Shown here: positions 1 through 64,000 of the stretch, piece after piece
How the letters are laid out: each line of letters begins with the position of its first letter
Numbering within the stretch: position 1 is the stretch's first letter
Program-made: the position numbers and the translations under genes
The notes under the pieces: generated by a model
The model's input: only the letters and a program-made list of their open reading frames with translations
Told to the model about the DNA's origin: nothing
The model's database searches: none
Assembly: GCA_951813295.1 (NCBI GenBank)
Contig: CATOTI010000002.1
Coordinates: forward strand, 2,924,522 to 2,988,521
Length of the DNA stretch: 64,000 nt
Origin: an uncultured Pseudomonadales bacterium
GTDB lineage: Bacteria; Pseudomonadota; Gammaproteobacteria; Pseudomonadales; Azotimanducaceae
Reading direction: 5' to 3'

Positions 1-252
1 CACGATGGCGATCAGGCCCCGTACGATGTGGGCATCGCTGTCGATACGGAAACGCAGCCGTTTGTCGTCTTCAACGTAGTCGGGCAGGAGCCAGACCTGG
101 CTCTGACAGCCGCGCACGAGAAACTCATCGCGTCGGTCTGCCTCATCGAGGTTCGGCAATCCCCGGCCGAGCTCGAGGAGGAAAGCGTATTTCTCCTCCC
201 AGTCGTCGAAAAATGCGAACGAGTCGCGAATGTCGCTCAAGCTCTCGGCCAT
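1..252 (-). CDS. sufE: Cysteine desulfuration protein SufE (3' end truncated by window edge)
   Basis: Minus-strand translation MAESLSDIRDSFAFFDDWEEKYAFLLELGRGLPNL...RGCQSQVWL... matches SufE (RGCQSQVW motif); last gene of the suf operon. Confidence 0.85.
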   Translation of the reverse strand, partial: MAESLSDIRDSFAFFDDWEEKYAFLLELGRGLPNLDEADRRDEFLVRGCQSQVWLLPDYVEDDKRLRFRIDSDAHIVRGLIAIV

Positions 253-258
253 GTCGGA

Positions 259-813
259 CTAATAAATGCCGAGTTCGAGCTGGGCTTCTTCGGTCATCAT
301 TTCGCGCGACCAGGGCGGTTCGAAGACCAAGGCGACGGCGACATCCTCGACGTGTGGTACGGCGCGAATGCCTTCCTCGATGTCGTGGACGAGTACCGGC
401 CCCATGCCGCAGGTGGGCGAGGTGAGAGTCATCGTGACCTCGACTCGCCCAGAATCGATTTCGAGCCCGTAGATCAGCCCGAGGTCGACGACGTTGACAG
501 GAATTTCGGGGTCGTAGACGTCGCGCATTGCGGCCCACACGTGGTCTTCGTCGACGGCACCATCGGGCCGTGCGGTGTACGCGGGTAGCTCGACTTCGAG
601 ACCGAGGGCGTCGGCAAAGTCGGCCTCGACGCGGGCCATGTTGCCTTGATGAATGATCGTGAAGGCACGACCGAGGGTTTGCGCGAGGGTGACGAAACTG
701 CCGCGAGGAATTGCGACGGGCTCGCCACTCGGGACCAGGCGCGCGTTGATGTCGCGCGCGACGGGAACGACGGTCTGTTTCACTGGACGGAGAAGCTCTC
801 GCCGCAGCCGCAC
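259..813 (-). CDS. sufT: SufT-like Fe-S assembly protein (PaaD/DUF59 domain)
   Basis: DVYDPEIPVNVVDLGLIYGLEI and TSPTCGMGPVL motifs of the MIP18/DUF59 family; in suf operon. Confidence 0.85.
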   Translation of the reverse strand: MRLRRELLRPVKQTVVPVARDINARLVPSGEPVAIPRGSFVTLAQTLGRAFTIIHQGNMARVEADFADALGLEVELPAYTARPDGAVDEDHVWAAMRDVYDPEIPVNVVDLGLIYGLEIDSGRVEVTMTLTSPTCGMGPVLVHDIEEGIRAVPHVEDVAVALVFEPPWSREMMTEEAQLELGIY

Positions 814-1130
814 TCCCCGGTCGCATTGGGGTTGTTGAACTTCAGTGTCGCGTTGAGCCCTTCGGTGACGTAGTCGATCTGGGTACCGCGCACGATCGAC
901 CAGTCGTCTTCCGTGACCAATACGGTGACGCCTTCGAAGTCGAAGGAGCGAACGTCGTTCGCGTCGTCGTCGAGGTACTTGAGCTCGTACATGTAGCCAT
1001 TGCAGCCGCTCTCGGTGATGGCGAGCATGAGCGCGGTCGCGCCTTCGCGCTCGAGCTGGCGTTTCACGTGGCGCACGGCTGTCGGCGTCATGGACAGACT
1101 GTTCGGATCGTATGCTGCGGGAGAGTTCAT
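780..1130 (-). CDS. A-type Fe-S carrier (SufA/IscA/ErpA family)
   Basis: SMTPTAVRHVKRQ...ESGCNGYMYEL...GECGCGESF with the conserved Cys pattern. Confidence 0.88.
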   Translation of the reverse strand: MNSPAAYDPNSLSMTPTAVRHVKRQLEREGATALMLAITESGCNGYMYELKYLDDDANDVRSFDFEGVTVLVTEDDWSIVRGTQIDYVTEGLNATLKFNNPNATGECGCGESFSVQ

Positions 1131-1168
1131 GTGTTGGTGCCCAGAGTCGCCTTTGTTAGAGCATTCGC

Positions 1169-2368
1169 CTACAGAAAGGTTCTTGCTTTCTGCACAGCCG
1201 CAATCAATCGATCAACGTCGGCCGTCGAATTATACAGACTGAACGAAGCACGAATCGTGCCCGGAATACCGAGTGATTCCATGAGGGGCATCGCGCAATG
1301 ATGGCCCGTTCGAACGGCAACGTTTTGCTGATCGAGCAACGTGCCGACGTCGTGTGGGTGTGCGCCCTGCATCGTGAAGGAAACCACGGGGACCTTGTTG
1401 CGGGCGGTTCCGATGATCTCAACCCCCTCGATCTGTTGTAGCCCCGACGTTGCTGCGCTCAATAGGTTCTGTTCGTGGGCGTCGATCGCGGCGAGCGGGA
1501 ACGAGTCGAAATAATCAACTGCAGCGCCCAGGCCGATCGCCCCACTGATATCGGGGGTTCCGGCCTCGAACTTGTGTGGCAGGTCCGCGAATGATGAGCG
1601 CTTGATCGAGACGTGCTCGATCATTTCCCCGCCCGTCTGCCACGGTGGCATGGCTCGTAGCAGATCAGGCCGGCCGTAGAGCACGCCAATGCCCGTCGGG
1701 CCGTACATCTTGTGGCCAGAGAAAGCGTAGAAATCACAATCCATCGCTTCGACATCGACGGGTAGATGCGGTGCGCCCTGGGCACCGTCGACGACGAGAT
1801 AAGCGCCCTTGGCGAGGCCTTTGAGGTGCTCTAGTGGGTTGACAGTCCCGAGCGCGTTGGATGCATGGCCGATCGCGATGATCGCGGTGTTCGCGTCGAT
1901 CTTAGCGGCGGCGTCGTCGAGATCGAGTTCTCCCGACGCCGTCAGCTCGATCGCGCGCAACTCGGCACCACTAGCGAGGCAAGCTTGTTGCCACGGGACG
2001 ATATTCGAGTGGTGTTCCATGACCGAGATGACGACGTTGCTCGATTCGTGCAAAACGGTCGGTGCGAAGGCCAGGGCAACGAGATTGATGGCCTCTGTCG
2101 TCCCGCGGGTCCAGATCACGGAGGCGGGGTCCGACGCACCGATAAAGCGTGCGACTCGCTCGCGGGCGGCCTCGAACTGCGTCGTGGCGCGTTCTGACAA
2201 TTTGTGGACGCCACGATGGACGTTCGCATTCGTCGTCCGGTAGTAAGTATCGAGCGCCTCGAGGACCCGGCGGGGTTTTTGTGCCGAGGCCGCGTTGTCG
2301 AGGTAGACGATGTCGCTATCGGCGATCAGCGGGAAGTCGGATCGCCAGACTTCTTCTAGGGCAGCCAT
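1169..2368 (-). CDS. sufS: Cysteine desulfurase SufS
   Basis: Class V aminotransferase: YLDNAASAQKP, SGHKMYGPTGIGVLYG, RTGHHCAMPLM. Confidence 0.93.
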   Translation of the reverse strand: MAALEEVWRSDFPLIADSDIVYLDNAASAQKPRRVLEALDTYYRTTNANVHRGVHKLSERATTQFEAARERVARFIGASDPASVIWTRGTTEAINLVALAFAPTVLHESSNVVISVMEHHSNIVPWQQACLASGAELRAIELTASGELDLDDAAAKIDANTAIIAIGHASNALGTVNPLEHLKGLAKGAYLVVDGAQGAPHLPVDVEAMDCDFYAFSGHKMYGPTGIGVLYGRPDLLRAMPPWQTGGEMIEHVSIKRSSFADLPHKFEAGTPDISGAIGLGAAVDYFDSFPLAAIDAHEQNLLSAATSGLQQIEGVEIIGTARNKVPVVSFTMQGAHPHDVGTLLDQQNVAVRTGHHCAMPLMESLGIPGTIRASFSLYNSTADVDRLIAAVQKARTFL

Positions 2369-3459
2369 AGGGCAGGGTCCTCATCGGCGGGAACGTTCAA
2401 GGCTTCCCCCAGGAAACTCGCCAGCAGCATTTTTCGCGCGATGTCGAGTTCGATGCCCCGCGAGCGGAAGTAGAACAGCGCGTCGCGGTCCATCTCACCG
2501 ATCGTCGCGCCATGGCTGCAACGAACGTCGTCGGCATAGATCTCGAGCTCGGGCTTCGTGTTGATGGTCGCGTGTGGACTCATCGCGAGGTTTTTCGTCG
2601 AAAGTTCGGCCTGGCTTCGCTGTGCATTTCGCGCGATGTGAATTCGCCCGTTCAGCACGCCGGTCGCGCGATCGTCGGCGACGCCGCGGTAGAGCTGATG
2701 ACTCGTCGTGTCCGTCGCGAAATGGGTCACCGCGATGTGCTGATCGAGGTGTTGGCGCTCGGCGATTCGCCAAGCGGAATCGATTTCCGCGTGAGCACCC
2801 GGCCCCGAGAGGGTGACATCGATGTCGATTCGCCGCAGACGTCCACCCGTGAGCGACGCGTGCGAGAAAAACGCCCCGTCGCTTGCCACGTCGACGGTAA
2901 CGAGGGCGCAACTGCTGGATTCATCGGGGCGTGCACGTCGGTAGTGCGTCACCCGGGCGCCCGCACCAACGTGGATCTCGATATGGCGAAACGTGTACGG
3001 CGTTTGCTCTTCGATGAGGATGAGATCGCTTTGCCTTTCGGCGATGACGACGATGTGCTGATGGGCACCGCCCGCGCCGATCGTGGCGGTACCTTTCTCG
3101 CCGACGTTTGCTCGAATCCGGGCCGCGCTCGTGAGGAGGAGTCCGTTGACGGCGGCGAGCGGAAAGTCCTCGAACCGCGTTTGAGACGAGATCGGCAGTC
3201 GTCGCTCGTGTGCGGCGCCGAATGCTTCGATCTCGAGCCCGTCGGTGACGATGCTCAGTGGCGTCGCGCCCGCACGTTCAGGGGTCGGATCGATCGCATC
3301 GTAGAAACGATCGACGTTGGTGTATTTCCAGGCCTCGCTGCGCCGTGAAGGCAGACCCTGTCGTAGTACTGCCTGCGCGCGCTCGAACGTATCCGTGGCG
3401 ATGATCGGATTGGCTTCGATCAAGGCGAGCTGATCGATGAGCGCAGATGCGTCAGCCAT
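2356..3459 (-). CDS. sufD: Fe-S cluster assembly protein SufD
   Basis: SufBD-family C-terminus (ELEIYADDVRCSHGATIGEMD); operon position; start chosen at MADASALIDQ. Confidence 0.9.
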   Translation of the reverse strand: MADASALIDQLALIEANPIIATDTFERAQAVLRQGLPSRRSEAWKYTNVDRFYDAIDPTPERAGATPLSIVTDGLEIEAFGAAHERRLPISSQTRFEDFPLAAVNGLLLTSAARIRANVGEKGTATIGAGGAHQHIVVIAERQSDLILIEEQTPYTFRHIEIHVGAGARVTHYRRARPDESSSCALVTVDVASDGAFFSHASLTGGRLRRIDIDVTLSGPGAHAEIDSAWRIAERQHLDQHIAVTHFATDTTSHQLYRGVADDRATGVLNGRIHIARNAQRSQAELSTKNLAMSPHATINTKPELEIYADDVRCSHGATIGEMDRDALFYFRSRGIELDIARKMLLASFLGEALNVPADEDPALWLP

Positions 3460-4203
3460 TGGATTCCAACCAGCCGTAGCCCTCTGCCTCGAGACGGAGG
3501 GCCAAAGACTTATCGCCGGAGGTGGCGATCCGACCGTCGGCCAAAACATGCACGAAGTCTGGAACGATGTGATCGAGTAACCGCTGGTAGTGAGTCACGA
3601 GCACGACGGCGTTGTCTTGCGAGCGAAACCGGTTCACGCCTTCGGCGACGACCTGCAACGCGTCGATATCGAGCCCCGAGTCCGTTTCGTCGAGGATCGC
3701 GAGGCGTGGGTTGAGCAGCAGCAACTGTAGGATCTCGTTGCGTTTCTTTTCGCCGCCCGAGAACCCCTCGTTCACGCCGCGCTTCAGGAATGCCGCATCG
3801 AGATCGAGTTCGCCGGCCACCCGGCGCGCTTCTTTCATGAACTCGACCGCCGACGGTTCGTCTTGTCCGCGCGCCTTGGCGCAGCTGTCGAGCGAAGCCT
3901 TCAGGAACTCCATGTTCGAGACCCCGGGGATTTCGATCGGGTACTGAAAAGCGAGGAAGAGCCCGCGATGAGCGCGTTCCTCGGGCTCGAGATCCAGCAG
4001 GTCGATGCCATCGAACTCGACGCCACCACCGGTGACTTCATAACCGGGTCGACCGGCCAGGACGTTCGCGAGAGTCGACTTGCCGGACCCATTCGGTCCC
4101 ATGATCGCGTGCACTTCGCCCGGCGCGACGTCGATCGAGAGCCCGTTGAGAATGGTCTCGCCCGCGACGTCGACGTGGAGATCACTTACGGCTAGAAGGC
4201 TCA

Positions 4204-4204
<1 letters not shown>
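3452..4204 (-). CDS. sufC: Fe-S cluster assembly ATPase SufC
   Basis: ABC ATPase: GPNGSGKSTL, FSGGEKKRNEILQ; start at MSLLAVSDLHVDVAG. Confidence 0.93.
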
Positions 4205-5688
<1,484 letters not shown>

Positions 5689-5725
5689 GGGGGCTCGCTC
5701 AAAAATGGACGCGGATTGTACGCCA

Positions 5726-5750
5726 ATTCCCGACTGTTTTACTCGGGTAT
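5726..5750. promoter_or_regulatory. Candidate IscR type-1-like (Rrf2-family) binding site upstream of sufB
   Basis: ATTCCCGACTGTTTTACTCGGGTAT; by hand 23/25 positions fit ATASYYGACTRWWWYAGTCRRSTAT (recalled consensus). Confidence 0.6.
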
Positions 5751-5857
5751 TCAAGCGATGTCGCGGCGCGTCGGAAACTCGTGCAGGCAGACGTACAGCC
5801 GAGCGATTTAGCGCTACCATCGCGCGCCCGAAGAAAGGCCTCGACCGCGCAACGGAA

Positions 5858-6487
5858 ATGCCCGAACTCGAAAAACTGCCCGAAGAGCACATCTATCATG
5901 CGTATGGGATTTACTTCCTCACGTCGCAGCATCGGATCGTGCGACGTCTCAAGAAACGCTACACACCGGCGATTCACGGCAACAAGGCGTGGAGGTCGAG
6001 CTTCCTCTTGATGGACTACTTCCTGCACTACCCGTTCAGACGGGGTGCGGAGGTACTCGAGATCGGGTGCGGGTGGGGACCGGCGGGCGTGTTCTGTGCG
6101 CGGCGCATGAAGGCCAAGGTGCTCGGTGTCGACCTCGACGAGAACGTTTTTCCGTTCCTCGAAATGCTCGCGGGGTTGAATGAAGTCGAGATCGAGACGC
6201 GACGGATGGATTTTGCCGATATCGATGCCGAGATCCTCGATTCGAAACGGATCGTCATGGGCTCGGACATCTGCTTCTGGGACAAGTTGGTCGATCCGCT
6301 CTTCGGACTCATCAGCCGGTCGATCGAGTGCGGCGTTCAGCGGATCGTCATCACTGATCCGGGGCGGCCGACCTTCTACGAACTCGCCGATCGGTGTGCG
6401 AAGACCTTCGATCGAGTCGTACTTCGATCCTGGTATGCCGTCGAGCCGAATCGTACGACGGGCGAGGTGCTCGAGATTCGCGGCTGA
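5858..6487 (+). CDS. Class I SAM-dependent methyltransferase
   Basis: [20 protein letters not shown] (motif I), [12 protein letters not shown]. Confidence 0.8.
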
Positions 6488-6496
6488 GCGAGTGTG

Positions 6497-6712
6497 TTAG
6501 GCGCGCCCTCGGCCGACCTCGCGCTCGACGTCCTTGTGTGGCGCGCGAATCGGACGCGGCTTGAGGGCGAGCGTCGCGAGGCTCCGGAGATCCACATTCT
6601 GCATGTCGTCGCTCTCGCAGGCTTCGCAAGCGGCGGTGCCAGGCGCGATCCACGCGGTGGCGCCGCACTCGAAGCACGTCGTCCAGCGTTCTTGTGTGTG
6701 GCGATCGATCAC
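6497..6712 (-). CDS. Small zinc-ribbon-like protein
   Basis: 71 aa with CFEC...CEAC Cys pairs; located downstream of the PhyH gene on the same strand. Confidence 0.55.
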   Translation of the reverse strand: MIDRHTQERWTTCFECGATAWIAPGTAACEACESDDMQNVDLRSLATLALKPRPIRAPHKDVEREVGRGRA

Positions 6713-6766
6713 ATGTTCGCTCCAGCCGGCCGATCAGTTTGCGCGTCTTCTAATCGTCTTGCCAGT

Positions 6767-7726
6767 TCAGGCGCGTTGCTGAGTCAGGGCGAATGCATCG
6801 GAGTATTCCCCGGATGCTCCCCGCAATTCGGGCGACCAGTCGTGCCACATGTCCGTGTTCGGCGGTTGCGATCGGCACTCGTCAAGGTCGGTCTTCCAGA
6901 AGTCGGCGAGGATCGCCTCACGCATCGTCGGGGTTTCGTTGGCGCCTGCGGCGTGGGCAAGACGGTGGTGCCAGAAGACGATATCGCCGGCTTCGCCATA
7001 GCATTCGAGCGGTGACGTGTCGTCTTCGATGCGTGCGAGTTCCGCTAGATATTCTTTGGTGTGGAGAATGCCCTTGTAGCTCGGCAGATGGTCGTAATAC
7101 GGAATCCGCGGCTGGTCGTATTGCAGGGCGAAAGTCGGGTAAAGGCGCGCGTGTGAACCGGGCCAGATCGTGAAGCCACCGCCCTTGCGCGGCGAATCGG
7201 CAAGGAGACCCACGACGCCGAGGTGAAAGGGGTGCCCATCGGTGTGGCAGTGCAACTGCGGTGCTGCTGGCGTTTGTTCTGGTGGGCTCAGGGTGCAGTA
7301 AATGCCGCGGGCCCCCTCGGTGCCGAGCGCGGGATCGACCGGGCCACCCGGCCACGCCGAGCCTTTCGAGCCCATCGGCACGCCATTTTTCTTGTGCTGG
7401 CGTAACGTCCCGCGACCGAGCAAGGATTCCGCCATCGACACGATCTCGTCGGAATAGATCAGATCGATTACGTCGGGATGGGTGCCGATTTCCCTCTCCT
7501 GCCAGCGAAAACCATCGCGAACATGCATCGCGTCCGTGCTGCGATGTGGCTCGACGAACGGGCCAACTAACGTGTCGGGATCATCGCGGACGAGCGGTAC
7601 TCCGTCGGGTAGGGACTGCCAGAGCAGATCCCGCGCACGTTCACAGAGCGCAGGCGACATCGCGCCTTTGACGAGGAGGTAGCCGTTCTTCTTGAAGAAC
7701 GCCAACTGTTCGAAATCGAGTCCCAT
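6767..7726 (-). CDS. Phytanoyl-CoA dioxygenase (PhyH) family protein
   Basis: HCHTDGHPFHLG...GGGFTIWPGSHARLYP...GDIVFWHHRLAHAAGAN. Confidence 0.85.
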   Translation of the reverse strand: MGLDFEQLAFFKKNGYLLVKGAMSPALCERARDLLWQSLPDGVPLVRDDPDTLVGPFVEPHRSTDAMHVRDGFRWQEREIGTHPDVIDLIYSDEIVSMAESLLGRGTLRQHKKNGVPMGSKGSAWPGGPVDPALGTEGARGIYCTLSPPEQTPAAPQLHCHTDGHPFHLGVVGLLADSPRKGGGFTIWPGSHARLYPTFALQYDQPRIPYYDHLPSYKGILHTKEYLAELARIEDDTSPLECYGEAGDIVFWHHRLAHAAGANETPTMREAILADFWKTDLDECRSQPPNTDMWHDWSPELRGASGEYSDAFALTQQRA

Positions 7727-7729
7727 CGC

Positions 7730-8398
7730 TCAAACCTCGGCTGTGATGAATCCCTTCAACTGGTCGGCGAGGTTGCTGCACGCCTGTTGACGTACCCGTG
7801 CGATGAAAGGGATCGGAACAATGACGGCCGGGATGAAGCTCGTACCGACCGCTTCGGAGCTCACTTTGCCGACGGCGATTCCTTCGGTGACGTCCCAGAT
7901 CGATGCTTCGTAGTTCGACCCGCTCTCCCAGGAGAGGAAGCCGAAACAAGCCGGGATGCCCCCGCTGACGATCGTGCATTGAACGCTGCCGGACTCTTCC
8001 GATCGCTGCGTCGTGCCTTCGATCCAGACAAGATATTTGACGCCGATTTCCTGGATTCGGTCGGCGATCATAGGACGGGAAATCACTTTCGTGAGGTCAC
8101 TCATGTTGAGCGGCGCCGTGCGCGGCTCGAACCAGGGGAATACGGCGTCGACGAATTCCTGGTCCTGCATCACGGCCAGGCGACTGTCGCCCGCCCCGAT
8201 GTTCTTGCTGACGCAGCTCACGAAATCGTCTTCCGTCTCGCCCTGTGTCTTGTGCTTGCGCGACAGGACGACGACAGCGCCCGATCCGATCAGCCCGGTG
8301 CGCGCCTCTCGTACTTCCTGGATAGTGGACTGAACACAGCCGGTGAGTGCGGTGAGCGCGCCGATGGCGGCTAACACGATGAAAAAGCGGCGAATCAC
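7730..8398 (-). CDS. Putative lipoprotein of unknown function
   Basis: GTG start overlaps the upstream stop (GTGA); IRRFFIVLAAIGALTALTGC lipobox. Confidence 0.7.
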   Translation of the reverse strand: MIRRFFIVLAAIGALTALTGCVQSTIQEVREARTGLIGSGAVVVLSRKHKTQGETEDDFVSCVSKNIGAGDSRLAVMQDQEFVDAVFPWFEPRTAPLNMSDLTKVISRPMIADRIQEIGVKYLVWIEGTTQRSEESGSVQCTIVSGGIPACFGFLSWESGSNYEASIWDVTEGIAVGKVSSEAVGTSFIPAVIVPIPFIARVRQQACSNLADQLKGFITAEV

Positions 8399-9168
8399 GA
8401 TTGAGTCTCCTGCTCCGTCGATTCGAGCCATTCCTTAACGCCCGAGACGGTCGTGAAATAAAACGAAAGGAATGCCGCTGCATCGCGCAGTGCCCAAACG
8501 GCGGCTTCGTTCAAGGCTGGTTCTTTTTGCGACTCCATCATGCCGAAGTTGCGCCGATTCGACTTGCCGTAACCGTGCACGTCCCACTGCGCGATTTGCG
8601 ATCCGTCCATCGCGAAGAGCTGCATCTCATAGCGGATCCAGACCTCGTAGAAATCGGTGCGCGTCTGCTCTGGAATCGCGAACTGCAGTTGCTGGATCTT
8701 CGGTATCAGAAGCGCGTCCAGTTCGATGTTCTGGCGTTTGAGTTCGGCGAGGATAAGTTGCGGATCGGGGCCGACGGGGACGGTCGCAGTTGCTTCGTCA
8801 GCTTCCTCCGCTTCTTCGGCTGCACCCGCGCTCGGGAGCGCCGTCGTCGTGAGCTGAGCGCGTACGCGTTCGGCGACTGGTACGACACGATCGAACATTG
8901 CATCGAACACCCGTTCGAAAACCGGGATCTGTGACGTCCCGAGATCGATGCTGTACTCGCCGAGGTACTCGAGGTCTTCTTCGTGCACGTAGCCGGCGAG
9001 CGTCTCGTCGTAGTAGACGCCGACCTCGACCGGCATCGAATCAACCAGCGGTCGTGGAATCGAGGTGTTGACGGTCACCGACGCGCCCCCCGCACATCCG
9101 ACGAGGAACGCGACGGCGAGCGTCAGCGGAAAAGCTCGGAGGAGTCTTGCAGAGGGTCTGTCGCGCAT
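8395..9168 (-). CDS. Putative lipoprotein of unknown function
   Basis: MRDRPSARLLRAFPLTLAVAFLVGCAGG lipobox; long ORF in operon. Confidence 0.72.
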   Translation of the reverse strand: MRDRPSARLLRAFPLTLAVAFLVGCAGGASVTVNTSIPRPLVDSMPVEVGVYYDETLAGYVHEEDLEYLGEYSIDLGTSQIPVFERVFDAMFDRVVPVAERVRAQLTTTALPSAGAAEEAEEADEATATVPVGPDPQLILAELKRQNIELDALLIPKIQQLQFAIPEQTRTDFYEVWIRYEMQLFAMDGSQIAQWDVHGYGKSNRRNFGMMESQKEPALNEAAVWALRDAAAFLSFYFTTVSGVKEWLESTEQETQS

Positions 9169-9258
9169 AGCTACAATCCTGGCGGTGCAGGCCTGAAAGC
9201 GCAGGCGGTTAGCGTCTGGCACGCTTACATTGCGCGGCTTCGAATCAGGCATCAGAGG

Positions 9259-10239
9259 CTACTCGAAATTCGGGAGACCAACAAAGGTCCCGTTGTTGCG
9301 GAAGGTGAGTTCGCGCATGAGCGCAGCAAAGTTTGCGCCAGAACGAGCCGCGCCCAGCACGACGGGAAAACCGATCGCGTGGATGCGCACTCGACGCGCG
9401 CCGGATTCGTCGGCGACATTGAAGCGGTCGATCGTGTCGACCGTTCTTTCGATCGACCCGCCCTGGAAGTCGTCGCCGAACACGTAAATGCTGATTTTCT
9501 TGTCGGGCGCATAGAACTGCGAGATCGCTTGCTCGATGCCTTCGACGGGGCTCGAATTGGAGAACACGTTCCAGTTGCGCATCCGCCGAACGATATTCTG
9601 GCGGACGGCGACCGAGTCGCGGATCCAGTCGCCGGCGTATTGGTCGAACATGTAATCGCCCATGTCGTTCATCACCTGGATGCCCTTCACCTGTGGGTAG
9701 ATGTCGAGCGTCTCCTGGACTTTGCGGATGACGAGAGGCCACGCGAAGTTGCGCATCGAGCCGGAAGTGTCGATGACGAAGATGATGTATTCGCTGTCGA
9801 CGGTGATGCCGCCGATCGTGTCATCTGCGCGTTCGAAACCGAGGCCCAGCAAGCGCTCCATTTCTTCGGAAAGTGATTGTTTGGCAGCGGCCAGCTTGTT
9901 CTCGTTGACGAGGTTCTCGTCGGCGCGCTGTTTTGTCGTATCGAACTCACCGAGGATTTCCGATAACTCCTGGCGCACCCGGGCGAGCTGGCGAAATTCC
10001 AATTCGAGCTGATCACGTTCTTCTTCGATTTGCCGCTGCAGAACCTTGGTCTGCCCCTGAATGTCGAAGTGCGAATCTCGCTTCATGTTGACGATGCCGT
10101 CGAGATCGATCGTCGGATCCTCTAACACGATCGGCTCGACCGTCTTGACGATCATCAGCAACAGAATGATCGCGCCGAAGCCGCAACAGATGACGTCGAG
10201 AAAGGAGAGACCGATTTCTTCCATGGCGCGGCGTTGCAT
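9259..10239 (-). CDS. Membrane-anchored VWA-domain protein with ExbD/TolR-like N-terminal TM
   Basis: SFLDVICCGFGAIILLLMIV TM, coiled coil, then FVIDTSGSM MIDAS motif. Confidence 0.85.
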   Translation of the reverse strand: MQRRAMEEIGLSFLDVICCGFGAIILLLMIVKTVEPIVLEDPTIDLDGIVNMKRDSHFDIQGQTKVLQRQIEEERDQLELEFRQLARVRQELSEILGEFDTTKQRADENLVNENKLAAAKQSLSEEMERLLGLGFERADDTIGGITVDSEYIIFVIDTSGSMRNFAWPLVIRKVQETLDIYPQVKGIQVMNDMGDYMFDQYAGDWIRDSVAVRQNIVRRMRNWNVFSNSSPVEGIEQAISQFYAPDKKISIYVFGDDFQGGSIERTVDTIDRFNVADESGARRVRIHAIGFPVVLGAARSGANFAALMRELTFRNNGTFVGLPNFE

Positions 10240-10260
10240 CGTGAACTACCCCAACTTCTC

Positions 10261-11355
10261 TTATGGCCAATCTCGCGAAGGCGACATGAATGAACCACCG
10301 GTCGCGCGTGACAGGCTCCAGTAGGCGGCCGCCGCCATCGGATCGCCTTCGATCGGGAACATGATGACGTTCATCGGAATCTGATTCGGCAGCACCCGAT
10401 AGGCACGTTCGAAGAGTTGGCGGCGCTCCCGCCCGTTGACCGTCGACTTGCGGGGCGCTCGTTCGCCGAGTGTCGGTAGCCCATCGGTGATCAGGAACAC
10501 ATTGTCCGGGAGCGGATTCATCGTGCTGATCTGGACAAAGAGCGAGTGAAGATTTGTGCCGTTCTCGGGCACGACCTCGTTGATGCGCTCGATCGCGTCG
10601 TCGATCGCGTCGGGTTCGGTGGCGTCCACCCAGACACCGTCTTCACCGACGTGAAATTCGGCGGCGGTGTTGTAGGTCATCATCTGAAACTGACTATCGA
10701 GCGGGACTTGGGCGGCAAGCCACTCGACGGTCCTGAGCGCTCGTTGCCACTTCGGCGCCGCGCGGCGTCGCTCGAGCGGCATGTTTCGCCGGCGGATCAC
10801 CTGCACGATCGTCTCGTCCAGCATCGACGCCGACGAATCGAGCACGATGAGCACGTGCCGACCGCCTACCCTGAGCCCGGTCAGATACTGGCGATCGCCC
10901 TCGCCGCGGATTTCCCGGACCCGGTTACCTTCGGCCGCACGCTCCTGCGCTTTCAGGCGCTCGACGTCCTGCTCGCGCGTTTCGATATCGGTCTTCAGCT
11001 CTTCGATGGACGCGATCCGCGCGATGGTCGCGGCTTCGAGATCGTCCTTGTCCTCGCGGCGCCGTTCGAGCTCCTCGATCATCGCCAGGAGTTCGCGCTT
11101 CGCCTGATCGACGCGGCGTTTGGTGTCCTCGAGGGTGTCTGTGAGATCGACGAGGTTCTCCTCGCCCACGTCGATTTGATAATCGAGTTTTCGGGATTCG
11201 GCGAGAAGATCCCGGTTGAGTTCTTTGGTCTCGTCGTCAACGGCGTGGTTGATGATGAGAAAGATGAGCACGACCGCGCCGAAGCCGCACGACATGACAT
11301 CCAGAAACGACAACGAGAAGACATCGAATCGACGTTTTGTTCTCCGCCGCGCCAC
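10261..11355 (-). CDS. Membrane-anchored VWA-domain protein with ExbD/TolR-like N-terminal TM (paralogous architecture)
   Basis: SFLDVMSCGFGAVVLIFLIIN TM, coiled coil, then VLDSSASM MIDAS and ITDGLPTLG. Confidence 0.85.
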   Translation of the reverse strand: MARRRTKRRFDVFSLSFLDVMSCGFGAVVLIFLIINHAVDDETKELNRDLLAESRKLDYQIDVGEENLVDLTDTLEDTKRRVDQAKRELLAMIEELERRREDKDDLEAATIARIASIEELKTDIETREQDVERLKAQERAAEGNRVREIRGEGDRQYLTGLRVGGRHVLIVLDSSASMLDETIVQVIRRRNMPLERRRAAPKWQRALRTVEWLAAQVPLDSQFQMMTYNTAAEFHVGEDGVWVDATEPDAIDDAIERINEVVPENGTNLHSLFVQISTMNPLPDNVFLITDGLPTLGERAPRKSTVNGRERRQLFERAYRVLPNQIPMNVIMFPIEGDPMAAAAYWSLSRATGGSFMSPSRDWP

Positions 11356-11367
11356 CGTGCGGTCCGC

Positions 11368-12633
11368 CTACACGTCGACCACGATGAATTGAAACGTCTC
11401 GCCGGCCACGCGCACGACGTCGCCGGGTTTGACGGCCTGCTTCGCGTACGCGGTTTCGTTGATCGAGACCGCGTGGGTCGCGCCGGTGATCACGACACCG
11501 TTGGCGCCGGCGTTGATGCCCGTGTCGACGCCCGCGTCGAGATGACTCGACGGGTGTGAGCGGAAATCCATACCCGACGCGATGGCCACGGCGACACCGC
11601 CGCGCAGCAGGTGCGTCGGTCGGGCCTCGCTCGGCGTCGTCTCGACGTCCTGCACGGGCGTACGTGAGAACGCGGCGACGTGTCTGACGTCCGGCGCGCC
11701 CGCCAGGAGGGCGGCGCTTTCGCGATCGATCGTTTGCCGGGCTGCTTCGCGCGAGGCGACTTCCACGGATACACCTTCGGCACGGAGTCGGTCGCCGAGG
11801 CCGGGCATCGCCTTCGCATATTCGGACAAGACGACGTGGTCGAAGCCGCGCGCCGCTTCGACGAGTTTGTCGAGGCGCCGGGCGTTCTTGTTCTTGAGCA
11901 TCTCGGCGGTGACGTCGACCCGGCGTGACTCACCGGCGTGATCGATCAAGACGCCGAACGTCGGCGGCATGCCGCCCTGATCGACCGCCTTGATCAACTG
12001 ATCGAAAACCTGCTGTTCGGTTGCGGCAATTCGCAAGGGGTCGAAGCGCGTCTGATCGATGAAACGATCGGCAACGGCATCCACCCAACCTTCCAGGAGC
12101 GAACGCATTCCAGCTTCGGCGACTTCGGCGCCGTCCGTGCTCGTCACCTGGTCGTTGAGTTCGAGTGTGCTCACGACGGCTGCGTGCATGGTGATGTCGA
12201 CGAACGCGGTGCGACGGGAGAGGGCCAGATCAGCGCTGCTGACGGCGGCGGCGTCGATAATCAGTCGAACGTTGAGGCCCGCCGCCTGGGCGATACCGAG
12301 CAGAAGGCTCATCTGCTCGGGCGATGTGGAGCTCGGCGTGACCAGGATCGTGTCGTCGGAGCGATCGACGTTTTCCGTGATCTTCGCGAGATGCGCATAC
12401 ACCAGGTCTGCCTGATTGCGTGCGACATCGGACGGCGTACCCAACGGCTCTTCATTCAACCGATACCAGAACTGGTCTTCGGTCTGGCGTGGGTGCAGGC
12501 GGGACTGCCGACTGGCGTCGAAACCGAACGCGATGTTCTTCTTCTCGACGAATGCGAGCGCGGGTTCCTGATACAGAACACGGCCCGATTGAGTGAGGGT
12601 TATCGCGATGTCGTTGGTTTCGATGACGAGCAC
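11368..12633 (-). CDS. Hsp70/actin-like (ASKHA) fold protein, possible FHA-like C-terminus
   Basis: IETNDIAITLT and AFVDITMHAAVVSTL resemble phosphate-binding loops; C-terminal TGATHAVSINETAY...GDVVRVAGETFQFIV. Confidence 0.6.
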   Translation of the reverse strand: MLVIETNDIAITLTQSGRVLYQEPALAFVEKKNIAFGFDASRQSRLHPRQTEDQFWYRLNEEPLGTPSDVARNQADLVYAHLAKITENVDRSDDTILVTPSSTSPEQMSLLLGIAQAAGLNVRLIIDAAAVSSADLALSRRTAFVDITMHAAVVSTLELNDQVTSTDGAEVAEAGMRSLLEGWVDAVADRFIDQTRFDPLRIAATEQQVFDQLIKAVDQGGMPPTFGVLIDHAGESRRVDVTAEMLKNKNARRLDKLVEAARGFDHVVLSEYAKAMPGLGDRLRAEGVSVEVASREAARQTIDRESAALLAGAPDVRHVAAFSRTPVQDVETTPSEARPTHLLRGGVAVAIASGMDFRSHPSSHLDAGVDTGINAGANGVVITGATHAVSINETAYAKQAVKPGDVVRVAGETFQFIVVDV

Positions 12634-13430
12634 TAGCGCACCTGCATATGGCGGACGAGGTTGTCGTTGCAGTAGTTCTGCGTATCGAGAACGAGGCGCT
12701 CCTGGACCAGTTGCAGTTGGTGCATCAGGAACATGATCACGATCGAAATCACGAGGGCGACAAACGTCGAGTTGAACGCTACGCCGAGACTGGTGGTAAC
12801 GCCGGCAATGTCACCCTCGACGGCACGGTAGGCCTGGCCCAGTGCGTCGCCGATACCGCGCACCGTGCCGATGAATCCGATCGACGGGATGGCCCAGGCG
12901 ATATAGCGCACCATCGCCAGTTCACTGTCGAGACGGTCGGATTCCGTTTCACAGACGCCGCGCACAGCGTCAGACACGTCCTGCACGTTGCGCGTCGACG
13001 AGAAACGTTGCAGTGCGGCGAGCAGCACCCGCGGCAGCAGGTTGTGCCGCGCCGTGTCGGGCAGCGCCTGGATCGGCCGCGAGTACTCCCTCGTATCCTC
13101 GGGCAGGATGCTCATGCCCTCGGAGACCTCGATGAAGCGGTTGTCAAGCATGTTGCGCTCGCGGAACGAGTTGCGTGCCTTGAGGCCCATGATCGACATC
13201 GCCCAAAGCATCAGGATGAAGCAGGATTCCTGCTCGTAATCGCGCAACACCACAAACAGCGACCGGTCGGGGACGAAGGCTTCGCCCTGCTCCGCGCGAG
13301 TGGCCTGTTCGGTGAGGATCGCCTCGGCGTTCGGTCGGATCAGCGTGACGTAAATCAGGTGGACGATGATGACCGCGACGATGAGGGCCGCGATCTGATA
13401 GACGAATTCGAATGAGAAGCTCTTTTTCAC
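12633..13430 (-). CDS. MotA/TolQ/ExbB proton-channel family protein
   Basis: AWAIPSIGFIGTVRGIGDALGQAYRAVEG...VTTSLGVAFNSTFVALVISIVIMF signature, N-terminal TMs. Confidence 0.85.
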   Translation of the reverse strand: MKKSFSFEFVYQIAALIVAVIIVHLIYVTLIRPNAEAILTEQATRAEQGEAFVPDRSLFVVLRDYEQESCFILMLWAMSIMGLKARNSFRERNMLDNRFIEVSEGMSILPEDTREYSRPIQALPDTARHNLLPRVLLAALQRFSSTRNVQDVSDAVRGVCETESDRLDSELAMVRYIAWAIPSIGFIGTVRGIGDALGQAYRAVEGDIAGVTTSLGVAFNSTFVALVISIVIMFLMHQLQLVQERLVLDTQNYCNDNLVRHMQVR

Positions 13431-13442
13431 GATTTTGTTTTT

Positions 13443-13778
13443 CTAGATGTCCACGGGAAATGTGACCTCGAGGTCTTCGGAAATATCCTCGCTCGGGACA
13501 AAAATATCGGGAGAGCGGACGGGCTCGAGGGTTTCGTCGTCCGGCTCCTCTTCGTCGGCGTCGCCCTCGGCGGGCGTCTCGCCATCGGTGTCGACCTCGT
13601 CGGGCGTCTCGGCGTCGCGGGATTCAGCATCTTCCAACTCGGCATTTTCTCTCTCTTCGTCCGCCACCCTCTCCTCAGCCAGCGTGTTGAAGGCGAGCGA
13701 CGAGCCGGGCGGTCCCGCTACTGGCGTCGGCAAGAGCAGGAGGCTCAGGAGGATGGCGATCGCGAGACGGTTCGACAT
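13443..13778 (-). CDS. Small acidic secreted protein of unknown function
   Basis: MSNRLAIAILLSLLLLPTPVAG signal peptide followed by a Glu/Asp-rich segment; tight operon spacing. Confidence 0.6.
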   Translation of the reverse strand: MSNRLAIAILLSLLLLPTPVAGPPGSSLAFNTLAEERVADEERENAELEDAESRDAETPDEVDTDGETPAEGDADEEEPDDETLEPVRSPDIFVPSEDISEDLEVTFPVDI

Positions 13779-13783
13779 GGGCG

Positions 13784-15818
13784 TCACTCGGCGAACCGGG
13801 CGATTCGGAATCCAAGATCCTGCCGGCCGTCCTTGCCGTAGTCGCGGAACGAGTTGCGCAGGTCCGTCACGGTACCGTGCTTCCAGCTCGATCCTTTGAT
13901 GACGTGAAAATCGCCGTTGTCCGGTCCCATGGGGTCCGTCGCCGGTTCTGATTCGGGAATCTCGTAGAAGTCGTGCATCCACTCGGCGACGTTGCCGCCG
14001 AGGTCGTAGACCCCGTGTTGATTGGGCGGAAAAATGCCGACAGGAGACGCGGCGATGTAGTTGTCGTTATAGTCGAAGATGATTCGACCGACAGTGTTCT
14101 GCGCCGCGCGGTCGGCGTAGTTGCCGTGCCGATCGGGCGGTGGAAAATCGTCCCCCCAGGGGAAACGGGTCGGTCGGGATTCGTTGAGGACCGCCCAGGA
14201 CCATTCCGCCTCGGTCGGCAGCCGATAGCCTTTTGCGCGTAGATTGAAACCCGTGATCTTGCCGAACTCTTCTTCGTAGAACGGCTCGAGTTTGTCCTGC
14301 AACGAAAGCCAGTTGCAGTACTGCGCCGCTTCGTTCCACGTGATCCCGACGACCGGTTGGTCTTCGTCGTTCAGATCGAGGCCTTCGAATTCTCCCGATT
14401 CATGACCCGGCGCGAATTGGCGGAACTCACGATTCGAAACTTCGGTGCGGCTGAGGTAGAAGAGCCGCGTCAATTTGACGTCCCGGATGACCTCGTTGGC
14501 CCGACGTCCGGGCTCCCGGCGCGATGCGCCGAGTTGAACCTGGGTGGGACTCAACAGCACGAGTTCCTGACCGGCGGCCGTCGTACGGACCGACTTCAGC
14601 GCCGCCAGGCGAGCTTCTTCGAGTGTGAGTAGCCGCACCTTGAGTTCCTGGCGAAACCCCGGTTGTGGCAGGAACGATCGTTTGTAGGCGGCATAGCCTT
14701 CGCGGCGGATCTCGATGTCGTGCGCAACGGCCGTGAGGGTCACGAGTTGCTCGCCGACGCCTTGGCGTTCACCGTCTACCCAGAGTTCGGCGTCGGCGGG
14801 CTGTGTCTCGACGGCGAGCTCGCCCGTTTGTTGCTCGAGCGCGACGCGCAGGGTCCGCGCCTGTCCGGAATCGAGTTCGATCGCCCGCGATTCCGGCGAA
14901 AAACCCACTTTGAAGAAGCGGACATCGAGTGATCCCGGCGCGACCTCGATGCTTAGCGGCGTCTCGCCCTGGTACTGGCCGTTGATCGTTACGCCCGCGC
15001 CGGCGGGTTGCGAGCGTAGCGTCAGTTCCCCGCCTGCCGGGAGCAGGTTGACGCCGGGGAGTTCGACCTCGGCTTCGGGCTCGAAATCGAGGATGTCGAC
15101 CCATGGTTGATAGCCGGGTTTCTTGATTGTCAGGCGTCGCTCGCCAGCAAGGATTTCGAAAGGTCCGGGCGTCGTTGTTGGAACGGCATCGCCGTCGACT
15201 TCGAGCGTCGCGTCGACTGGCACGGTCGGAATTCGCACATTCGCCCAGTTCGGGCGTAGTTCGACGTCGACGGACTGCTCTTCGCGTCGCCCGATGACGT
15301 CGATCGCGACGGACTGACTCTGGTAGCGCGGATGACTGACGAGAACCGTTTGTGTGCCGGCAGGGACGTCGGCGGTCATCGGTGCGGTGCCGCGAATGTC
15401 ACCCACTTGGATTTCGCTGCCTTCCGGAATGATGTCGAAGTGAACGACGCCCGGTAACTTCTCGAGCGTGAGTTCAAATGTCTGGTTTCTAGCGTCGCCC
15501 ACCTCGACGGTCTGATCGAGATCGTGATAACCGGGCGCCGTCGCCTTGAGTGCGTACGGACCGGTACGCAGAAGGTGGGTTTCGCCAAACTCGAACCCGC
15601 CATCGACCACGACGAACGCATCGACGGGCTCGGTCTCGAAACGCACGGATCGGGCCGTGAACAGGAACCAGAAAACCCACAGCACGACGAGGCCGACGAC
15701 GATTGCGACCATCTGCCATCTCGATACAGGAAACCGGCGCGCCTCGGTAACGGTAGCGCTCGGGGTGAACGACGATGCCTCGATCGTCGAGGTCCTGCCA
15801 CGGTCCTCTTCGGCCATC
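13784..15818 (-). CDS. TM-anchored PEGA-repeat protein with C-terminal SUMF1/FGE-like domain
   Basis: N-terminal TM (MVAIVVGLVVLWVFWFLF), several PEGA-type repeats, then YRLPTEAEWSWAVLN, YDLGGNVAEWMHD, GSSW...GFRIAR. Confidence 0.82.
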
Positions 15819-17325
15819 AGATCTTTTCTTCGCAGCGAACTTCGACAGGGGCCTGGTCGGACGCGAGCAACACTTCCTTGCGGACGTCGCGACAACCGTC
15901 CTGACTGCCGGTGATGGTGTATCGGCCCGGTCGGAGCCTCAGCTCGTGTCGGTCGAACGTGCCGAGTACGCCGACGTGGTGCACCACCACCCGGGTCTTC
16001 TTGTCGGAAATCAATACGAGTGGCACGGGCACGGTGGCGCGGGCAAGTAGCGTCTCGAATCGGTCGCGTCGGTTATCGAACTTTGCGCCGCCGCCGCGCT
16101 CGTCGAGCGCTTCGGCGAGGACCGTCTGAGCGTCTCGAAACTCGTTGTCCGAGGACAACAGACCCGGATCGGCGAGAACACGATCCATCGCGGTGATGAG
16201 GCGAGCCCGTCGCCTGATTTCGAGTTTGCCGTCGCGCGCGAACTTGAGTGACCCGTCGATCGCGAGCGCTTCGTCATAGTCGCTGAGCGCCCGTTCCCAT
16301 GATTCATTCTCTTCGTGTGCGCGAGCCGACGCTTTGAGCGCGTCGATCCGTGCGAGCGTTTTCGCCCGCTCGGTCTGTTGCTGGCCGGAGAGTGCCATCG
16401 GGTCGTCCGGACGCACCGCGAGGACACCACGAAACGCGAGGAGCGCTGCTTCGAAGTCCTTTTTCTCGAGTGCCGAGAAACCATTCGAGAGTTGTGCCTG
16501 ATAGCGTGCGTCGGCCTGCGCCTGGCGAAGGTTCTGTTGCCGTTCGCCGACGCCGGCCAGATCCGGGTCCAGATTGAGCGCGTCGTCGATGAGATCCGCG
16601 GCTCCTGCAAGGTTGCCCCTGAGTTCCGCACGTTCGGATTCGCGCAGAAGAGCAATGACCTCGGGTAGGGTCTTTGCCCGAGCCCGGCCACGTATTGCCT
16701 CGGTGTCACCGGGCGCGATGCTGATTGCGCGCTCGAATGCCGTCGCGGCGCGTTCCGGATCGCGTTCGTCGAGGGCCTTGTAACCGGACGCGATGCTTGT
16801 CCGCACGAGTTCGCGCCCTTGTTCGATCAACGCGTCGAGCTCGGCTACCGCAAGGCGATACTCGTCGAGAGCCGCGGGATACTCTTCGCGCAGAAACTGC
16901 TGGTCGGCGACGTTCGCGCGTTCCTTGATCGCAGCGAGTTCGTCGGCGCCCCAGGTCGCAACGTCCATTTCGTCTTCGAGCTGTAGCTGCCGGCGAACGA
17001 ACACCGCGAGCTGCTCCTGGGCTTTGGCCCGTGCCTGTTCTCGCTGGGCCGCTTCGAAAGGTGGTGGTGCGGCGTCGCCTTCCGTGGGGCGAGCGCGCGT
17101 CGCGGGGGCCGCGACGGATTCACTCGTTTGCGACGGCACGCTCACGGTATCGACCTGGTCGGGTACGACCGCGAACACATAGAAGACGATGCCGGCGAGG
17201 ACGACAAAGAGCCCGCCCAGGCCGATCGTTCGGCCTTGTAGGCGGGTCTTTTTGGTGGTGTCTGTCTGCCCCCGCGTCAGCGGTGCGACGGCGGGTTCAA
17301 TGGTCCGGTGGTCAGGTTGAGACAT
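15817..17325 (-). CDS. TM-anchored TPR/coiled-coil protein
   Basis: Single TM GLGGLFVVLAGIVFYVFAVV; TPR-like helical repeats (GFSALEKKDFEAALLAFRGVLAVRPDDPMAL); C-terminal PEGA-like segment LRPGRYTITGSQDG. Confidence 0.75.
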   Translation of the reverse strand: MSQPDHRTIEPAVAPLTRGQTDTTKKTRLQGRTIGLGGLFVVLAGIVFYVFAVVPDQVDTVSVPSQTSESVAAPATRARPTEGDAAPPPFEAAQREQARAKAQEQLAVFVRRQLQLEDEMDVATWGADELAAIKERANVADQQFLREEYPAALDEYRLAVAELDALIEQGRELVRTSIASGYKALDERDPERAATAFERAISIAPGDTEAIRGRARAKTLPEVIALLRESERAELRGNLAGAADLIDDALNLDPDLAGVGERQQNLRQAQADARYQAQLSNGFSALEKKDFEAALLAFRGVLAVRPDDPMALSGQQQTERAKTLARIDALKASARAHEENESWERALSDYDEALAIDGSLKFARDGKLEIRRRARLITAMDRVLADPGLLSSDNEFRDAQTVLAEALDERGGGAKFDNRRDRFETLLARATVPVPLVLISDKKTRVVVHHVGVLGTFDRHELRLRPGRYTITGSQDGCRDVRKEVLLASDQAPVEVRCEEKI

Positions 17326-18592
17326 CGTCGAACAGCTCGTCTTCCGACTCCTTGGTTTTCGCCGCCTCTTCGGCGGCGATCTCTTCGGCTATGTCGTCGG
17401 GCATCTCCAGACCCATCTCCTCGAAGTAGATGCGGCGTAGGATCCGTCGCAGTTCGACGTATTGGGCTTCCACTGATCCTTGTAGCCGGAGCGTCTCGTT
17501 TTCTAGGTCGATCGTATGGGGCGTGATCTCGGCTTCAGCGGACGTACCGAGCTCCTGCAGCACTTCTGCGTGTAGCTGTGCTTCGGCGCGATCCTCGATC
17601 GCCTGCATTGCGAGGGTTGCCCCACCGATCACACCGACGACACCACCGTAGCGCGTCGCGACGTTGTCACTTCTCTGAGCGAGGAGACCGCTTGCTATTG
17701 CTACTGCGCCCGCCATCGTCTTACGACGCGCCTTTTCGCGTTGGTTGCTGTACGCGATGGCTTCCCCATAGGAGGCGCTCCGCCAGTCCTGATACGACGG
17801 GTACATCTCGCGGTAGAAACCGTCGAAGTACTCATCGAGCGTATCGATGAAGAGATACTCCCTTTCACGAACCTTGCGCACGCGGTCGAGCATGGGATCG
17901 TCGTCGGCCGGCAGGCGGCGGACTTCATAGGCCCCCGGCTCGATCTCGACGACGTGAGTGGAGAACGCGTCGGGCGAGAAATCGCGCGCGAACTTCATTT
18001 CGGCGGTCGTGCGGATTTCCTGAATCTGCTCTGGGGTGAGGGCGCGCACGTACATCGTCATCTCGTCGACGATCCGCCGGTAGGTCGACTGGAACGGATC
18101 GATATCGGGCGGGATGGTGTCTTCATAGGCGTACTTGCTGGCCAACGTTTCGTATTCGCGCGTGAACCATTGCTGGCCGCGGGCATCGGTCACGGTGACT
18201 TCGACGATCATTCGTTCGCCGTCGGAGTGATGGATCGTGCCGCTGACGACGACATCCACCGCATGGGTCTCGCGCGGGATGACACGGACGGCGCCCCAGT
18301 TACCCGTCGATTGGAGGAGGTTCTTGGTGAAGAACGCCATGTAATTGCCTTCGGCACGGCGTACTTCCGGGATGATGTTTGCTTCGCGTTGCTCGTCGAA
18401 GGACTCGGGCACGTTGGGATCGAAGACTTCGACGCCAACGTCGAGGAGCAGCTCTTCGGGCACTTCCATGGTGGCTTGTTGGGGTGGTGTCAGGTCCACG
18501 ACCCGAACGGTTGCGGTCGAGCAACCGACGGCGACGAGAAGCGAGACACAGATGGTTGCGCGTAGCGTCAGGCCCAAGGGTGGAGCATCCAT
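17312..18592 (-). CDS. Putative lipoprotein of unknown function
   Basis: ATICVSLLVAVGCST lipobox; glycine-rich hydrophobic stretch (AGAVAIASGLLAQ...GGVVGVIGGATLAMQ). Confidence 0.72.
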   Translation of the reverse strand: MDAPPLGLTLRATICVSLLVAVGCSTATVRVVDLTPPQQATMEVPEELLLDVGVEVFDPNVPESFDEQREANIIPEVRRAEGNYMAFFTKNLLQSTGNWGAVRVIPRETHAVDVVVSGTIHHSDGERMIVEVTVTDARGQQWFTREYETLASKYAYEDTIPPDIDPFQSTYRRIVDEMTMYVRALTPEQIQEIRTTAEMKFARDFSPDAFSTHVVEIEPGAYEVRRLPADDDPMLDRVRKVREREYLFIDTLDEYFDGFYREMYPSYQDWRSASYGEAIAYSNQREKARRKTMAGAVAIASGLLAQRSDNVATRYGGVVGVIGGATLAMQAIEDRAEAQLHAEVLQELGTSAEAEITPHTIDLENETLRLQGSVEAQYVELRRILRRIYFEEMGLEMPDDIAEEIAAEEAAKTKESEDELFDDVST

Positions 18593-18601
18593 GTCGATCG
18601 C

Positions 18602-19747
18602 CTAGAGTCCTGATTTGTACCGACGATATTCTTCCCAGAGGAGCTCTCGCAATTCCGGGTCGGGTTCGGCCATCGCCGCTTCGCGCAACTGGCGAGCCAC
18701 GACATCGTCGTCTTTCGCATCGGGCGTATCCGGTGGAACGGACGCCGTGACCGGCACCGGTGGCCGCGGTGGCCCGATTGGACCGTTAGCACCCTGTGCG
18801 GGTGCCGAACCCTGGCCGTTGCTGACGGGGCTGCCGGACTGTTCGCCGCTGCCGGTCGGTTCGGGGACGCCGCCACCACCGCCCGATTGAGGTTGGGCAT
18901 CGGCTTTGCGCGCGGCGATGACGTTACGTTCGTCGAGAATCTCGCCATCGAAATCGCCGAGGGCTTTCTCGAGTTCGGCGTCGCCCGCTACGCTCCGATC
19001 ATCATCGCCACTGGCCCCGGGTCGTCCCGGTTCACCGCCCGCGCCCTGTTCTTCGGATTCTTCGCCGCCACCGCCGTTGGCGTCCTCTTCTTCATCGCCC
19101 CCACCGGCTTCTTCGCTGCCCGGAAGGCCCGGTAACTCGGTGCTGGTCTCCCAGCCGTCGCCATCATCGCCCGCGGGTGAACCGGGTGGCGGACCGCCGG
19201 CCTCGGCCATGTCACCTTCCATTCCGCCGCTTTGCTGGTCCTGACCTTGCTGACCGCTCTGCGGTTGGCCGCCTTGCTGTTGTTGCTGCCCCTGTTGGCC
19301 ACCTTGTTGTTGCTGCTGTGATTGCTCGCCGCCTTGCTGTTGTTCCTGGCCCTGCTGCTGCGATTGCTGGCCGCCTTGCTGGCTTGATTCCTGGGGTCGC
19401 CCGGACGGGGGCTGGCCACCACTTTGCTGCTGACTCTGGTTCTGCGGGCTCGGTGATTGTGGCGAACTCGACGAAGGACTCTGCGACGGCGAACTCGGCG
19501 AACTCGGCGAACTCGGCGGGCTCGGCATTGACTGCGGGCTCGGCATGCTGGGCGAGCTCGAGGAGGAAGGCATCGAGGGGCTCGATGATGATTGGCTGGG
19601 TCGTGAAGGTGGTGTTGGTAGCTGCGGCATCTGACACGCGGCGACCGCCCAAACGGTCGCGAGTACGAATGTTCGGCGAAGTAAACGGAACGCGCTGGGC
19701 AGTAAAACGTCAGCTCGCTCGATGGGACTTCCTGCTGCTCGAATCAT
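18602..19747 (-). CDS. Low-complexity Gln/Ser/Pro/Gly-rich putative lipoprotein
   Basis: VLATVWAVAACQMP lipobox followed by poly-(S/P) and poly-(Q/G) tracts. Confidence 0.7.
   Translation of the reverse strand: MIRAAGSPIERADVLLPSAFRLLRRTFVLATVWAVAACQMPQLPTPPSRPSQSSSSPSMPSSSSSPSMPSPQSMPSPPSSPSSPSSPSQSPSSSSPQSPSPQNQSQQQSGGQPPSGRPQESSQQGGQQSQQQGQEQQQGGEQSQQQQQGGQQGQQQQQGGQPQSGQQGQDQQSGGMEGDMAEAGGPPPGSPAGDDGDGWETSTELPGLPGSEEAGGGDEEEDANGGGGEESEEQGAGGEPGRPGASGDDDRSVAGDAELEKALGDFDGEILDERNVIAARKADAQPQSGGGGGVPEPTGSGEQSGSPVSNGQGSAPAQGANGPIGPPRPPVPVTASVPPDTPDAKDDDVVARQLREAAMAEPDPELRELLWEEYRRYKSGL
19240..19600. repeat. Coding low-complexity repeat region (Gln/Gly and Ser/Pro codons)
   Basis: Repetitive gcc-ttg-ctg-ttg and ctcggcgaa-type units inside the CDS. 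Confidence 0.8.
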
Positions 19748-19877
19748 GGCCCTTCCCCTGACACGTCTTGTCTTTACGAGACGACGTCCAACTTTCCGTC
19801 GAACTTATCCGATCTACTCATTAGAAACCGCTCCGCCGGAAGGTTCCCCAAACTTCGTACAGGTTTGTCGGTGGTGA

Positions 19878-21278
19878 TCAATCCGTTCTTTCTGTCCCGT
19901 ATTCGGGGTAATAGTCGAAGCGATACGCGATGCGTACGTCGTTCGTCTCCTGTGGCTCACCATCGAGGAAAGCGGGTCGATAGCGTGCGAGCCGAGCGGA
20001 CCGCCGCGCCCGTAAATCCATTATCCCGTCTGGATCCGACTCGAGCAGGTCGACACGATCGACGAATCCGCGCTTGCTGATACTGACCGCCATCTCGACG
20101 ACGCCTTCCATCCGGTCGTCCGCGCTTCGATCGGTGGGCGCTCGAGGATTGGGTGGCAACGGAAGGTAGAGCGCTGTGGGGTACGAAAATTCCGCGTCGT
20201 GAGCCGCCCGATCACTCTGCAGCAGCTCCGATGCCCGTCGGTAAAGCGGTAGGGCGCGCGTGTATTTGTCGAAGATCAGGAACCAATCCGCGAGATCCAA
20301 CATCGCCCGAGCGACGTCGTTTGGCCCGTATCGATCGGTTGCCCTGACGATCTTGACCGCGTCGATTAACGCCCGTTCTCCGCGCGCGAAGGCGTTGATC
20401 ATCACGGGCCGGGCCATCGGATCGCGTTGGGTGCTGCGCCCGCGCGGCGCGACGGCGTCGACGTCGAAAGTATTGGTTGGCGGATAACGCTCGTCTCGGT
20501 AGGTCTTCGCGATACCGCGTAAGGCGCGTAGCCGTAGCGGATCGTCCGCGGGTAACGTCGTCGAAGCGATGCGGTTGGCGTGTTCGAAAAGGTCGCGTGC
20601 CGAGAAGATGTTGTAGGTCGCCATGTACCAGTCGGCAAGCGCGAAGATTCCGTCGAGCAGACGAGGGTCGTCGCCCCGATACGATCGCAACAGCACGCCG
20701 TACGCGTATTCGTGGCGGTCGTTGGCGCCGATCAGGTCGCCCCGGTCGGCGAGGAGAGCAGCTTCCCGGTAGACGACGTTCACCTGCTCGGGCGAATGCA
20801 ACCCCGCGTTGACCCGCGTGACGTGGAGCGCGCGCTCGTAAGCGCCGAGCGCTGCATCCGCGTTGCCTAATTCGGCTAGCGCGTCGCCGAGCAACACCAA
20901 GGGTTCGATCAATGCCGCGTCGTATCGGTTCCGCGCGGCTTCGATCTGATTGATTTCAGTCTGGGCGATCTCGACGGCCTGGAGGAACTCGCGCGCGGCG
21001 ATCGCGTCTACGGCGCCCGATTGCGCGGGAATCGACTCGACGACATCGCTCGGCGTCGTCACTTCGTCGCTCGCGCCCTCGGCGAACGAAATTGAACAGG
21101 CGAAGATCGCCACGAGCAGACCGCTTCGAATCGAAGCCGATGACGGCCTTGACCCGCGAACGCGGCGGGTCGTCCGTCTGCTCAGACCTGGAGATTGTGC
21201 CTTGCTAGTCACGTGTCTTATCGGTGCTCTTGCGTTCGTCATTGTCTTTGAGTTCGTCCGAGTGTCGGCGGGCCTCAT
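19878..21278 (-). CDS. Secreted TPR protein with TonB-like C-terminal domain
   Basis: Signal-like LLVAIFACSISFAEGA, TPR-like repeats, C-terminal MEGVVEMAVSISKRGFVDRVDLLESDPDG...ARYRPAFLDGEPQETNDVRIAYRF. Confidence 0.72.
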   Translation of the reverse strand: MRPADTRTNSKTMTNARAPIRHVTSKAQSPGLSRRTTRRVRGSRPSSASIRSGLLVAIFACSISFAEGASDEVTTPSDVVESIPAQSGAVDAIAAREFLQAVEIAQTEINQIEAARNRYDAALIEPLVLLGDALAELGNADAALGAYERALHVTRVNAGLHSPEQVNVVYREAALLADRGDLIGANDRHEYAYGVLLRSYRGDDPRLLDGIFALADWYMATYNIFSARDLFEHANRIASTTLPADDPLRLRALRGIAKTYRDERYPPTNTFDVDAVAPRGRSTQRDPMARPVMINAFARGERALIDAVKIVRATDRYGPNDVARAMLDLADWFLIFDKYTRALPLYRRASELLQSDRAAHDAEFSYPTALYLPLPPNPRAPTDRSADDRMEGVVEMAVSISKRGFVDRVDLLESDPDGIMDLRARRSARLARYRPAFLDGEPQETNDVRIAYRFDYYPEYGTERTD

Positions 21279-21514
21279 TGATCAGTCAAGGCGACGCCGA
21301 ACGAGATGATCCGGGCGGGCGGAAGACGTTGGATATGCCTCGCGAGCGGGCGGTTTCGTGCGGCTTCCGCACGCTTTCGCTACCATCGCGCGTCGATCCC
21401 TGGGGACCGCTTGTCGAGTTGCGCCGCGCTGTGGGCGAATGGCACGACCCGCGAGAGAGATTGGAACTGGGGCCCATACAACACCGAAAGATTCGAGTCG
21501 CAAGAGAAGTGGCG

Positions 21515-21754
21515 ATGCAAACACCTCCGGAAGGCGATTTTCATGTCGACGCTATCGGGCTCAAATGCCCCGAACCGCTGATGATCGTGAGGAACCGCGT
21601 TCGCTCGATGTCGCCTGGCGAAACGGTTTCGATCGAAGCGACCGACCCGTCGACGCGGCGCGATTTCATCAACTTCTGTCGGTTTATGGGTCATGAGCTG
21701 GTTTTTGATGCCGATGACGGCGAGCGGTTCCATTTCTTGATCAAGAAAGGTTGA
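21515..21754 (+). CDS. tusA: TusA/SirA-family sulfurtransferase
   Basis: DAIGLKCPEPLMIVRNRVR...FCRFMGHEL. Confidence 0.85.
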   Translation: MQTPPEGDFHVDAIGLKCPEPLMIVRNRVRSMSPGETVSIEATDPSTRRDFINFCRFMGHELVFDADDGERFHFLIKKG

Positions 21755-21766
21755 TTCGGCCGGACG

Positions 21767-22243
21767 ATGAGAGGACGACATTTCTACTTCGCCTACGGCA
21801 GCAACATGGATGCTGACCGGGTCCGCGAACGAGGTCTCGCGTTTTCACAATGCCGCGGCGCGGAGCTCAGGCGTTTTGGCCTGCGCTTCAACAAACGCTC
21901 GCGCCTGCAGGAAGGTGCAGGGCACGCGAACATCGTGGTGGCGTTCGATGAAATCGTCGAAGGCGTTCTTTACGAACTCTCGGGACCGGACGAGATCTCG
22001 AAAATGGATCGCTTCGAGGGCGCGCCCGTGCAATATGGGCGCGACGTCGTCGAGGTCGTCACACGCGATAACGGTGAACAGATCTCGGCATGGACGTACT
22101 TCGGCAACCTTGCGGTGCTGTCTGATGACCTCAAACCGCCGCGGTGGTATCTGTCGCATCTGCTCGCCGGACGGCCCTTCCTGTCGGCCGACTATCTCCG
22201 GCGATTACATGCGACGCGGATCCTCGAGAGCGATGTCGATTGA
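21767..22243 (+). CDS. Gamma-glutamylcyclotransferase-like (AIG2/GGCT fold) protein
   Basis: FYFAYGSNMDADRVRERG...GVLYELSGPDEISKMDRFEGAP. Confidence 0.85.
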   Translation: MRGRHFYFAYGSNMDADRVRERGLAFSQCRGAELRRFGLRFNKRSRLQEGAGHANIVVAFDEIVEGVLYELSGPDEISKMDRFEGAPVQYGRDVVEVVTRDNGEQISAWTYFGNLAVLSDDLKPPRWYLSHLLAGRPFLSADYLRRLHATRILESDVD

Positions 22244-22793
22244 CGCGGCAGCTATCGGCGCACTTTTCGATCTCACGTTTGTGGCTTACGAAGTCCGCAT
22301 GCGGGGCGGTTTCGACGAGCCGGTCTATCTCCCGTCGGGCCACCACGACCTCAGCGATGTAACGGTTGCCGAGGTGCGTTTCTCCCACGATTACGCGGCG
22401 AGCGCGCTGCACGAAGCGGCGCACTGGTGCATTGCGGGGGCCGAGCGCCGATCGCTCGTCGATTACGGCTACGAGTACCTGGCGCCGCCGCGCACCGAGC
22501 CCGCAAAAGCGCTTTTTTTTGATCTCGAGAAACGCGTCCAGGCGCTCGAGTGGGTCTTCTCTCTTGCTGCACGCCTGCCGTTCCGCCCAAGCCTCGACGA
22601 CCTGACAGCGACGCCTCTTGATCTCGCGCGCTTCGCAGCCCGAATCGATGGCGCCCGCGGAGAACTGCTGGCGCGCGGCTTGCCGCGCCGGGCGGCCTTG
22701 TTTGCCGACGCGCTCGCCGAAGGGTCGGCGTGTTCAGTCGTGGGGAGAGCGATTCGAGCAACCGCCGGCGGCATGGGTCGTGCGTATGGCTGA
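22233..22793 (+). CDS. epmC: Elongation factor P hydroxylase (EpmC/YfcM family)
   Basis: DEPVYLPSG...RFSHDYAASALHEAAHWCIAGAERRSLVDYGYEY. Confidence 0.85.
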   Translation: MSIDAAAIGALFDLTFVAYEVRMRGGFDEPVYLPSGHHDLSDVTVAEVRFSHDYAASALHEAAHWCIAGAERRSLVDYGYEYLAPPRTEPAKALFFDLEKRVQALEWVFSLAARLPFRPSLDDLTATPLDLARFAARIDGARGELLARGLPRRAALFADALAEGSACSVVGRAIRATAGGMGRAYG

Positions 22794-23865
22794 ACGATGC
22801 GACGCGGTGGTGATCGGCGCGGGGGTCGTCGGCCTTGCGGTCGCCCGCGCGCTCGCGCGCGCGGGCCGAGAAGTGATCGTGTTGGAGCGCCACGACATCA
22901 TCGGTTCGGAGACGTCGTCGCGTAACTCCGAAGTCATTCACGCTGGCATCTACTACCCGACGGGGTCTGTGAAGGCGGCGATGTGCGTTGCCGGCAAGAA
23001 GAAGCTCTACGAGCACTGCGCGCGATACAACGTTCCGCACTCGAACATCGGCAAGATCATCGTCGCGACGAGCGAGGATCAGTTCGACACCCTTAGGGGC
23101 TATCAGGAACAGGCACGCCGAAACCACGTCGGCGAATTGCCCTGGCTCGATCGTGACGAGGTTCTCGCGCTCGAGCCGGAGGTCAACGCACGAGCAGCCG
23201 TCTACTCCGAAACGACCGGCATCATCGACAGCCACGCGTTCATGCTGAGTCTCGTGGGCGACATCGAGGCCGGTGGCGGCATGATCTCGTTTCTCACCGA
23301 AGCGACCGGCCTGAGCACGGTTTCCGATGGCGTTCGAGTCGAGTGCGACGGCTATTCGTTGGACGCGAGCATCGTCGTCAACGCAGCAGGCATCCAGGCG
23401 CCGAAGATGTCCCGGCAAATCGGTGGCGACTGGCGAAGCTACTACGCTAAAGGTCATTACTACGCGTTGACGGGCAAATCGCCTTTCAAGCGGCTCGTCT
23501 ATCCCGTTGCGGAACCCGGCGGGCTCGGCGTGCACGTGACCCTCGACATGGGGGGGCAGGCGAAGTTCGGCCCGGACGTCGTCTGGCAGGAAGATGAGGA
23601 CTACAGCTTCGATTCGATCAATTTCGATCGCTTCGTCGCCGCGATCAAGCGCTATTACCCATCGCTCGACGAATCGCGTCTGCATCCGAGCTACACGGGC
23701 ATTCGGCCGAAGCTCGCGCCGAGTGGAGGCGCGGCACCGGACTTCGTGATCGAAGGCCCCGCCGAGAACGGCGCGCCAGGGTTCGTCAACCTGCTCGGTA
23801 TCGAGTCGCCTGGCCTGACGGCCTCGCTCGCGATCGCCGACCATGTGGTCGATCTCGTGTGTTGA
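22786..23865 (+). CDS. FAD-dependent oxidoreductase, L-2-hydroxyglutarate oxidase-like
   Basis: DAVVIGAGVVGLAVARALA; SRNSEVIHAGIYYPTGSVKAAMCVAGK; SYTGIRPKLAPSG. Confidence 0.82.
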   Translation: MAERCDAVVIGAGVVGLAVARALARAGREVIVLERHDIIGSETSSRNSEVIHAGIYYPTGSVKAAMCVAGKKKLYEHCARYNVPHSNIGKIIVATSEDQFDTLRGYQEQARRNHVGELPWLDRDEVLALEPEVNARAAVYSETTGIIDSHAFMLSLVGDIEAGGGMISFLTEATGLSTVSDGVRVECDGYSLDASIVVNAAGIQAPKMSRQIGGDWRSYYAKGHYYALTGKSPFKRLVYPVAEPGGLGVHVTLDMGGQAKFGPDVVWQEDEDYSFDSINFDRFVAAIKRYYPSLDESRLHPSYTGIRPKLAPSGGAAPDFVIEGPAENGAPGFVNLLGIESPGLTASLAIADHVVDLVC

Positions 23866-24956
23866 GCTTGGGATTTGTCGTCAACCCGGTGTCGGGTATC
23901 GGCGGGACCGTCGGGCTCAAGGGAAGCGACGGGGTGGTCGGCGAGGCGCGCGGACTGGGCGGGACGGCCCGGGCCATTCCACGGGTCGAGCAACTGCTCG
24001 GCACGCACCCGCGTTGTTTTTCGGGGTTCCGGGTCTTCACGTGGGCCGGCGCGATGGGTGGAGGATTGTTGAGCCCGCACGGGATCGACGCCGAGGTAAT
24101 CGGCGAAGCCCCACCGGTCACGACGTCCGAGGACACCTGCGCCGCCGTTGACGCCTTCGTTGCCCGGCGTATCGACCTGATCGTTTTCGTCGGCGGAGAC
24201 GGGACGGCGCGCGACGTCGCGGCAAGGGCAGCGCGGACGCCCATCATCGGTCTGCCAGCCGGCGTGAAGATGCATTCGGGGGTGTTCGTACGTTCACCGG
24301 CGCGGCTCGCGGAAATCCTGGGGCGAGTACGTGACGGCGGTCTCGTCGCCGTGCGCGATGCCGAAATACGGGATCTCGACGAAGCCGCGCTCCGCCGTGG
24401 TGTGGTCAGATCGCGCTTCTACGCGGACGTGAAAGTCCCTGATCTGGGCGATTACGTGCAACACACGAAGATTGGCGGGGTGGAGGACGAAACACTCGCG
24501 CAGGCCGAAATCGCGGCGTATGTCGCGGATGAAGTACGCCAGTCGTCCTCGACGTTCCTGCTAGGGCCCGGGTCGACGGTCAGTGCGATCAAATCGGAGC
24601 TCGGCAGCACCGGCACGCTTCTGGGGTTCGATCTCTTTGATGCGTCGGGGTGCCTCGAGACGAACCTCGCGGAGCGACGCCTGCTCGAACTCGGCCAGTT
24701 CGTCGTTGTCGTGAGCTTTACGAGGGGGCAGGGCGCACTCATCGGTCGCGGCAATCTCGAGCTCTCGATCGAGGTTCTTGCGCGTCTCCGGCGTGAAGAC
24801 CTCTGGGTGGTCGGCACGAGGAACAAACTCGCGTCCCTCGACGGTCGGCCATTGCTCGTCGATTCGGGGTCGGCGACCATCGATCAGCGCTTCAGTGGGT
24901 TGATCGAGGTGATTGCCGGTTTCGACGACAAGCTCTTCGTGCGGTCGGAAAACTGA
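23859..24956 (+). CDS. ATP-NAD/AcoX kinase-like protein
   Basis: GFVVNPVSGIGGTVGLKGSD; DLIVFVGGDGTARDVA; GLPAGVKMHSGVF. Confidence 0.85.
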   Translation: MLSLGFVVNPVSGIGGTVGLKGSDGVVGEARGLGGTARAIPRVEQLLGTHPRCFSGFRVFTWAGAMGGGLLSPHGIDAEVIGEAPPVTTSEDTCAAVDAFVARRIDLIVFVGGDGTARDVAARAARTPIIGLPAGVKMHSGVFVRSPARLAEILGRVRDGGLVAVRDAEIRDLDEAALRRGVVRSRFYADVKVPDLGDYVQHTKIGGVEDETLAQAEIAAYVADEVRQSSSTFLLGPGSTVSAIKSELGSTGTLLGFDLFDASGCLETNLAERRLLELGQFVVVVSFTRGQGALIGRGNLELSIEVLARLRREDLWVVGTRNKLASLDGRPLLVDSGSATIDQRFSGLIEVIAGFDDKLFVRSEN

Positions 24957-25837
24957 TGGCCGTGCGCGATGTCATCGCCGAGCGGCTCGAAACGGCGAAC
25001 GGACCGCGGCGTCTGCTACACGGGCGTGGTCGATGCTACGTCGACTATGAAGACGTCACGGTGGATTGGCTGCCGCCCTTCGTTGTCGTCGCGGCCTTCT
25101 CGGACGTCGATCGTCTGGGGCTCGCGAAGGCAATTTTCGACCTCCCGGGTGTCGAGGGGGTCGTACTGCAGCGCCGCCGCGGGCGGGCCACGAGTGCCGA
25201 ATGTGTTGCGGGATCGGTACCGGACGTCTTTCTCGTCGAGGAGGCGGGACTGCAGTTCGAAGTCCGCCCGTATGAGAACCAGAACATCGGGTTCTTCCTC
25301 GACATGGCGCCTATCAGGACGTTCGTGCGATCGCGGGTCGCGGGGAAACGGGTGCTGAACCTCTTTGCCTACACCTGTGCGTTCTCGGTTGCCGCGCTCG
25401 CCGGCGATGCTGCTCATGTCGTCAACAACGACATGAGCAGGAATGCGCTCGATTGGGGACGCCGCAACCACGAACACAACGAACAGGACCTGCGGCAAAC
25501 GACGATGTTGCCGTTCAACGTCTTCAAGTCCTGGTGGAAGCTCAGGCAGCTCGGCCCCTACGACCTCGTCATCGTCGATCCGCCGTCACGACAGCGAGGC
25601 AGTTTCGACGCCGAGCGGGACTATCCGAGTGTGCTCAAACGACTACCCGATATGCTCGGCGACGGCGGTCGCGTACTCGCGTGTCTGAACTCGCCGTTCC
25701 TGCCGTTTCGGTTTCTCGAGGAGCAGACGGCGCGCCGCGCGCCCGAACTCGGTGTGGTTGACCGGCTGCATGGCGCGAGCGAATTTGAAGAGCAGGATCC
25801 CGATCGGGCGCTCAAGATCGCCCTGCTCGGGCACTGA
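24956..25837 (+). CDS. Class I SAM-dependent methyltransferase (RlmI/RlmK-like)
   Basis: ENQNIGFFLDMAPIRTFV; VLNLFAYTCAFSVAALAG; DLVIVDPPSRQRGSF. Confidence 0.82.
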   Translation: MAVRDVIAERLETANGPRRLLHGRGRCYVDYEDVTVDWLPPFVVVAAFSDVDRLGLAKAIFDLPGVEGVVLQRRRGRATSAECVAGSVPDVFLVEEAGLQFEVRPYENQNIGFFLDMAPIRTFVRSRVAGKRVLNLFAYTCAFSVAALAGDAAHVVNNDMSRNALDWGRRNHEHNEQDLRQTTMLPFNVFKSWWKLRQLGPYDLVIVDPPSRQRGSFDAERDYPSVLKRLPDMLGDGGRVLACLNSPFLPFRFLEEQTARRAPELGVVDRLHGASEFEEQDPDRALKIALLGH

Positions 25838-25844
25838 CCGCGCG

Positions 25845-27101
25845 CTATTGCCGATAGCTCGAGAGGAAAGTGCCGATCTTCTCGCAAGCGGTTTCGAGTT
25901 CCTCCGCGTGAGGCAGGAAGACCAGCCGGAAGTGATCCGGCGTATCGAGATTGAAGCCGGTTCCCTGCACGACGAGTAGCTTTTCCTTCTGCAAGAGGTC
26001 GAGCACGAACCGCTCGTCGTCGAGGATGTGAAACCGAGCCGGGTCGAGCCGCGGGAAGACATACAGCGCACCTTTGGGTTTCACGGCCGTCACCCCTTCG
26101 ATCGCGGTCAGCCGCTCGAAGGCGACGTCGCGCTGCTCATGCAGGCGGCCGCCGGGCTTCACCAGGTCCGCGATGCTCTGGTAGCCGCCGAGGGCGGTCT
26201 GTACCGCGTGTTGCGCCGGAACGTTGGCGCACAGGCGCATCGACGCGAGAATGTTGATGCCCTCGATATAGTCCGTCGCCCGCTCGGTCGGTCCGCTGAT
26301 GACCATCCACCCGGCCCGAAAGCCGGCGGAGCGATAGGCCTTCGAGAGCCCGTCGAAGGAGAGTGTCAGCACGTCGTCCGAGAGCGATGCGAGCGGGAAA
26401 TACTCCGCATCGTCGTAAACGATCTTGGCGTAGATTTCGTCGGCGAACTGCACAAGGCTTTTTTGCCTTGCCCACTCGGTAATCTCGAGCAGAACGGATT
26501 TATCGTAGACGGCGCCGGTCGGGTTGTTCGGATTGATGACGACGATGCCTTTTGTGCGCGGCGTCGTTTTCGCTTTGATGTCCTCGAGATCGGGGTTCCA
26601 TTCGGCGCTCTCGTCACAGCGGTAGTGCACGGGAATGCCCCCGGCGAGCCGAACCGCTGCCGTCCAGAGCGGATAGTCGGGCGCCGGCAATAGAATCTCG
26701 TCGCCGTCGTTCAGGAGCGCCTGCATCGCCATCATGATGAGCTCGCTGACGCCGTTGCCGATAAAGATATCGCCGATGTCGACGTCCTGAATCGCCAGGC
26801 GCTGGCATTCCTGCATCACGGCTTTTCGGGCGGAATAGAGGCCCTTCGAATCGCAATATCCCTGCGAAGTCGGCAGGTTGTGGATGACGTCTCTCAAGAT
26901 CTCTTCCGGCGCGTCGAAACCGAACGGTGCGGGATTGCCGATGTTGAGCTTGAGGATGCGGTGGCCTTCCTCTTCGAGCCGATTGGCTTCGACGAGCACC
27001 GGACCGCGAATGTCGTAACAGACGTCGGCGAGCTTCGTCGATTTCGCGAAGCTGTGCTGTCCGCGGGGCTCCAGTGTCTCGACGGATTGATTGGCGGTCA
27101 T
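25845..27101 (-). CDS. alaA: Pyridoxal phosphate-dependent aminotransferase, AlaA-like
   Basis: [45 protein letters not shown]-type PLP Lys motif. Confidence 0.88.
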
Positions 27102-27239
27102 GGCTGGTACTCTGCTGAGGCTTGCTTTCATAGCAACGCCTCTTCGAAGATTCGGGTTATTGATCAACGGCGAGGACGCTGGCGAAAACCGCAAAGCATC
27201 GACCACCACCTTGATCGCGAGGCGACGCAGGATACAGAT

Positions 27240-27707
27240 ATGGCTGACACGTTGGATGCAAAAAGTGCGCACGGCGACGATTCGCACGAGGAGACGCGGG
27301 AAGATGAACGCGAGCGAGTCGTCAAGTCCGACGACGAGTGGCGTTCGGAACTGACCCCGACGGAGTTCGAGGTCACCCGGCGTGGGGGTACCGAACCCGC
27401 CTTTACGGGCGAATACTGGGATACCAAGACGGCGGGGCATTACCTCTGTCGTTGCTGCGGCGCGGAGCTTTTCGACTCCAACACAAAATACGATTCAGGC
27501 TCGGGTTGGCCGAGCTTCTATCAGCCCGTCGCCAGAGACGCCGTGGTCGCGCAGGAAGATCGGTCGCTCGGCATGCTGCGCACGGAAATCCTCTGCTCTG
27601 CTTGCGATGCCCATCTGGGTCATGCGTTTCCGGATGGACCCGCACCCACGGGGGTTCGATTCTGCATGAACTCGGCCTCGCTCAAGCTCGAGCCGAGCGA
27701 GGAGTAG
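27240..27707 (+). CDS. msrB: Peptide-methionine (R)-S-oxide reductase MsrB
   Basis: [15 protein letters not shown]...[11 protein letters not shown]...[16 protein letters not shown]...RFCMNSASL. Confidence 0.93.
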
Positions 27708-27712
27708 CCGAA

Positions 27713-27735
27713 AGCCGGGGAACGCTTCTCCGGCT
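27713..27735. terminator. Possible bidirectional hairpin between convergent msrB and ggt
   Basis: AGCCGG-N11-CCGGCT inverted repeat just after the msrB stop; no clear T-tract. Confidence 0.3.
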
Positions 27736-27770
27736 AGAAGCCGACTGACCGCGGCTAGAAGCCAACTGCC
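27731..27770. repeat. 21-bp-period tandem duplication covering the ggt 3' end
   Basis: cggctagaagccgactgac / cggctagaagccaactgcc. Confidence 0.7.
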
Positions 27771-29332
27771 GTCCCTTCCTTTCGGTGGTCCGACGCGGCG
27801 ATATATCCGTCGTCGGTGCGGTAGATGAGCTGCGCGCCACCGAAGGCGCCTTCGCCATACATCGAGACGCGATGGCCGCGATCGAGCAGGTCCTCGGCAA
27901 CCGCTACGTCGAAGCCGTCTTCCAACATCACATCGTAGTTGGGTGCCACCTGCCAGCGCGGAGCGTCGCTCGCGGCTTGCGGGTTTTCCCGATGGTCGAA
28001 TATGCGGGTGACCATCTGCACGTGACCTTGGTGCTGCATATGCCCGCCCATGACACCGAAGCTCATGGCGGGCCCGCCGCCTTTCGTTACGAATCCCGGA
28101 ATGATCGTGTGGAAGGGGCGTTTACCGGGCCCGACGGCGTTGACGTGGGTCTGGTCGAGGACGAATCCCGCGCCGCGGTTCTGCATCGCGATGCCGGTTC
28201 CCGGCACGACGACCCCCGAACCGAAGCCCATGTAGTTCGATTGGATCATCGAAATCATGCGGCCGTCGCCATCGGCTGCCGTGAGATAGACCGTGTCGTG
28301 CCCGAAGGGTAGTTCGACCGGGGGTATCTGGCTCGCGGTCTTCGTGATCCGCTTCGCGGCTCGCGCGAGGCTCCCGGGCTCCAACAGGTCGGCTGGCGAT
28401 AGGCGCATCGCGCGCGGATCCGCGAAATGATCAAAGGATGCCCGCACAGCAATCTTCATTGCTTCGATCTGGCGGTGCGTCCATTCGGCGGATCCGGGCT
28501 CCAGACTTGCCGTGTCGAGGTGCTCGAGAATGCCGAGCGCGATCTGCGCGGCGAGACCCTGTCCGTTTGGGGGAATCTCGTGCAGCGCGACGTCGCGGTA
28601 GGGCACCCCGATGGGCGCCACCCAGAATGGTTCGTGGTTTTCTAGATCCGCCTTCGTCATCGCGCCACCCTCGGCAGCCGACGCCTGGGCGATCGCCTCC
28701 GCCAGTTCGCCGCGATACATCGCCTCACCACGGGTTTCGGCGATCCGCTCGAGGGTTTTCGCGAGATCGGGGCGGCGGAATAGCTCGCCGGGATTGGGCG
28801 CCCGGCCAGCCGGTGCAAAGTGTTCCTGAAAGCCCGCGAATGCGGCGAAGTTTTCGACGGTACGCGCCCAGATCGCGGCGGTCTTGTGGCCCACGTGAAA
28901 ACCGTCGGCGGCGTAGCGAATCGCGGGTTCGAAAAGATCGGCGAAATCGAGGCGCCCGTACTTGACGGACAGCGCCATCCACGAGCTGACGGCGCCCGGT
29001 ACGGTGACCGCATCCCATCCGGCGATCGGCATGGCGTCGTGACGTTTGAACCGATCGGGCGTCCAACCGGCGGGAGAGCATCCCGATGCGTTGAGTCCGC
29101 CGAGTTCATTGCCGTCCCAGACGATCGCGAAAGCGTCGGATCCGACACCGTTCATTGCGGGTTCGACGACGGTCAGCGTGATCGCGGTCGCGACCGCCGC
29201 GTCGATCGCGTTGCCGCCGCGGCGAATCATTTCCAGTCCGGCGCTCGCCGCCAGGGGTTGCGACGTCGCGACGACGTTGCGCGCGATGACGGGTGCACGG
29301 CGTGACGCGTACGGGAAATCCCAATTCACCAT
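27755..29332 (-). CDS. ggt: Gamma-glutamyltransferase family protein
   Basis: GGNAIDAAVATAITLTVVEPAMNGVGSDAF; GHDTVYLTAADGDGRMISMIQSNYMGFGSGVVVPGTGI. Confidence 0.9.
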   Translation of the reverse strand: MVNWDFPYASRRAPVIARNVVATSQPLAASAGLEMIRRGGNAIDAAVATAITLTVVEPAMNGVGSDAFAIVWDGNELGGLNASGCSPAGWTPDRFKRHDAMPIAGWDAVTVPGAVSSWMALSVKYGRLDFADLFEPAIRYAADGFHVGHKTAAIWARTVENFAAFAGFQEHFAPAGRAPNPGELFRRPDLAKTLERIAETRGEAMYRGELAEAIAQASAAEGGAMTKADLENHEPFWVAPIGVPYRDVALHEIPPNGQGLAAQIALGILEHLDTASLEPGSAEWTHRQIEAMKIAVRASFDHFADPRAMRLSPADLLEPGSLARAAKRITKTASQIPPVELPFGHDTVYLTAADGDGRMISMIQSNYMGFGSGVVVPGTGIAMQNRGAGFVLDQTHVNAVGPGKRPFHTIIPGFVTKGGGPAMSFGVMGGHMQHQGHVQMVTRIFDHRENPQAASDAPRWQVAPNYDVMLEDGFDVAVAEDLLDRGHRVSMYGEGAFGGAQLIYRTDDGYIAASDHRKEGTAVGF

Positions 29333-29350
29333 GAATCTTCCCTCGGACTA

Positions 29351-30259
29351 TTAGTTTCGGCGGCGCTCGCGCAACAGGTTCGCCGGCGAGTACTGGTCGG
29401 TGAGGATGCGCTTGCCGGGGTCCCAGTCGATATCGGTCGTCAGGAACGGCGGGTAGTCCGTGATCGGCACTTCGTAACGCTCGAGGCGCTTGGACCAGCT
29501 TTCGGCGTTGGCGTTTAGGGTCTCCTGGCTCGGCAGCCCCGACTTGGTGGCGAAGATGATCCGGTTGGAGCTCGTCGGGTGTTTGAAGTTGAAGAACGGA
29601 CCGAACACGGCGCGGTAGGTTGTCGACTCGTGGTCGTAGAGCGCCGATGTGACGAACGTATTGGCCGCGACGACGCCATCGTCGCTCAGGAGCTCGCGGG
29701 TTTCTTCGAGGAATTCACGGGTCAGCAGATGCTCAGGAATGTAGTCGCCGTTGTATGCGTCGAGCACGATGAGGTCGTACTTACGGCCTTCGGTTAGCTT
29801 GCGCTTGATGAATACGCGCGCATCGCGGGGGGCGATCCGCATCGACGGTTTCGCGCGGAAGGCGAAATATTCTCGTGCGACGCGAATCACGGCTTCATCG
29901 ATCTCGACGATGTCGATGTCGACGTTCGGAATCAGCTCGTTGAAGGTTTTCGGCAACGTACCGCCACCGAGGCCGACGATGAGGATGGACTCCGGGTCAG
30001 GTTTCAGGAGCAGCGCGGCCATGGTCATTCGCGAGTAGGTGAAGACCAGACGATAGGGATCCGAGGGGTCACGGCAGGACTGGCTTCTCTGTGCCCGACG
30101 AACGCTGAACTGCAGGCAGATCCGATCGTTGTCCCGCGTGACGAGAATCGTCTGATAGAGGGATCGTTCGCGGTGCAGTACTTCGGCCGTTGCCGACGTG
30201 GTGAGGAGGGTCGTGACGCAAAGGGCGGCGAGCGCAGGGAGTAGTCGATGTTTCATCAT
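29351..30259 (-). CDS. Spermidine synthase-like protein with N-terminal signal peptide
   Basis: ILIVGLGGGTLPKTFNELIP...VDIVEIDEAVIRVAREYF...YDLIVLDAYNGDYIPEHLLTREF; MMKHRLLPALAALCVTTLLTTSATAEV. Confidence 0.8.
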   Translation of the reverse strand: MMKHRLLPALAALCVTTLLTTSATAEVLHRERSLYQTILVTRDNDRICLQFSVRRAQRSQSCRDPSDPYRLVFTYSRMTMAALLLKPDPESILIVGLGGGTLPKTFNELIPNVDIDIVEIDEAVIRVAREYFAFRAKPSMRIAPRDARVFIKRKLTEGRKYDLIVLDAYNGDYIPEHLLTREFLEETRELLSDDGVVAANTFVTSALYDHESTTYRAVFGPFFNFKHPTSSNRIIFATKSGLPSQETLNANAESWSKRLERYEVPITDYPPFLTTDIDWDPGKRILTDQYSPANLLRERRRN

Positions 30260-30897
30260 GTGTGGGCGTCTGCCGAAAGGGCACGCTCGGGTGCCTCGCG
30301 TGAAAATACGACGCCGGCCACACCCATCACGAGGAGTGTCGCCGCCAGGGAACTCACGATCGTGTCCACCTCGAACCAGAGAACGAAGTAGAAGCTCGTG
30401 GCGAGCGTGCCGAGGGCGCTCCCAAGCGTCGAGACGAAATAGAGGAGCCCGGCGATCCGCCCCGATTCTTCGCGTGTCTTGACGAGCAGACTCACTGAAT
30501 AGGGCGAGATCATGCCGAGAATGACCGTCGGGACGGTGAAGAGCAGGATGGCGGCACTCAGGCTGCCGAAGCGGGGATCTTCGATGCGCTCGAAGACGAA
30601 CTCCATGATGCCTTCGGATGCGAGTCCCAGCGGATAAAGCACGATGGCTGCGCCGATGAAAAGCGTAGAAAAACGTCGGAGGTTGGGATGGTTCAGCGAC
30701 CACCGCCCGCCCCAGAGATAGCCGAGGGACAACGACGCCATGAAGACCGTGATGATGCTGCCCCAGACGTAGATACTGCTGCCGAAGAATGGCGCGAGGA
30801 TTCGCCCGCCGAGTAGCTCGATCGACATGATCGTAAAGCCGCCGGTGAAGGCTAGGAGGAATATCACTGCGGTTCGCACGGTGGCGTGTCGCCTCAA
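30256..30897 (-). CDS. Membrane protein, transporter-like half of fused MFS/spermidine synthase family
   Basis: GGFTIMSIELLGGRILAPFFGSSIYVWGSIITVFMASLSLGYLWGG; several TMs; overlaps the downstream SpeE-like CDS by 4 bp. Confidence 0.8.
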   Translation of the reverse strand: MRRHATVRTAVIFLLAFTGGFTIMSIELLGGRILAPFFGSSIYVWGSIITVFMASLSLGYLWGGRWSLNHPNLRRFSTLFIGAAIVLYPLGLASEGIMEFVFERIEDPRFGSLSAAILLFTVPTVILGMISPYSVSLLVKTREESGRIAGLLYFVSTLGSALGTLATSFYFVLWFEVDTIVSSLAATLLVMGVAGVVFSREAPERALSADAHT

Positions 30898-31027
30898 ATC
30901 GGTTAATGGTTAAGTAGAACATGACCACGTGGCCGAGCCATATCGGTGAAGCCGCCCGAACGGCGCGCGGCAGCGATCTGTCCGGCAAAAACGTGGCTCG
31001 AGTAGGCCGATCAGCTTAGGAGAGCAA

Positions 31028-31855
31028 GTGGACGTTGGTATCACGATAAGGAACATGGGCGCGGCATCGACCCGCGAGGAGATGCTCGCGGCGGCGCTAG
31101 CGGCCGAGGCGGCCGGCTTCGAGTCGGCCTGGATCACCGACCACATTGCCATTCCGCCCGACGACGCGGAGGGTTCTGGTGGACGTTATGTCGATCCGCT
31201 GATCACGCTGGCGTGGCTTGCGGGTGCCACGACGCGGATCAAGCTCGGCACGGGCGTTCTGATCCTGCCTTACCGGGGCGCCCTTGCTACCGCCAAGCAG
31301 GTTGCGAGCCTGCAGGAACTTTCCGCCGAGCGGTTGTTACTCGGCGTTGGGATCGGTTGGATGGATGCGGAGTTTCGAGCGCTCGGTGTCGATCGCCACC
31401 AGCGAGGGCGCATCAGCGACGAAACGCTCGCCTTCATGCGCCGCTGTTTCGAGGATGACGTGGTCGAGGCGAATGGCCAGCCGTTCCTATTCAAGCCGCG
31501 ACCGCCGGCGCCGCCGATCTATATCGGCGGCGGTTTCCCGCATGCGTTGCGTCGCGCGGCACGTTACGGCGACGGTTGGCTGCCCATGCGGCTGACGCCG
31601 CAGAAGCTCGCCGAACGCCGCAAGGTTTATGCCCAGATGTGTGCTGAAGTCGGCCGTCCGGTCGGTGAGATCATCGCGATGGGTGGGGTCGATGCGTCTG
31701 ATCCGGATGCGGCGCGCGCGGCGCTCGAGGAGTTCGCGGAAGCGGGGGCGAGCCGTTTCGTGCTTGGCTTCCGTTACGCCTCGATCGATGCCTTCAAGGC
31801 GTCGATCGAGCCGTGGGTCGATCTACTGGAGGACGGCAGACTCGCGTCTGCCTGA
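31028..31855 (+). CDS. LLM-class (luciferase-like, possibly F420-dependent) oxidoreductase
   Basis: AAEAAGFESAWITDHIAIPP; IKLGTGVLILPYR; PPIYIGGGFPHALRRAARYGDGW; GTG start. Confidence 0.82.
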   Translation: MDVGITIRNMGAASTREEMLAAALAAEAAGFESAWITDHIAIPPDDAEGSGGRYVDPLITLAWLAGATTRIKLGTGVLILPYRGALATAKQVASLQELSAERLLLGVGIGWMDAEFRALGVDRHQRGRISDETLAFMRRCFEDDVVEANGQPFLFKPRPPAPPIYIGGGFPHALRRAARYGDGWLPMRLTPQKLAERRKVYAQMCAEVGRPVGEIIAMGGVDASDPDAARAALEEFAEAGASRFVLGFRYASIDAFKASIEPWVDLLEDGRLASA

Positions 31856-31872
31856 TCCTCATCGAAGGGCGT

Positions 31873-32643
31873 CTATTCTCCCTTCCAGTTCGGCGGACGT
31901 TTTTCGGAGAACGCGCGCGGACCCTCGACGTAGTCCTGGCTCTTCGACATCGCGCCGACCGAGTCGTAGCGCATCGTCATCGATTCTTCGAGCGACGCGA
32001 CGTCCAGGCTTCGATAGACGACGTCCTTGCTTGCGCGAATGGAGAGCGGCGCGCACTCGAGGGTCATCTGTACCCAACGGTGGGTCTCCTCCATCAGGTC
32101 GTCGTGCGGCACGACCTTGTTGACGAAGCCGAGTTCATAGCCTTCCGCCGCGGACACGTGACGACCCGTGAGAATCATGCCGAGGGCGCGTTTGGAGCCG
32201 ATCTGCCGTGGCAGGCGCTGCAAGCCGCCGGCGAGTGCCGCGAGTCCGACTTTGGGTTCCGGCAGGGCGAAGACGGCCTGGTCGGACGCAATGATGATGT
32301 CGCACGACAGCGCGATCTCGAAACCACCGCCCATCGCGACGCCGTTGACGGCCGCGTAGACAGGCTTGGTGAGATCGAAGCGTGACGAGAGCCCGCCGAA
32401 ACCGCGCGGCGTCGAAACGCGTTCACCGCCTTCGGCCTGATAGCGTAGATCGTTTCCCGCGCTGAAACCGCGACCCTCACCGGTGATGATGGCGACCCAC
32501 ATATCGGAATCGTTCGCGTACTCGTCGAAAACTTCACCGAGTTCGGCGTTCGCCGGCGGATGCAGGGCGTTGAGCCTTTCGGGCCGATTCAGCGTAACGG
32601 TGAAGACGTGGTTGGACTTGTCGACCTTGCAAAACTCAGTCAT
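31873..32643 (-). CDS. Enoyl-CoA hydratase/isomerase family protein
   Basis: AIITGEGRGFSAGNDLR; KPVYAAVNGVAMGGGFEIALSCDIIIAS. Confidence 0.88.
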   Translation of the reverse strand: MTEFCKVDKSNHVFTVTLNRPERLNALHPPANAELGEVFDEYANDSDMWVAIITGEGRGFSAGNDLRYQAEGGERVSTPRGFGGLSSRFDLTKPVYAAVNGVAMGGGFEIALSCDIIIASDQAVFALPEPKVGLAALAGGLQRLPRQIGSKRALGMILTGRHVSAAEGYELGFVNKVVPHDDLMEETHRWVQMTLECAPLSIRASKDVVYRSLDVASLEESMTMRYDSVGAMSKSQDYVEGPRAFSEKRPPNWKGE

Positions 32644-32793
32644 GTACCCCTCTCGAGTTTGAAACGGACTGTGATCGCCGATGTCGGGATCAAACAGCAC
32701 CAAGGTGATGATCGGTCGCGCGCCGAATGGCACGCGTTCCTACTTTAGGTTTGTCTACCCGGCGGACGAACGTCAAGGCGGGGAACACGTTTG

Positions 32794-33834
32794 ATGCTCG
32801 GGTGTCACAACCGGAATGACGACGGTGCGCCGGCTCATGCCGGTGTTTCGAGAATTCGTTTCCGCGCATCGCTTGCCCTGCTGGCTTTGATGGTACTAGC
32901 GGGCTGCGGGCTCGAGTCGATGACCGGGCGCGCGATGGGGACGACCTACTCGGTGCAAAGCCGATGCTGGTCGTTGCCGCGTGCCGAGCTCGCGGGTGTG
33001 ATCGAGCGGGTCGATGATCTGATGACGACCTACGATCCCTCGTCCGACGTCATGCGCCTGAACCGTGGTGGGGTAGGTGAATGGATCGAAGTCGATCCCG
33101 CCGTTGTCGAAGTACTCGACATGGCGCGCGCGGTTTCCGATTTCACGGCGGGCGCTTTCGACGTCACGGCGGGCCTGGTGAGCGCGCGGCTCGGCTTCGG
33201 CGCGATGGAGAACGATCTGGGCGCTTACACACGAGGTAGCTATCGCGACATTGAGACTCGCATCGAGGACAATCGCGCGTTCGCCCGTCGGACGCGTCAT
33301 GTCATGGTCGATCTCTCGGCGATCGCCAAAGGTTATGCGGTCGATCGGGCGGTTGTCGTGCTCGAGATGGCGTGCTCGTCGGGATTAGTGGAATTGGGTG
33401 GCGAGGTGCGTGCATTCGGAACGGGTGGCGAACGGCCCTGGCGTGTCGCGATCGAATCGATTGATCCACAAGCGATGACGGGAACCGTCTATTCGCTGAC
33501 GAACGGCGCGTTGGCAACGTCGGGTCACTACCGTCAGCGACGATCGGTCACGGCGGGGCCGGACGTGACGCATATCGTCGATCGAGATGATCGCGGCGAT
33601 ATCGGCGAGTTCGCCCAGATTACTGTCGTTGCGCGATCGGCGGCGGTCGCGGATGCCTTGGCGACGGCGCTCTATGCCATGCGAAACGATGCCGAGGCGT
33701 TTGCTCGTTCGGTCGGGCTGCCGGCTCGATTCGTCCCGGAGGGTGGTGGCGAAACGCGCGAAACGCCCGCTTTCCGATCGCTTCTCGCCCATTGTGAGGC
33801 CGAGGAGCCGTCGCCGCTCTGGTGTCGGAACTGA
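32794..33834 (+). CDS. apbE: FAD:protein FMN transferase ApbE
   Basis: GRAMGTTYSVQ; DLMTTYDPSSDVMRLNR; VDLSAIAKGYAVDRAV; lipobox LALLALMVLAGC. Confidence 0.88.
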   Translation: MLGCHNRNDDGAPAHAGVSRIRFRASLALLALMVLAGCGLESMTGRAMGTTYSVQSRCWSLPRAELAGVIERVDDLMTTYDPSSDVMRLNRGGVGEWIEVDPAVVEVLDMARAVSDFTAGAFDVTAGLVSARLGFGAMENDLGAYTRGSYRDIETRIEDNRAFARRTRHVMVDLSAIAKGYAVDRAVVVLEMACSSGLVELGGEVRAFGTGGERPWRVAIESIDPQAMTGTVYSLTNGALATSGHYRQRRSVTAGPDVTHIVDRDDRGDIGEFAQITVVARSAAVADALATALYAMRNDAEAFARSVGLPARFVPEGGGETRETPAFRSLLAHCEAEEPSPLWCRN

Positions 33835-35081
33835 TGTTTCGGCCGCTCGCGCTCAATGTCGGATTTCGTTACGCCGGTGCCCGGGCGAGTTTCACGTCGT
33901 TCGTGAGCGTGCTGGCCCTCACCGGCCTCGCGCTATCGGTCGCCGTGCTCGTGTTTGTCCAAGGCGTGGTTGCCGGGTTCGAGCGTGAACTCGAGGAGCG
34001 GATCCTGCGGGTTTTGCCGCATCTTTCCGTGACCGCCCGTGAGCTGGCGGCTCGGGATGCCGAGGAAGCTGGTGTTGATGAGGTCCTCGAGAAAGCTCGC
34101 GGGGTGCGCGCCATTGCGGGAATCGTCGAAGGGGCCGGACTTTTGTCGACGGGCACTCGCGTTGCTGGGGTAACGGTGGCCGGGATCGAGCCCGACGTCT
34201 ACGACGCTGTTTCGAGCGTCACGGCGTTCGTCGATCGCGATAGCGCCGGGTTCCTGCCGCTCGAGGATCGGAAATTCCGGATCTGGATCGGCGAAGCGGT
34301 GGCGCGACGTCTGGATCTTACGATCGGCGACTCGGTGTTTCTCGTGCTGCCCCAGGCCGCGGTGACGCCGGTGGGTGCGATCCCACGTGCGAAACGATTT
34401 GCTGTCACCGGTATTGTCGCGACGAAGTCGCAGTTGGATCAGACCGCGGGCTTCATTCACCTCGCCGACGCCGCGCGATTGTTCAGAACCGGTGGCCGGG
34501 TACCGACTTACCACGTCGCCCTCGACGATCCACTCCGCGCCCTTTCCTATGCGTGGGACATCCGCTCTCTCGTCGGTGGGCATCGATTTCGAGTCGACAC
34601 CTGGCATCGCTGGTTCGGTGATCTCTATCGTGTGATCCAGGTAACCAAGAACATGCTCTTTTTGTTGTTGTCCCTGCTGGTCGGTGTTGCCGCGTTCAAT
34701 CTGGTCTCGAGTCTGGTCATGGTGGTAAACGGTCGGCGAGATGACGTTGCGATTCTCCGGACGATGGGTGGCGAGGGCGGTTTCATCGTGCGGGTGTTCC
34801 TCGTGCTCGGGCTCGTGATCAGCGTCACGGGCGTGGCGGCGGGGCTCGCGGTCGGCGTTGGTCTCGGGCTTGTTGCCGAGTCTGCTTTCCCGTGGCTCGA
34901 AGCAACGCTCGGCACGGATCTGATGGGGGAGTATCTGATCACCGAACTTCCGGTCGATTTTCTAATCATGGATTTATTGCGGGTGGGCGGAATGGCCATT
35001 GGCCTTGCAACGCTCGCGAGCATTTACCCGGCGTGGCGCGCGGCCCGCCTCGAACCCGCGCAGGTGCTCCGGTATGAGTGA
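33822..35081 (+). CDS. lolC: Lipoprotein-releasing ABC transporter permease (LolC/LolE family)
   Basis: N-terminal NVGFRYAGAR...FTSFVSVLALTGLALSVAVL; C-terminal FtsX-type TMs; VNGRRDDVAILRTMGG. Confidence 0.85.
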   Translation: MSELMFRPLALNVGFRYAGARASFTSFVSVLALTGLALSVAVLVFVQGVVAGFERELEERILRVLPHLSVTARELAARDAEEAGVDEVLEKARGVRAIAGIVEGAGLLSTGTRVAGVTVAGIEPDVYDAVSSVTAFVDRDSAGFLPLEDRKFRIWIGEAVARRLDLTIGDSVFLVLPQAAVTPVGAIPRAKRFAVTGIVATKSQLDQTAGFIHLADAARLFRTGGRVPTYHVALDDPLRALSYAWDIRSLVGGHRFRVDTWHRWFGDLYRVIQVTKNMLFLLLSLLVGVAAFNLVSSLVMVVNGRRDDVAILRTMGGEGGFIVRVFLVLGLVISVTGVAAGLAVGVGLGLVAESAFPWLEATLGTDLMGEYLITELPVDFLIMDLLRVGGMAIGLATLASIYPAWRAARLEPAQVLRYE

Positions 35082-35775
35082 ATCGCACGTTCCTGCCGCG
35101 CTATCGGCGCGGGGAATCTCGAAGGGCTACCGCGAAGGGCGTTCGCGTCTGACGGTTCTGGACGGGCTCGAGCTGGAGGTCGGTTTGGGTGAACGCGTCG
35201 CGATCGTGGGTCGGTCCGGAGCTGGTAAAAGCACGCTCCTGCACATCCTGGCCGGTTTGCTCGATCCTGACGAAGGGCGCGTCGACGTCATGGGTGGGCA
35301 GCTTTCCAACGTGAGTTCCGCCAAACGCGCGAGCATCCGCAATCAGCACATGGGATTCGTCTATCAGTTCCATCACCTGCTCCCGGAGTTCAGCGCTCGC
35401 GAGAACATCGCGATGCCGCTGCTTCTCGCCGGCGCGGACGTCGCGGAAGCAACGCGACGCGCGGACGAACTCCTCGCCGCGGTCGATCTCGACGATCGGT
35501 CCGACCACCAGCCGCATGAGCTTTCAGGCGGCGAACGCCAGCGTGTCTCCGTCGCCCGCGCCGTGGCCGCGCGACCGGCCGTCGTGCTCGCCGACGAGCC
35601 GACGGGCAATCTCGACAGCGAGAACGCCGCGCTCGTATTCAAGCTCTTGACGGAACTCGGTCAGTCGAACGACTCGGCCTTGATCGTCGTGACGCACGAT
35701 CAAGGCATCGCGGATGAGATGAACCGCCGCTTGGTGCTCGAGGGAGGGGTTTTGCGTGATCTGGAGCGGGGCTAG
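35074..35775 (+). CDS. lolD: Lipoprotein-releasing system ATP-binding protein LolD
   Basis: VGRSGAGKSTLLHILAGL; LSGGERQRVSVARA; VVLADEPTGNLD. Confidence 0.92.
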   Translation: MSESHVPAALSARGISKGYREGRSRLTVLDGLELEVGLGERVAIVGRSGAGKSTLLHILAGLLDPDEGRVDVMGGQLSNVSSAKRASIRNQHMGFVYQFHHLLPEFSARENIAMPLLLAGADVAEATRRADELLAAVDLDDRSDHQPHELSGGERQRVSVARAVAARPAVVLADEPTGNLDSENAALVFKLLTELGQSNDSALIVVTHDQGIADEMNRRLVLEGGVLRDLERG

Positions 35776-36970
35776 TCGATACTGGTCGTTGTGGATCGCA
35801 CTGCGGTTTCTCGTCAGCCGCCGGCGTGGCTATGCGGGCTTCATCAACTGGGTGTCGTTCATCGGGCTCGCCCTCGGTGTTCTGATCCTCACCGTGGTCG
35901 TCAGCGTCATGAATGGCTTCAACGGTGAGCTGAATACCCGCCTGCTGACGTTCGCGCCTCACGCCACGGTCCTCGGTCGCGACGGGGTCGCTCCCATCGA
36001 AGGTGTCTTGGGGGCAACGCGCCATTTTCGCGGTGAGGCGATGATTCTCCGTGGCGGCGCAGTCAACCCGCTGGTGATCGTCGGCGTCGAATCGAAAACC
36101 CTCGACGTGCTGCCTGGGATCGTCGCGACCACGGTTGCGGGTGACATGCGCCACCTGTTCGATCCTGCGGCGACGGCCCGGCCGATCGTCCTCGGCGCGC
36201 CGCTCGCGAGATCCCTCGCGCTTTACGTGGGTGATTCCGTGACACTTGTCTTCTCGGCACCGCGTCCGCTTGGTATCGAGCCGCGATTCCTGCGTTTCGA
36301 GTTGGTGGCGACCTTCGAGGTCGGTGCCGAGCCCGATCAGACGATGGCCCTTTTTCCGGTCGATCTCGTCGGCGAACTCGGGCTCGAAGCCGGTGGTGTT
36401 CTAGGCCTCAGGCTCACTGTTGAAGAACCGCTCGCGATCGAAGATCTCCGGGACGGCATCGAGGCGACGCTCGAGGGCGGGTCGGTGACGTTCTGGACCG
36501 ACGAATACGGGTCACTCTTTCGCGCGATCCTGATCGAGAAGGTCATCATGTTCGTGCTGCTCGGACTCATCGTCGCGATCGCGGCCTTCAACGTCGTGGC
36601 GGCGCAGATGATGCTCGTCAACGACAAGCGTCGCGATGTCGCCATTCTGATCACGATGGGGGTCGACCGTCGCGCGTTGCTGCGTGCGTTTCTGCTGCAA
36701 GGTTCGTTGGTCTCGGGGTTGGGCGTCCTGGTCGGCCTGCTGGGCGGAATCCTGATCGCAATGAACGCCGACGCCGTGTTGTCCGTCATAGAAGGGGCGC
36801 TCGGGGCAAGCATCATCGATGGGACCTACTTCGCGTCGATTCCGTCGGAGATTCGCTGGCAGGACCTCGTCACCATCGTCCTGCTGTCGATCGCCCTCAC
36901 GGGGATTGCGATCGTCCGTCCCGCGCGGCGCGCCGCGGGTGCCAATCCCGCCGAATCGCTACATCTCTGA
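35756..36970 (+). CDS. lolE: Lipoprotein-releasing ABC transporter permease (LolC/LolE family)
   Basis: ALRFLVSRRRGYAGFINWVSFIGLALGVLILTVVVSVMNGF; follows lolD. Confidence 0.85.
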   Translation: MIWSGASRYWSLWIALRFLVSRRRGYAGFINWVSFIGLALGVLILTVVVSVMNGFNGELNTRLLTFAPHATVLGRDGVAPIEGVLGATRHFRGEAMILRGGAVNPLVIVGVESKTLDVLPGIVATTVAGDMRHLFDPAATARPIVLGAPLARSLALYVGDSVTLVFSAPRPLGIEPRFLRFELVATFEVGAEPDQTMALFPVDLVGELGLEAGGVLGLRLTVEEPLAIEDLRDGIEATLEGGSVTFWTDEYGSLFRAILIEKVIMFVLLGLIVAIAAFNVVAAQMMLVNDKRRDVAILITMGVDRRALLRAFLLQGSLVSGLGVLVGLLGGILIAMNADAVLSVIEGALGASIIDGTYFASIPSEIRWQDLVTIVLLSIALTGIAIVRPARRAAGANPAESLHL

Positions 36971-37501
36971 GACGGTGCGGCGTGCCATCCGCCGCCGTTT
37001 GCGGCGTTCTCGCCAACGTCGCACCACTCGCATACGCCAGCCCAGTCGTGCCCCGATATAGGCCGTGACGCCGGAGACCCATCCGCAGACGAGCGAGCCG
37101 ACGAGCAATGGCCACCAGATCGAGCCGAGTTGCGAGCCGAGCCATGCCCACGAGAGCTCGACGTGATCGACCGACACCTCTGTGTCGAGAAACCACGCTC
37201 CCAGGCGGTACGCGAAGAAGAACATGGGCCCCATCGTGATGGGGTTCGTGATGAAGACGAGCCCCACCGAGATCGGCAAATGGACCCGTACGGACAACGC
37301 GATGACGGCCGCGACGAGGGTCTGCATCGGGATCGGTAACCACGCGCAGAAGAGCCCCACGAAGAAAGCACCGCTCAGCGAGCGTCGGTGCAGATGCCAC
37401 AAATCCTCGTCGAGTAGGCGATGTCGCAACGGTCCGAGGATGCGTTGCCTACGAACCCAATCTCTAGTTGGTAGGTATCGCTTGTACCAGGGCGCTGCCA
37501 T
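36959..37501 (-). CDS. DUF2062 domain membrane protein
   Basis: GLFCAWLPIPMQTLVAAVIAL...FITNPITMGPMFFFAY. Confidence 0.85.
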   Translation of the reverse strand: MAAPWYKRYLPTRDWVRRQRILGPLRHRLLDEDLWHLHRRSLSGAFFVGLFCAWLPIPMQTLVAAVIALSVRVHLPISVGLVFITNPITMGPMFFFAYRLGAWFLDTEVSVDHVELSWAWLGSQLGSIWWPLLVGSLVCGWVSGVTAYIGARLGWRMRVVRRWRERRKRRRMARRTVSEM

Positions 37502-37527
37502 AACGGCATTATGCCGATGGAACGACC

Positions 37528-39777
37528 GTGCGCGGTCCGCTTGTAGGATTTTGTTGTGGGGTCGTGCTCGCCCACGCGGCCCCGCCCCTGTGGCCGCTCG
37601 TCGTGCTCGCCACCGGTTTTGGGGTGATCGCCTGCCTCATCGATTTGATGAGATCGATCGGTGTCGGGCTCCTCGGCTTCGCCTATGCGGCCTCGGCTCT
37701 CGCGACACCCGCGCTTTGTGACGGCGATGTCCGAGCATCGGGCTGGGTCGCGTCCATCGTCGCGAACACGGAGCTTGGCCAGCGTTTCCTTTTCGAGTTA
37801 GACGACCCGAAAGACGGTTGTCGACGGGTGCGGCTGAGCTACTACGGCGCGAAAGAGGTCCGCGCGGGCGACCGACTGGACGTCCGCGCCCGGCTCCGTC
37901 CCGCGCGCGGGCTCGCCAATCCTGCCGGCTTCGACATGGAGCGCTGGTACCGCGCGGTGAGAATCGATGGCGTCGGCACGCTCGACGCATTCGAGCTTGA
38001 GCGTCGAGGTCGGGCGGAGCGATCGATCGAGGGAATCCGTCGGTCGGTGTTGAATCTGCGTGAGGATCTCGCGCGCGAAATCGATCGAAAGCCTCTCGTC
38101 CACGGTGACGTGATCAAGGCGGTGGCGCTCGGTGACGACAGCGACCTCGACATCGACACGCGTGAACGCTTCCGCGGCGCGGGCGCGATCCACCTGCTCG
38201 TCGTGTCGGGGCTTCATATCGCGGTCGTGGCGACGCTCGGTTTCGCGTTGGCGAGACCGTTTGCGACGGTCACAGCTCTCCATCCGGCGTATCTCGGTAT
38301 CGCCGCGGCCGCGTTGATCGCGGGCGCCTACGTCGTCCTGGCGGGTTCGGGTTTGCCCATCGTGCGGGCCTACGTCATGACCGTCATCGTCCTCATCGGT
38401 CTTGTTGCCAGACGGCGACTGGATGGCCCGAGTGTGCTGGTGACTGCGTGTGCGGCTGTATTTCTGATCGATCCCCTGGCGGTCCTCGACATCGGGTTCT
38501 GGCTCTCCTTCGGTGCCGTGGCTTGCCTCACCGTCTATTTTCGACCGCGTATCGAGCCTGTCGGCGGCATTGGTGGTGCCTGGCGCGGTCAGTTCGTGAT
38601 GTCGGTCGCGTTCGTGCCGTGTTCCGCGTTTCTGCTCGGTGTTTTTGCGCCGCTCTCCTTCATCGGCAATCTCGTGCTGGTGCCGCTCGTGTCGCTCGTG
38701 GTCGTGCCGCTGGCGCTCGTTGGCGTCGTTGCAATGCCTTGGGCGATCGGCGATGTGGCGCTCGGCGCCGCCGATTTTTCGATTGCGATCGCCGTTGTCG
38801 TGCTGGGATGGTTCGAGGCCGTCGATCTCGCGAGAGTCGGCGGAAATCCGGTCGCTCCCGTGGCGGTTGCGGTCGGTGTTGTGCTCTTGCTTGCCCCGGT
38901 ATCTCGTGCGACTCGAGCCCTCGTCGCCCTGTCGATCGTCGCGCTACTCTTTTCTCATCGTGCGACGGTCGTGCCGGACGGGCAGTTTCGAGTGCACGTG
39001 CTCGACGTTGGCCAGGGTCTCTCGGTCGTCGTTGAAACTCGCCGGAACGCGCTCCTCTACGATGCGGGCGCGAGTTTTCGGGGCGGCGGTGACATGGCCG
39101 ACTTCGCGGTCCTTCCGGCGCTAAACGCGATCGACGTACCGCCGCTCGATGCGTTCGTCCTGAGCCATGACGACGACGACCACGCGGGTGGTGCGCCCCG
39201 CCTTCTTCAGCAACTCGATGTCGCGCGGTTCGTAACCGGTCGCGAGTCGGTCTTTCGGACCCTCGGGGCGTCGCGATGTCGTCGCGGCGAGAGCTGGACG
39301 ATCGACGGCGTCGTCGTTCGGATCGTCCATGACGGCGCGGGCGCGGGGACGTCGAACGACGAGTCGTGTGTTTTGCTGGTGACCAGTGCCGATGGTCAGG
39401 GCGTGCTGTTGCCGGGCGACGTGGAGCAGGGGGGTGAGCGTCGTTTGACAGCGGCTCTCGACGCGGCCGGTGTCGGCACCGTGACCTTGCTCGTGATGCC
39501 CCACCACGGCAGTCGGACGTCGTCGAGCGAGCCGTTCGTTGCTCGTACGCGTCCGCGTATCGCCCTGGCCGCCGCCGGTTTTCGCAATCGCTTCGGTCAC
39601 CCGCACGCCAAGGTGGTCGACCGGTTTGCACGGATGGGCGCGCACGTGATCGATACGGCACAAACCGGTGCCGTGACCTGGCGATCGGATCAGCCGGGGC
39701 GCGTCGCGATCGCTCGATGTTCTGAAGCCCCGCATTGGCGCCGGGGCCGCCTCGCGCTGCCTTGTACATACGATTGA
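37528..39777 (+). CDS. comEC: DNA internalization-related competence protein ComEC/Rec2
   Basis: HLLVVSGLHIAVVATLGFAL; C-terminal metallo-beta-lactamase HVLDVGQGLSVVVET...LSHDDDDHAGG...MPHHGSRTSSSEPF; GTG start. Confidence 0.92.
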   Translation: MRGPLVGFCCGVVLAHAAPPLWPLVVLATGFGVIACLIDLMRSIGVGLLGFAYAASALATPALCDGDVRASGWVASIVANTELGQRFLFELDDPKDGCRRVRLSYYGAKEVRAGDRLDVRARLRPARGLANPAGFDMERWYRAVRIDGVGTLDAFELERRGRAERSIEGIRRSVLNLREDLAREIDRKPLVHGDVIKAVALGDDSDLDIDTRERFRGAGAIHLLVVSGLHIAVVATLGFALARPFATVTALHPAYLGIAAAALIAGAYVVLAGSGLPIVRAYVMTVIVLIGLVARRRLDGPSVLVTACAAVFLIDPLAVLDIGFWLSFGAVACLTVYFRPRIEPVGGIGGAWRGQFVMSVAFVPCSAFLLGVFAPLSFIGNLVLVPLVSLVVVPLALVGVVAMPWAIGDVALGAADFSIAIAVVVLGWFEAVDLARVGGNPVAPVAVAVGVVLLLAPVSRATRALVALSIVALLFSHRATVVPDGQFRVHVLDVGQGLSVVVETRRNALLYDAGASFRGGGDMADFAVLPALNAIDVPPLDAFVLSHDDDDHAGGAPRLLQQLDVARFVTGRESVFRTLGASRCRRGESWTIDGVVVRIVHDGAGAGTSNDESCVLLVTSADGQGVLLPGDVEQGGERRLTAALDAAGVGTVTLLVMPHHGSRTSSSEPFVARTRPRIALAAAGFRNRFGHPHAKVVDRFARMGAHVIDTAQTGAVTWRSDQPGRVAIARCSEAPHWRRGRLALPCTYD

Positions 39778-39779
39778 GG

Positions 39780-39805
39780 TTTGAAAAACGCCGCTGCGGC
39801 CCAAC
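39780..39805 (+). promoter_or_regulatory. Candidate sigma-32 (heat-shock) promoter of clpB
   Basis: TTTGAAA-N13-CCCAAC, similar to CTTGAAA-N13-15-CCCCATNT, 38-63 bp upstream of the clpB ATG. Confidence 0.45.
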
Positions 39806-39842
39806 AAAAGCGCGCAAGAAACAATGTTTTGGAGGGCGTTGA

Positions 39843-42419
39843 ATGAACGTAGAAAAGTTCACGACGCGACTTCGCGGCGCGATTGGAGAAGCGCAGTCGC
39901 TCGCGATCAGACACGACCACACGAACATCGAAGCGCTGCATATGCTCGCGGCGTTCTGTGACGACGATGGCATCCGCTCGTTGCTAGTAGCAGCAGGCGT
40001 CGACTTTGGCGGACTCTCGAACGCAGTGGAGACGGCACTCGCGGATCTGCCGACGATCGGTCAGCCCACGGGTGATGTGAACCTGTCCGTCGATCTCGTC
40101 CGCGCGATGAATCTCGCGGAACGCGACGCGCAGAAGCGCAATGACGAGTATCTGACGTCCGAACTCGTCCTGGCGCGACTTGCCGAAGGCAAAGGCAGTG
40201 CGGCCGAGATTCTCAAACGATTCGGGTTCGATCCCGTCGCGTTCACCGAAGCCGTCGACAAGGTGCGTGGCGGCCAAGCCGCGACGAGCGAGTCGGCGGA
40301 AGACAACCGCGAAGCGCTCGCGAAGTACACGATCGATCTGACCGAGCGAGCCGAAGCCGGTCGCCTCGATCCGGTGATCGGTCGGGACGATGAAATCCGC
40401 CGGACCATTCAGGTGTTGCAGCGCCGGACGAAGAATAACCCGGTGCTCATCGGTGAACCGGGTGTCGGCAAGACGGCGATCGCCGAGGGGCTGGCGCAAC
40501 GGATCCTCAATGGCGAAGTACCGGAGGGACTCAAAAACAAGCGAATCTTGTCGCTCGACATGGGCGCGTTGATCGCGGGTGCGAAGTTCCGCGGTGAATT
40601 CGAAGAGCGCCTGAAGGCGGTGTTGAACGACTTAGCGGCGGCGGAAGGCAGCGTCATTCTGTTCATCGACGAGCTCCACACTGTCGTCGGCGCGGGCAAG
40701 GCGGAGGGATCGCTCGACGCGGGCAACATGCTCAAGCCCGCCCTCGCCCGAGGTGAGTTGCATTGCGTAGGTGCTACGACGCTCGATGAGTACCGCAACT
40801 ACATCGAGAAGGATGCGGCGCTCGAGCGACGATTCCAGAAAGTCCAGATCGACGAACCGAGCGTCGAGGACACGGTCGCGATTCTGCGTGGGTTGAAGGA
40901 GCGCTACGAACTGCACCACGCGGTCGATATCACGGACCCGGCCATCGTCGCCGCGGCGCGGCTGTCGCACCGCTACATCAGCGATCGACAGTTGCCGGAC
41001 AAGGCGATCGACCTGATCGACGAAGCCGCGAGCCGTATTCGAATGGAAATGGACTCGAAGCCTGAGCGGATGGATCGTCTCGAGCGACGCCTCATCCAGC
41101 TCAAGATGGAGCGCCAGGCGCTATCGGACGATACCGACGAAGCGACGGCGAGCCGTCGCCAGGCGCTCGAGGCATCGATTGGTGAGCTCGAGGCGGAGTA
41201 CGCGGACCTCGAGGCGATTCTCGAACGCGAGAAGGCGAGCCTCGGTGGGTCCCAGGCATTGAAGGAATCGCTCGACGCGGCTCGGCTCGAGTTCGAGTCG
41301 GCTCGACGCGCGGGTGATCTCGAACGGATGTCGGAGCTCCAATACGGGCGTATTCCCGATCTCGAACGTCAGCTCGAGGCGAGCGCGTCGGATCAGACGG
41401 AGACGGAGCTGCTTCGTAACCGGGTGACCGAAGAGGAGATCGCCGAAGTCGTATCGGCGTGGACGGGCGTGCCCGTCACGCGGATGCTCGAAGCCGAGAA
41501 GGAACGGTTGTTGGCGCTCGAGTGCGAGCTACGGCAACGCGTCGTGGGTCAGGAAGAAGCCCTGCGGATCGTCTCGGAAGCCGTTCGTCGCTCGCGCGCG
41601 GGGCTTGCGGATCCCAATCGTCCGAACGGCTCGTTCCTATTTCTCGGCCCGACGGGTGTCGGCAAGACCGAACTGTGCCGAGCGCTGGCGCAATCGCTCT
41701 TCGACAGTGAGGAAGCACTGGTCCGCATCGACATGTCGGAGTACATGGAGAAGCACGCGGTGGCGCGGTTGATCGGCGCGCCGCCCGGCTACGTCGGCTA
41801 TGAAGAAGGCGGGCAACTCACGGAGAAAGTCCGCCGTCGACCGTACTCGCTGGTGCTCCTGGACGAGGTCGAAAAGGCGCATCCGGACGTCTTCAACCTG
41901 CTGCTGCAGGTATTGGACGACGGACGGCTGACCGATGGACATGGACGCACGGTCGACTTCCGCAACACGGTGCTCGTGATGACCTCGAACCTCGGTTCGG
42001 ATGTCATCCAATCGCTTGCGGAAAGCGAGGATCTGAACGCGATTCGGGATGCGGTGATGCCCCTTGTGCAGGCGCACTTTCGTCCGGAGTTCCTGAACCG
42101 GGTCGACGACACGGTGGTCTTCCAGGCGCTCAAGCGTGAGCACATGCGCGACATCGCCGAGATTCAACTCAATCGATTGCGTCAGCGACTCGCCGATCAG
42201 GAGTTCGGCCTCATGGTGGATGACGAAGCTTTCGAAGTGATCATCGAACAGGGCTTCGACCCCGTGTTCGGCGCCCGACCGATGAAGCGTGCGATCCAGC
42301 GGTTGATGGAAAACCCGCTCGCGAACGCACTCCTCGAAGGCAAGTTCCAGCGTGGCCAAACGCTGGTTGCGCGGCTCGATTCTTCCTCGGGCGGTCTGGC
42401 TTTCGATACGGCGTCATGA
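39843..42419 (+). CDS. clpB: ATP-dependent chaperone ClpB
   Basis: Two AAA+ Walker A motifs ([34 protein letters not shown]), middle coiled coil, [13 protein letters not shown]. Confidence 0.96.
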
Positions 42420-42455
42420 GGCGTCGTTGGGTCCAGTCATGAGGTCTAGTGGAAG

Positions 42456-42475
42456 TACTGGATATAAATACAGTA
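42456..42475. promoter_or_regulatory. LexA (SOS) box
   Basis: TACTGGATATAAATACAGTA: CTG-N10-CAG, 18/20 to TACTGTATATATATACAGTA. Confidence 0.7.
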
Positions 42476-42635
42476 TTGGCGTATAAATCGGTCCTAAGGT
42501 CTGGTCATCACCAGGCCGGGGCCTGGTCCCACGACGATGAGCGGAAACAGCAAGCGGCTAGAGCGGGAATCAGGGCGGCGGGGTGGAGATAGCTGGGGGC
42601 GTGCCGACAGCGTCATGAGCTAACGAGGGCATTTA

Positions 42636-43145
42636 ATGGCTTTCAAAGGACACCAACTCGAGGCTTATCACGACTTTGTAGTCGATCAAGCCGACGAAGA
42701 ATCCGAGATCGTGTCGACCAGTCGACCAACGGACGACGATGGCGCGGGCGAGGGCCGGCTCGCGCCCGTGCTCGGTTCCGAAGCGTGGTGCGAATCCTTG
42801 GGCTTTGCTGAGCTACCGCGGCAGGCCCAGTTGGACCTCGGCGACGACGCGGGCGGAGGCGCGGCGGAGACGCAACCCTCCGAAGCTGCTGTCCGGCAAC
42901 CGAACGACCCAGGAATGGGTCGCTCGTCGCGTCTGCGATCGCGGCGCGCGAGACCGAGTCGTACCCGGCGTGCGATTGATGAATCGTCACATCTTGTGGC
43001 CGCCCGACGTTTGTCGAAGGCGATCAGACGGGCACCCAATCGCGCCGAAGAGGCGCGCATCGGGCGTCTGGTCTGTGGCCATCTGATCGCGCTACTCAAA
43101 GAAACGGACCATGAGTTGAGCGCGAACGCGCAGGCTCGCCAATAG
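42636..43145 (+). CDS. Hypothetical protein (possible SOS-regulated gene)
   Basis: 169 aa ORF with upstream GAGG; downstream of LexA box; no recognised family. Confidence 0.45.
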   Translation: MAFKGHQLEAYHDFVVDQADEESEIVSTSRPTDDDGAGEGRLAPVLGSEAWCESLGFAELPRQAQLDLGDDAGGGAAETQPSEAAVRQPNDPGMGRSSRLRSRRARPSRTRRAIDESSHLVAARRLSKAIRRAPNRAEEARIGRLVCGHLIALLKETDHELSANAQARQ

Positions 43146-43374
43146 CAGAGCATCCACTACAGTCGAGCGGGGACCGGGGTGAGACCAGGCACGCTCGATC
43201 GACGGCTCGCGCGCTGGTGGGCGTCGGTCGCCCGTGTGAATCGAGCGCTCGTCGCGTGATTTCCGGCGTCGCCGCGTAAAACTCGCGCGTGCAACGGGAA
43301 TCGGCTCGATTGCATCCTTTGGGGGCAGCGCAATAATGCGCGGAACTTCCTAGGAGGGCGCCCCGCCGGGCCTC

Positions 43375-43974
43375 GTGATAGATATTCTCATCTCGGGTGG
43401 GTGGCTGATGTTGCCCATCGTCGGCGCGAGCGTGTTAGCGCTCGCGATCGCAATCGAACGTGCATGGTCCTTGCGGATCGGTAATGTCGTCCCCGACGGC
43501 CTGCTGGCCGAGACGCTGACCGCAATCGACGACGCGGGCCTCATCGAACGACTGCGTGATGCAGGTCCGCTCGGCCGCGTGCTGGCCGCGGGCGTGGCGA
43601 ACCTGGAACGCGGTCGCGATTCGATGCGTGAAGCCATGGAAGACGCCGGCAGTCAGGTCACGCACGAACTCGAGCGTTATCTCAATGTGCTCGGCACCAT
43701 CGCCCTCATCAGCCCGCTCATGGGTTTGCTCGGCACAGTGGTCGGAATGATCGAAGTGTTCGACGTTCTGATGCTCGAAGGCGCCGGAAGTGCCAATTCG
43801 TTGGCGGGCGGCATCAGCCAGGCGTTGGTGACCACCGCCGCCGGAATCACCGTGGCGGTCCCGGTGCTGGTGATCTACCGATACTTCCTGCGCAAAGTCG
43901 ACGATCTGGTCGCGTCGCTCGAACATGCCGCGATCGAACTCGCCGAGTTCGCGCAGGATCGAGAGCGTCGGTGA
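43375..43974 (+). CDS. exbB: ExbB/TolQ-family proton channel protein
   Basis: GTIALISPLMGLLGTVVGMIEVF...ISQALVTTAAGITVAVPVLVIYRYF; GTG start. Confidence 0.9.
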   Translation: MIDILISGGWLMLPIVGASVLALAIAIERAWSLRIGNVVPDGLLAETLTAIDDAGLIERLRDAGPLGRVLAAGVANLERGRDSMREAMEDAGSQVTHELERYLNVLGTIALISPLMGLLGTVVGMIEVFDVLMLEGAGSANSLAGGISQALVTTAAGITVAVPVLVIYRYFLRKVDDLVASLEHAAIELAEFAQDRERR

Positions 43975-44420
43975 AATTCGCCCGCCGCGAGCGCAGCACG
44001 GAGCTCGCCGTCGAGATCACGCCGCTGATAGACGTCGTCTTTCTACTATTGATCTTCTTTATGGTCTCCACGACCTTCATCCGTGAAACTCAGCTTCGCG
44101 TCGAACTGCCGGAGGCGGATGGTGCGCTCCAGGAGACGGAAAACCGCGATGTCGTCGTCACGATCAGCGATGCCGGCAGCTTCGTCGTGGAGGGCGCGAT
44201 CGTCGATGGTTCGTCGACCGCATCGCTACAAGCTGCGCTCCGCGCGAGCGTCTCCGGTGATACGGATCGACGCGTCGTGATTACAGCCGACGCGGGCGCA
44301 CGGCACGAGTGGGTGGTTCGCATCATGGATGCGGCCGGTCAGCTCGGGCTCTCCAAGATCAGCATCACGACGCGCCCGACCGAATCCGGCGTCGATCCCG
44401 TGGAAGCCGCCGATGAGTGA
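43971..44420 (+). CDS. exbD: ExbD/TolR-family biopolymer transport protein
   Basis: VEITPLIDVVFLLLIFFMVSTTF TM with conserved Asp; GTG start overlaps exbB stop. Confidence 0.9.
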   Translation: MKFARRERSTELAVEITPLIDVVFLLLIFFMVSTTFIRETQLRVELPEADGALQETENRDVVVTISDAGSFVVEGAIVDGSSTASLQAALRASVSGDTDRRVVITADAGARHEWVVRIMDAAGQLGLSKISITTRPTESGVDPVEAADE

Positions 44421-47250
44421 CTGGTCGACCTATCGTCGACTACTCGGCTACATCGCCGATCAGAAGCTCTGGGCAGTGTTAGTGGTGTTCTGCTTCTTCT
44501 TGTCGGCCGGGGGCGAGGCAGCGTTTGCATACGTCCTCGCCGAGATCATCGATTTCTTCAGTCCGAATGCCGAGCGAGAGCTCGAGTTGGCGGCTTGGAT
44601 GGCACCGGTCGCGATCCTGACACTGGCGGTGATCCGCGCGATCGGTACGGTGGGCGGAGAATACGTCTTGTCGCGAATCTCGTTTCTCGCCGTGCACCGT
44701 ATTCGATGCGAACTCTTTGATTCCCTGCTCATCCTGCCGAGTTCCTACTTCGATGCGAGCGCGCAGGGCCATCTCGTTTCGCGGCTGACGTTCACGACGG
44801 CTCAGCTTCGCGATACGGCGACGGACGCCCTCAAGATCATCATCCAGGACGGCCTCAAGGTAATCGTCTACTTCGGGGCAATGATCTACTTCAATGCCCT
44901 CCTGACGGCGATCTTCGTTGTGGTCGTGCCGTTCGTTGCGATCATAGTGCGCTATGCCTCGCGTCGGTTTCGCGCGATCAGCACACGGATCCAAGGCTCG
45001 ATGGGTGACGTCACGCACGTCGCATCCGAGGCGACGGCGGGCTATCGCGACATACGCGTCTTCGGTGGCGAGTCGTTCGAGCGCAAGCGCTTTCTGTCGG
45101 CCAGTGAGAACAATCGCCGCCAGAACCTGAAGCTCGTCACCACCAAGGCGGCGAGCGCACAGGTGATCCAAGTGCTCGTTGCCGTCGTCATCGCGGGTCT
45201 GATCGGCCTTTTGCTGGGCGCGCACATCGCCACACCTCCGTCGACCGGCGACATCGTCGCCTACATCACGCTCGCGGGCATGCTCGCGAACCCGATCAAG
45301 AAGCTCTCCGACGTCAACGCCCGCCTGCAGCGCGGCCTCGCGGCGGCGGTGGAGGTGTTTGACCAACTCGATCAACCCGCTGAGCAGGACGGTGGCACGC
45401 GAACGCTCACGTCGTTCGGCGAGTCGATTCGCTTCGAGGATGTCTCGTTTCGATATGGCGTGGACACCGACATCGTTCTCGACGGCGTTTCTCTGGAGAT
45501 CCGTGCCGGTCAGACGATCGCCTTCGTCGGGTCATCGGGATCGGGGAAATCGACGCTCACGAGTCTCCTGGCGCGGTTCTACGAGCCGACGGCAGGTCGC
45601 ATCCTCGTCGACGGCGTGCCGATCGACGAAATCAGCCGTGCCTCGCTACGCCGCAACATCAGCCTCGTCAGCCAGGACGTGACGCTCTTCAACGACACGT
45701 TGCGCAACAACGTCGCCTACGGTGCGTTGGCCGATGCATCCGATGAGTCGGTGCGCGTCGCGCTCGAACGTGCCTATGCGACCGGCTTCGTCGAGCAGAT
45801 GCCCGATGGACTCGACACCGTCGTTGGCGACAACGGCGTACTGCTGTCGGGCGGACAGCGACAGCGCGTCGCGATCGCCCGAGCGTTCCTCAAGAACTCA
45901 CCGATCCTCATTCTGGACGAGGCCACATCCGCGCTCGATACGACCTCGGAACGGGAAATCCAGAACGCGCTCGCGGATGTCATGCGAGATCGCACGACGA
46001 TCGTCGTCGCCCATCGTTTGTCGACGATCGAGAGCGTCGATGTCATCTACGTATTGGATCAGGGGCGAATCGTCGAGAGCGGTAGCCACCACGAACTGAT
46101 CGCTCAGAACGGCGCGTATGCCCGTCTCTACGAAGCGGGCAGCAGCGAGGTACTGAGTGACGTCGTGGCCGAGCGGGCGATGGAGCCGGTGGTCGTCGCG
46201 CAGGCGCGAAGTGCTGCACTGGTGGAGTCGTGGTACGGCGATCGATGGTGGACGAAGCTCTTGAGCCCATTGAGCTGGCTCTATGCGCGCGTGGCCGCGC
46301 GGCGACGACGGGCTTATCTCGAGGGGCGGCGGGAGATCGCGCGGTTGTCGGTTCCCGTCATCGTGGTCGGCAACATCACCGTCGGCGGTAGCGGCAAGTC
46401 GCCGCTGGTCATCTGGTTGGCGAAGTGGTTGCGGGAACGCGGTTTGCGGGTCGGCATCGTCTCGCGCGGTTACGGCGGTCGCGGACCGTTCCCACTCCGT
46501 GTGACGGCCGATACGCCTGCCTCGGCATGCGGCGACGAGCCCGCGTTCCTCGCGCGGCGAACGGGCTGCCCGGTCGCGGTGGACCCGAAACGGGTGCGCG
46601 CAGGAGAGCTCCTGATCGAACGTGACCAGGTCGATGTAATCGTTGCCGACGACGGCCTGCAGCACTATGCGCTGGCGCGAGACGTCGAGATCGGCGTCAT
46701 CGACGGTCTGCGCGGCGTCGGCAATGGCGAGCATCTGCCCGTGGGACCGTTACGCGAAAGTGTGGATCGGCTCTCCGCGTGCGACTGGATCGTGGCGAAC
46801 GAAAAACCGAGTGGTCTCGTCGCGCGCGAGTCGGTGATGTCGGCGGTCGGCGTGGCATTCGTCAACGTGTTCACGGAAGAGCGAATGACGCCCGCCGCGT
46901 TTCGTGGCCGCTCGATCACAGCGGTTGCGGGGATCGGCAATCCGCGAAGGTTCTCGTTGACGCTCGCGAGATTAGGCTTGCAAGTACCGGTGCGAGCCTT
47001 CGGCGACCACCACGTCTTTCGTGCGGCCGATCTCGAAGTAGCCGATGGCAGTACGTTGGTCGTCACGGAGAAGGACGCGCAGAAGATCAAAATCCTCGAA
47101 GCCGTCAGTCGCGATTGCTGGTATCTGGAGATTGCGCTGAAGTTCGATGATGACGTCGACGCCGAACTCGAAGCGCTGCTCAGCGAGAAAGGTGTTCTAC
47201 CGACGCTCGATGCCCCGGCGCGTGTCGTCGATGTCCAGACCGGTGGATGA
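44413..47250 (+). CDS. msbA-lpxK: Fused lipid A ABC exporter (MsbA) - tetraacyldisaccharide 4'-kinase (LpxK)
   Basis: One uninterrupted frame of 945 aa: MsbA (GSSGSGKSTLTSLLARFYEPTAG, LLSGGQRQRVAIARA) then LpxK (WYGDRWWTKLLSPLSWLYARV...VPVIVVGNITVGGSGKSPL, VIVADDGLQHYALARDVEI). Confidence 0.88.
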   Translation: MSDWSTYRRLLGYIADQKLWAVLVVFCFFLSAGGEAAFAYVLAEIIDFFSPNAERELELAAWMAPVAILTLAVIRAIGTVGGEYVLSRISFLAVHRIRCELFDSLLILPSSYFDASAQGHLVSRLTFTTAQLRDTATDALKIIIQDGLKVIVYFGAMIYFNALLTAIFVVVVPFVAIIVRYASRRFRAISTRIQGSMGDVTHVASEATAGYRDIRVFGGESFERKRFLSASENNRRQNLKLVTTKAASAQVIQVLVAVVIAGLIGLLLGAHIATPPSTGDIVAYITLAGMLANPIKKLSDVNARLQRGLAAAVEVFDQLDQPAEQDGGTRTLTSFGESIRFEDVSFRYGVDTDIVLDGVSLEIRAGQTIAFVGSSGSGKSTLTSLLARFYEPTAGRILVDGVPIDEISRASLRRNISLVSQDVTLFNDTLRNNVAYGALADASDESVRVALERAYATGFVEQMPDGLDTVVGDNGVLLSGGQRQRVAIARAFLKNSPILILDEATSALDTTSEREIQNALADVMRDRTTIVVAHRLSTIESVDVIYVLDQGRIVESGSHHELIAQNGAYARLYEAGSSEVLSDVVAERAMEPVVVAQARSAALVESWYGDRWWTKLLSPLSWLYARVAARRRRAYLEGRREIARLSVPVIVVGNITVGGSGKSPLVIWLAKWLRERGLRVGIVSRGYGGRGPFPLRVTADTPASACGDEPAFLARRTGCPVAVDPKRVRAGELLIERDQVDVIVADDGLQHYALARDVEIGVIDGLRGVGNGEHLPVGPLRESVDRLSACDWIVANEKPSGLVARESVMSAVGVAFVNVFTEERMTPAAFRGRSITAVAGIGNPRRFSLTLARLGLQVPVRAFGDHHVFRAADLEVADGSTLVVTEKDAQKIKILEAVSRDCWYLEIALKFDDDVDAELEALLSEKGVLPTLDAPARVVDVQTGG

Positions 47251-47292
47251 CAACGCCACCGCCTGATTCGTAGGGTTCTGAAGGGAATCGCC

Positions 47293-48072
47293 ATGGATTT
47301 TCGTATCGTCATCCCGGCGCGCTATGCATCGACGCGCCTGCCGGGTAAGCCACTCGTCGAATTCGCTGGCGCGCCGATGGTCGTTCGTGTGGCTGAACGG
47401 GCGGCGCGGACATCTGCTTCGACCGTCGCCGTCGCGACCGACGACGACCGGGTCATGCGGGCCGTCGAGGCGGCGTCGCTCGAGCGGGTCGTCGCGGTGA
47501 TGACGCGTGAAGACCATGCGACCGGATCGGACCGTGTCATGGAAGTGGTGGACACGCTCGGTTGGAGCGAAGACGACGTCGTCGTGAACGTCCAGGGCGA
47601 TGAGCCGCTGATTCCGCCGGCCGTCATCGTCCAGGTGGCGGGTTTGCTCGAATCGCCCGCTTTCGACGTCGCCACCCTTTCTGAGCCGATTCGCTACGGC
47701 GACAACGTCGCGGATCCGAACCTCGTCAAGGTGGTGGTCGCCGCATCCGGTCGGGCGCTCTATTTTTCCCGGGCGCCGATCCCCTGGGCGCGGGAGGCGT
47801 TTGCGCAAGACAACTATCCGACGACACTTCCAACTGGTTGGCGACGTCACATCGGCATCTATGCTTACCGGGTCGCGGCGCTGCGTCGTTTTGTGGGCCT
47901 ACCCTCGAGTTTTCTCGAACAAACCGAATCGCTCGAACAGTTGCGCCTGCTCGAAGCCGGCATCGACATTGCCGTGGCGGATGCCGTCGAGGAAGTCCCG
48001 GGTGGGGTGGACACGCCCGCCGACGTCGATCGCGTTCGTGCGGTGTTCGCACAACGCGGTGACCTTGTCTGA
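47293..48072 (+). CDS. kdsB: 3-deoxy-manno-octulosonate cytidylyltransferase KdsB
   Basis: IVIPARYASTRLPGKPLVEFAGAPMVVRV; VNVQGDEPLIPP; RHIGIYAYRVAALRRF. Confidence 0.95.
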   Translation: MDFRIVIPARYASTRLPGKPLVEFAGAPMVVRVAERAARTSASTVAVATDDDRVMRAVEAASLERVVAVMTREDHATGSDRVMEVVDTLGWSEDDVVVNVQGDEPLIPPAVIVQVAGLLESPAFDVATLSEPIRYGDNVADPNLVKVVVAASGRALYFSRAPIPWAREAFAQDNYPTTLPTGWRRHIGIYAYRVAALRRFVGLPSSFLEQTESLEQLRLLEAGIDIAVADAVEEVPGGVDTPADVDRVRAVFAQRGDLV

Positions 48073-48092
48073 CGGATCTGGGGCTCTGCGAT

Positions 48093-48863
48093 CTAGCGCG
48101 GTTGCATGCGAATCCCGCCGTCCAGGCGAATGGTTTCGCCGTTAAGGTAGGGATTCTCGACGATCTGTCGGGCGAGCAATGCGTATTCAGGCGCTTCGCC
48201 GAGGCGGTGCGGAAACTGCACCATTTCGATCAACGGCTGGCGGACCTTGTCCGGCATCCCCATCATCATCGGCGTTTCGAAGATGCCGGGTGCGATCGTA
48301 CAGACACGGATGTTCGAACGGGCAAGGTCGCGTGCGATGGGCAATGTCATCCCGACGACGCCGCTTTTGCTGGCGCTATAGGCCGCTTGACCAATCTGTC
48401 CGTCGTACGCTGCGACCGACGCCGTATTGATGATGACGCCGCGCTCGCCGTCTTCACCGAGGGGGTCATTCTTCTCCATGTGGCCGGCGCAAAGGCGAAG
48501 CGAATTGAACGTACCAACGAGGTTGACCTGGATGACGAAATTGAACGCGTCGAGCGACAGCGGACCTTCGCGGCCGATCGTACGGGCGGCCGCACCGATG
48601 CCCGCACAGTTCACGCTCACATGGATGGCGCCGAATTCTTCCATGACGGCATTGATGGCGCTTTCGACCGAATCGGCGCTGGTGACGTCCGCGCCAAAGG
48701 CGCTTGCAGAGTCGCCGAGATCAGCCGCCGTCTTGGCAGCGAGTTCCTCGTTGAGGTCGAGCAGCGCCACCTTGGCGCCAGCCGCGAGGAAAGTGGTGGC
48801 GGTTGCTCGTCCGAGCCCGGATGCGCCACCCGTGATGACGGCGATTTTGTCTTGAAGGTCCAT
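48093..48863 (-). CDS. Short-chain dehydrogenase, 3-hydroxyacyl-CoA dehydrogenase type II-like
   Basis: AVITGGASGLGRATA; NTASVAAYDGQIGQAAYSASKSGVVGMTLPIARDLA; PGIFETPMMMGMPD. Confidence 0.88.
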   Translation of the reverse strand: MDLQDKIAVITGGASGLGRATATTFLAAGAKVALLDLNEELAAKTAADLGDSASAFGADVTSADSVESAINAVMEEFGAIHVSVNCAGIGAAARTIGREGPLSLDAFNFVIQVNLVGTFNSLRLCAGHMEKNDPLGEDGERGVIINTASVAAYDGQIGQAAYSASKSGVVGMTLPIARDLARSNIRVCTIAPGIFETPMMMGMPDKVRQPLIEMVQFPHRLGEAPEYALLARQIVENPYLNGETIRLDGGIRMQPR

Positions 48864-48890
48864 GCGACGGTCTCCTAAATTCCAGGCGAG

Positions 48891-49535
48891 ATGATACCTA
48901 GCGTGCATCCTTCTCCGGTCGTCGATTTAGCCCCGCCCGGGCGATTGCTCTTCTACGAGCGCTTCGTCGCGTCCGATGTGGCGGATCGTTGGCTCGACGA
49001 AGCGCATCAACTGTCCTGGCAGCGCGAAGAAATCGTCATGTTCGGCAAGCAGGTCGAAGCGCCACGACGGACGGTCTCGTTCGGCGCGAGCGGAGCTACG
49101 TACCGGTACTCGGGGGTCACGCACGGGGCAAACGGTTGGGGCTCGTTCGACGATATGAAAAGCGCGGTCGAGCGCGCCGTCGGCACAGACTTCAATTTTG
49201 TCCTCGGCACGCACTATTCGTCCGGGCACGACGCCCTCGGATGGCACAGTGACGACGAGCGGGATCTCGGTGACGATCCAACGATCGCCGTCGTCTCACT
49301 CGGCGTCGATCGCGACTTTCAATTCAGGCCGAAAGCCGGGGGCGCCATGAAGACGGTCGAACTCGCGCACGGCTCGTTGCTGGTCATGCGCCGCGATTTC
49401 CAGTCGATGTTTCGACACCGCGTGCCGCGTCGATTGCGCGTGCGGGGCGATCGATTCAGTTTCTCCTTTCGCCGGACCGGGGTTGTTGGCCGGATCGACG
49501 ACGAGATATGTCGCACGGATTCGCCCTGTGCCTGA
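48891..49535 (+). CDS. AlkB-like 2-oxoglutarate/Fe(II) dioxygenase
   Basis: FVLGTHYSSGHDALGWHSDDERDLGDDPTIAVVSLGVDRDFQFR...GSLLVMRRDFQSMFRHRVP. Confidence 0.85.
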   Translation: MIPSVHPSPVVDLAPPGRLLFYERFVASDVADRWLDEAHQLSWQREEIVMFGKQVEAPRRTVSFGASGATYRYSGVTHGANGWGSFDDMKSAVERAVGTDFNFVLGTHYSSGHDALGWHSDDERDLGDDPTIAVVSLGVDRDFQFRPKAGGAMKTVELAHGSLLVMRRDFQSMFRHRVPRRLRVRGDRFSFSFRRTGVVGRIDDEICRTDSPCA

Positions 49536-50508
49536 GTTGGTTTCTAATTCGCTGGGCGTTCGCTGCGAGGCCGATTCGCTCGTTCGTGCGCACTCGAAGC
49601 GGGAACTCTTGGCCGCGCTCGAAAGAGTCCAGCGAACGGGTGAACCCCTGACCGTGCTTGGCGAGTGTTCCAACACCGTTCTGCTCGACCGGATCGAGGG
49701 GCTCGTACTGCGCCCCGCGATGCGCGATCTCGAATGGTGCGAAGACGATTCGGTCGTTGCCGGCGCGGGTATTTCGTGGGATGAACTCGTTCGTGCGAGT
49801 CTCGACCGCGGATTCTGTGGGCTCGAGAACCTGTCGGCCATTCCGGGTTCGGTCGGTGCGGCGCCTTTTCAGAACATTGGCGCCTATGGACGTGAGTTGG
49901 CGGACGTTCTTCGCTCGGTCCATGTCGTGGCGCGCGAAACGGGCCATGAACACCGTCTACGACCGGATGAATGCGCGTTCGGCTATCGCGACAGCCGATT
50001 CAAATCGATCGATCGCGACCGGTTCGTGATCGTCGCGGTCGAGATCGAGTTCAATCGACGACCGATCGACGTTTCCTACCGCGATGTGGCCGACTCCCTC
50101 GAAGGTTCTTCACCGACCGCGCCGGCGGTGAGTCGGGCGGTGCGCGAGATCAGGGGGAGGAAGCTTCCGGATATCGTCGATCATCCGAACGCGGGCAGCT
50201 TCTTCAAGAACCCGGTGCTACCAACGGATGCCTTTGATGCGCTCAATGAGCAGATCGACATCGCCGGTTTTGAGGTCGGTCGAGACGCAGTCCGTGTCCC
50301 GGCCGCGCGGCTCATCGACTCCGCGGGGTGGAAAGAGCGCGGCAACTCGCGGGTTGCCGTGTGGCGCGATCAACCCTTGGTGATCGTCAATCGTGGCGGC
50401 GCGCGAGGGATCGATATCCTCGACTTCGCGCGCCGCATTCGCGACGACGTGTTCGAACGCTACGGTGTTCGGCTCGAACAAGAGCCGGTCACCATCGGCG
50501 TGAACTAG
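49483..50508 (+). CDS. murB: UDP-N-acetylenolpyruvoylglucosamine reductase MurB (start uncertain)
   Basis: [47 protein letters not shown]. Confidence 0.92.
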
Positions 50509-53500
50509 CCCCCTTTCGCGTCCGCTTCCAGCTTCTGGCGACGAATCTCACGAGGATCGTTCGACGCACGCCCTTGCTGTGCGACGGGAACGGCGGGTTC
50601 GTCGGCGACAGGTTCCGCCGCTTCGGCGACAGGCTCCGACGCTTCGGCGACAGGTTCGGCCGTCTCGGCGACAGGTTCGGCCGTCTCGGCGACAGGTTCC
50701 GCCGTCTCGGCGACAGGTTCCACAGCCTCGTTCGTCGATTCTGCCTCTGACGCCGTCTCGACGGGATCGGTCTCGGCTGTCGGCTCGATCGTCTCGGGCG
50801 CTTCTTCGGAGGGCGCTTCATCGACGGCCGTTATGGCTTCGCTTGGCGCCTCCTCGGTCGTGGCGGGTTCATTCGCCGCCTCGCGGTCAACGGATGCCGT
50901 TTCCGATGCCGATTCGACGCGGTCCTGCGTGGCCTCCTCGGTCGGTGCTTCAGCGGGCTCGCCCACTGGCGTCGCCGTCTCGGCAGGCGGGGCAACCTCG
51001 GACGTCGGAGAATCGGCCCGTGCTTCCACGTCCGTAGACGGTTCGACACTCGGCGTTTCAGCGGCGTTGGCCTCTTCGAGTTCTACCTTGCCCGTTTCCG
51101 GCGAATCGCCTGCGCTATCCGATGCGGCCTCGGTCGCTGCTGCGGCCTCGGCTGCCGCTTTCGCGGCTCGTCGCTTCGCACGCGGATCGTTGGAAGCACG
51201 TCCCTGTTCGCTCGGCGCCTTCGCCGTTGCCTTGGACTTCGGCGACGTCGCGGGTTCTGCGACGGACCCATCGGCTGCCGCTTGCGGTACGGTTTCGCTC
51301 ACGCCGGCATCGTCGGCGACAGTTTTAGCCGCGGCGTTTGCCGCGTCGCGTTGAGGTGCGTTGCGTTGCGGCCTCGTCGATCCTGACGTGACCTCCTTGG
51401 GCTCCACGACCGGTCCGGTCGGATCGACCGCCGGCGTTTTGGGGTCGTCGCGCTGAACAGCCGAGCGATCACGACGCGGTAGACGCTTACTGTTCGCGAC
51501 GTCCGGCGCCGCACGATTAGCATCGCGTTCGCGCGCCTTCGGCTTCGCGTCGCCCTCGCGGCGATCGTTCCTCTGGCCGCGTTCTCCGCGGTTGCGATTG
51601 GGCTTGTCGGCGCGAGCTTCGTCGTTCTCGCGACGGTTGGATTGACGTTCCTTGCTACCGTCACGCCCGGCGTTTCGGCCGTTCTCGCCGTCGCGGGAAC
51701 GTGTGTTCTCCTGGTTGGCGTCGCGACCGCGTGCGTTCTCGTCGCGACCGCGCGTGTTCTCCTGGTTGCCGTCGCGACTGCGCCCGTCGTCCTGACGGTT
51801 TCGGTTGCGGTTGTCTCGGCCGCGTCCGCCGCGTCCGCCGCGCTGCCTGTCGCCTCGCTGCGAGTCGTTCGAATCGCGTCGGTCGCGTTGTTGATTCGGT
51901 CGGCGTCGGTTCCGGCCCGGCTCCTGCCTGCGTTCTTCCTTCGCCGGTTGCGCGGGTTCCGGCTCCGCCGTCGCGGCCTCTCCGGTCAGTGCGCTCCAGA
52001 GACGGGAGATGAGCCCGCCTTTTTCTTCTTTGGCGGCGGGTTTTGGCGTTTCCGCTTTCTGCGGTGCTGGTTTTTCCTGAGCGGGTGCCCGTGCGGGTGG
52101 CGCCTTCGCCGCGATCGACGATGCCGTCACGGCCGCTTCGTTACGCGGCGTAGCATCGGTTGGCGAATCGTCGATCAGTTCCGTCTCGGCGACGGGTTCG
52201 ACCAGTTCGAAGCTCTCTACCGTTTCGGTCTCGACGTTGTCGTCGCGAATCCGCTGGATTTCGTAGTGCGGTGTCTCGAGGTGATTTGACGGCACGATCA
52301 CGACGTGCGCGCCGGTCCGTTTCTCGATCTCGGCGACGGCGTGCCGCTTTTCGTTCAATAGGAAGGCGGCAGCCGTCGTCGGGACGATCGCTCGAACAAT
52401 GGAGCTTCGTTCCTTCATGCACTCTTCTTCGACGACACGCAGGATCGTGAATGCGAGTGATTTCACGTCGCGGACCCGCCCTTGGCCGGTGCATCGCGGG
52501 CAGACTTCGGTCGTCATCTCCTGCAGCGAGGGACGCAGGCGCTGGCGGGACATCTCCATCAGGCCGAAACGCGAGATCTTGCCGACCTGAACGCGGGCCC
52601 GGTCGGCTGCGAGCGCTTCGCGCATCTTGTTTTCGACCGCGCGCTGGTTCTTCGGCGCCACCATGTCGATGAAATCGATGACGATCAGGCCGCCGACGTC
52701 ACGAAGTCGAAGCTGGCGGGCGACCTCTTCCGCGGCTTCGAGGTTGGTGTTGAGGGCCGTTTCCTCGATGTCCGAACCCTTTGTCGCGCGGGCGGAGTTG
52801 ATGTCGATCGAGACCAACGCTTCGGTCGGGTCGATGACGACGCTACCGCCCGACGGCAGGCTGACTTCGTGCTGGAAGGCCGTCTCGATCTGGCTCTCGA
52901 TCTGATAGCGGGTGAAGAGCGGGATCGGATCGCCGTAAAACTTCACACGCTCGCGGAAGTTCGGCATCACCTGATCGATGAGTTGGCTCGCTTCATCGAA
53001 CGCGCCCTGACCGTCGACGAGTACTTCGCCGATGTCGCTGCGCAGGCAGTCGCGAATCGCCCGCGTGACGACAGTGTTGTCCTGGTAGAGGAGCGCGGGG
53101 GACTTCGCCTGGTTGCCCGCGTCGACGATGGCGTCGAAGAGTTGCAGTAGGAAGCCGAGGTCCGATTGGAGTTCTTCGGCGGAACGACCGATACCCGCGG
53201 TGCGGACGATGACGCCCATGCCGTCAGGAATGTCGAGTTTCGACAACGCATCGCGCAACTCGTCGCGCTCTTCGCCGTCGATCCGACGCGAGATCCCACC
53301 GGCACGAGGGTTGTTCGGCATCAGGACCAGATACCGCGCTGCCAGGCTCAGGAAGGTCGTGAGGGCGGCACCTTTGTTGCCCCGTTCCTCTTTCTCGACC
53401 TGGACGATGAGTTCCTGACCTTCGTGGATGACGTCCCGGATGCTCGGGCGTCCGCCGCCCGAATTACCACCCTTGCGGTCGAAGTTCGATCGGGCGATTT

Positions 53501-53714
53501 CCTTCAGCGGTAGAAAGCCGTGACGGTCACCACCGTACTCGACAAAGGCGGCTTCGAGACTTGGTTCGACGCGCGTAACCTTGGCCTTGTAGATGTTGCC
53601 TTTGTTCTGTTCTTTGACACTGTTGTCGATGTCGAGATCGTAGAGTCTCTGGCCATCGACCAGGGCAACACGAACCTCTTCGGGCTGTGTTGCGTTTACG
53701 AGCATGCGTTTCAT
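50505..53714 (-). CDS. rne: Ribonuclease E
   Basis: [32 protein letters not shown]1 domain; [59 protein letters not shown]; long disordered C-terminus. Confidence 0.95.
50602..50725. repeat. 21-bp tandem repeat encoding EPVAETA heptads in the RNase E C-terminus
   Basis: gtctcggcgacaggttcggcc units in tandem. Confidence 0.85.
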
Positions 53715-54233
53715 TGGTATCCCGCGGATGCCGCCGAATTGCGCTCATCGTCATTGTCTGCCAGTCCGGATAACGGACCAGTACGTCAGGTCGGCGCGAC
53801 CGGGTCGACGCCGACCATAGCGAAGTATCTTCCCTAGAAGGACATTGGACGCCGGTTGGGCGGAGTTCTAGGTTCTGCGCAGGGTGTGCGCGTGTACGTC
53901 GACGTGGCGACGTAGTTTGAATTCTTCGTGACGACGTTGCGCATTCGAGCGTCAATCGTTATTGGTCTCGATTCGCGCGATCATGAGTGAACGACGCGAA
54001 CGAGAGTGTTCGTATTCAGTATTCTTTTCTCGAGACGGAATTGGGAAAAACGAAGCCCAACCGCGTGATTCGCGAGTCTTCGGCCTCTTGATCCATGATT
54101 CTTCCGTCAGCTCCCCAATCGGCGTTTAAACCATCCGTACCACAGTCTGCGTAACAGATTTCTGCCGACCGTCGGCGTCGAGCGATGAATTGCGCGATGC
54201 CGCAGCAGGCGAGGATAGCACCTCAGCAATTAA

Positions 54234-55157
54234 ATGAAGAAGGAAAAGATCGACCACGGTCGGAAACCCGAACGCCTCGTGGTCGACGATGCGGCGGGAC
54301 AGCGACTCGACAACTTCCTCATTCGAACGATGAAGGGGGTACCGCGCACGCGGATCTATCGCATGGTTCGACGTGGCGAAGTTCGCGTGAACGGAGGGCG
54401 CAAGAAAGTCGACTATCGGCTCGAGCCTGGCGACGAGGTGCGGATTCCGCCGCACCGGGGAGCCGATCGGGTGGACCCATCGAGTAGCGACGATGCTCGC
54501 GCGCTCGGAGATCGCTTAACCGCGCATATCCTCTTCGAGGACCAGAAGCTGCTCGTCCTCGATAAACCGTCGGGCATCGCCGTGCATGGCGGTAGCGGCG
54601 TCTCTCACGGTGTGATCGAAGCACTCCGGGCCTTGCGAACAGAACCGCTGGAACTCGCTCACCGGATCGACCGCGACACCTCGGGAATTCTCGTCGTCGC
54701 CAAACGTCGGGCGGCGCTCCGGGAACTCCACGCCGCGTTTCGCGACGGTAGCGTTCAGAAGCGATATGACGTCGTCGTTGGCGGGCTCTGGCCGAAGAAG
54801 GTTCGAACGATCACGGATCGGCTCATGCGCTACACCCTCCCGAACGGCGAGCGGCGCGTGCGGGTGAGTCCAGACGGCGAACGCGCGCGGACCGATTTCG
54901 AGGTCGTTGGCGTCGATGAGGCGAAGCGGCGGACGTGGCTCGCGGCGTTCCCGAGGACGGGCCGCACACATCAGATCCGAGTCCACGCCTTGAGTATCGA
55001 CTGTCCGATCCTCGGAGATGACAAGTATGCGCAGCGAACGGGACGCCAGGGGCGGCTGATGCTGCACGCGAGCCGTATTCGTTTCCCGCTCGACGGCGAG
55101 CTACGCCGGTTCGAAGCCCCGCTACCGTCTGCGTTTGCCGAAGCGGGCGATTGGTGA
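54234..55157 (+). CDS. rluC: 23S rRNA pseudouridine synthase RluC
   Basis: S4 domain RLDNFLIRTMKGVPRTRIYRMVRRGEVRVNGGR; LAHRIDRDTSGILVVAK; divergent from rne. Confidence 0.93.
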   Translation: MKKEKIDHGRKPERLVVDDAAGQRLDNFLIRTMKGVPRTRIYRMVRRGEVRVNGGRKKVDYRLEPGDEVRIPPHRGADRVDPSSSDDARALGDRLTAHILFEDQKLLVLDKPSGIAVHGGSGVSHGVIEALRALRTEPLELAHRIDRDTSGILVVAKRRAALRELHAAFRDGSVQKRYDVVVGGLWPKKVRTITDRLMRYTLPNGERRVRVSPDGERARTDFEVVGVDEAKRRTWLAAFPRTGRTHQIRVHALSIDCPILGDDKYAQRTGRQGRLMLHASRIRFPLDGELRRFEAPLPSAFAEAGDW

Positions 55158-55193
55158 AGCTGACGCGCCTTGCGCAGGGCAACGGACGTGTCG

Positions 55194-55775
55194 TCAACCC
55201 AGGGGGTCTATGCCCACCTGGCGCAGCATCGCGCCGAGTCTGATCAGCGGCAGACCGATCCCGGCTGCGGGATCGGTCGTCTCGATCGCCTCGAAGAGCA
55301 AACTACCCCGGCTCTCGGACTTGATGGACCCCGCGCAGTCGAGCGGCTCGTCGAGTTCGACATAACGCTCGATTTCCGCGCGCGTGAGATCGCGGAAGCG
55401 CACGTCCGTTCGATCGATGTGACCGAGCGTGGTGTCCGTCGTTCGATCGATTACGGCGAGCCCGGTGAGGAACGTCAGCGTTCGTCCCGCACTCGTCAGC
55501 AGTTGCTCGACCGCGTTCTCGAACGTTCCCGGTTTGCCGAGGATCTGCCCGCCTCGAACCGCGACCTGATCAGAACCGATCACGACGGCGTGCGGATGTT
55601 CGTCGGCGATCGCGAGAGCTTTGCCGAACGACAATCGCTCGACCAACGCTTCGGGCGTCTCCCCGGCGAGCGGTGTTTCGTCGATCGACGGCGAGATTGC
55701 CTCGAACGGCAAACCGAAGCGCGTCAAGAGATCACGCCGGTAGCGCGACGAAGAGGCAAGGATGATGGGCTTCAC
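55194..55775 (-). CDS. maf: Maf/YceF nucleotide pyrophosphatase (GTG start; alternative GTG at 55811)
   Basis: KPIILASSSRYRRDLLTRFGLPF; VVIGSDQVAV. Confidence 0.88.
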   Translation of the reverse strand: MKPIILASSSRYRRDLLTRFGLPFEAISPSIDETPLAGETPEALVERLSFGKALAIADEHPHAVVIGSDQVAVRGGQILGKPGTFENAVEQLLTSAGRTLTFLTGLAVIDRTTDTTLGHIDRTDVRFRDLTRAEIERYVELDEPLDCAGSIKSESRGSLLFEAIETTDPAAGIGLPLIRLGAMLRQVGIDPLG

Positions 55776-55897
55776 GGGGGGACTCGTTGCAGCGTGCGGC
55801 GATTTTGACACGCTTTGGGGTGGTCCCTATCATCCGCGGCCGCGCGATCGTGAGCGTCGGATAGGTTGATGCTCGAACGGGTTGCGCTCCGTCGCTC

Positions 55898-56488
55898 ATG
55901 AGCGACGAATCGGGCCAGACGGCGATCAGCGCGGGAAACAGGATGGCGAGTGGCGATCAATCGCAGGATGTACCGCAAATCGATCCATTGGCTTACGCAA
56001 GACACGGACGCCGCTGGATCGGCACGGTGCCGAGCAAAGCGTTCGAACGAATGGCGGGGCTGGCTACGCTTAACGACGTAGCAGTTGAGCTCGCGTTCGA
56101 GATCGATGATCACGGACGCATTCACATGCGAGGCGGAGGTAAAGCAGAAGCGCGAATCGTTTGTCAGCGCTGTCTCGAGGATGTCGCCGTGACCGTTGAG
56201 TCTTCGCTCGACGTCCGGGTGATGTCCTCGGAGCAGCGAGCACAAGAGATCGCTAGAGACTACGACACGATGGTCGTCGATGCCCGGACGCTTTCGGTTG
56301 CCGAACTCGTCGAAGACGATCTGATCTTGTCGTTGCCGGAGTTGGGTTGTGGTGCCGGAGATGATTGTCCGCATCGACTCCCGACGGAGTTTCCGGACGA
56401 GCAATCCGCGGACGATGGTGAAAGCGCACGGGAAGACAACCCATTCGCAGTGCTCGAATCGTTGAAGAGCAAACTCTCGTCGGAGTGA
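55898..56488 (+). CDS. yceD: YceD/DUF177 family protein
   Basis: CQRCLEDVAVTVES...LVEDDLILSLPEL; precedes rpmF. Confidence 0.85.
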   Translation: MSDESGQTAISAGNRMASGDQSQDVPQIDPLAYARHGRRWIGTVPSKAFERMAGLATLNDVAVELAFEIDDHGRIHMRGGGKAEARIVCQRCLEDVAVTVESSLDVRVMSSEQRAQEIARDYDTMVVDARTLSVAELVEDDLILSLPELGCGAGDDCPHRLPTEFPDEQSADDGESAREDNPFAVLESLKSKLSSE

Positions 56489-56572
56489 CACGAGGGATTC
56501 GACATCGACGGCCCGTCGGTAGGCCGTAAGAGAACACGCAGACAGTACGAATACGCAGATAGGACCCGAGAC

Positions 56573-56749
56573 ATGGCGGTACAAAAAAACAAAGTGACGC
56601 GAGCGAGACGTGGCAAGCGGCGCTCGCATGACAGCCTCAAGAATCCCGCGATTTCGATCGATGCGGAAACGGGCGAGACCCATCGTCGCCACCACATCAC
56701 GGCGGACGGCTTCTACAAAGGTCGCCGCGTCGTCGAAGTCGAAGAGTAG
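56573..56749 (+). CDS. rpmF: 50S ribosomal protein L32
   Basis: [58 protein letters not shown] (58 aa; below the ORF-track length cutoff). Confidence 0.95.
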
Positions 56750-56848
56750 CGAAGCGCACTCGATACGTCGGCATTCGCCGATCACGTTGGGAACCGGATC
56801 GAAGTGGCGCACGCGCCGCCTCGATCTCGATGGGCGAGGAGAACGCGC

Positions 56849-57772
56849 GTGAGTTTGGGATTCCTATTTCCAGGGCAGGGCGCCCAGACCGTGGGGATGC
56901 TCGATGACATCGGGGCTGTCGAAGCCTCGGTAGGTGAACGATTCGGCGAGGCGTCGGATGCGATTGGCATCGACCTTTCGGCGATTGTTCGTGAAGGTCC
57001 AGCAGAGGATCTGAACCGTACCGAGATCACCCAACCGGCGATGCTGACCGCCAGCATCGCGCTGCACGAAGTCTGGACGGCGCGCGGTGGCGCGGAACCG
57101 ACGGTGGTGGCCGGACACAGCCTCGGTGAGTATTCGGCGCTTACCGTCGCGGGCGTGCTCGAGTTCGCCGATGCGGTACGGCTCGTGCACGAGCGTGGCA
57201 AGTTGATGCAGGCGGCGGTTCCCGAAGGACAGGGCGCTATGGCCGCGATCCTGGGTCTCGACGACGACGTGATTGCCGAGTGTTGCGCGTCGGTCGATGG
57301 CGTCGTGAGTTCGGCAAACTTCAACTCACCCGGGCAGGTGGTGATCGCTGGCGCGGCCGATGCGGTCGCCGCGGCGACGGCGGCATGTCAGGAAGCGGGC
57401 GCGCGTCGCGCGGTCGTGCTCGACGTCAGCGTGCCCTCGCACTGCGCTCTAATGGAACCGGCCGGCGCAGCCTTGGCCGACCTCCTCAATGACGTCGGGC
57501 TGAAGGACGCCGGTATTCCCGTCGTTCAGAACTACTCGGCCGCGGCGGTCACCGATCGTTCGACGATCCGTGAGAACCTCCTGGCGCAATTGGTATCGCC
57601 CGTTCGTTGGGCGGATTCGATGGCGACGATGGTCGCGGCGGGAACACGTGATTTCGTCGAATGTGGTCCGGGTAAGGTCCTCGCGGGACTTGCCAAAAGG
57701 ATCGATCGCAAACTCGGCGTCGATTCGATCGGCGACCTTGCGAGCCTGGAAGCAGCCCTCGCCGATGACTGA
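56849..57772 (+). CDS. fabD: Malonyl-CoA-ACP transacylase FabD
   Basis: GFLFPGQGAQTVGM; VVAGHSLGEYSALTVAG; GTG start. Confidence 0.94.
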   Translation: MSLGFLFPGQGAQTVGMLDDIGAVEASVGERFGEASDAIGIDLSAIVREGPAEDLNRTEITQPAMLTASIALHEVWTARGGAEPTVVAGHSLGEYSALTVAGVLEFADAVRLVHERGKLMQAAVPEGQGAMAAILGLDDDVIAECCASVDGVVSSANFNSPGQVVIAGAADAVAAATAACQEAGARRAVVLDVSVPSHCALMEPAGAALADLLNDVGLKDAGIPVVQNYSAAAVTDRSTIRENLLAQLVSPVRWADSMATMVAAGTRDFVECGPGKVLAGLAKRIDRKLGVDSIGDLASLEAALADD

Positions 57773-58496
57773 CGAACAGCGCGTAGCACTCGTCACGGGG
57801 GCAACCCGCGGCATCGGTGCGGCGATCGCGGAGCGGTTGGCGGCGGATGGCTATTCGGTCGTCGGTACGGCTACCAGCGCGGCTGGTGCCGCCACGGTGG
57901 CCGAGCGCCTCGGCGAAGGCCGCGGCATCGAGCTCAGGATCGATGACGACGAAAGTGTCACCGGCGGGCTCGAGCATATTGCTTCCGCCTTCGGAGCGCC
58001 CTCGATCGTCGTCAACAACGCCGGGATCAACCGCGACAATCTGCTCATGCGAATGAGCGCGGAACAGTGGTCGTCCGTGATCGATACGAATCTGAGCGGA
58101 CTCTATCGCGTCGTCAAACCGTTACTTCGATCGATGATGCGAGCGCGCTGGGGCCGCATCATTTCCGTTTCATCCGTCGTCGGGCGGATGGGTAACGCGG
58201 GTCAGGTCAACTATGCGGCAAGCAAGGCCGGGATCGAGGGCTTCAGCCGCGCGCTCGCGCTCGAAGTGGGGAGTCGCGGGATCACGGTCAACGCCGTTGC
58301 ACCGGGGTTCATCGAGACGGACATGACGGACGAACTGAATGAAGAAATGCGCGCGGCGATGATCGAAAAGATCGCGCTCGCGCGTATGGGAACCGGCGCG
58401 GAAGTGGCCCATGCGGTCGCCTTTCTCGCCAGCGAGGGCGCCGGCTACATCACTGGCGAAACGCTGCAGGTGAACGGCGGCATTTACCAGAATTGA
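57765..58496 (+). CDS. fabG: 3-oxoacyl-ACP reductase FabG
   Basis: [56 protein letters not shown]. Confidence 0.94.
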
Positions 58497-58530
58497 TCAA
58501 CTTTTTCGTGCTTTTTGGGCTGTAGGATCA

Positions 58531-58544
58531 CGCCAACCTTGGCG
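58531..58544. promoter_or_regulatory. Palindrome CGCCAA-CC-TTGGCG in the acpP upstream region
   Basis: Perfect 6-bp inverted repeat, 47-60 bp upstream of the acpP ATG. Confidence 0.35.
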
Positions 58545-58590
58545 CTACACTACGCGCCCCCCGGCACCACCAAGCAAAAGGAATCGTGTC

Positions 58591-58824
58591 ATGAGCGATG
58601 TCGAAGAACGTGTAAAGAAGCTCATCTGTGAACAGCTAGGCGTCAAGGAAGACGAAGTCAAAGAAGAAGCTTCCTTCGTCGACGATCTCGGCGCCGATTC
58701 GCTCGATACGGTTGAGCTCGTGATGGCACTCGAAGAGGAATTCGAGACGGAGATTCCCGACGAAGAAGCCGAGAACATCACGACCGTCAAGGAAGCGATC
58801 GACTACATCAAGGCGCACCAGTAG
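58591..58824 (+). CDS. acpP: Acyl carrier protein
   Basis: [18 protein letters not shown]...[23 protein letters not shown]. Confidence 0.97.
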
Positions 58825-58836
58825 TCGGGCGAACTC

Positions 58837-60069
58837 ATGAGTAGACGACGAGTCGTCGTTACCGGAGTCGGGCTACTTTGCCCGATCGGTAATACCGTCG
58901 CGGATGCCTGGGCCGCGGCGATGGCCGGCAAGAGCGGCGCAAGCACGATCGATTCATTCGATACCGAGGGGCAGTCGGTCACCATCGGCGCAGGCGTTGA
59001 TGATTTCGACGTCTCGCTCTACATGGACCGCAAGGAAGCGCGTCGGCTGGACCCGTTCATCCAGTACGGGATGGCGGCGGGAATGCAGGCGATCCAAGAC
59101 GCCGGATTGGAGGATGCCGACGATCCCGAACGGATTGGGATCGCGATCGGTTCGGGCATCGGCGGGATCAACACGATCGAGGCCACGCACTCCACCTATC
59201 TGAACCGTGGCGCGAGCCGCGTCTCACCATTTTTTGTGCCGTCGAGCGTGATCAACATGATCGCCGGCAATCTGTCGATCAAGTATGGCTTCCGCGGCCC
59301 CAATATCGCCGTAGTGACCGCCTGCACGACGGGTACCCACAACATCGGTCTCGGTGCCCGGATGATCCAGTACGGTGAAGCGGACGCCATGGTCGTCGGC
59401 GGTTCCGAACAAGCCACCTCGCCCGTCACGATCGCGGGTTTTGCGTCGATGAAAGCGCTGTCGACCCGCAACGACGATCCCGAGGCGGCTTCGCGACCGT
59501 GGGACGTCGATCGTGATGGATTCGTTTTGGGCGACGGAGCGGGTGTCCTGGTGCTCGAGGAATACGAGCGCGCCAAAGCGCGGGGTGCTTCGATCTACTG
59601 TGAGGTCGCTGGATTCGGCATGACCGGTGACGCGCATCACATCACGAGCCCGCCGGATGACGGTCGGGGGGCCGTCGCGTCGATGCGACTCGCGATCGAG
59701 GACGCCGCACTCGCCCCATCGGATATCGACTACGTCAATGCGCACGGTACCTCGACCCCGCAGGGCGACATCGCCGAGACGCTGTCGATCAAGGCCGTGT
59801 TCGGGGCTGATACGAAAGTCGCCGTCAGCTCGACGAAATCGATGATCGGGCACCTGCTCGGTGCTGCGGGCGCTGTCGAAGGCATCTTCAGCGTCCTGGC
59901 GGTGGCGAAAGACATCGCCCCACCGACGATTAATCTCCACAATCCCGATCCGCAATGTGATCTCGACTACGTACCTCACGAACCGCGTGAAATGCCGATT
60001 CGAGCGGCGCTATCGAACTCGTTCGGGTTCGGCGGTACGAACGGGACGCTGGTCTTCAAAGCGATCTAG
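58837..60069 (+). CDS. fabF: 3-oxoacyl-ACP synthase II FabF
   Basis: RRRVVVTGVGLLCPIGN; VVTACTTGTHNIG (active-site Cys); NAHGTSTPQGD; KSMIGHLLGAAGAVEG. Confidence 0.96.
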   Translation: MSRRRVVVTGVGLLCPIGNTVADAWAAAMAGKSGASTIDSFDTEGQSVTIGAGVDDFDVSLYMDRKEARRLDPFIQYGMAAGMQAIQDAGLEDADDPERIGIAIGSGIGGINTIEATHSTYLNRGASRVSPFFVPSSVINMIAGNLSIKYGFRGPNIAVVTACTTGTHNIGLGARMIQYGEADAMVVGGSEQATSPVTIAGFASMKALSTRNDDPEAASRPWDVDRDGFVLGDGAGVLVLEEYERAKARGASIYCEVAGFGMTGDAHHITSPPDDGRGAVASMRLAIEDAALAPSDIDYVNAHGTSTPQGDIAETLSIKAVFGADTKVAVSSTKSMIGHLLGAAGAVEGIFSVLAVAKDIAPPTINLHNPDPQCDLDYVPHEPREMPIRAALSNSFGFGGTNGTLVFKAI

Positions 60070-60159
60070 CGCGGTCACCGTGCGTCATCTCCAGGCGATT
60101 CGTGTCGGTGGCGCGATCGCGTTGATGACGGACGGCGACTGGTTTCGACGCGTCGCGCG

Positions 60160-61221
60160 ATGACCGGCCCAGAATCGGCGAACGAATCGGCGAACGAATC
60201 GTCAACGAATTCCCGGCGAACGTATCGGCTACTTTGGATACCGGTCGTGTTTTCTATCGCCGGGGTCGCCTTCCTGCTCCTGGCGCCTCGGTATCTCGAC
60301 GATTGGGCGAAACGACCGCTCGCGAATACCAGTCCAGTCGTTTTCGAGATCGAGCCGGGATCGACCTTCGACCGGTTCGCGAAGTCCCTCGAATCGACGG
60401 GCGTACTCGACAGCGCCTGGCTCTTCACGCTGCGCGCCAACGACCTGGGCGTCGCGCGCAAGATCCAGGTAGGTGAATACGAGATCAGCGCCACGGATTC
60501 ACCGGATTCGCTGATCGCGAAAGTCATCAGCGGCGCTGTGATCGCGCACGCAGTGACGTTCATCGAAGGGTCGACGATAGCCGACGTGCTGGATCAGCTC
60601 GAAGCGAACGCGCTGCTCGTCTTCGACGTGACGAGTCTCGACGACCTCGCGGGGCGGTTGGGACTCGATGTCGGGTTGCCGCTCGAAGGCCGATTCTTCC
60701 CCGACACGTATTACTTCCACAGCGGCGATCCGGCCTCTTCACTCCTTCGCCGGGCGCATGAAAGGATGGACAGCGTGTTGTCGACCGCCTGGGCGGGACG
60801 GGTGAAGGATTTGCCGTACTCGACGCCCTATGAGTCGTTGATCATGGCCTCGATTGTCGAGAAGGAAACGGGCCATGCCGATGATCGGGCGCGAGTCGCG
60901 GGCGTGTTCCTGCGCCGGCTGACCCGCGACATGCGGCTGCAATCCGACCCAACGGTGATCTACGGGCTGGGGGATGCCTTCGACGGAGATCTGACACGCG
61001 CGCATCTCGAAGCGAAAACTCCTTACAACACCTACCGGATTGAAGGCCTCCCGCCGACGCCGATCGCGCTTCCCGGACGAGGATCGATCGAAGCAGCGCT
61101 ACATCCTGCCGAAGGCACGGCCCTCTATTTCGTCGCGCGGGGTGATGGTACGTCGGAGTTCTCCGATACCCTCGAGGAGCACAACCGTGCCGTGCGCCGA
61201 TACCAGCTCGGGCAGCCCTGA
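60160..61221 (+). CDS. mltG: Endolytic transglycosylase MltG
   Basis: LEGRFFPDTYYFHSG; MASIVEKETG; LQSDPTVIYGLG; TPYNTYRIEGLPPTPIALPGRGSIEAALHP. Confidence 0.94.
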   Translation: MTGPESANESANESSTNSRRTYRLLWIPVVFSIAGVAFLLLAPRYLDDWAKRPLANTSPVVFEIEPGSTFDRFAKSLESTGVLDSAWLFTLRANDLGVARKIQVGEYEISATDSPDSLIAKVISGAVIAHAVTFIEGSTIADVLDQLEANALLVFDVTSLDDLAGRLGLDVGLPLEGRFFPDTYYFHSGDPASSLLRRAHERMDSVLSTAWAGRVKDLPYSTPYESLIMASIVEKETGHADDRARVAGVFLRRLTRDMRLQSDPTVIYGLGDAFDGDLTRAHLEAKTPYNTYRIEGLPPTPIALPGRGSIEAALHPAEGTALYFVARGDGTSEFSDTLEEHNRAVRRYQLGQP

Positions 61222-61222
61222 C

Positions 61223-61843
61223 GTGCCGGGTCGCTTCATCACGGTGGAAGGTTCGGAAGGCGTGGGCAAATCCACGAATATCGATTTCATTCGTCGACGT
61301 TTGACGGCGCATGGCTTCGACGTACTCGTGACGCGCGAACCGGGCGGTACGCCCCTGGCTGAAGAAATACGAACGTTGCTGCTCGCCGACCGATCGGAAG
61401 ACGTCGACCCCATGACCGAGACCCTGCTCGTCTTCGCGGCTCGAGCACAGCACGTCGCCGAGGTCATCAAGCCGGCGCTCGAGCGGGGCCGATGGGTGTT
61501 GTCGGATCGGTTTACCGATGCGAGTTTCGCCTACCAGGGCGGCGGTCGGGGTGTCGCGGATGACCACATCGAGACATTGGCAAGCTGGGTGCACTTCGAT
61601 TGCGAACCGGACATCACGTTTTTCCTCGATGCGCCGCTCGAGACGTCGTTCGCCCGAATCGCGGATCGCGAGCTCGACCGATTCGAGCAGGAACAACGCG
61701 CCTTTTTCGAACGCGTGCAGGCAAGCTATCGGAATCGGGCGGCGGCGATATCGAGAATGATCCGGATCGATGCGGGACAGCCGATCGACGACGTCCAAGC
61801 GGAGATCGAGCGTCGACTGGACGCGTTTGTCGAGGGACTTTGA
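61223..61843 (+). CDS. tmk: Thymidylate kinase
   Basis: FITVEGSEGVGKSTNIDFI; TREPGGTPLAEEIR; SDRFTDASFAYQGGGRG; GTG start. Confidence 0.93.
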   Translation: MPGRFITVEGSEGVGKSTNIDFIRRRLTAHGFDVLVTREPGGTPLAEEIRTLLLADRSEDVDPMTETLLVFAARAQHVAEVIKPALERGRWVLSDRFTDASFAYQGGGRGVADDHIETLASWVHFDCEPDITFFLDAPLETSFARIADRELDRFEQEQRAFFERVQASYRNRAAAISRMIRIDAGQPIDDVQAEIERRLDAFVEGL

Positions 61844-62713
61844 GTGGCCGAATTTCCTGTCTGGTTACAGCGACCCTGGGATCTGATCGAACGTATGACG
61901 GCGCGCCTGCCGCATGCCGTTCTGATTCACGGGCCAGCGGGTTGGGGAGCGCACGTGCTTGCCGAGCGACTTGCTTGGCGCGTCCTCGGCTTGGAGCCCG
62001 ACAGGCCCCTGGCGGAATTGGCCCACCCGGACATGCGCTGGCTGCAACCGACGGACAACGTGATCAAGGTCGACGAGATTCGTCGGTTGGGCGATTTCCT
62101 GGTGCAGACCCCGCAAGCCGGGCTTCGCAAGGTCGCGGTGATCATCGAAGCCGAGCGGATGAACGCCAACGCCTCGAATGCGCTGTTGAAGTCGTTGGAG
62201 GAACCGCCCGCGGAGAGTTTCATCATCGTGACTTCGCATTCGGCCGGGCGGCTCTTGCCGACGATTCGAAGCCGCTGCCAGGCGGTCGCGATCGCACCAG
62301 TGGGAACAGAGGTCACGGCGCCGTGGCTCGAAGGCCACGGGGTCGATCGTGATTACATCGCGTTTGCGAGCGCCGAGTACGGTGATGCACCTTTCACGAT
62401 CCTGTCGGCCTTCCAGCGCGAGGAACGTCCCTTATGGCCGGCGTTGAAGGCGGCACACGAGCAGGAAGCGAAGCTCAGCGACGTCGCTGATGCACTCAAG
62501 AACGAGCCGCTGAGTGAGCTCCTGGAACGCTGGATTCGCGTCGTTCATCGACTGTTGCGCGGCGGCGCGATGGAGCAGTCGTCGGGGATCGAGTTCTTCG
62601 ACGAGTTGCTCTCTGTCGAGAAAGCGGCCCTCGTTAACACCGGCTTGAATCGGCAGATGCAGATCGAGCGTTTGTTGGTGCACTGGCGGCGTGTGCCGAT
62701 TCGCTACGACTGA
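61844..62713 (+). CDS. holB: DNA polymerase III subunit delta'
   Basis: LPHAVLIHGPAGWG; VDEIRRLGDFL; NASNALLKSLEEPP; GTG start. Confidence 0.88.
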   Translation: MAEFPVWLQRPWDLIERMTARLPHAVLIHGPAGWGAHVLAERLAWRVLGLEPDRPLAELAHPDMRWLQPTDNVIKVDEIRRLGDFLVQTPQAGLRKVAVIIEAERMNANASNALLKSLEEPPAESFIIVTSHSAGRLLPTIRSRCQAVAIAPVGTEVTAPWLEGHGVDRDYIAFASAEYGDAPFTILSAFQREERPLWPALKAAHEQEAKLSDVADALKNEPLSELLERWIRVVHRLLRGGAMEQSSGIEFFDELLSVEKAALVNTGLNRQMQIERLLVHWRRVPIRYD

Positions 62714-63027
62714 GGCCTAAAGAAGGCGAATGACGACTGATCGCGATGACCCTTCGCGACGTCCTCGAGCAGGTCGGCCAGGTCATCAAAGCCCTCGTCG
62801 AAACCGATGCCCACACCTTGCTCCGAGCGCCAGACGACCCGGCCGGACGCGAATGTCGGCAGCGCCTTGAAGGGCAACCGGACGCTCAGAAAGACCGATT
62901 CGCCGAACGGAAGCGCCTTGGTCGTCGGCACGAAAACCCCACGACGGATGGGCCAGCTCAGAAACGAGCGCGCCAGCGCGGCCGTATCGGGATAAACGAC
63001 GGCGAGCGCCGTGACTGATGTATTCAT
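62704..63027 (-). CDS. PilZ-domain protein
   Basis: RRGVFVPTTKALPFGESVFLSVRLPFKALPTFASGRVVWRSEQGVGIGFDE; position next to holB. Confidence 0.75.
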   Translation of the reverse strand: MNTSVTALAVVYPDTAALARSFLSWPIRRGVFVPTTKALPFGESVFLSVRLPFKALPTFASGRVVWRSEQGVGIGFDEGFDDLADLLEDVAKGHRDQSSFAFFRPQS

Positions 63028-63101
63028 GCGGCGATCGTAGGTGTACGACGGTGTCGCTGGACGTCGCGATCGAAATGCCTACGAATCGCCGCGGCGATCG
63101 C

Positions 63102-64000
63102 TCAACGAAACGATGCCGGCGAAAGATGCCTGTCGAAGAAATCGAGGATCTTGTTGAACCGGTGGATCGCCACCGACGGCTCCTGCATCGAGTGCTTGGC
63201 GCCGGGATAGGTCATGAGATCAAACGGAATCGCTGCGTCCTGCAACGCCTTCATGAGCTTCGTCGTGTGGGTGAACAGGACGTTGTCGTCCGCCATGCCG
63301 TGCATCAGAAGGAGCGGATCACGAATGTTCTCGAGATACGGAAAGATCGCGCTGTCGCGGTAGCCGTCGGGATTTTCGCTCGGCGTCGATAGATAGCGTT
63401 CGGTGTAGTGGGTGTCGTAAAGATGCCAGTCGGACACCGGCGCGACGCTGACGCCGGCGGCGAACACGCCGGGGTGCTTGGCGAGCCCCATCAACGTCAT
63501 ATAGCCGCCGTAGCTGTGGCCGAAGAGCCCGATTCGGGATGGATCGATCTCCGGTTGCTTGGCGAGGTAGTCCACCCCGGCGATCTGATCTTCGATCTCA
63601 GCGACGCCGAGGTGTCGATAGATTGCGTCTTCGAACCCCTTCGATCGGTTGGCGCTACCGCGGTCGTCGAGCTCGAAGACCCCAAGGCCACGCTGCACGA
63701 AAAGCTGCAGCAGAAGCGGTGGATACTCGGCCCTGACCCGGCTGACCCCCGGCCCGCCGTAGACGTAGACGACCACCGGATGGGGCCCGCTGCCGGCAGG
63801 AAGCGTTAGACGGAACGCGAGCGATTCTCCTTCGTTCTCGATGGTGCCGAGTCGAGAGCTTTGGTGTTGCGCGCGATGCTCGGCATACGGGTGCGACGCG
63901 TCGTCGAGGGGCGTTTCCTCGAAGATGACGTGGCTGCCGGTGGGGTCGATCAAGGTCAGTCGATGGGCAACGGCTGGCGTCGAACTCGAGATCAAAGCGG
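63102..64000 (-). CDS. S9 family (prolyl oligopeptidase/DPP-IV-like) peptidase, truncated at window edge
   Basis: VVVYVYGGPGVSRVRAEYPPLLLQ; GLFGHSYGGYMTLMGLAKHP; HGMADDNVLF; MTYPGAKHSM. Confidence 0.85.
   Translation of the reverse strand, partial: ALISSSTPAVAHRLTLIDPTGSHVIFEETPLDDASHPYAEHRAQHQSSRLGTIENEGESLAFRLTLPAGSGPHPVVVYVYGGPGVSRVRAEYPPLLLQLFVQRGLGVFELDDRGSANRSKGFEDAIYRHLGVAEIEDQIAGVDYLAKQPEIDPSRIGLFGHSYGGYMTLMGLAKHPGVFAAGVSVAPVSDWHLYDTHYTERYLSTPSENPDGYRDSAIFPYLENIRDPLLLMHGMADDNVLFTHTTKLMKALQDAAIPFDLMTYPGAKHSMQEPSVAIHRFNKILDFFDRHLSPASFR

Follow-up and report, generated by a model that had tools for sequence, protein, structure and literature searches.

In a stretch of 64,000 nucleotides from an uncultured Pseudomonadales bacterium (hereafter the window, meaning the whole stretch of DNA that was analysed), two neighbouring genes, VWA1 and VWA2, encode proteins that probably pair up as the axle of a proton-driven motor in the inner membrane; each of the two proteins ends in a metal-binding adhesion domain. 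An invariant Asp in the membrane helix together with a MIDAS in both proteins, the constant presence of a TolQ-like protein with both pore threonines, and the lack of an ExbD gene in the operon make a heterodimeric axle the most likely explanation. We consider it fairly probable that the motor is of the 5:2 type, with the TolQ-like protein forming the ring and with VWA1 and VWA2 as its two unlike axle subunits.

Both reading frames are open on the minus strand where an earlier note on this DNA had placed them, VWA1 (364 amino acids) at 10261..11355 and VWA2 (326 amino acids) at 9259..10239, and their helix, coiled coil and DSSAS or DTSGS motif are as it had described. From the reading frames, the alignments and Pfam (for VWA2, Pfam matches of orthologues), each protein begins with a short basic N-terminal tail and an Asp-containing membrane helix, from which a coiled coil leads to a MIDAS-bearing VWA domain. 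Alignment and hhalign place the helix of VWA1 at residues 15-36 (11248..11313, minus strand), in a region that reads ...FSLSFLDVMSCGFGAVVLIFLII..., and that of VWA2 at residues 11-32 (10144..10209, minus strand), in a region that reads ...IGLSFLDVICCGFGAIILLLMIV.... The earlier note had made conservation of the helix Asp a test of its reading; in our alignments, D19 of VWA1 (codon 11299-11301) and D15 of VWA2 (codon 10195-10197) are 100% conserved in 96 and 104 aligned rows, respectively, the window included, where only sequences with a letter at that column are counted. The C-G-F-G-A stretch beside the Asp is nearly invariant as well. In the VWA1 alignment, D173 of the MIDAS (DSSAS, residues 173-177, 10825..10839, minus strand) is conserved at 99% and S175, S177 and D291 at 100%, and the C-terminus, EGD...DWP, is also conserved. 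In VWA2 (DTSGS, residues 157-161, 9757..9771, minus strand), D157, S159 and D256 are conserved at 100% and S161 at 99%.

The two helices closely resemble each other, as had been claimed. They match with an hhalign probability of 99.6% (E 7e-24), a likeness that chance could not plausibly produce. Identity between the consensus sequences is 65% in the helix and 28-32% over the coiled coil and the VWA domain, which is what would be expected if both helices fit one pore. At loci L050 and L048 additional VWA2-like copies, full or partial, adjoin the operon, possibly as a result of recent duplication.

The VWA fold is assigned more firmly for VWA1 than for VWA2. With single sequences, the Pfam VWA family is matched by VWA1 with E 1.5e-4 and by VWA2 with E 0.04, both under the curated cut-off. 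Among VWA1 orthologues, 24 of 28 match the Pfam family VWA_2, and a Foldseek search with a modelled orthologue retrieved VWA structures (E about 1e-5). With the D-x-S-x-S motif and the distal Asp, these matches identify VWA1 as a VWA fold with a MIDAS. For VWA2, where only a few of the 28 orthologues match a VWA family in Pfam, the motif and those matches suggest the same fold. PDB sequence searches with the profiles of both proteins returned mostly coiled coils.

The putative ring is formed by a TolQ/MotA-like channel subunit of 265 amino acids (12633..13430, minus strand), which was assigned by Pfam, alignment and Foldseek of an orthologue. It matches the MotA_ExbB family PF01618 with E 7.6e-15 (55.2 bits against a cut-off of 22.9), and its threonines T189 and T222, 100% conserved in the alignment, fall in the same columns as the pore threonines of the TolQ that this genome also encodes. 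Near the second of these, the protein has a Val where the genome's TolQ has a Glu. We modelled TolQ and VWA1 together with AF2, using a natural stretch at locus L100 in which TolQ, a stop codon and VWA1 lie in frame, read through, with 51 aligned rows. Foldseek matched the fusion model (pLDDT 84.6) to VWA proteins and to TolQ/ExbB structures, which supports both folds. The pTM of 0.51 and the pLDDT of about 55-60 at the start of the VWA1 helix correspond to no confident interface, and therefore we do not claim one. The genome contains seven MotA/ExbB-family genes; alongside two of the encoded proteins (G000:C3:47975-48301 and G000:C2:1159260-1159487) no ExbD was found.

The VWA pair and the TolQ-like gene belong to an operon of 11 genes (7730-19747) that overlap or are separated by no more than 21 bp, in the order LipD, LipC, TPR, PEGA/FGE, small secreted protein, TolQ-like, Hsp70-fold, VWA1, VWA2, LipA and LipB. 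The core of LipD, LipC, TPR, PEGA/FGE, TolQ, VWA1 and VWA2 is retained in divergent lineages within the phylum. A scan of a genome collection yielded 80 loci. The 64 loci with full flanks all contain TolQ, VWA1 and VWA2. LipC, TPR and PEGA/FGE are present in 63 of the 64, the Hsp70-fold gene in 56, LipA in 50 and LipB in 49; LipD, searched by its C-terminal 110 residues, has matching reading frames in 68 fetched loci. Locus L057 is the sole core-poor one. Operons reduced to the core occur in some gammaproteobacterial lineages and at the loci of another family of the phylum (f199), which probably belongs to another class. Within Gammaproteobacteria the system is present but scattered (20 of 274 genomes in a survey of the class had a match), and the VWA pair was found in all 13 genomes searched of the genus. 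In one genome (G213, locus L200), the VWA pair lacks tolQ in the operon and a tolQ orthologue is located on another contig; in another (G091, L197), tolQ is relocated to after VWA2. Just upstream of the operon, a gene at 19878-21278 (minus strand) encodes a TonB-like C-terminus, as judged by eye, and a tetratricopeptide-like stretch, with homologues in 39 fetched loci. A methyltransferase-like gene at 5639-6487 (plus strand), convergent with the operon, has homologues close to the operon in 45 fetched loci, and conservation thus extends in part past the operon itself.

Each paralogue alone has the full set of conserved features, and VWA1 and VWA2 might therefore form two homodimeric motors, or mixed dimers, on one TolQ-like ring rather than an obligate heterodimer. 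AglRQ and AglRS of Myxococcus have been proposed as two such channels (PMC9389320). However, VWA1 and VWA2 always occur together, in the same order and with a spacing that is usually a 1-bp overlap or at most 30 bp, and the invariant residues of their two domains differ greatly. We therefore regard separate homodimers or mixed dimers as unlikely.

The axle reading further implies that the VWA helices themselves, rather than an ExbD, occupy the pore. The ExbD of the window, with the helix PLIDVVFLLLIFFMV that the earlier note had used for comparison, is encoded at about 44022 (plus strand), 32 kb from the VWA genes and beside its own ExbB at 43375, and thus lies outside the VWA operon. An ExbD model search of the fetched loci found none within the operon; the two ExbD reading frames that it detected (L201, 662-1093; L204, 2-415) are also outside, since the operon starts more than 5 kb away in both cases. 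Four ExbD genes are present in the genome, and the VWA proteins could conceivably be TolA- or TonB-like transducers on the side of the ring, with an ExbD from elsewhere filling the pore. A different vWA family with such a topology is described in the available part of a recent paper (PMC12204202), but that family is reported there to be without the SHLS motif, which argues against the comparison. The operon lacks ExbD across divergent lineages of the phylum and the helix Asp is invariant at a position that aligns with that of MotB, so that we consider a role as side transducers quite improbable.

The alignment with MotB also changes how the helix is best described. The earlier note had called it ExbD/TolR-like; the Asp is indeed invariant, but the profiles point elsewhere. 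Neither VWA protein matches PF02472 (ExbD/TolR) in Pfam, and against ExbD helices the VWA1 and VWA2 helices reach hhalign probabilities of 1.3% and 0.6%, no better than those of control helices and with the Asp unaligned. Against ten MotB helices the values are 35.5% and 14.6% and the Asp residues align with each other; ExbD against MotB helices gives 11.3%. Column permutation gives p = 0.009 and 0.004 for MotB and 0.54 and 0.30 for ExbD (VWA1 and VWA2, respectively). On these profile comparisons the helix would be better called MotB-like, a correction of emphasis and not a proof of descent, because the alignment is short and the MotB rows are few. In Pfam, neither protein matches MotB_plug (PF13677), and an OmpA-like peptidoglycan-binding domain was matched neither by them nor by their orthologues. 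We rejected a flagellar stator, since no MotB_plug protein was found in 13 genomes of the genus, and Zorya defence, for which the ZorA match was only E 0.006 and ZorB was absent. What stands of the earlier stator-type reading, its ExbD/TolR wording aside, is the invariant Asp, the TolQ-like partner with its pore threonines, the lack of ExbD or TolR in the operon, the close spacing of the two VWA genes, and an agreement with published AF3 models that is described below. That the Asp is merely structural, as a helix cap or in helix-helix packing for which the C-G-F-G-A stretch could be the motif, and that the two VWA proteins make up an envelope complex that is not energised, is very improbable given the MotB-like profile match and an obligate TolQ-like partner that retains the pore Thr pair.

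The remaining genes of the operon provide candidate partners for the VWA pair. The PEGA/FGE protein (13784..15895, minus strand; Pfam/NCBIfam and PDB search) has an N-terminal membrane helix, PEGA repeats and a C-terminal FGE-like domain. This domain matches the NCBIfam model of GldK with E 1.3e-29, but its 103.8 bits are far below the cut-off of 350, and in a PDB search PorK chains matched with lower scores than human FGE. We therefore reject membership of GldK and take the likeness to GldK and PorK as a resemblance only. Across 65 sequences, Cys is missing from the final 60 residues, the segment in which we take the active-site Cys pair of human FGE to be located, and for this reason the domain is probably non-catalytic, acting as a binding domain as in GldK. 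The TPR protein (15817..17325, minus strand; Pfam and locus comparison), a core gene product, also has an N-terminal membrane helix. LipC (17312..18592, also core), LipA (8395..9252) and LipB (7730..8431), all on the minus strand and the latter two accessory, are predicted lipoproteins based on locus comparison and lipoboxes. LipD (18602..19747, minus strand), 9 bp from LipC, is a predicted lipoprotein of low complexity, rich in Ser, Pro, Gln and Gly, with a conserved C-terminus. In E. coli, lipoproteins with a residue other than Asp at position +2 are directed to the outer membrane; non-Asp residues are common at this position in the lipoboxes of LipA, LipB and LipC, and if the rule applies here, these proteins would be located in the outer membrane. 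Between PEGA/FGE and TolQ, a small, poorly conserved and probably secreted protein is encoded at 13443..13904 (minus strand), with an uncertain start.

The Hsp70-fold protein (421 amino acids, 11368..12633, minus strand) is an accessory component, absent in some lineages. Its Hsp70/actin fold was recognized from an AF2 model (pLDDT 92.5) that Foldseek matches to Hsp70/DnaK with E 6.5e-16 and a TM-score, normalised to the query, of about 0.58; no Pfam family, Hsp70 included, is matched by any of 32 members. Inspection by eye revealed no signal or membrane segment, and we therefore place the protein in the cytoplasm.

The idea of a motor with paired VWA proteins is not new, because such pairs are already in print as 'TPH-vWA' proteins (Williams-Jones et al., June 2025; PMC12204202). 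As far as the available part of that paper describes them, these are mostly heterologous pairs encoded beside tolQ in clusters without tolR or exbD, with a conserved Asp, and AF3 models of the pairs place both Asp residues within the threonine ring. VWA1 and VWA2 share with them the paired, different vWA proteins, the Asp-bearing pore helix, the adjacency to tolQ, the lack of tolR and exbD, the occurrence in Proteobacteria and the proposed mechanism, a likeness by description and not by sequence comparison, the set in the available text being centred on Idiomarina. The available main text does not mention PEGA/FGE, LipC, LipD or other lipoprotein genes, or Hsp70-fold genes. A review from 2026 that cites the paper leaves the vWA proteins undiscussed, and our literature searches on the operon's gene set turned up no source other than the paper itself. 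To the published picture we add the conserved core of the operon, the protein with the Hsp70 fold and the resemblance of the helix to MotB.

Several characterized systems share parts of this layout. As in MotA/MotB and ZorA/ZorB, an Asp opens a single helix with MotB-like surroundings and the ring has conserved pore threonines; in contrast to these, the pair is heterologous, carries VWA heads and has no OmpA domain that we could find. With ExbB/ExbD and TolQ/TolR the system has in common a ring protein of the MotA_ExbB Pfam family with the TolQ/ExbB fold, but the axle helix is unlike ExbD by profile and no ExbD domain is present. GldKLMN/PorKLMN similarly combine a ring, a long periplasmic axle and a partner with an FGE fold, whereas here the FGE domain is on a membrane-anchored PEGA protein and the axle, unlike GldM, ends in VWA heads. 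To our knowledge, AglQ and AglS do not carry VWA heads either. By its published description, AglRQS, which functions in Myxococcus gliding, is similar in that one ring protein is served by two different axle subunits (PMC9389320).

We hypothesize that each Asp helix is inserted in the pore of a TolQ-like pentamer and that a proton would be exchanged there at D19 or D15, beside the threonines T189 and T222. The proton flow would turn or stroke the VWA pair, and the coiled coils would transmit this motion into the periplasm. There, the MIDAS-bearing VWA heads may grip their partners, most likely PEGA/FGE, the TPR protein and the operon's own outer-membrane lipoproteins, in a layout that would work like GldKLM in gliding and type IX secretion or like AglRQS. 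In lineages that have one, the Hsp70-fold protein may serve as a cytoplasmic scaffold or regulator. More tentatively, we speculate that the system is one more kind of rotary machine that spans the envelope, in addition to Tol-Pal and GldKLMN. An obligate 5:1:1 proton motor would use its two metal-dependent VWA heads to power an assembly of PEGA/FGE, TPR and lipoproteins at the outer membrane, and the Hsp70-fold protein would act on this motor as a clutch from the cytoplasm; this fuller picture is possible but doubtful.

The family is thus a predicted proton-driven force generator. With the genes that are conserved around it, the motor already predicted in print gains a set of partners that can be tested. 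An axle made of two distinguishable subunits in a single pore would also permit asymmetric mutants, which homodimeric motors do not offer.
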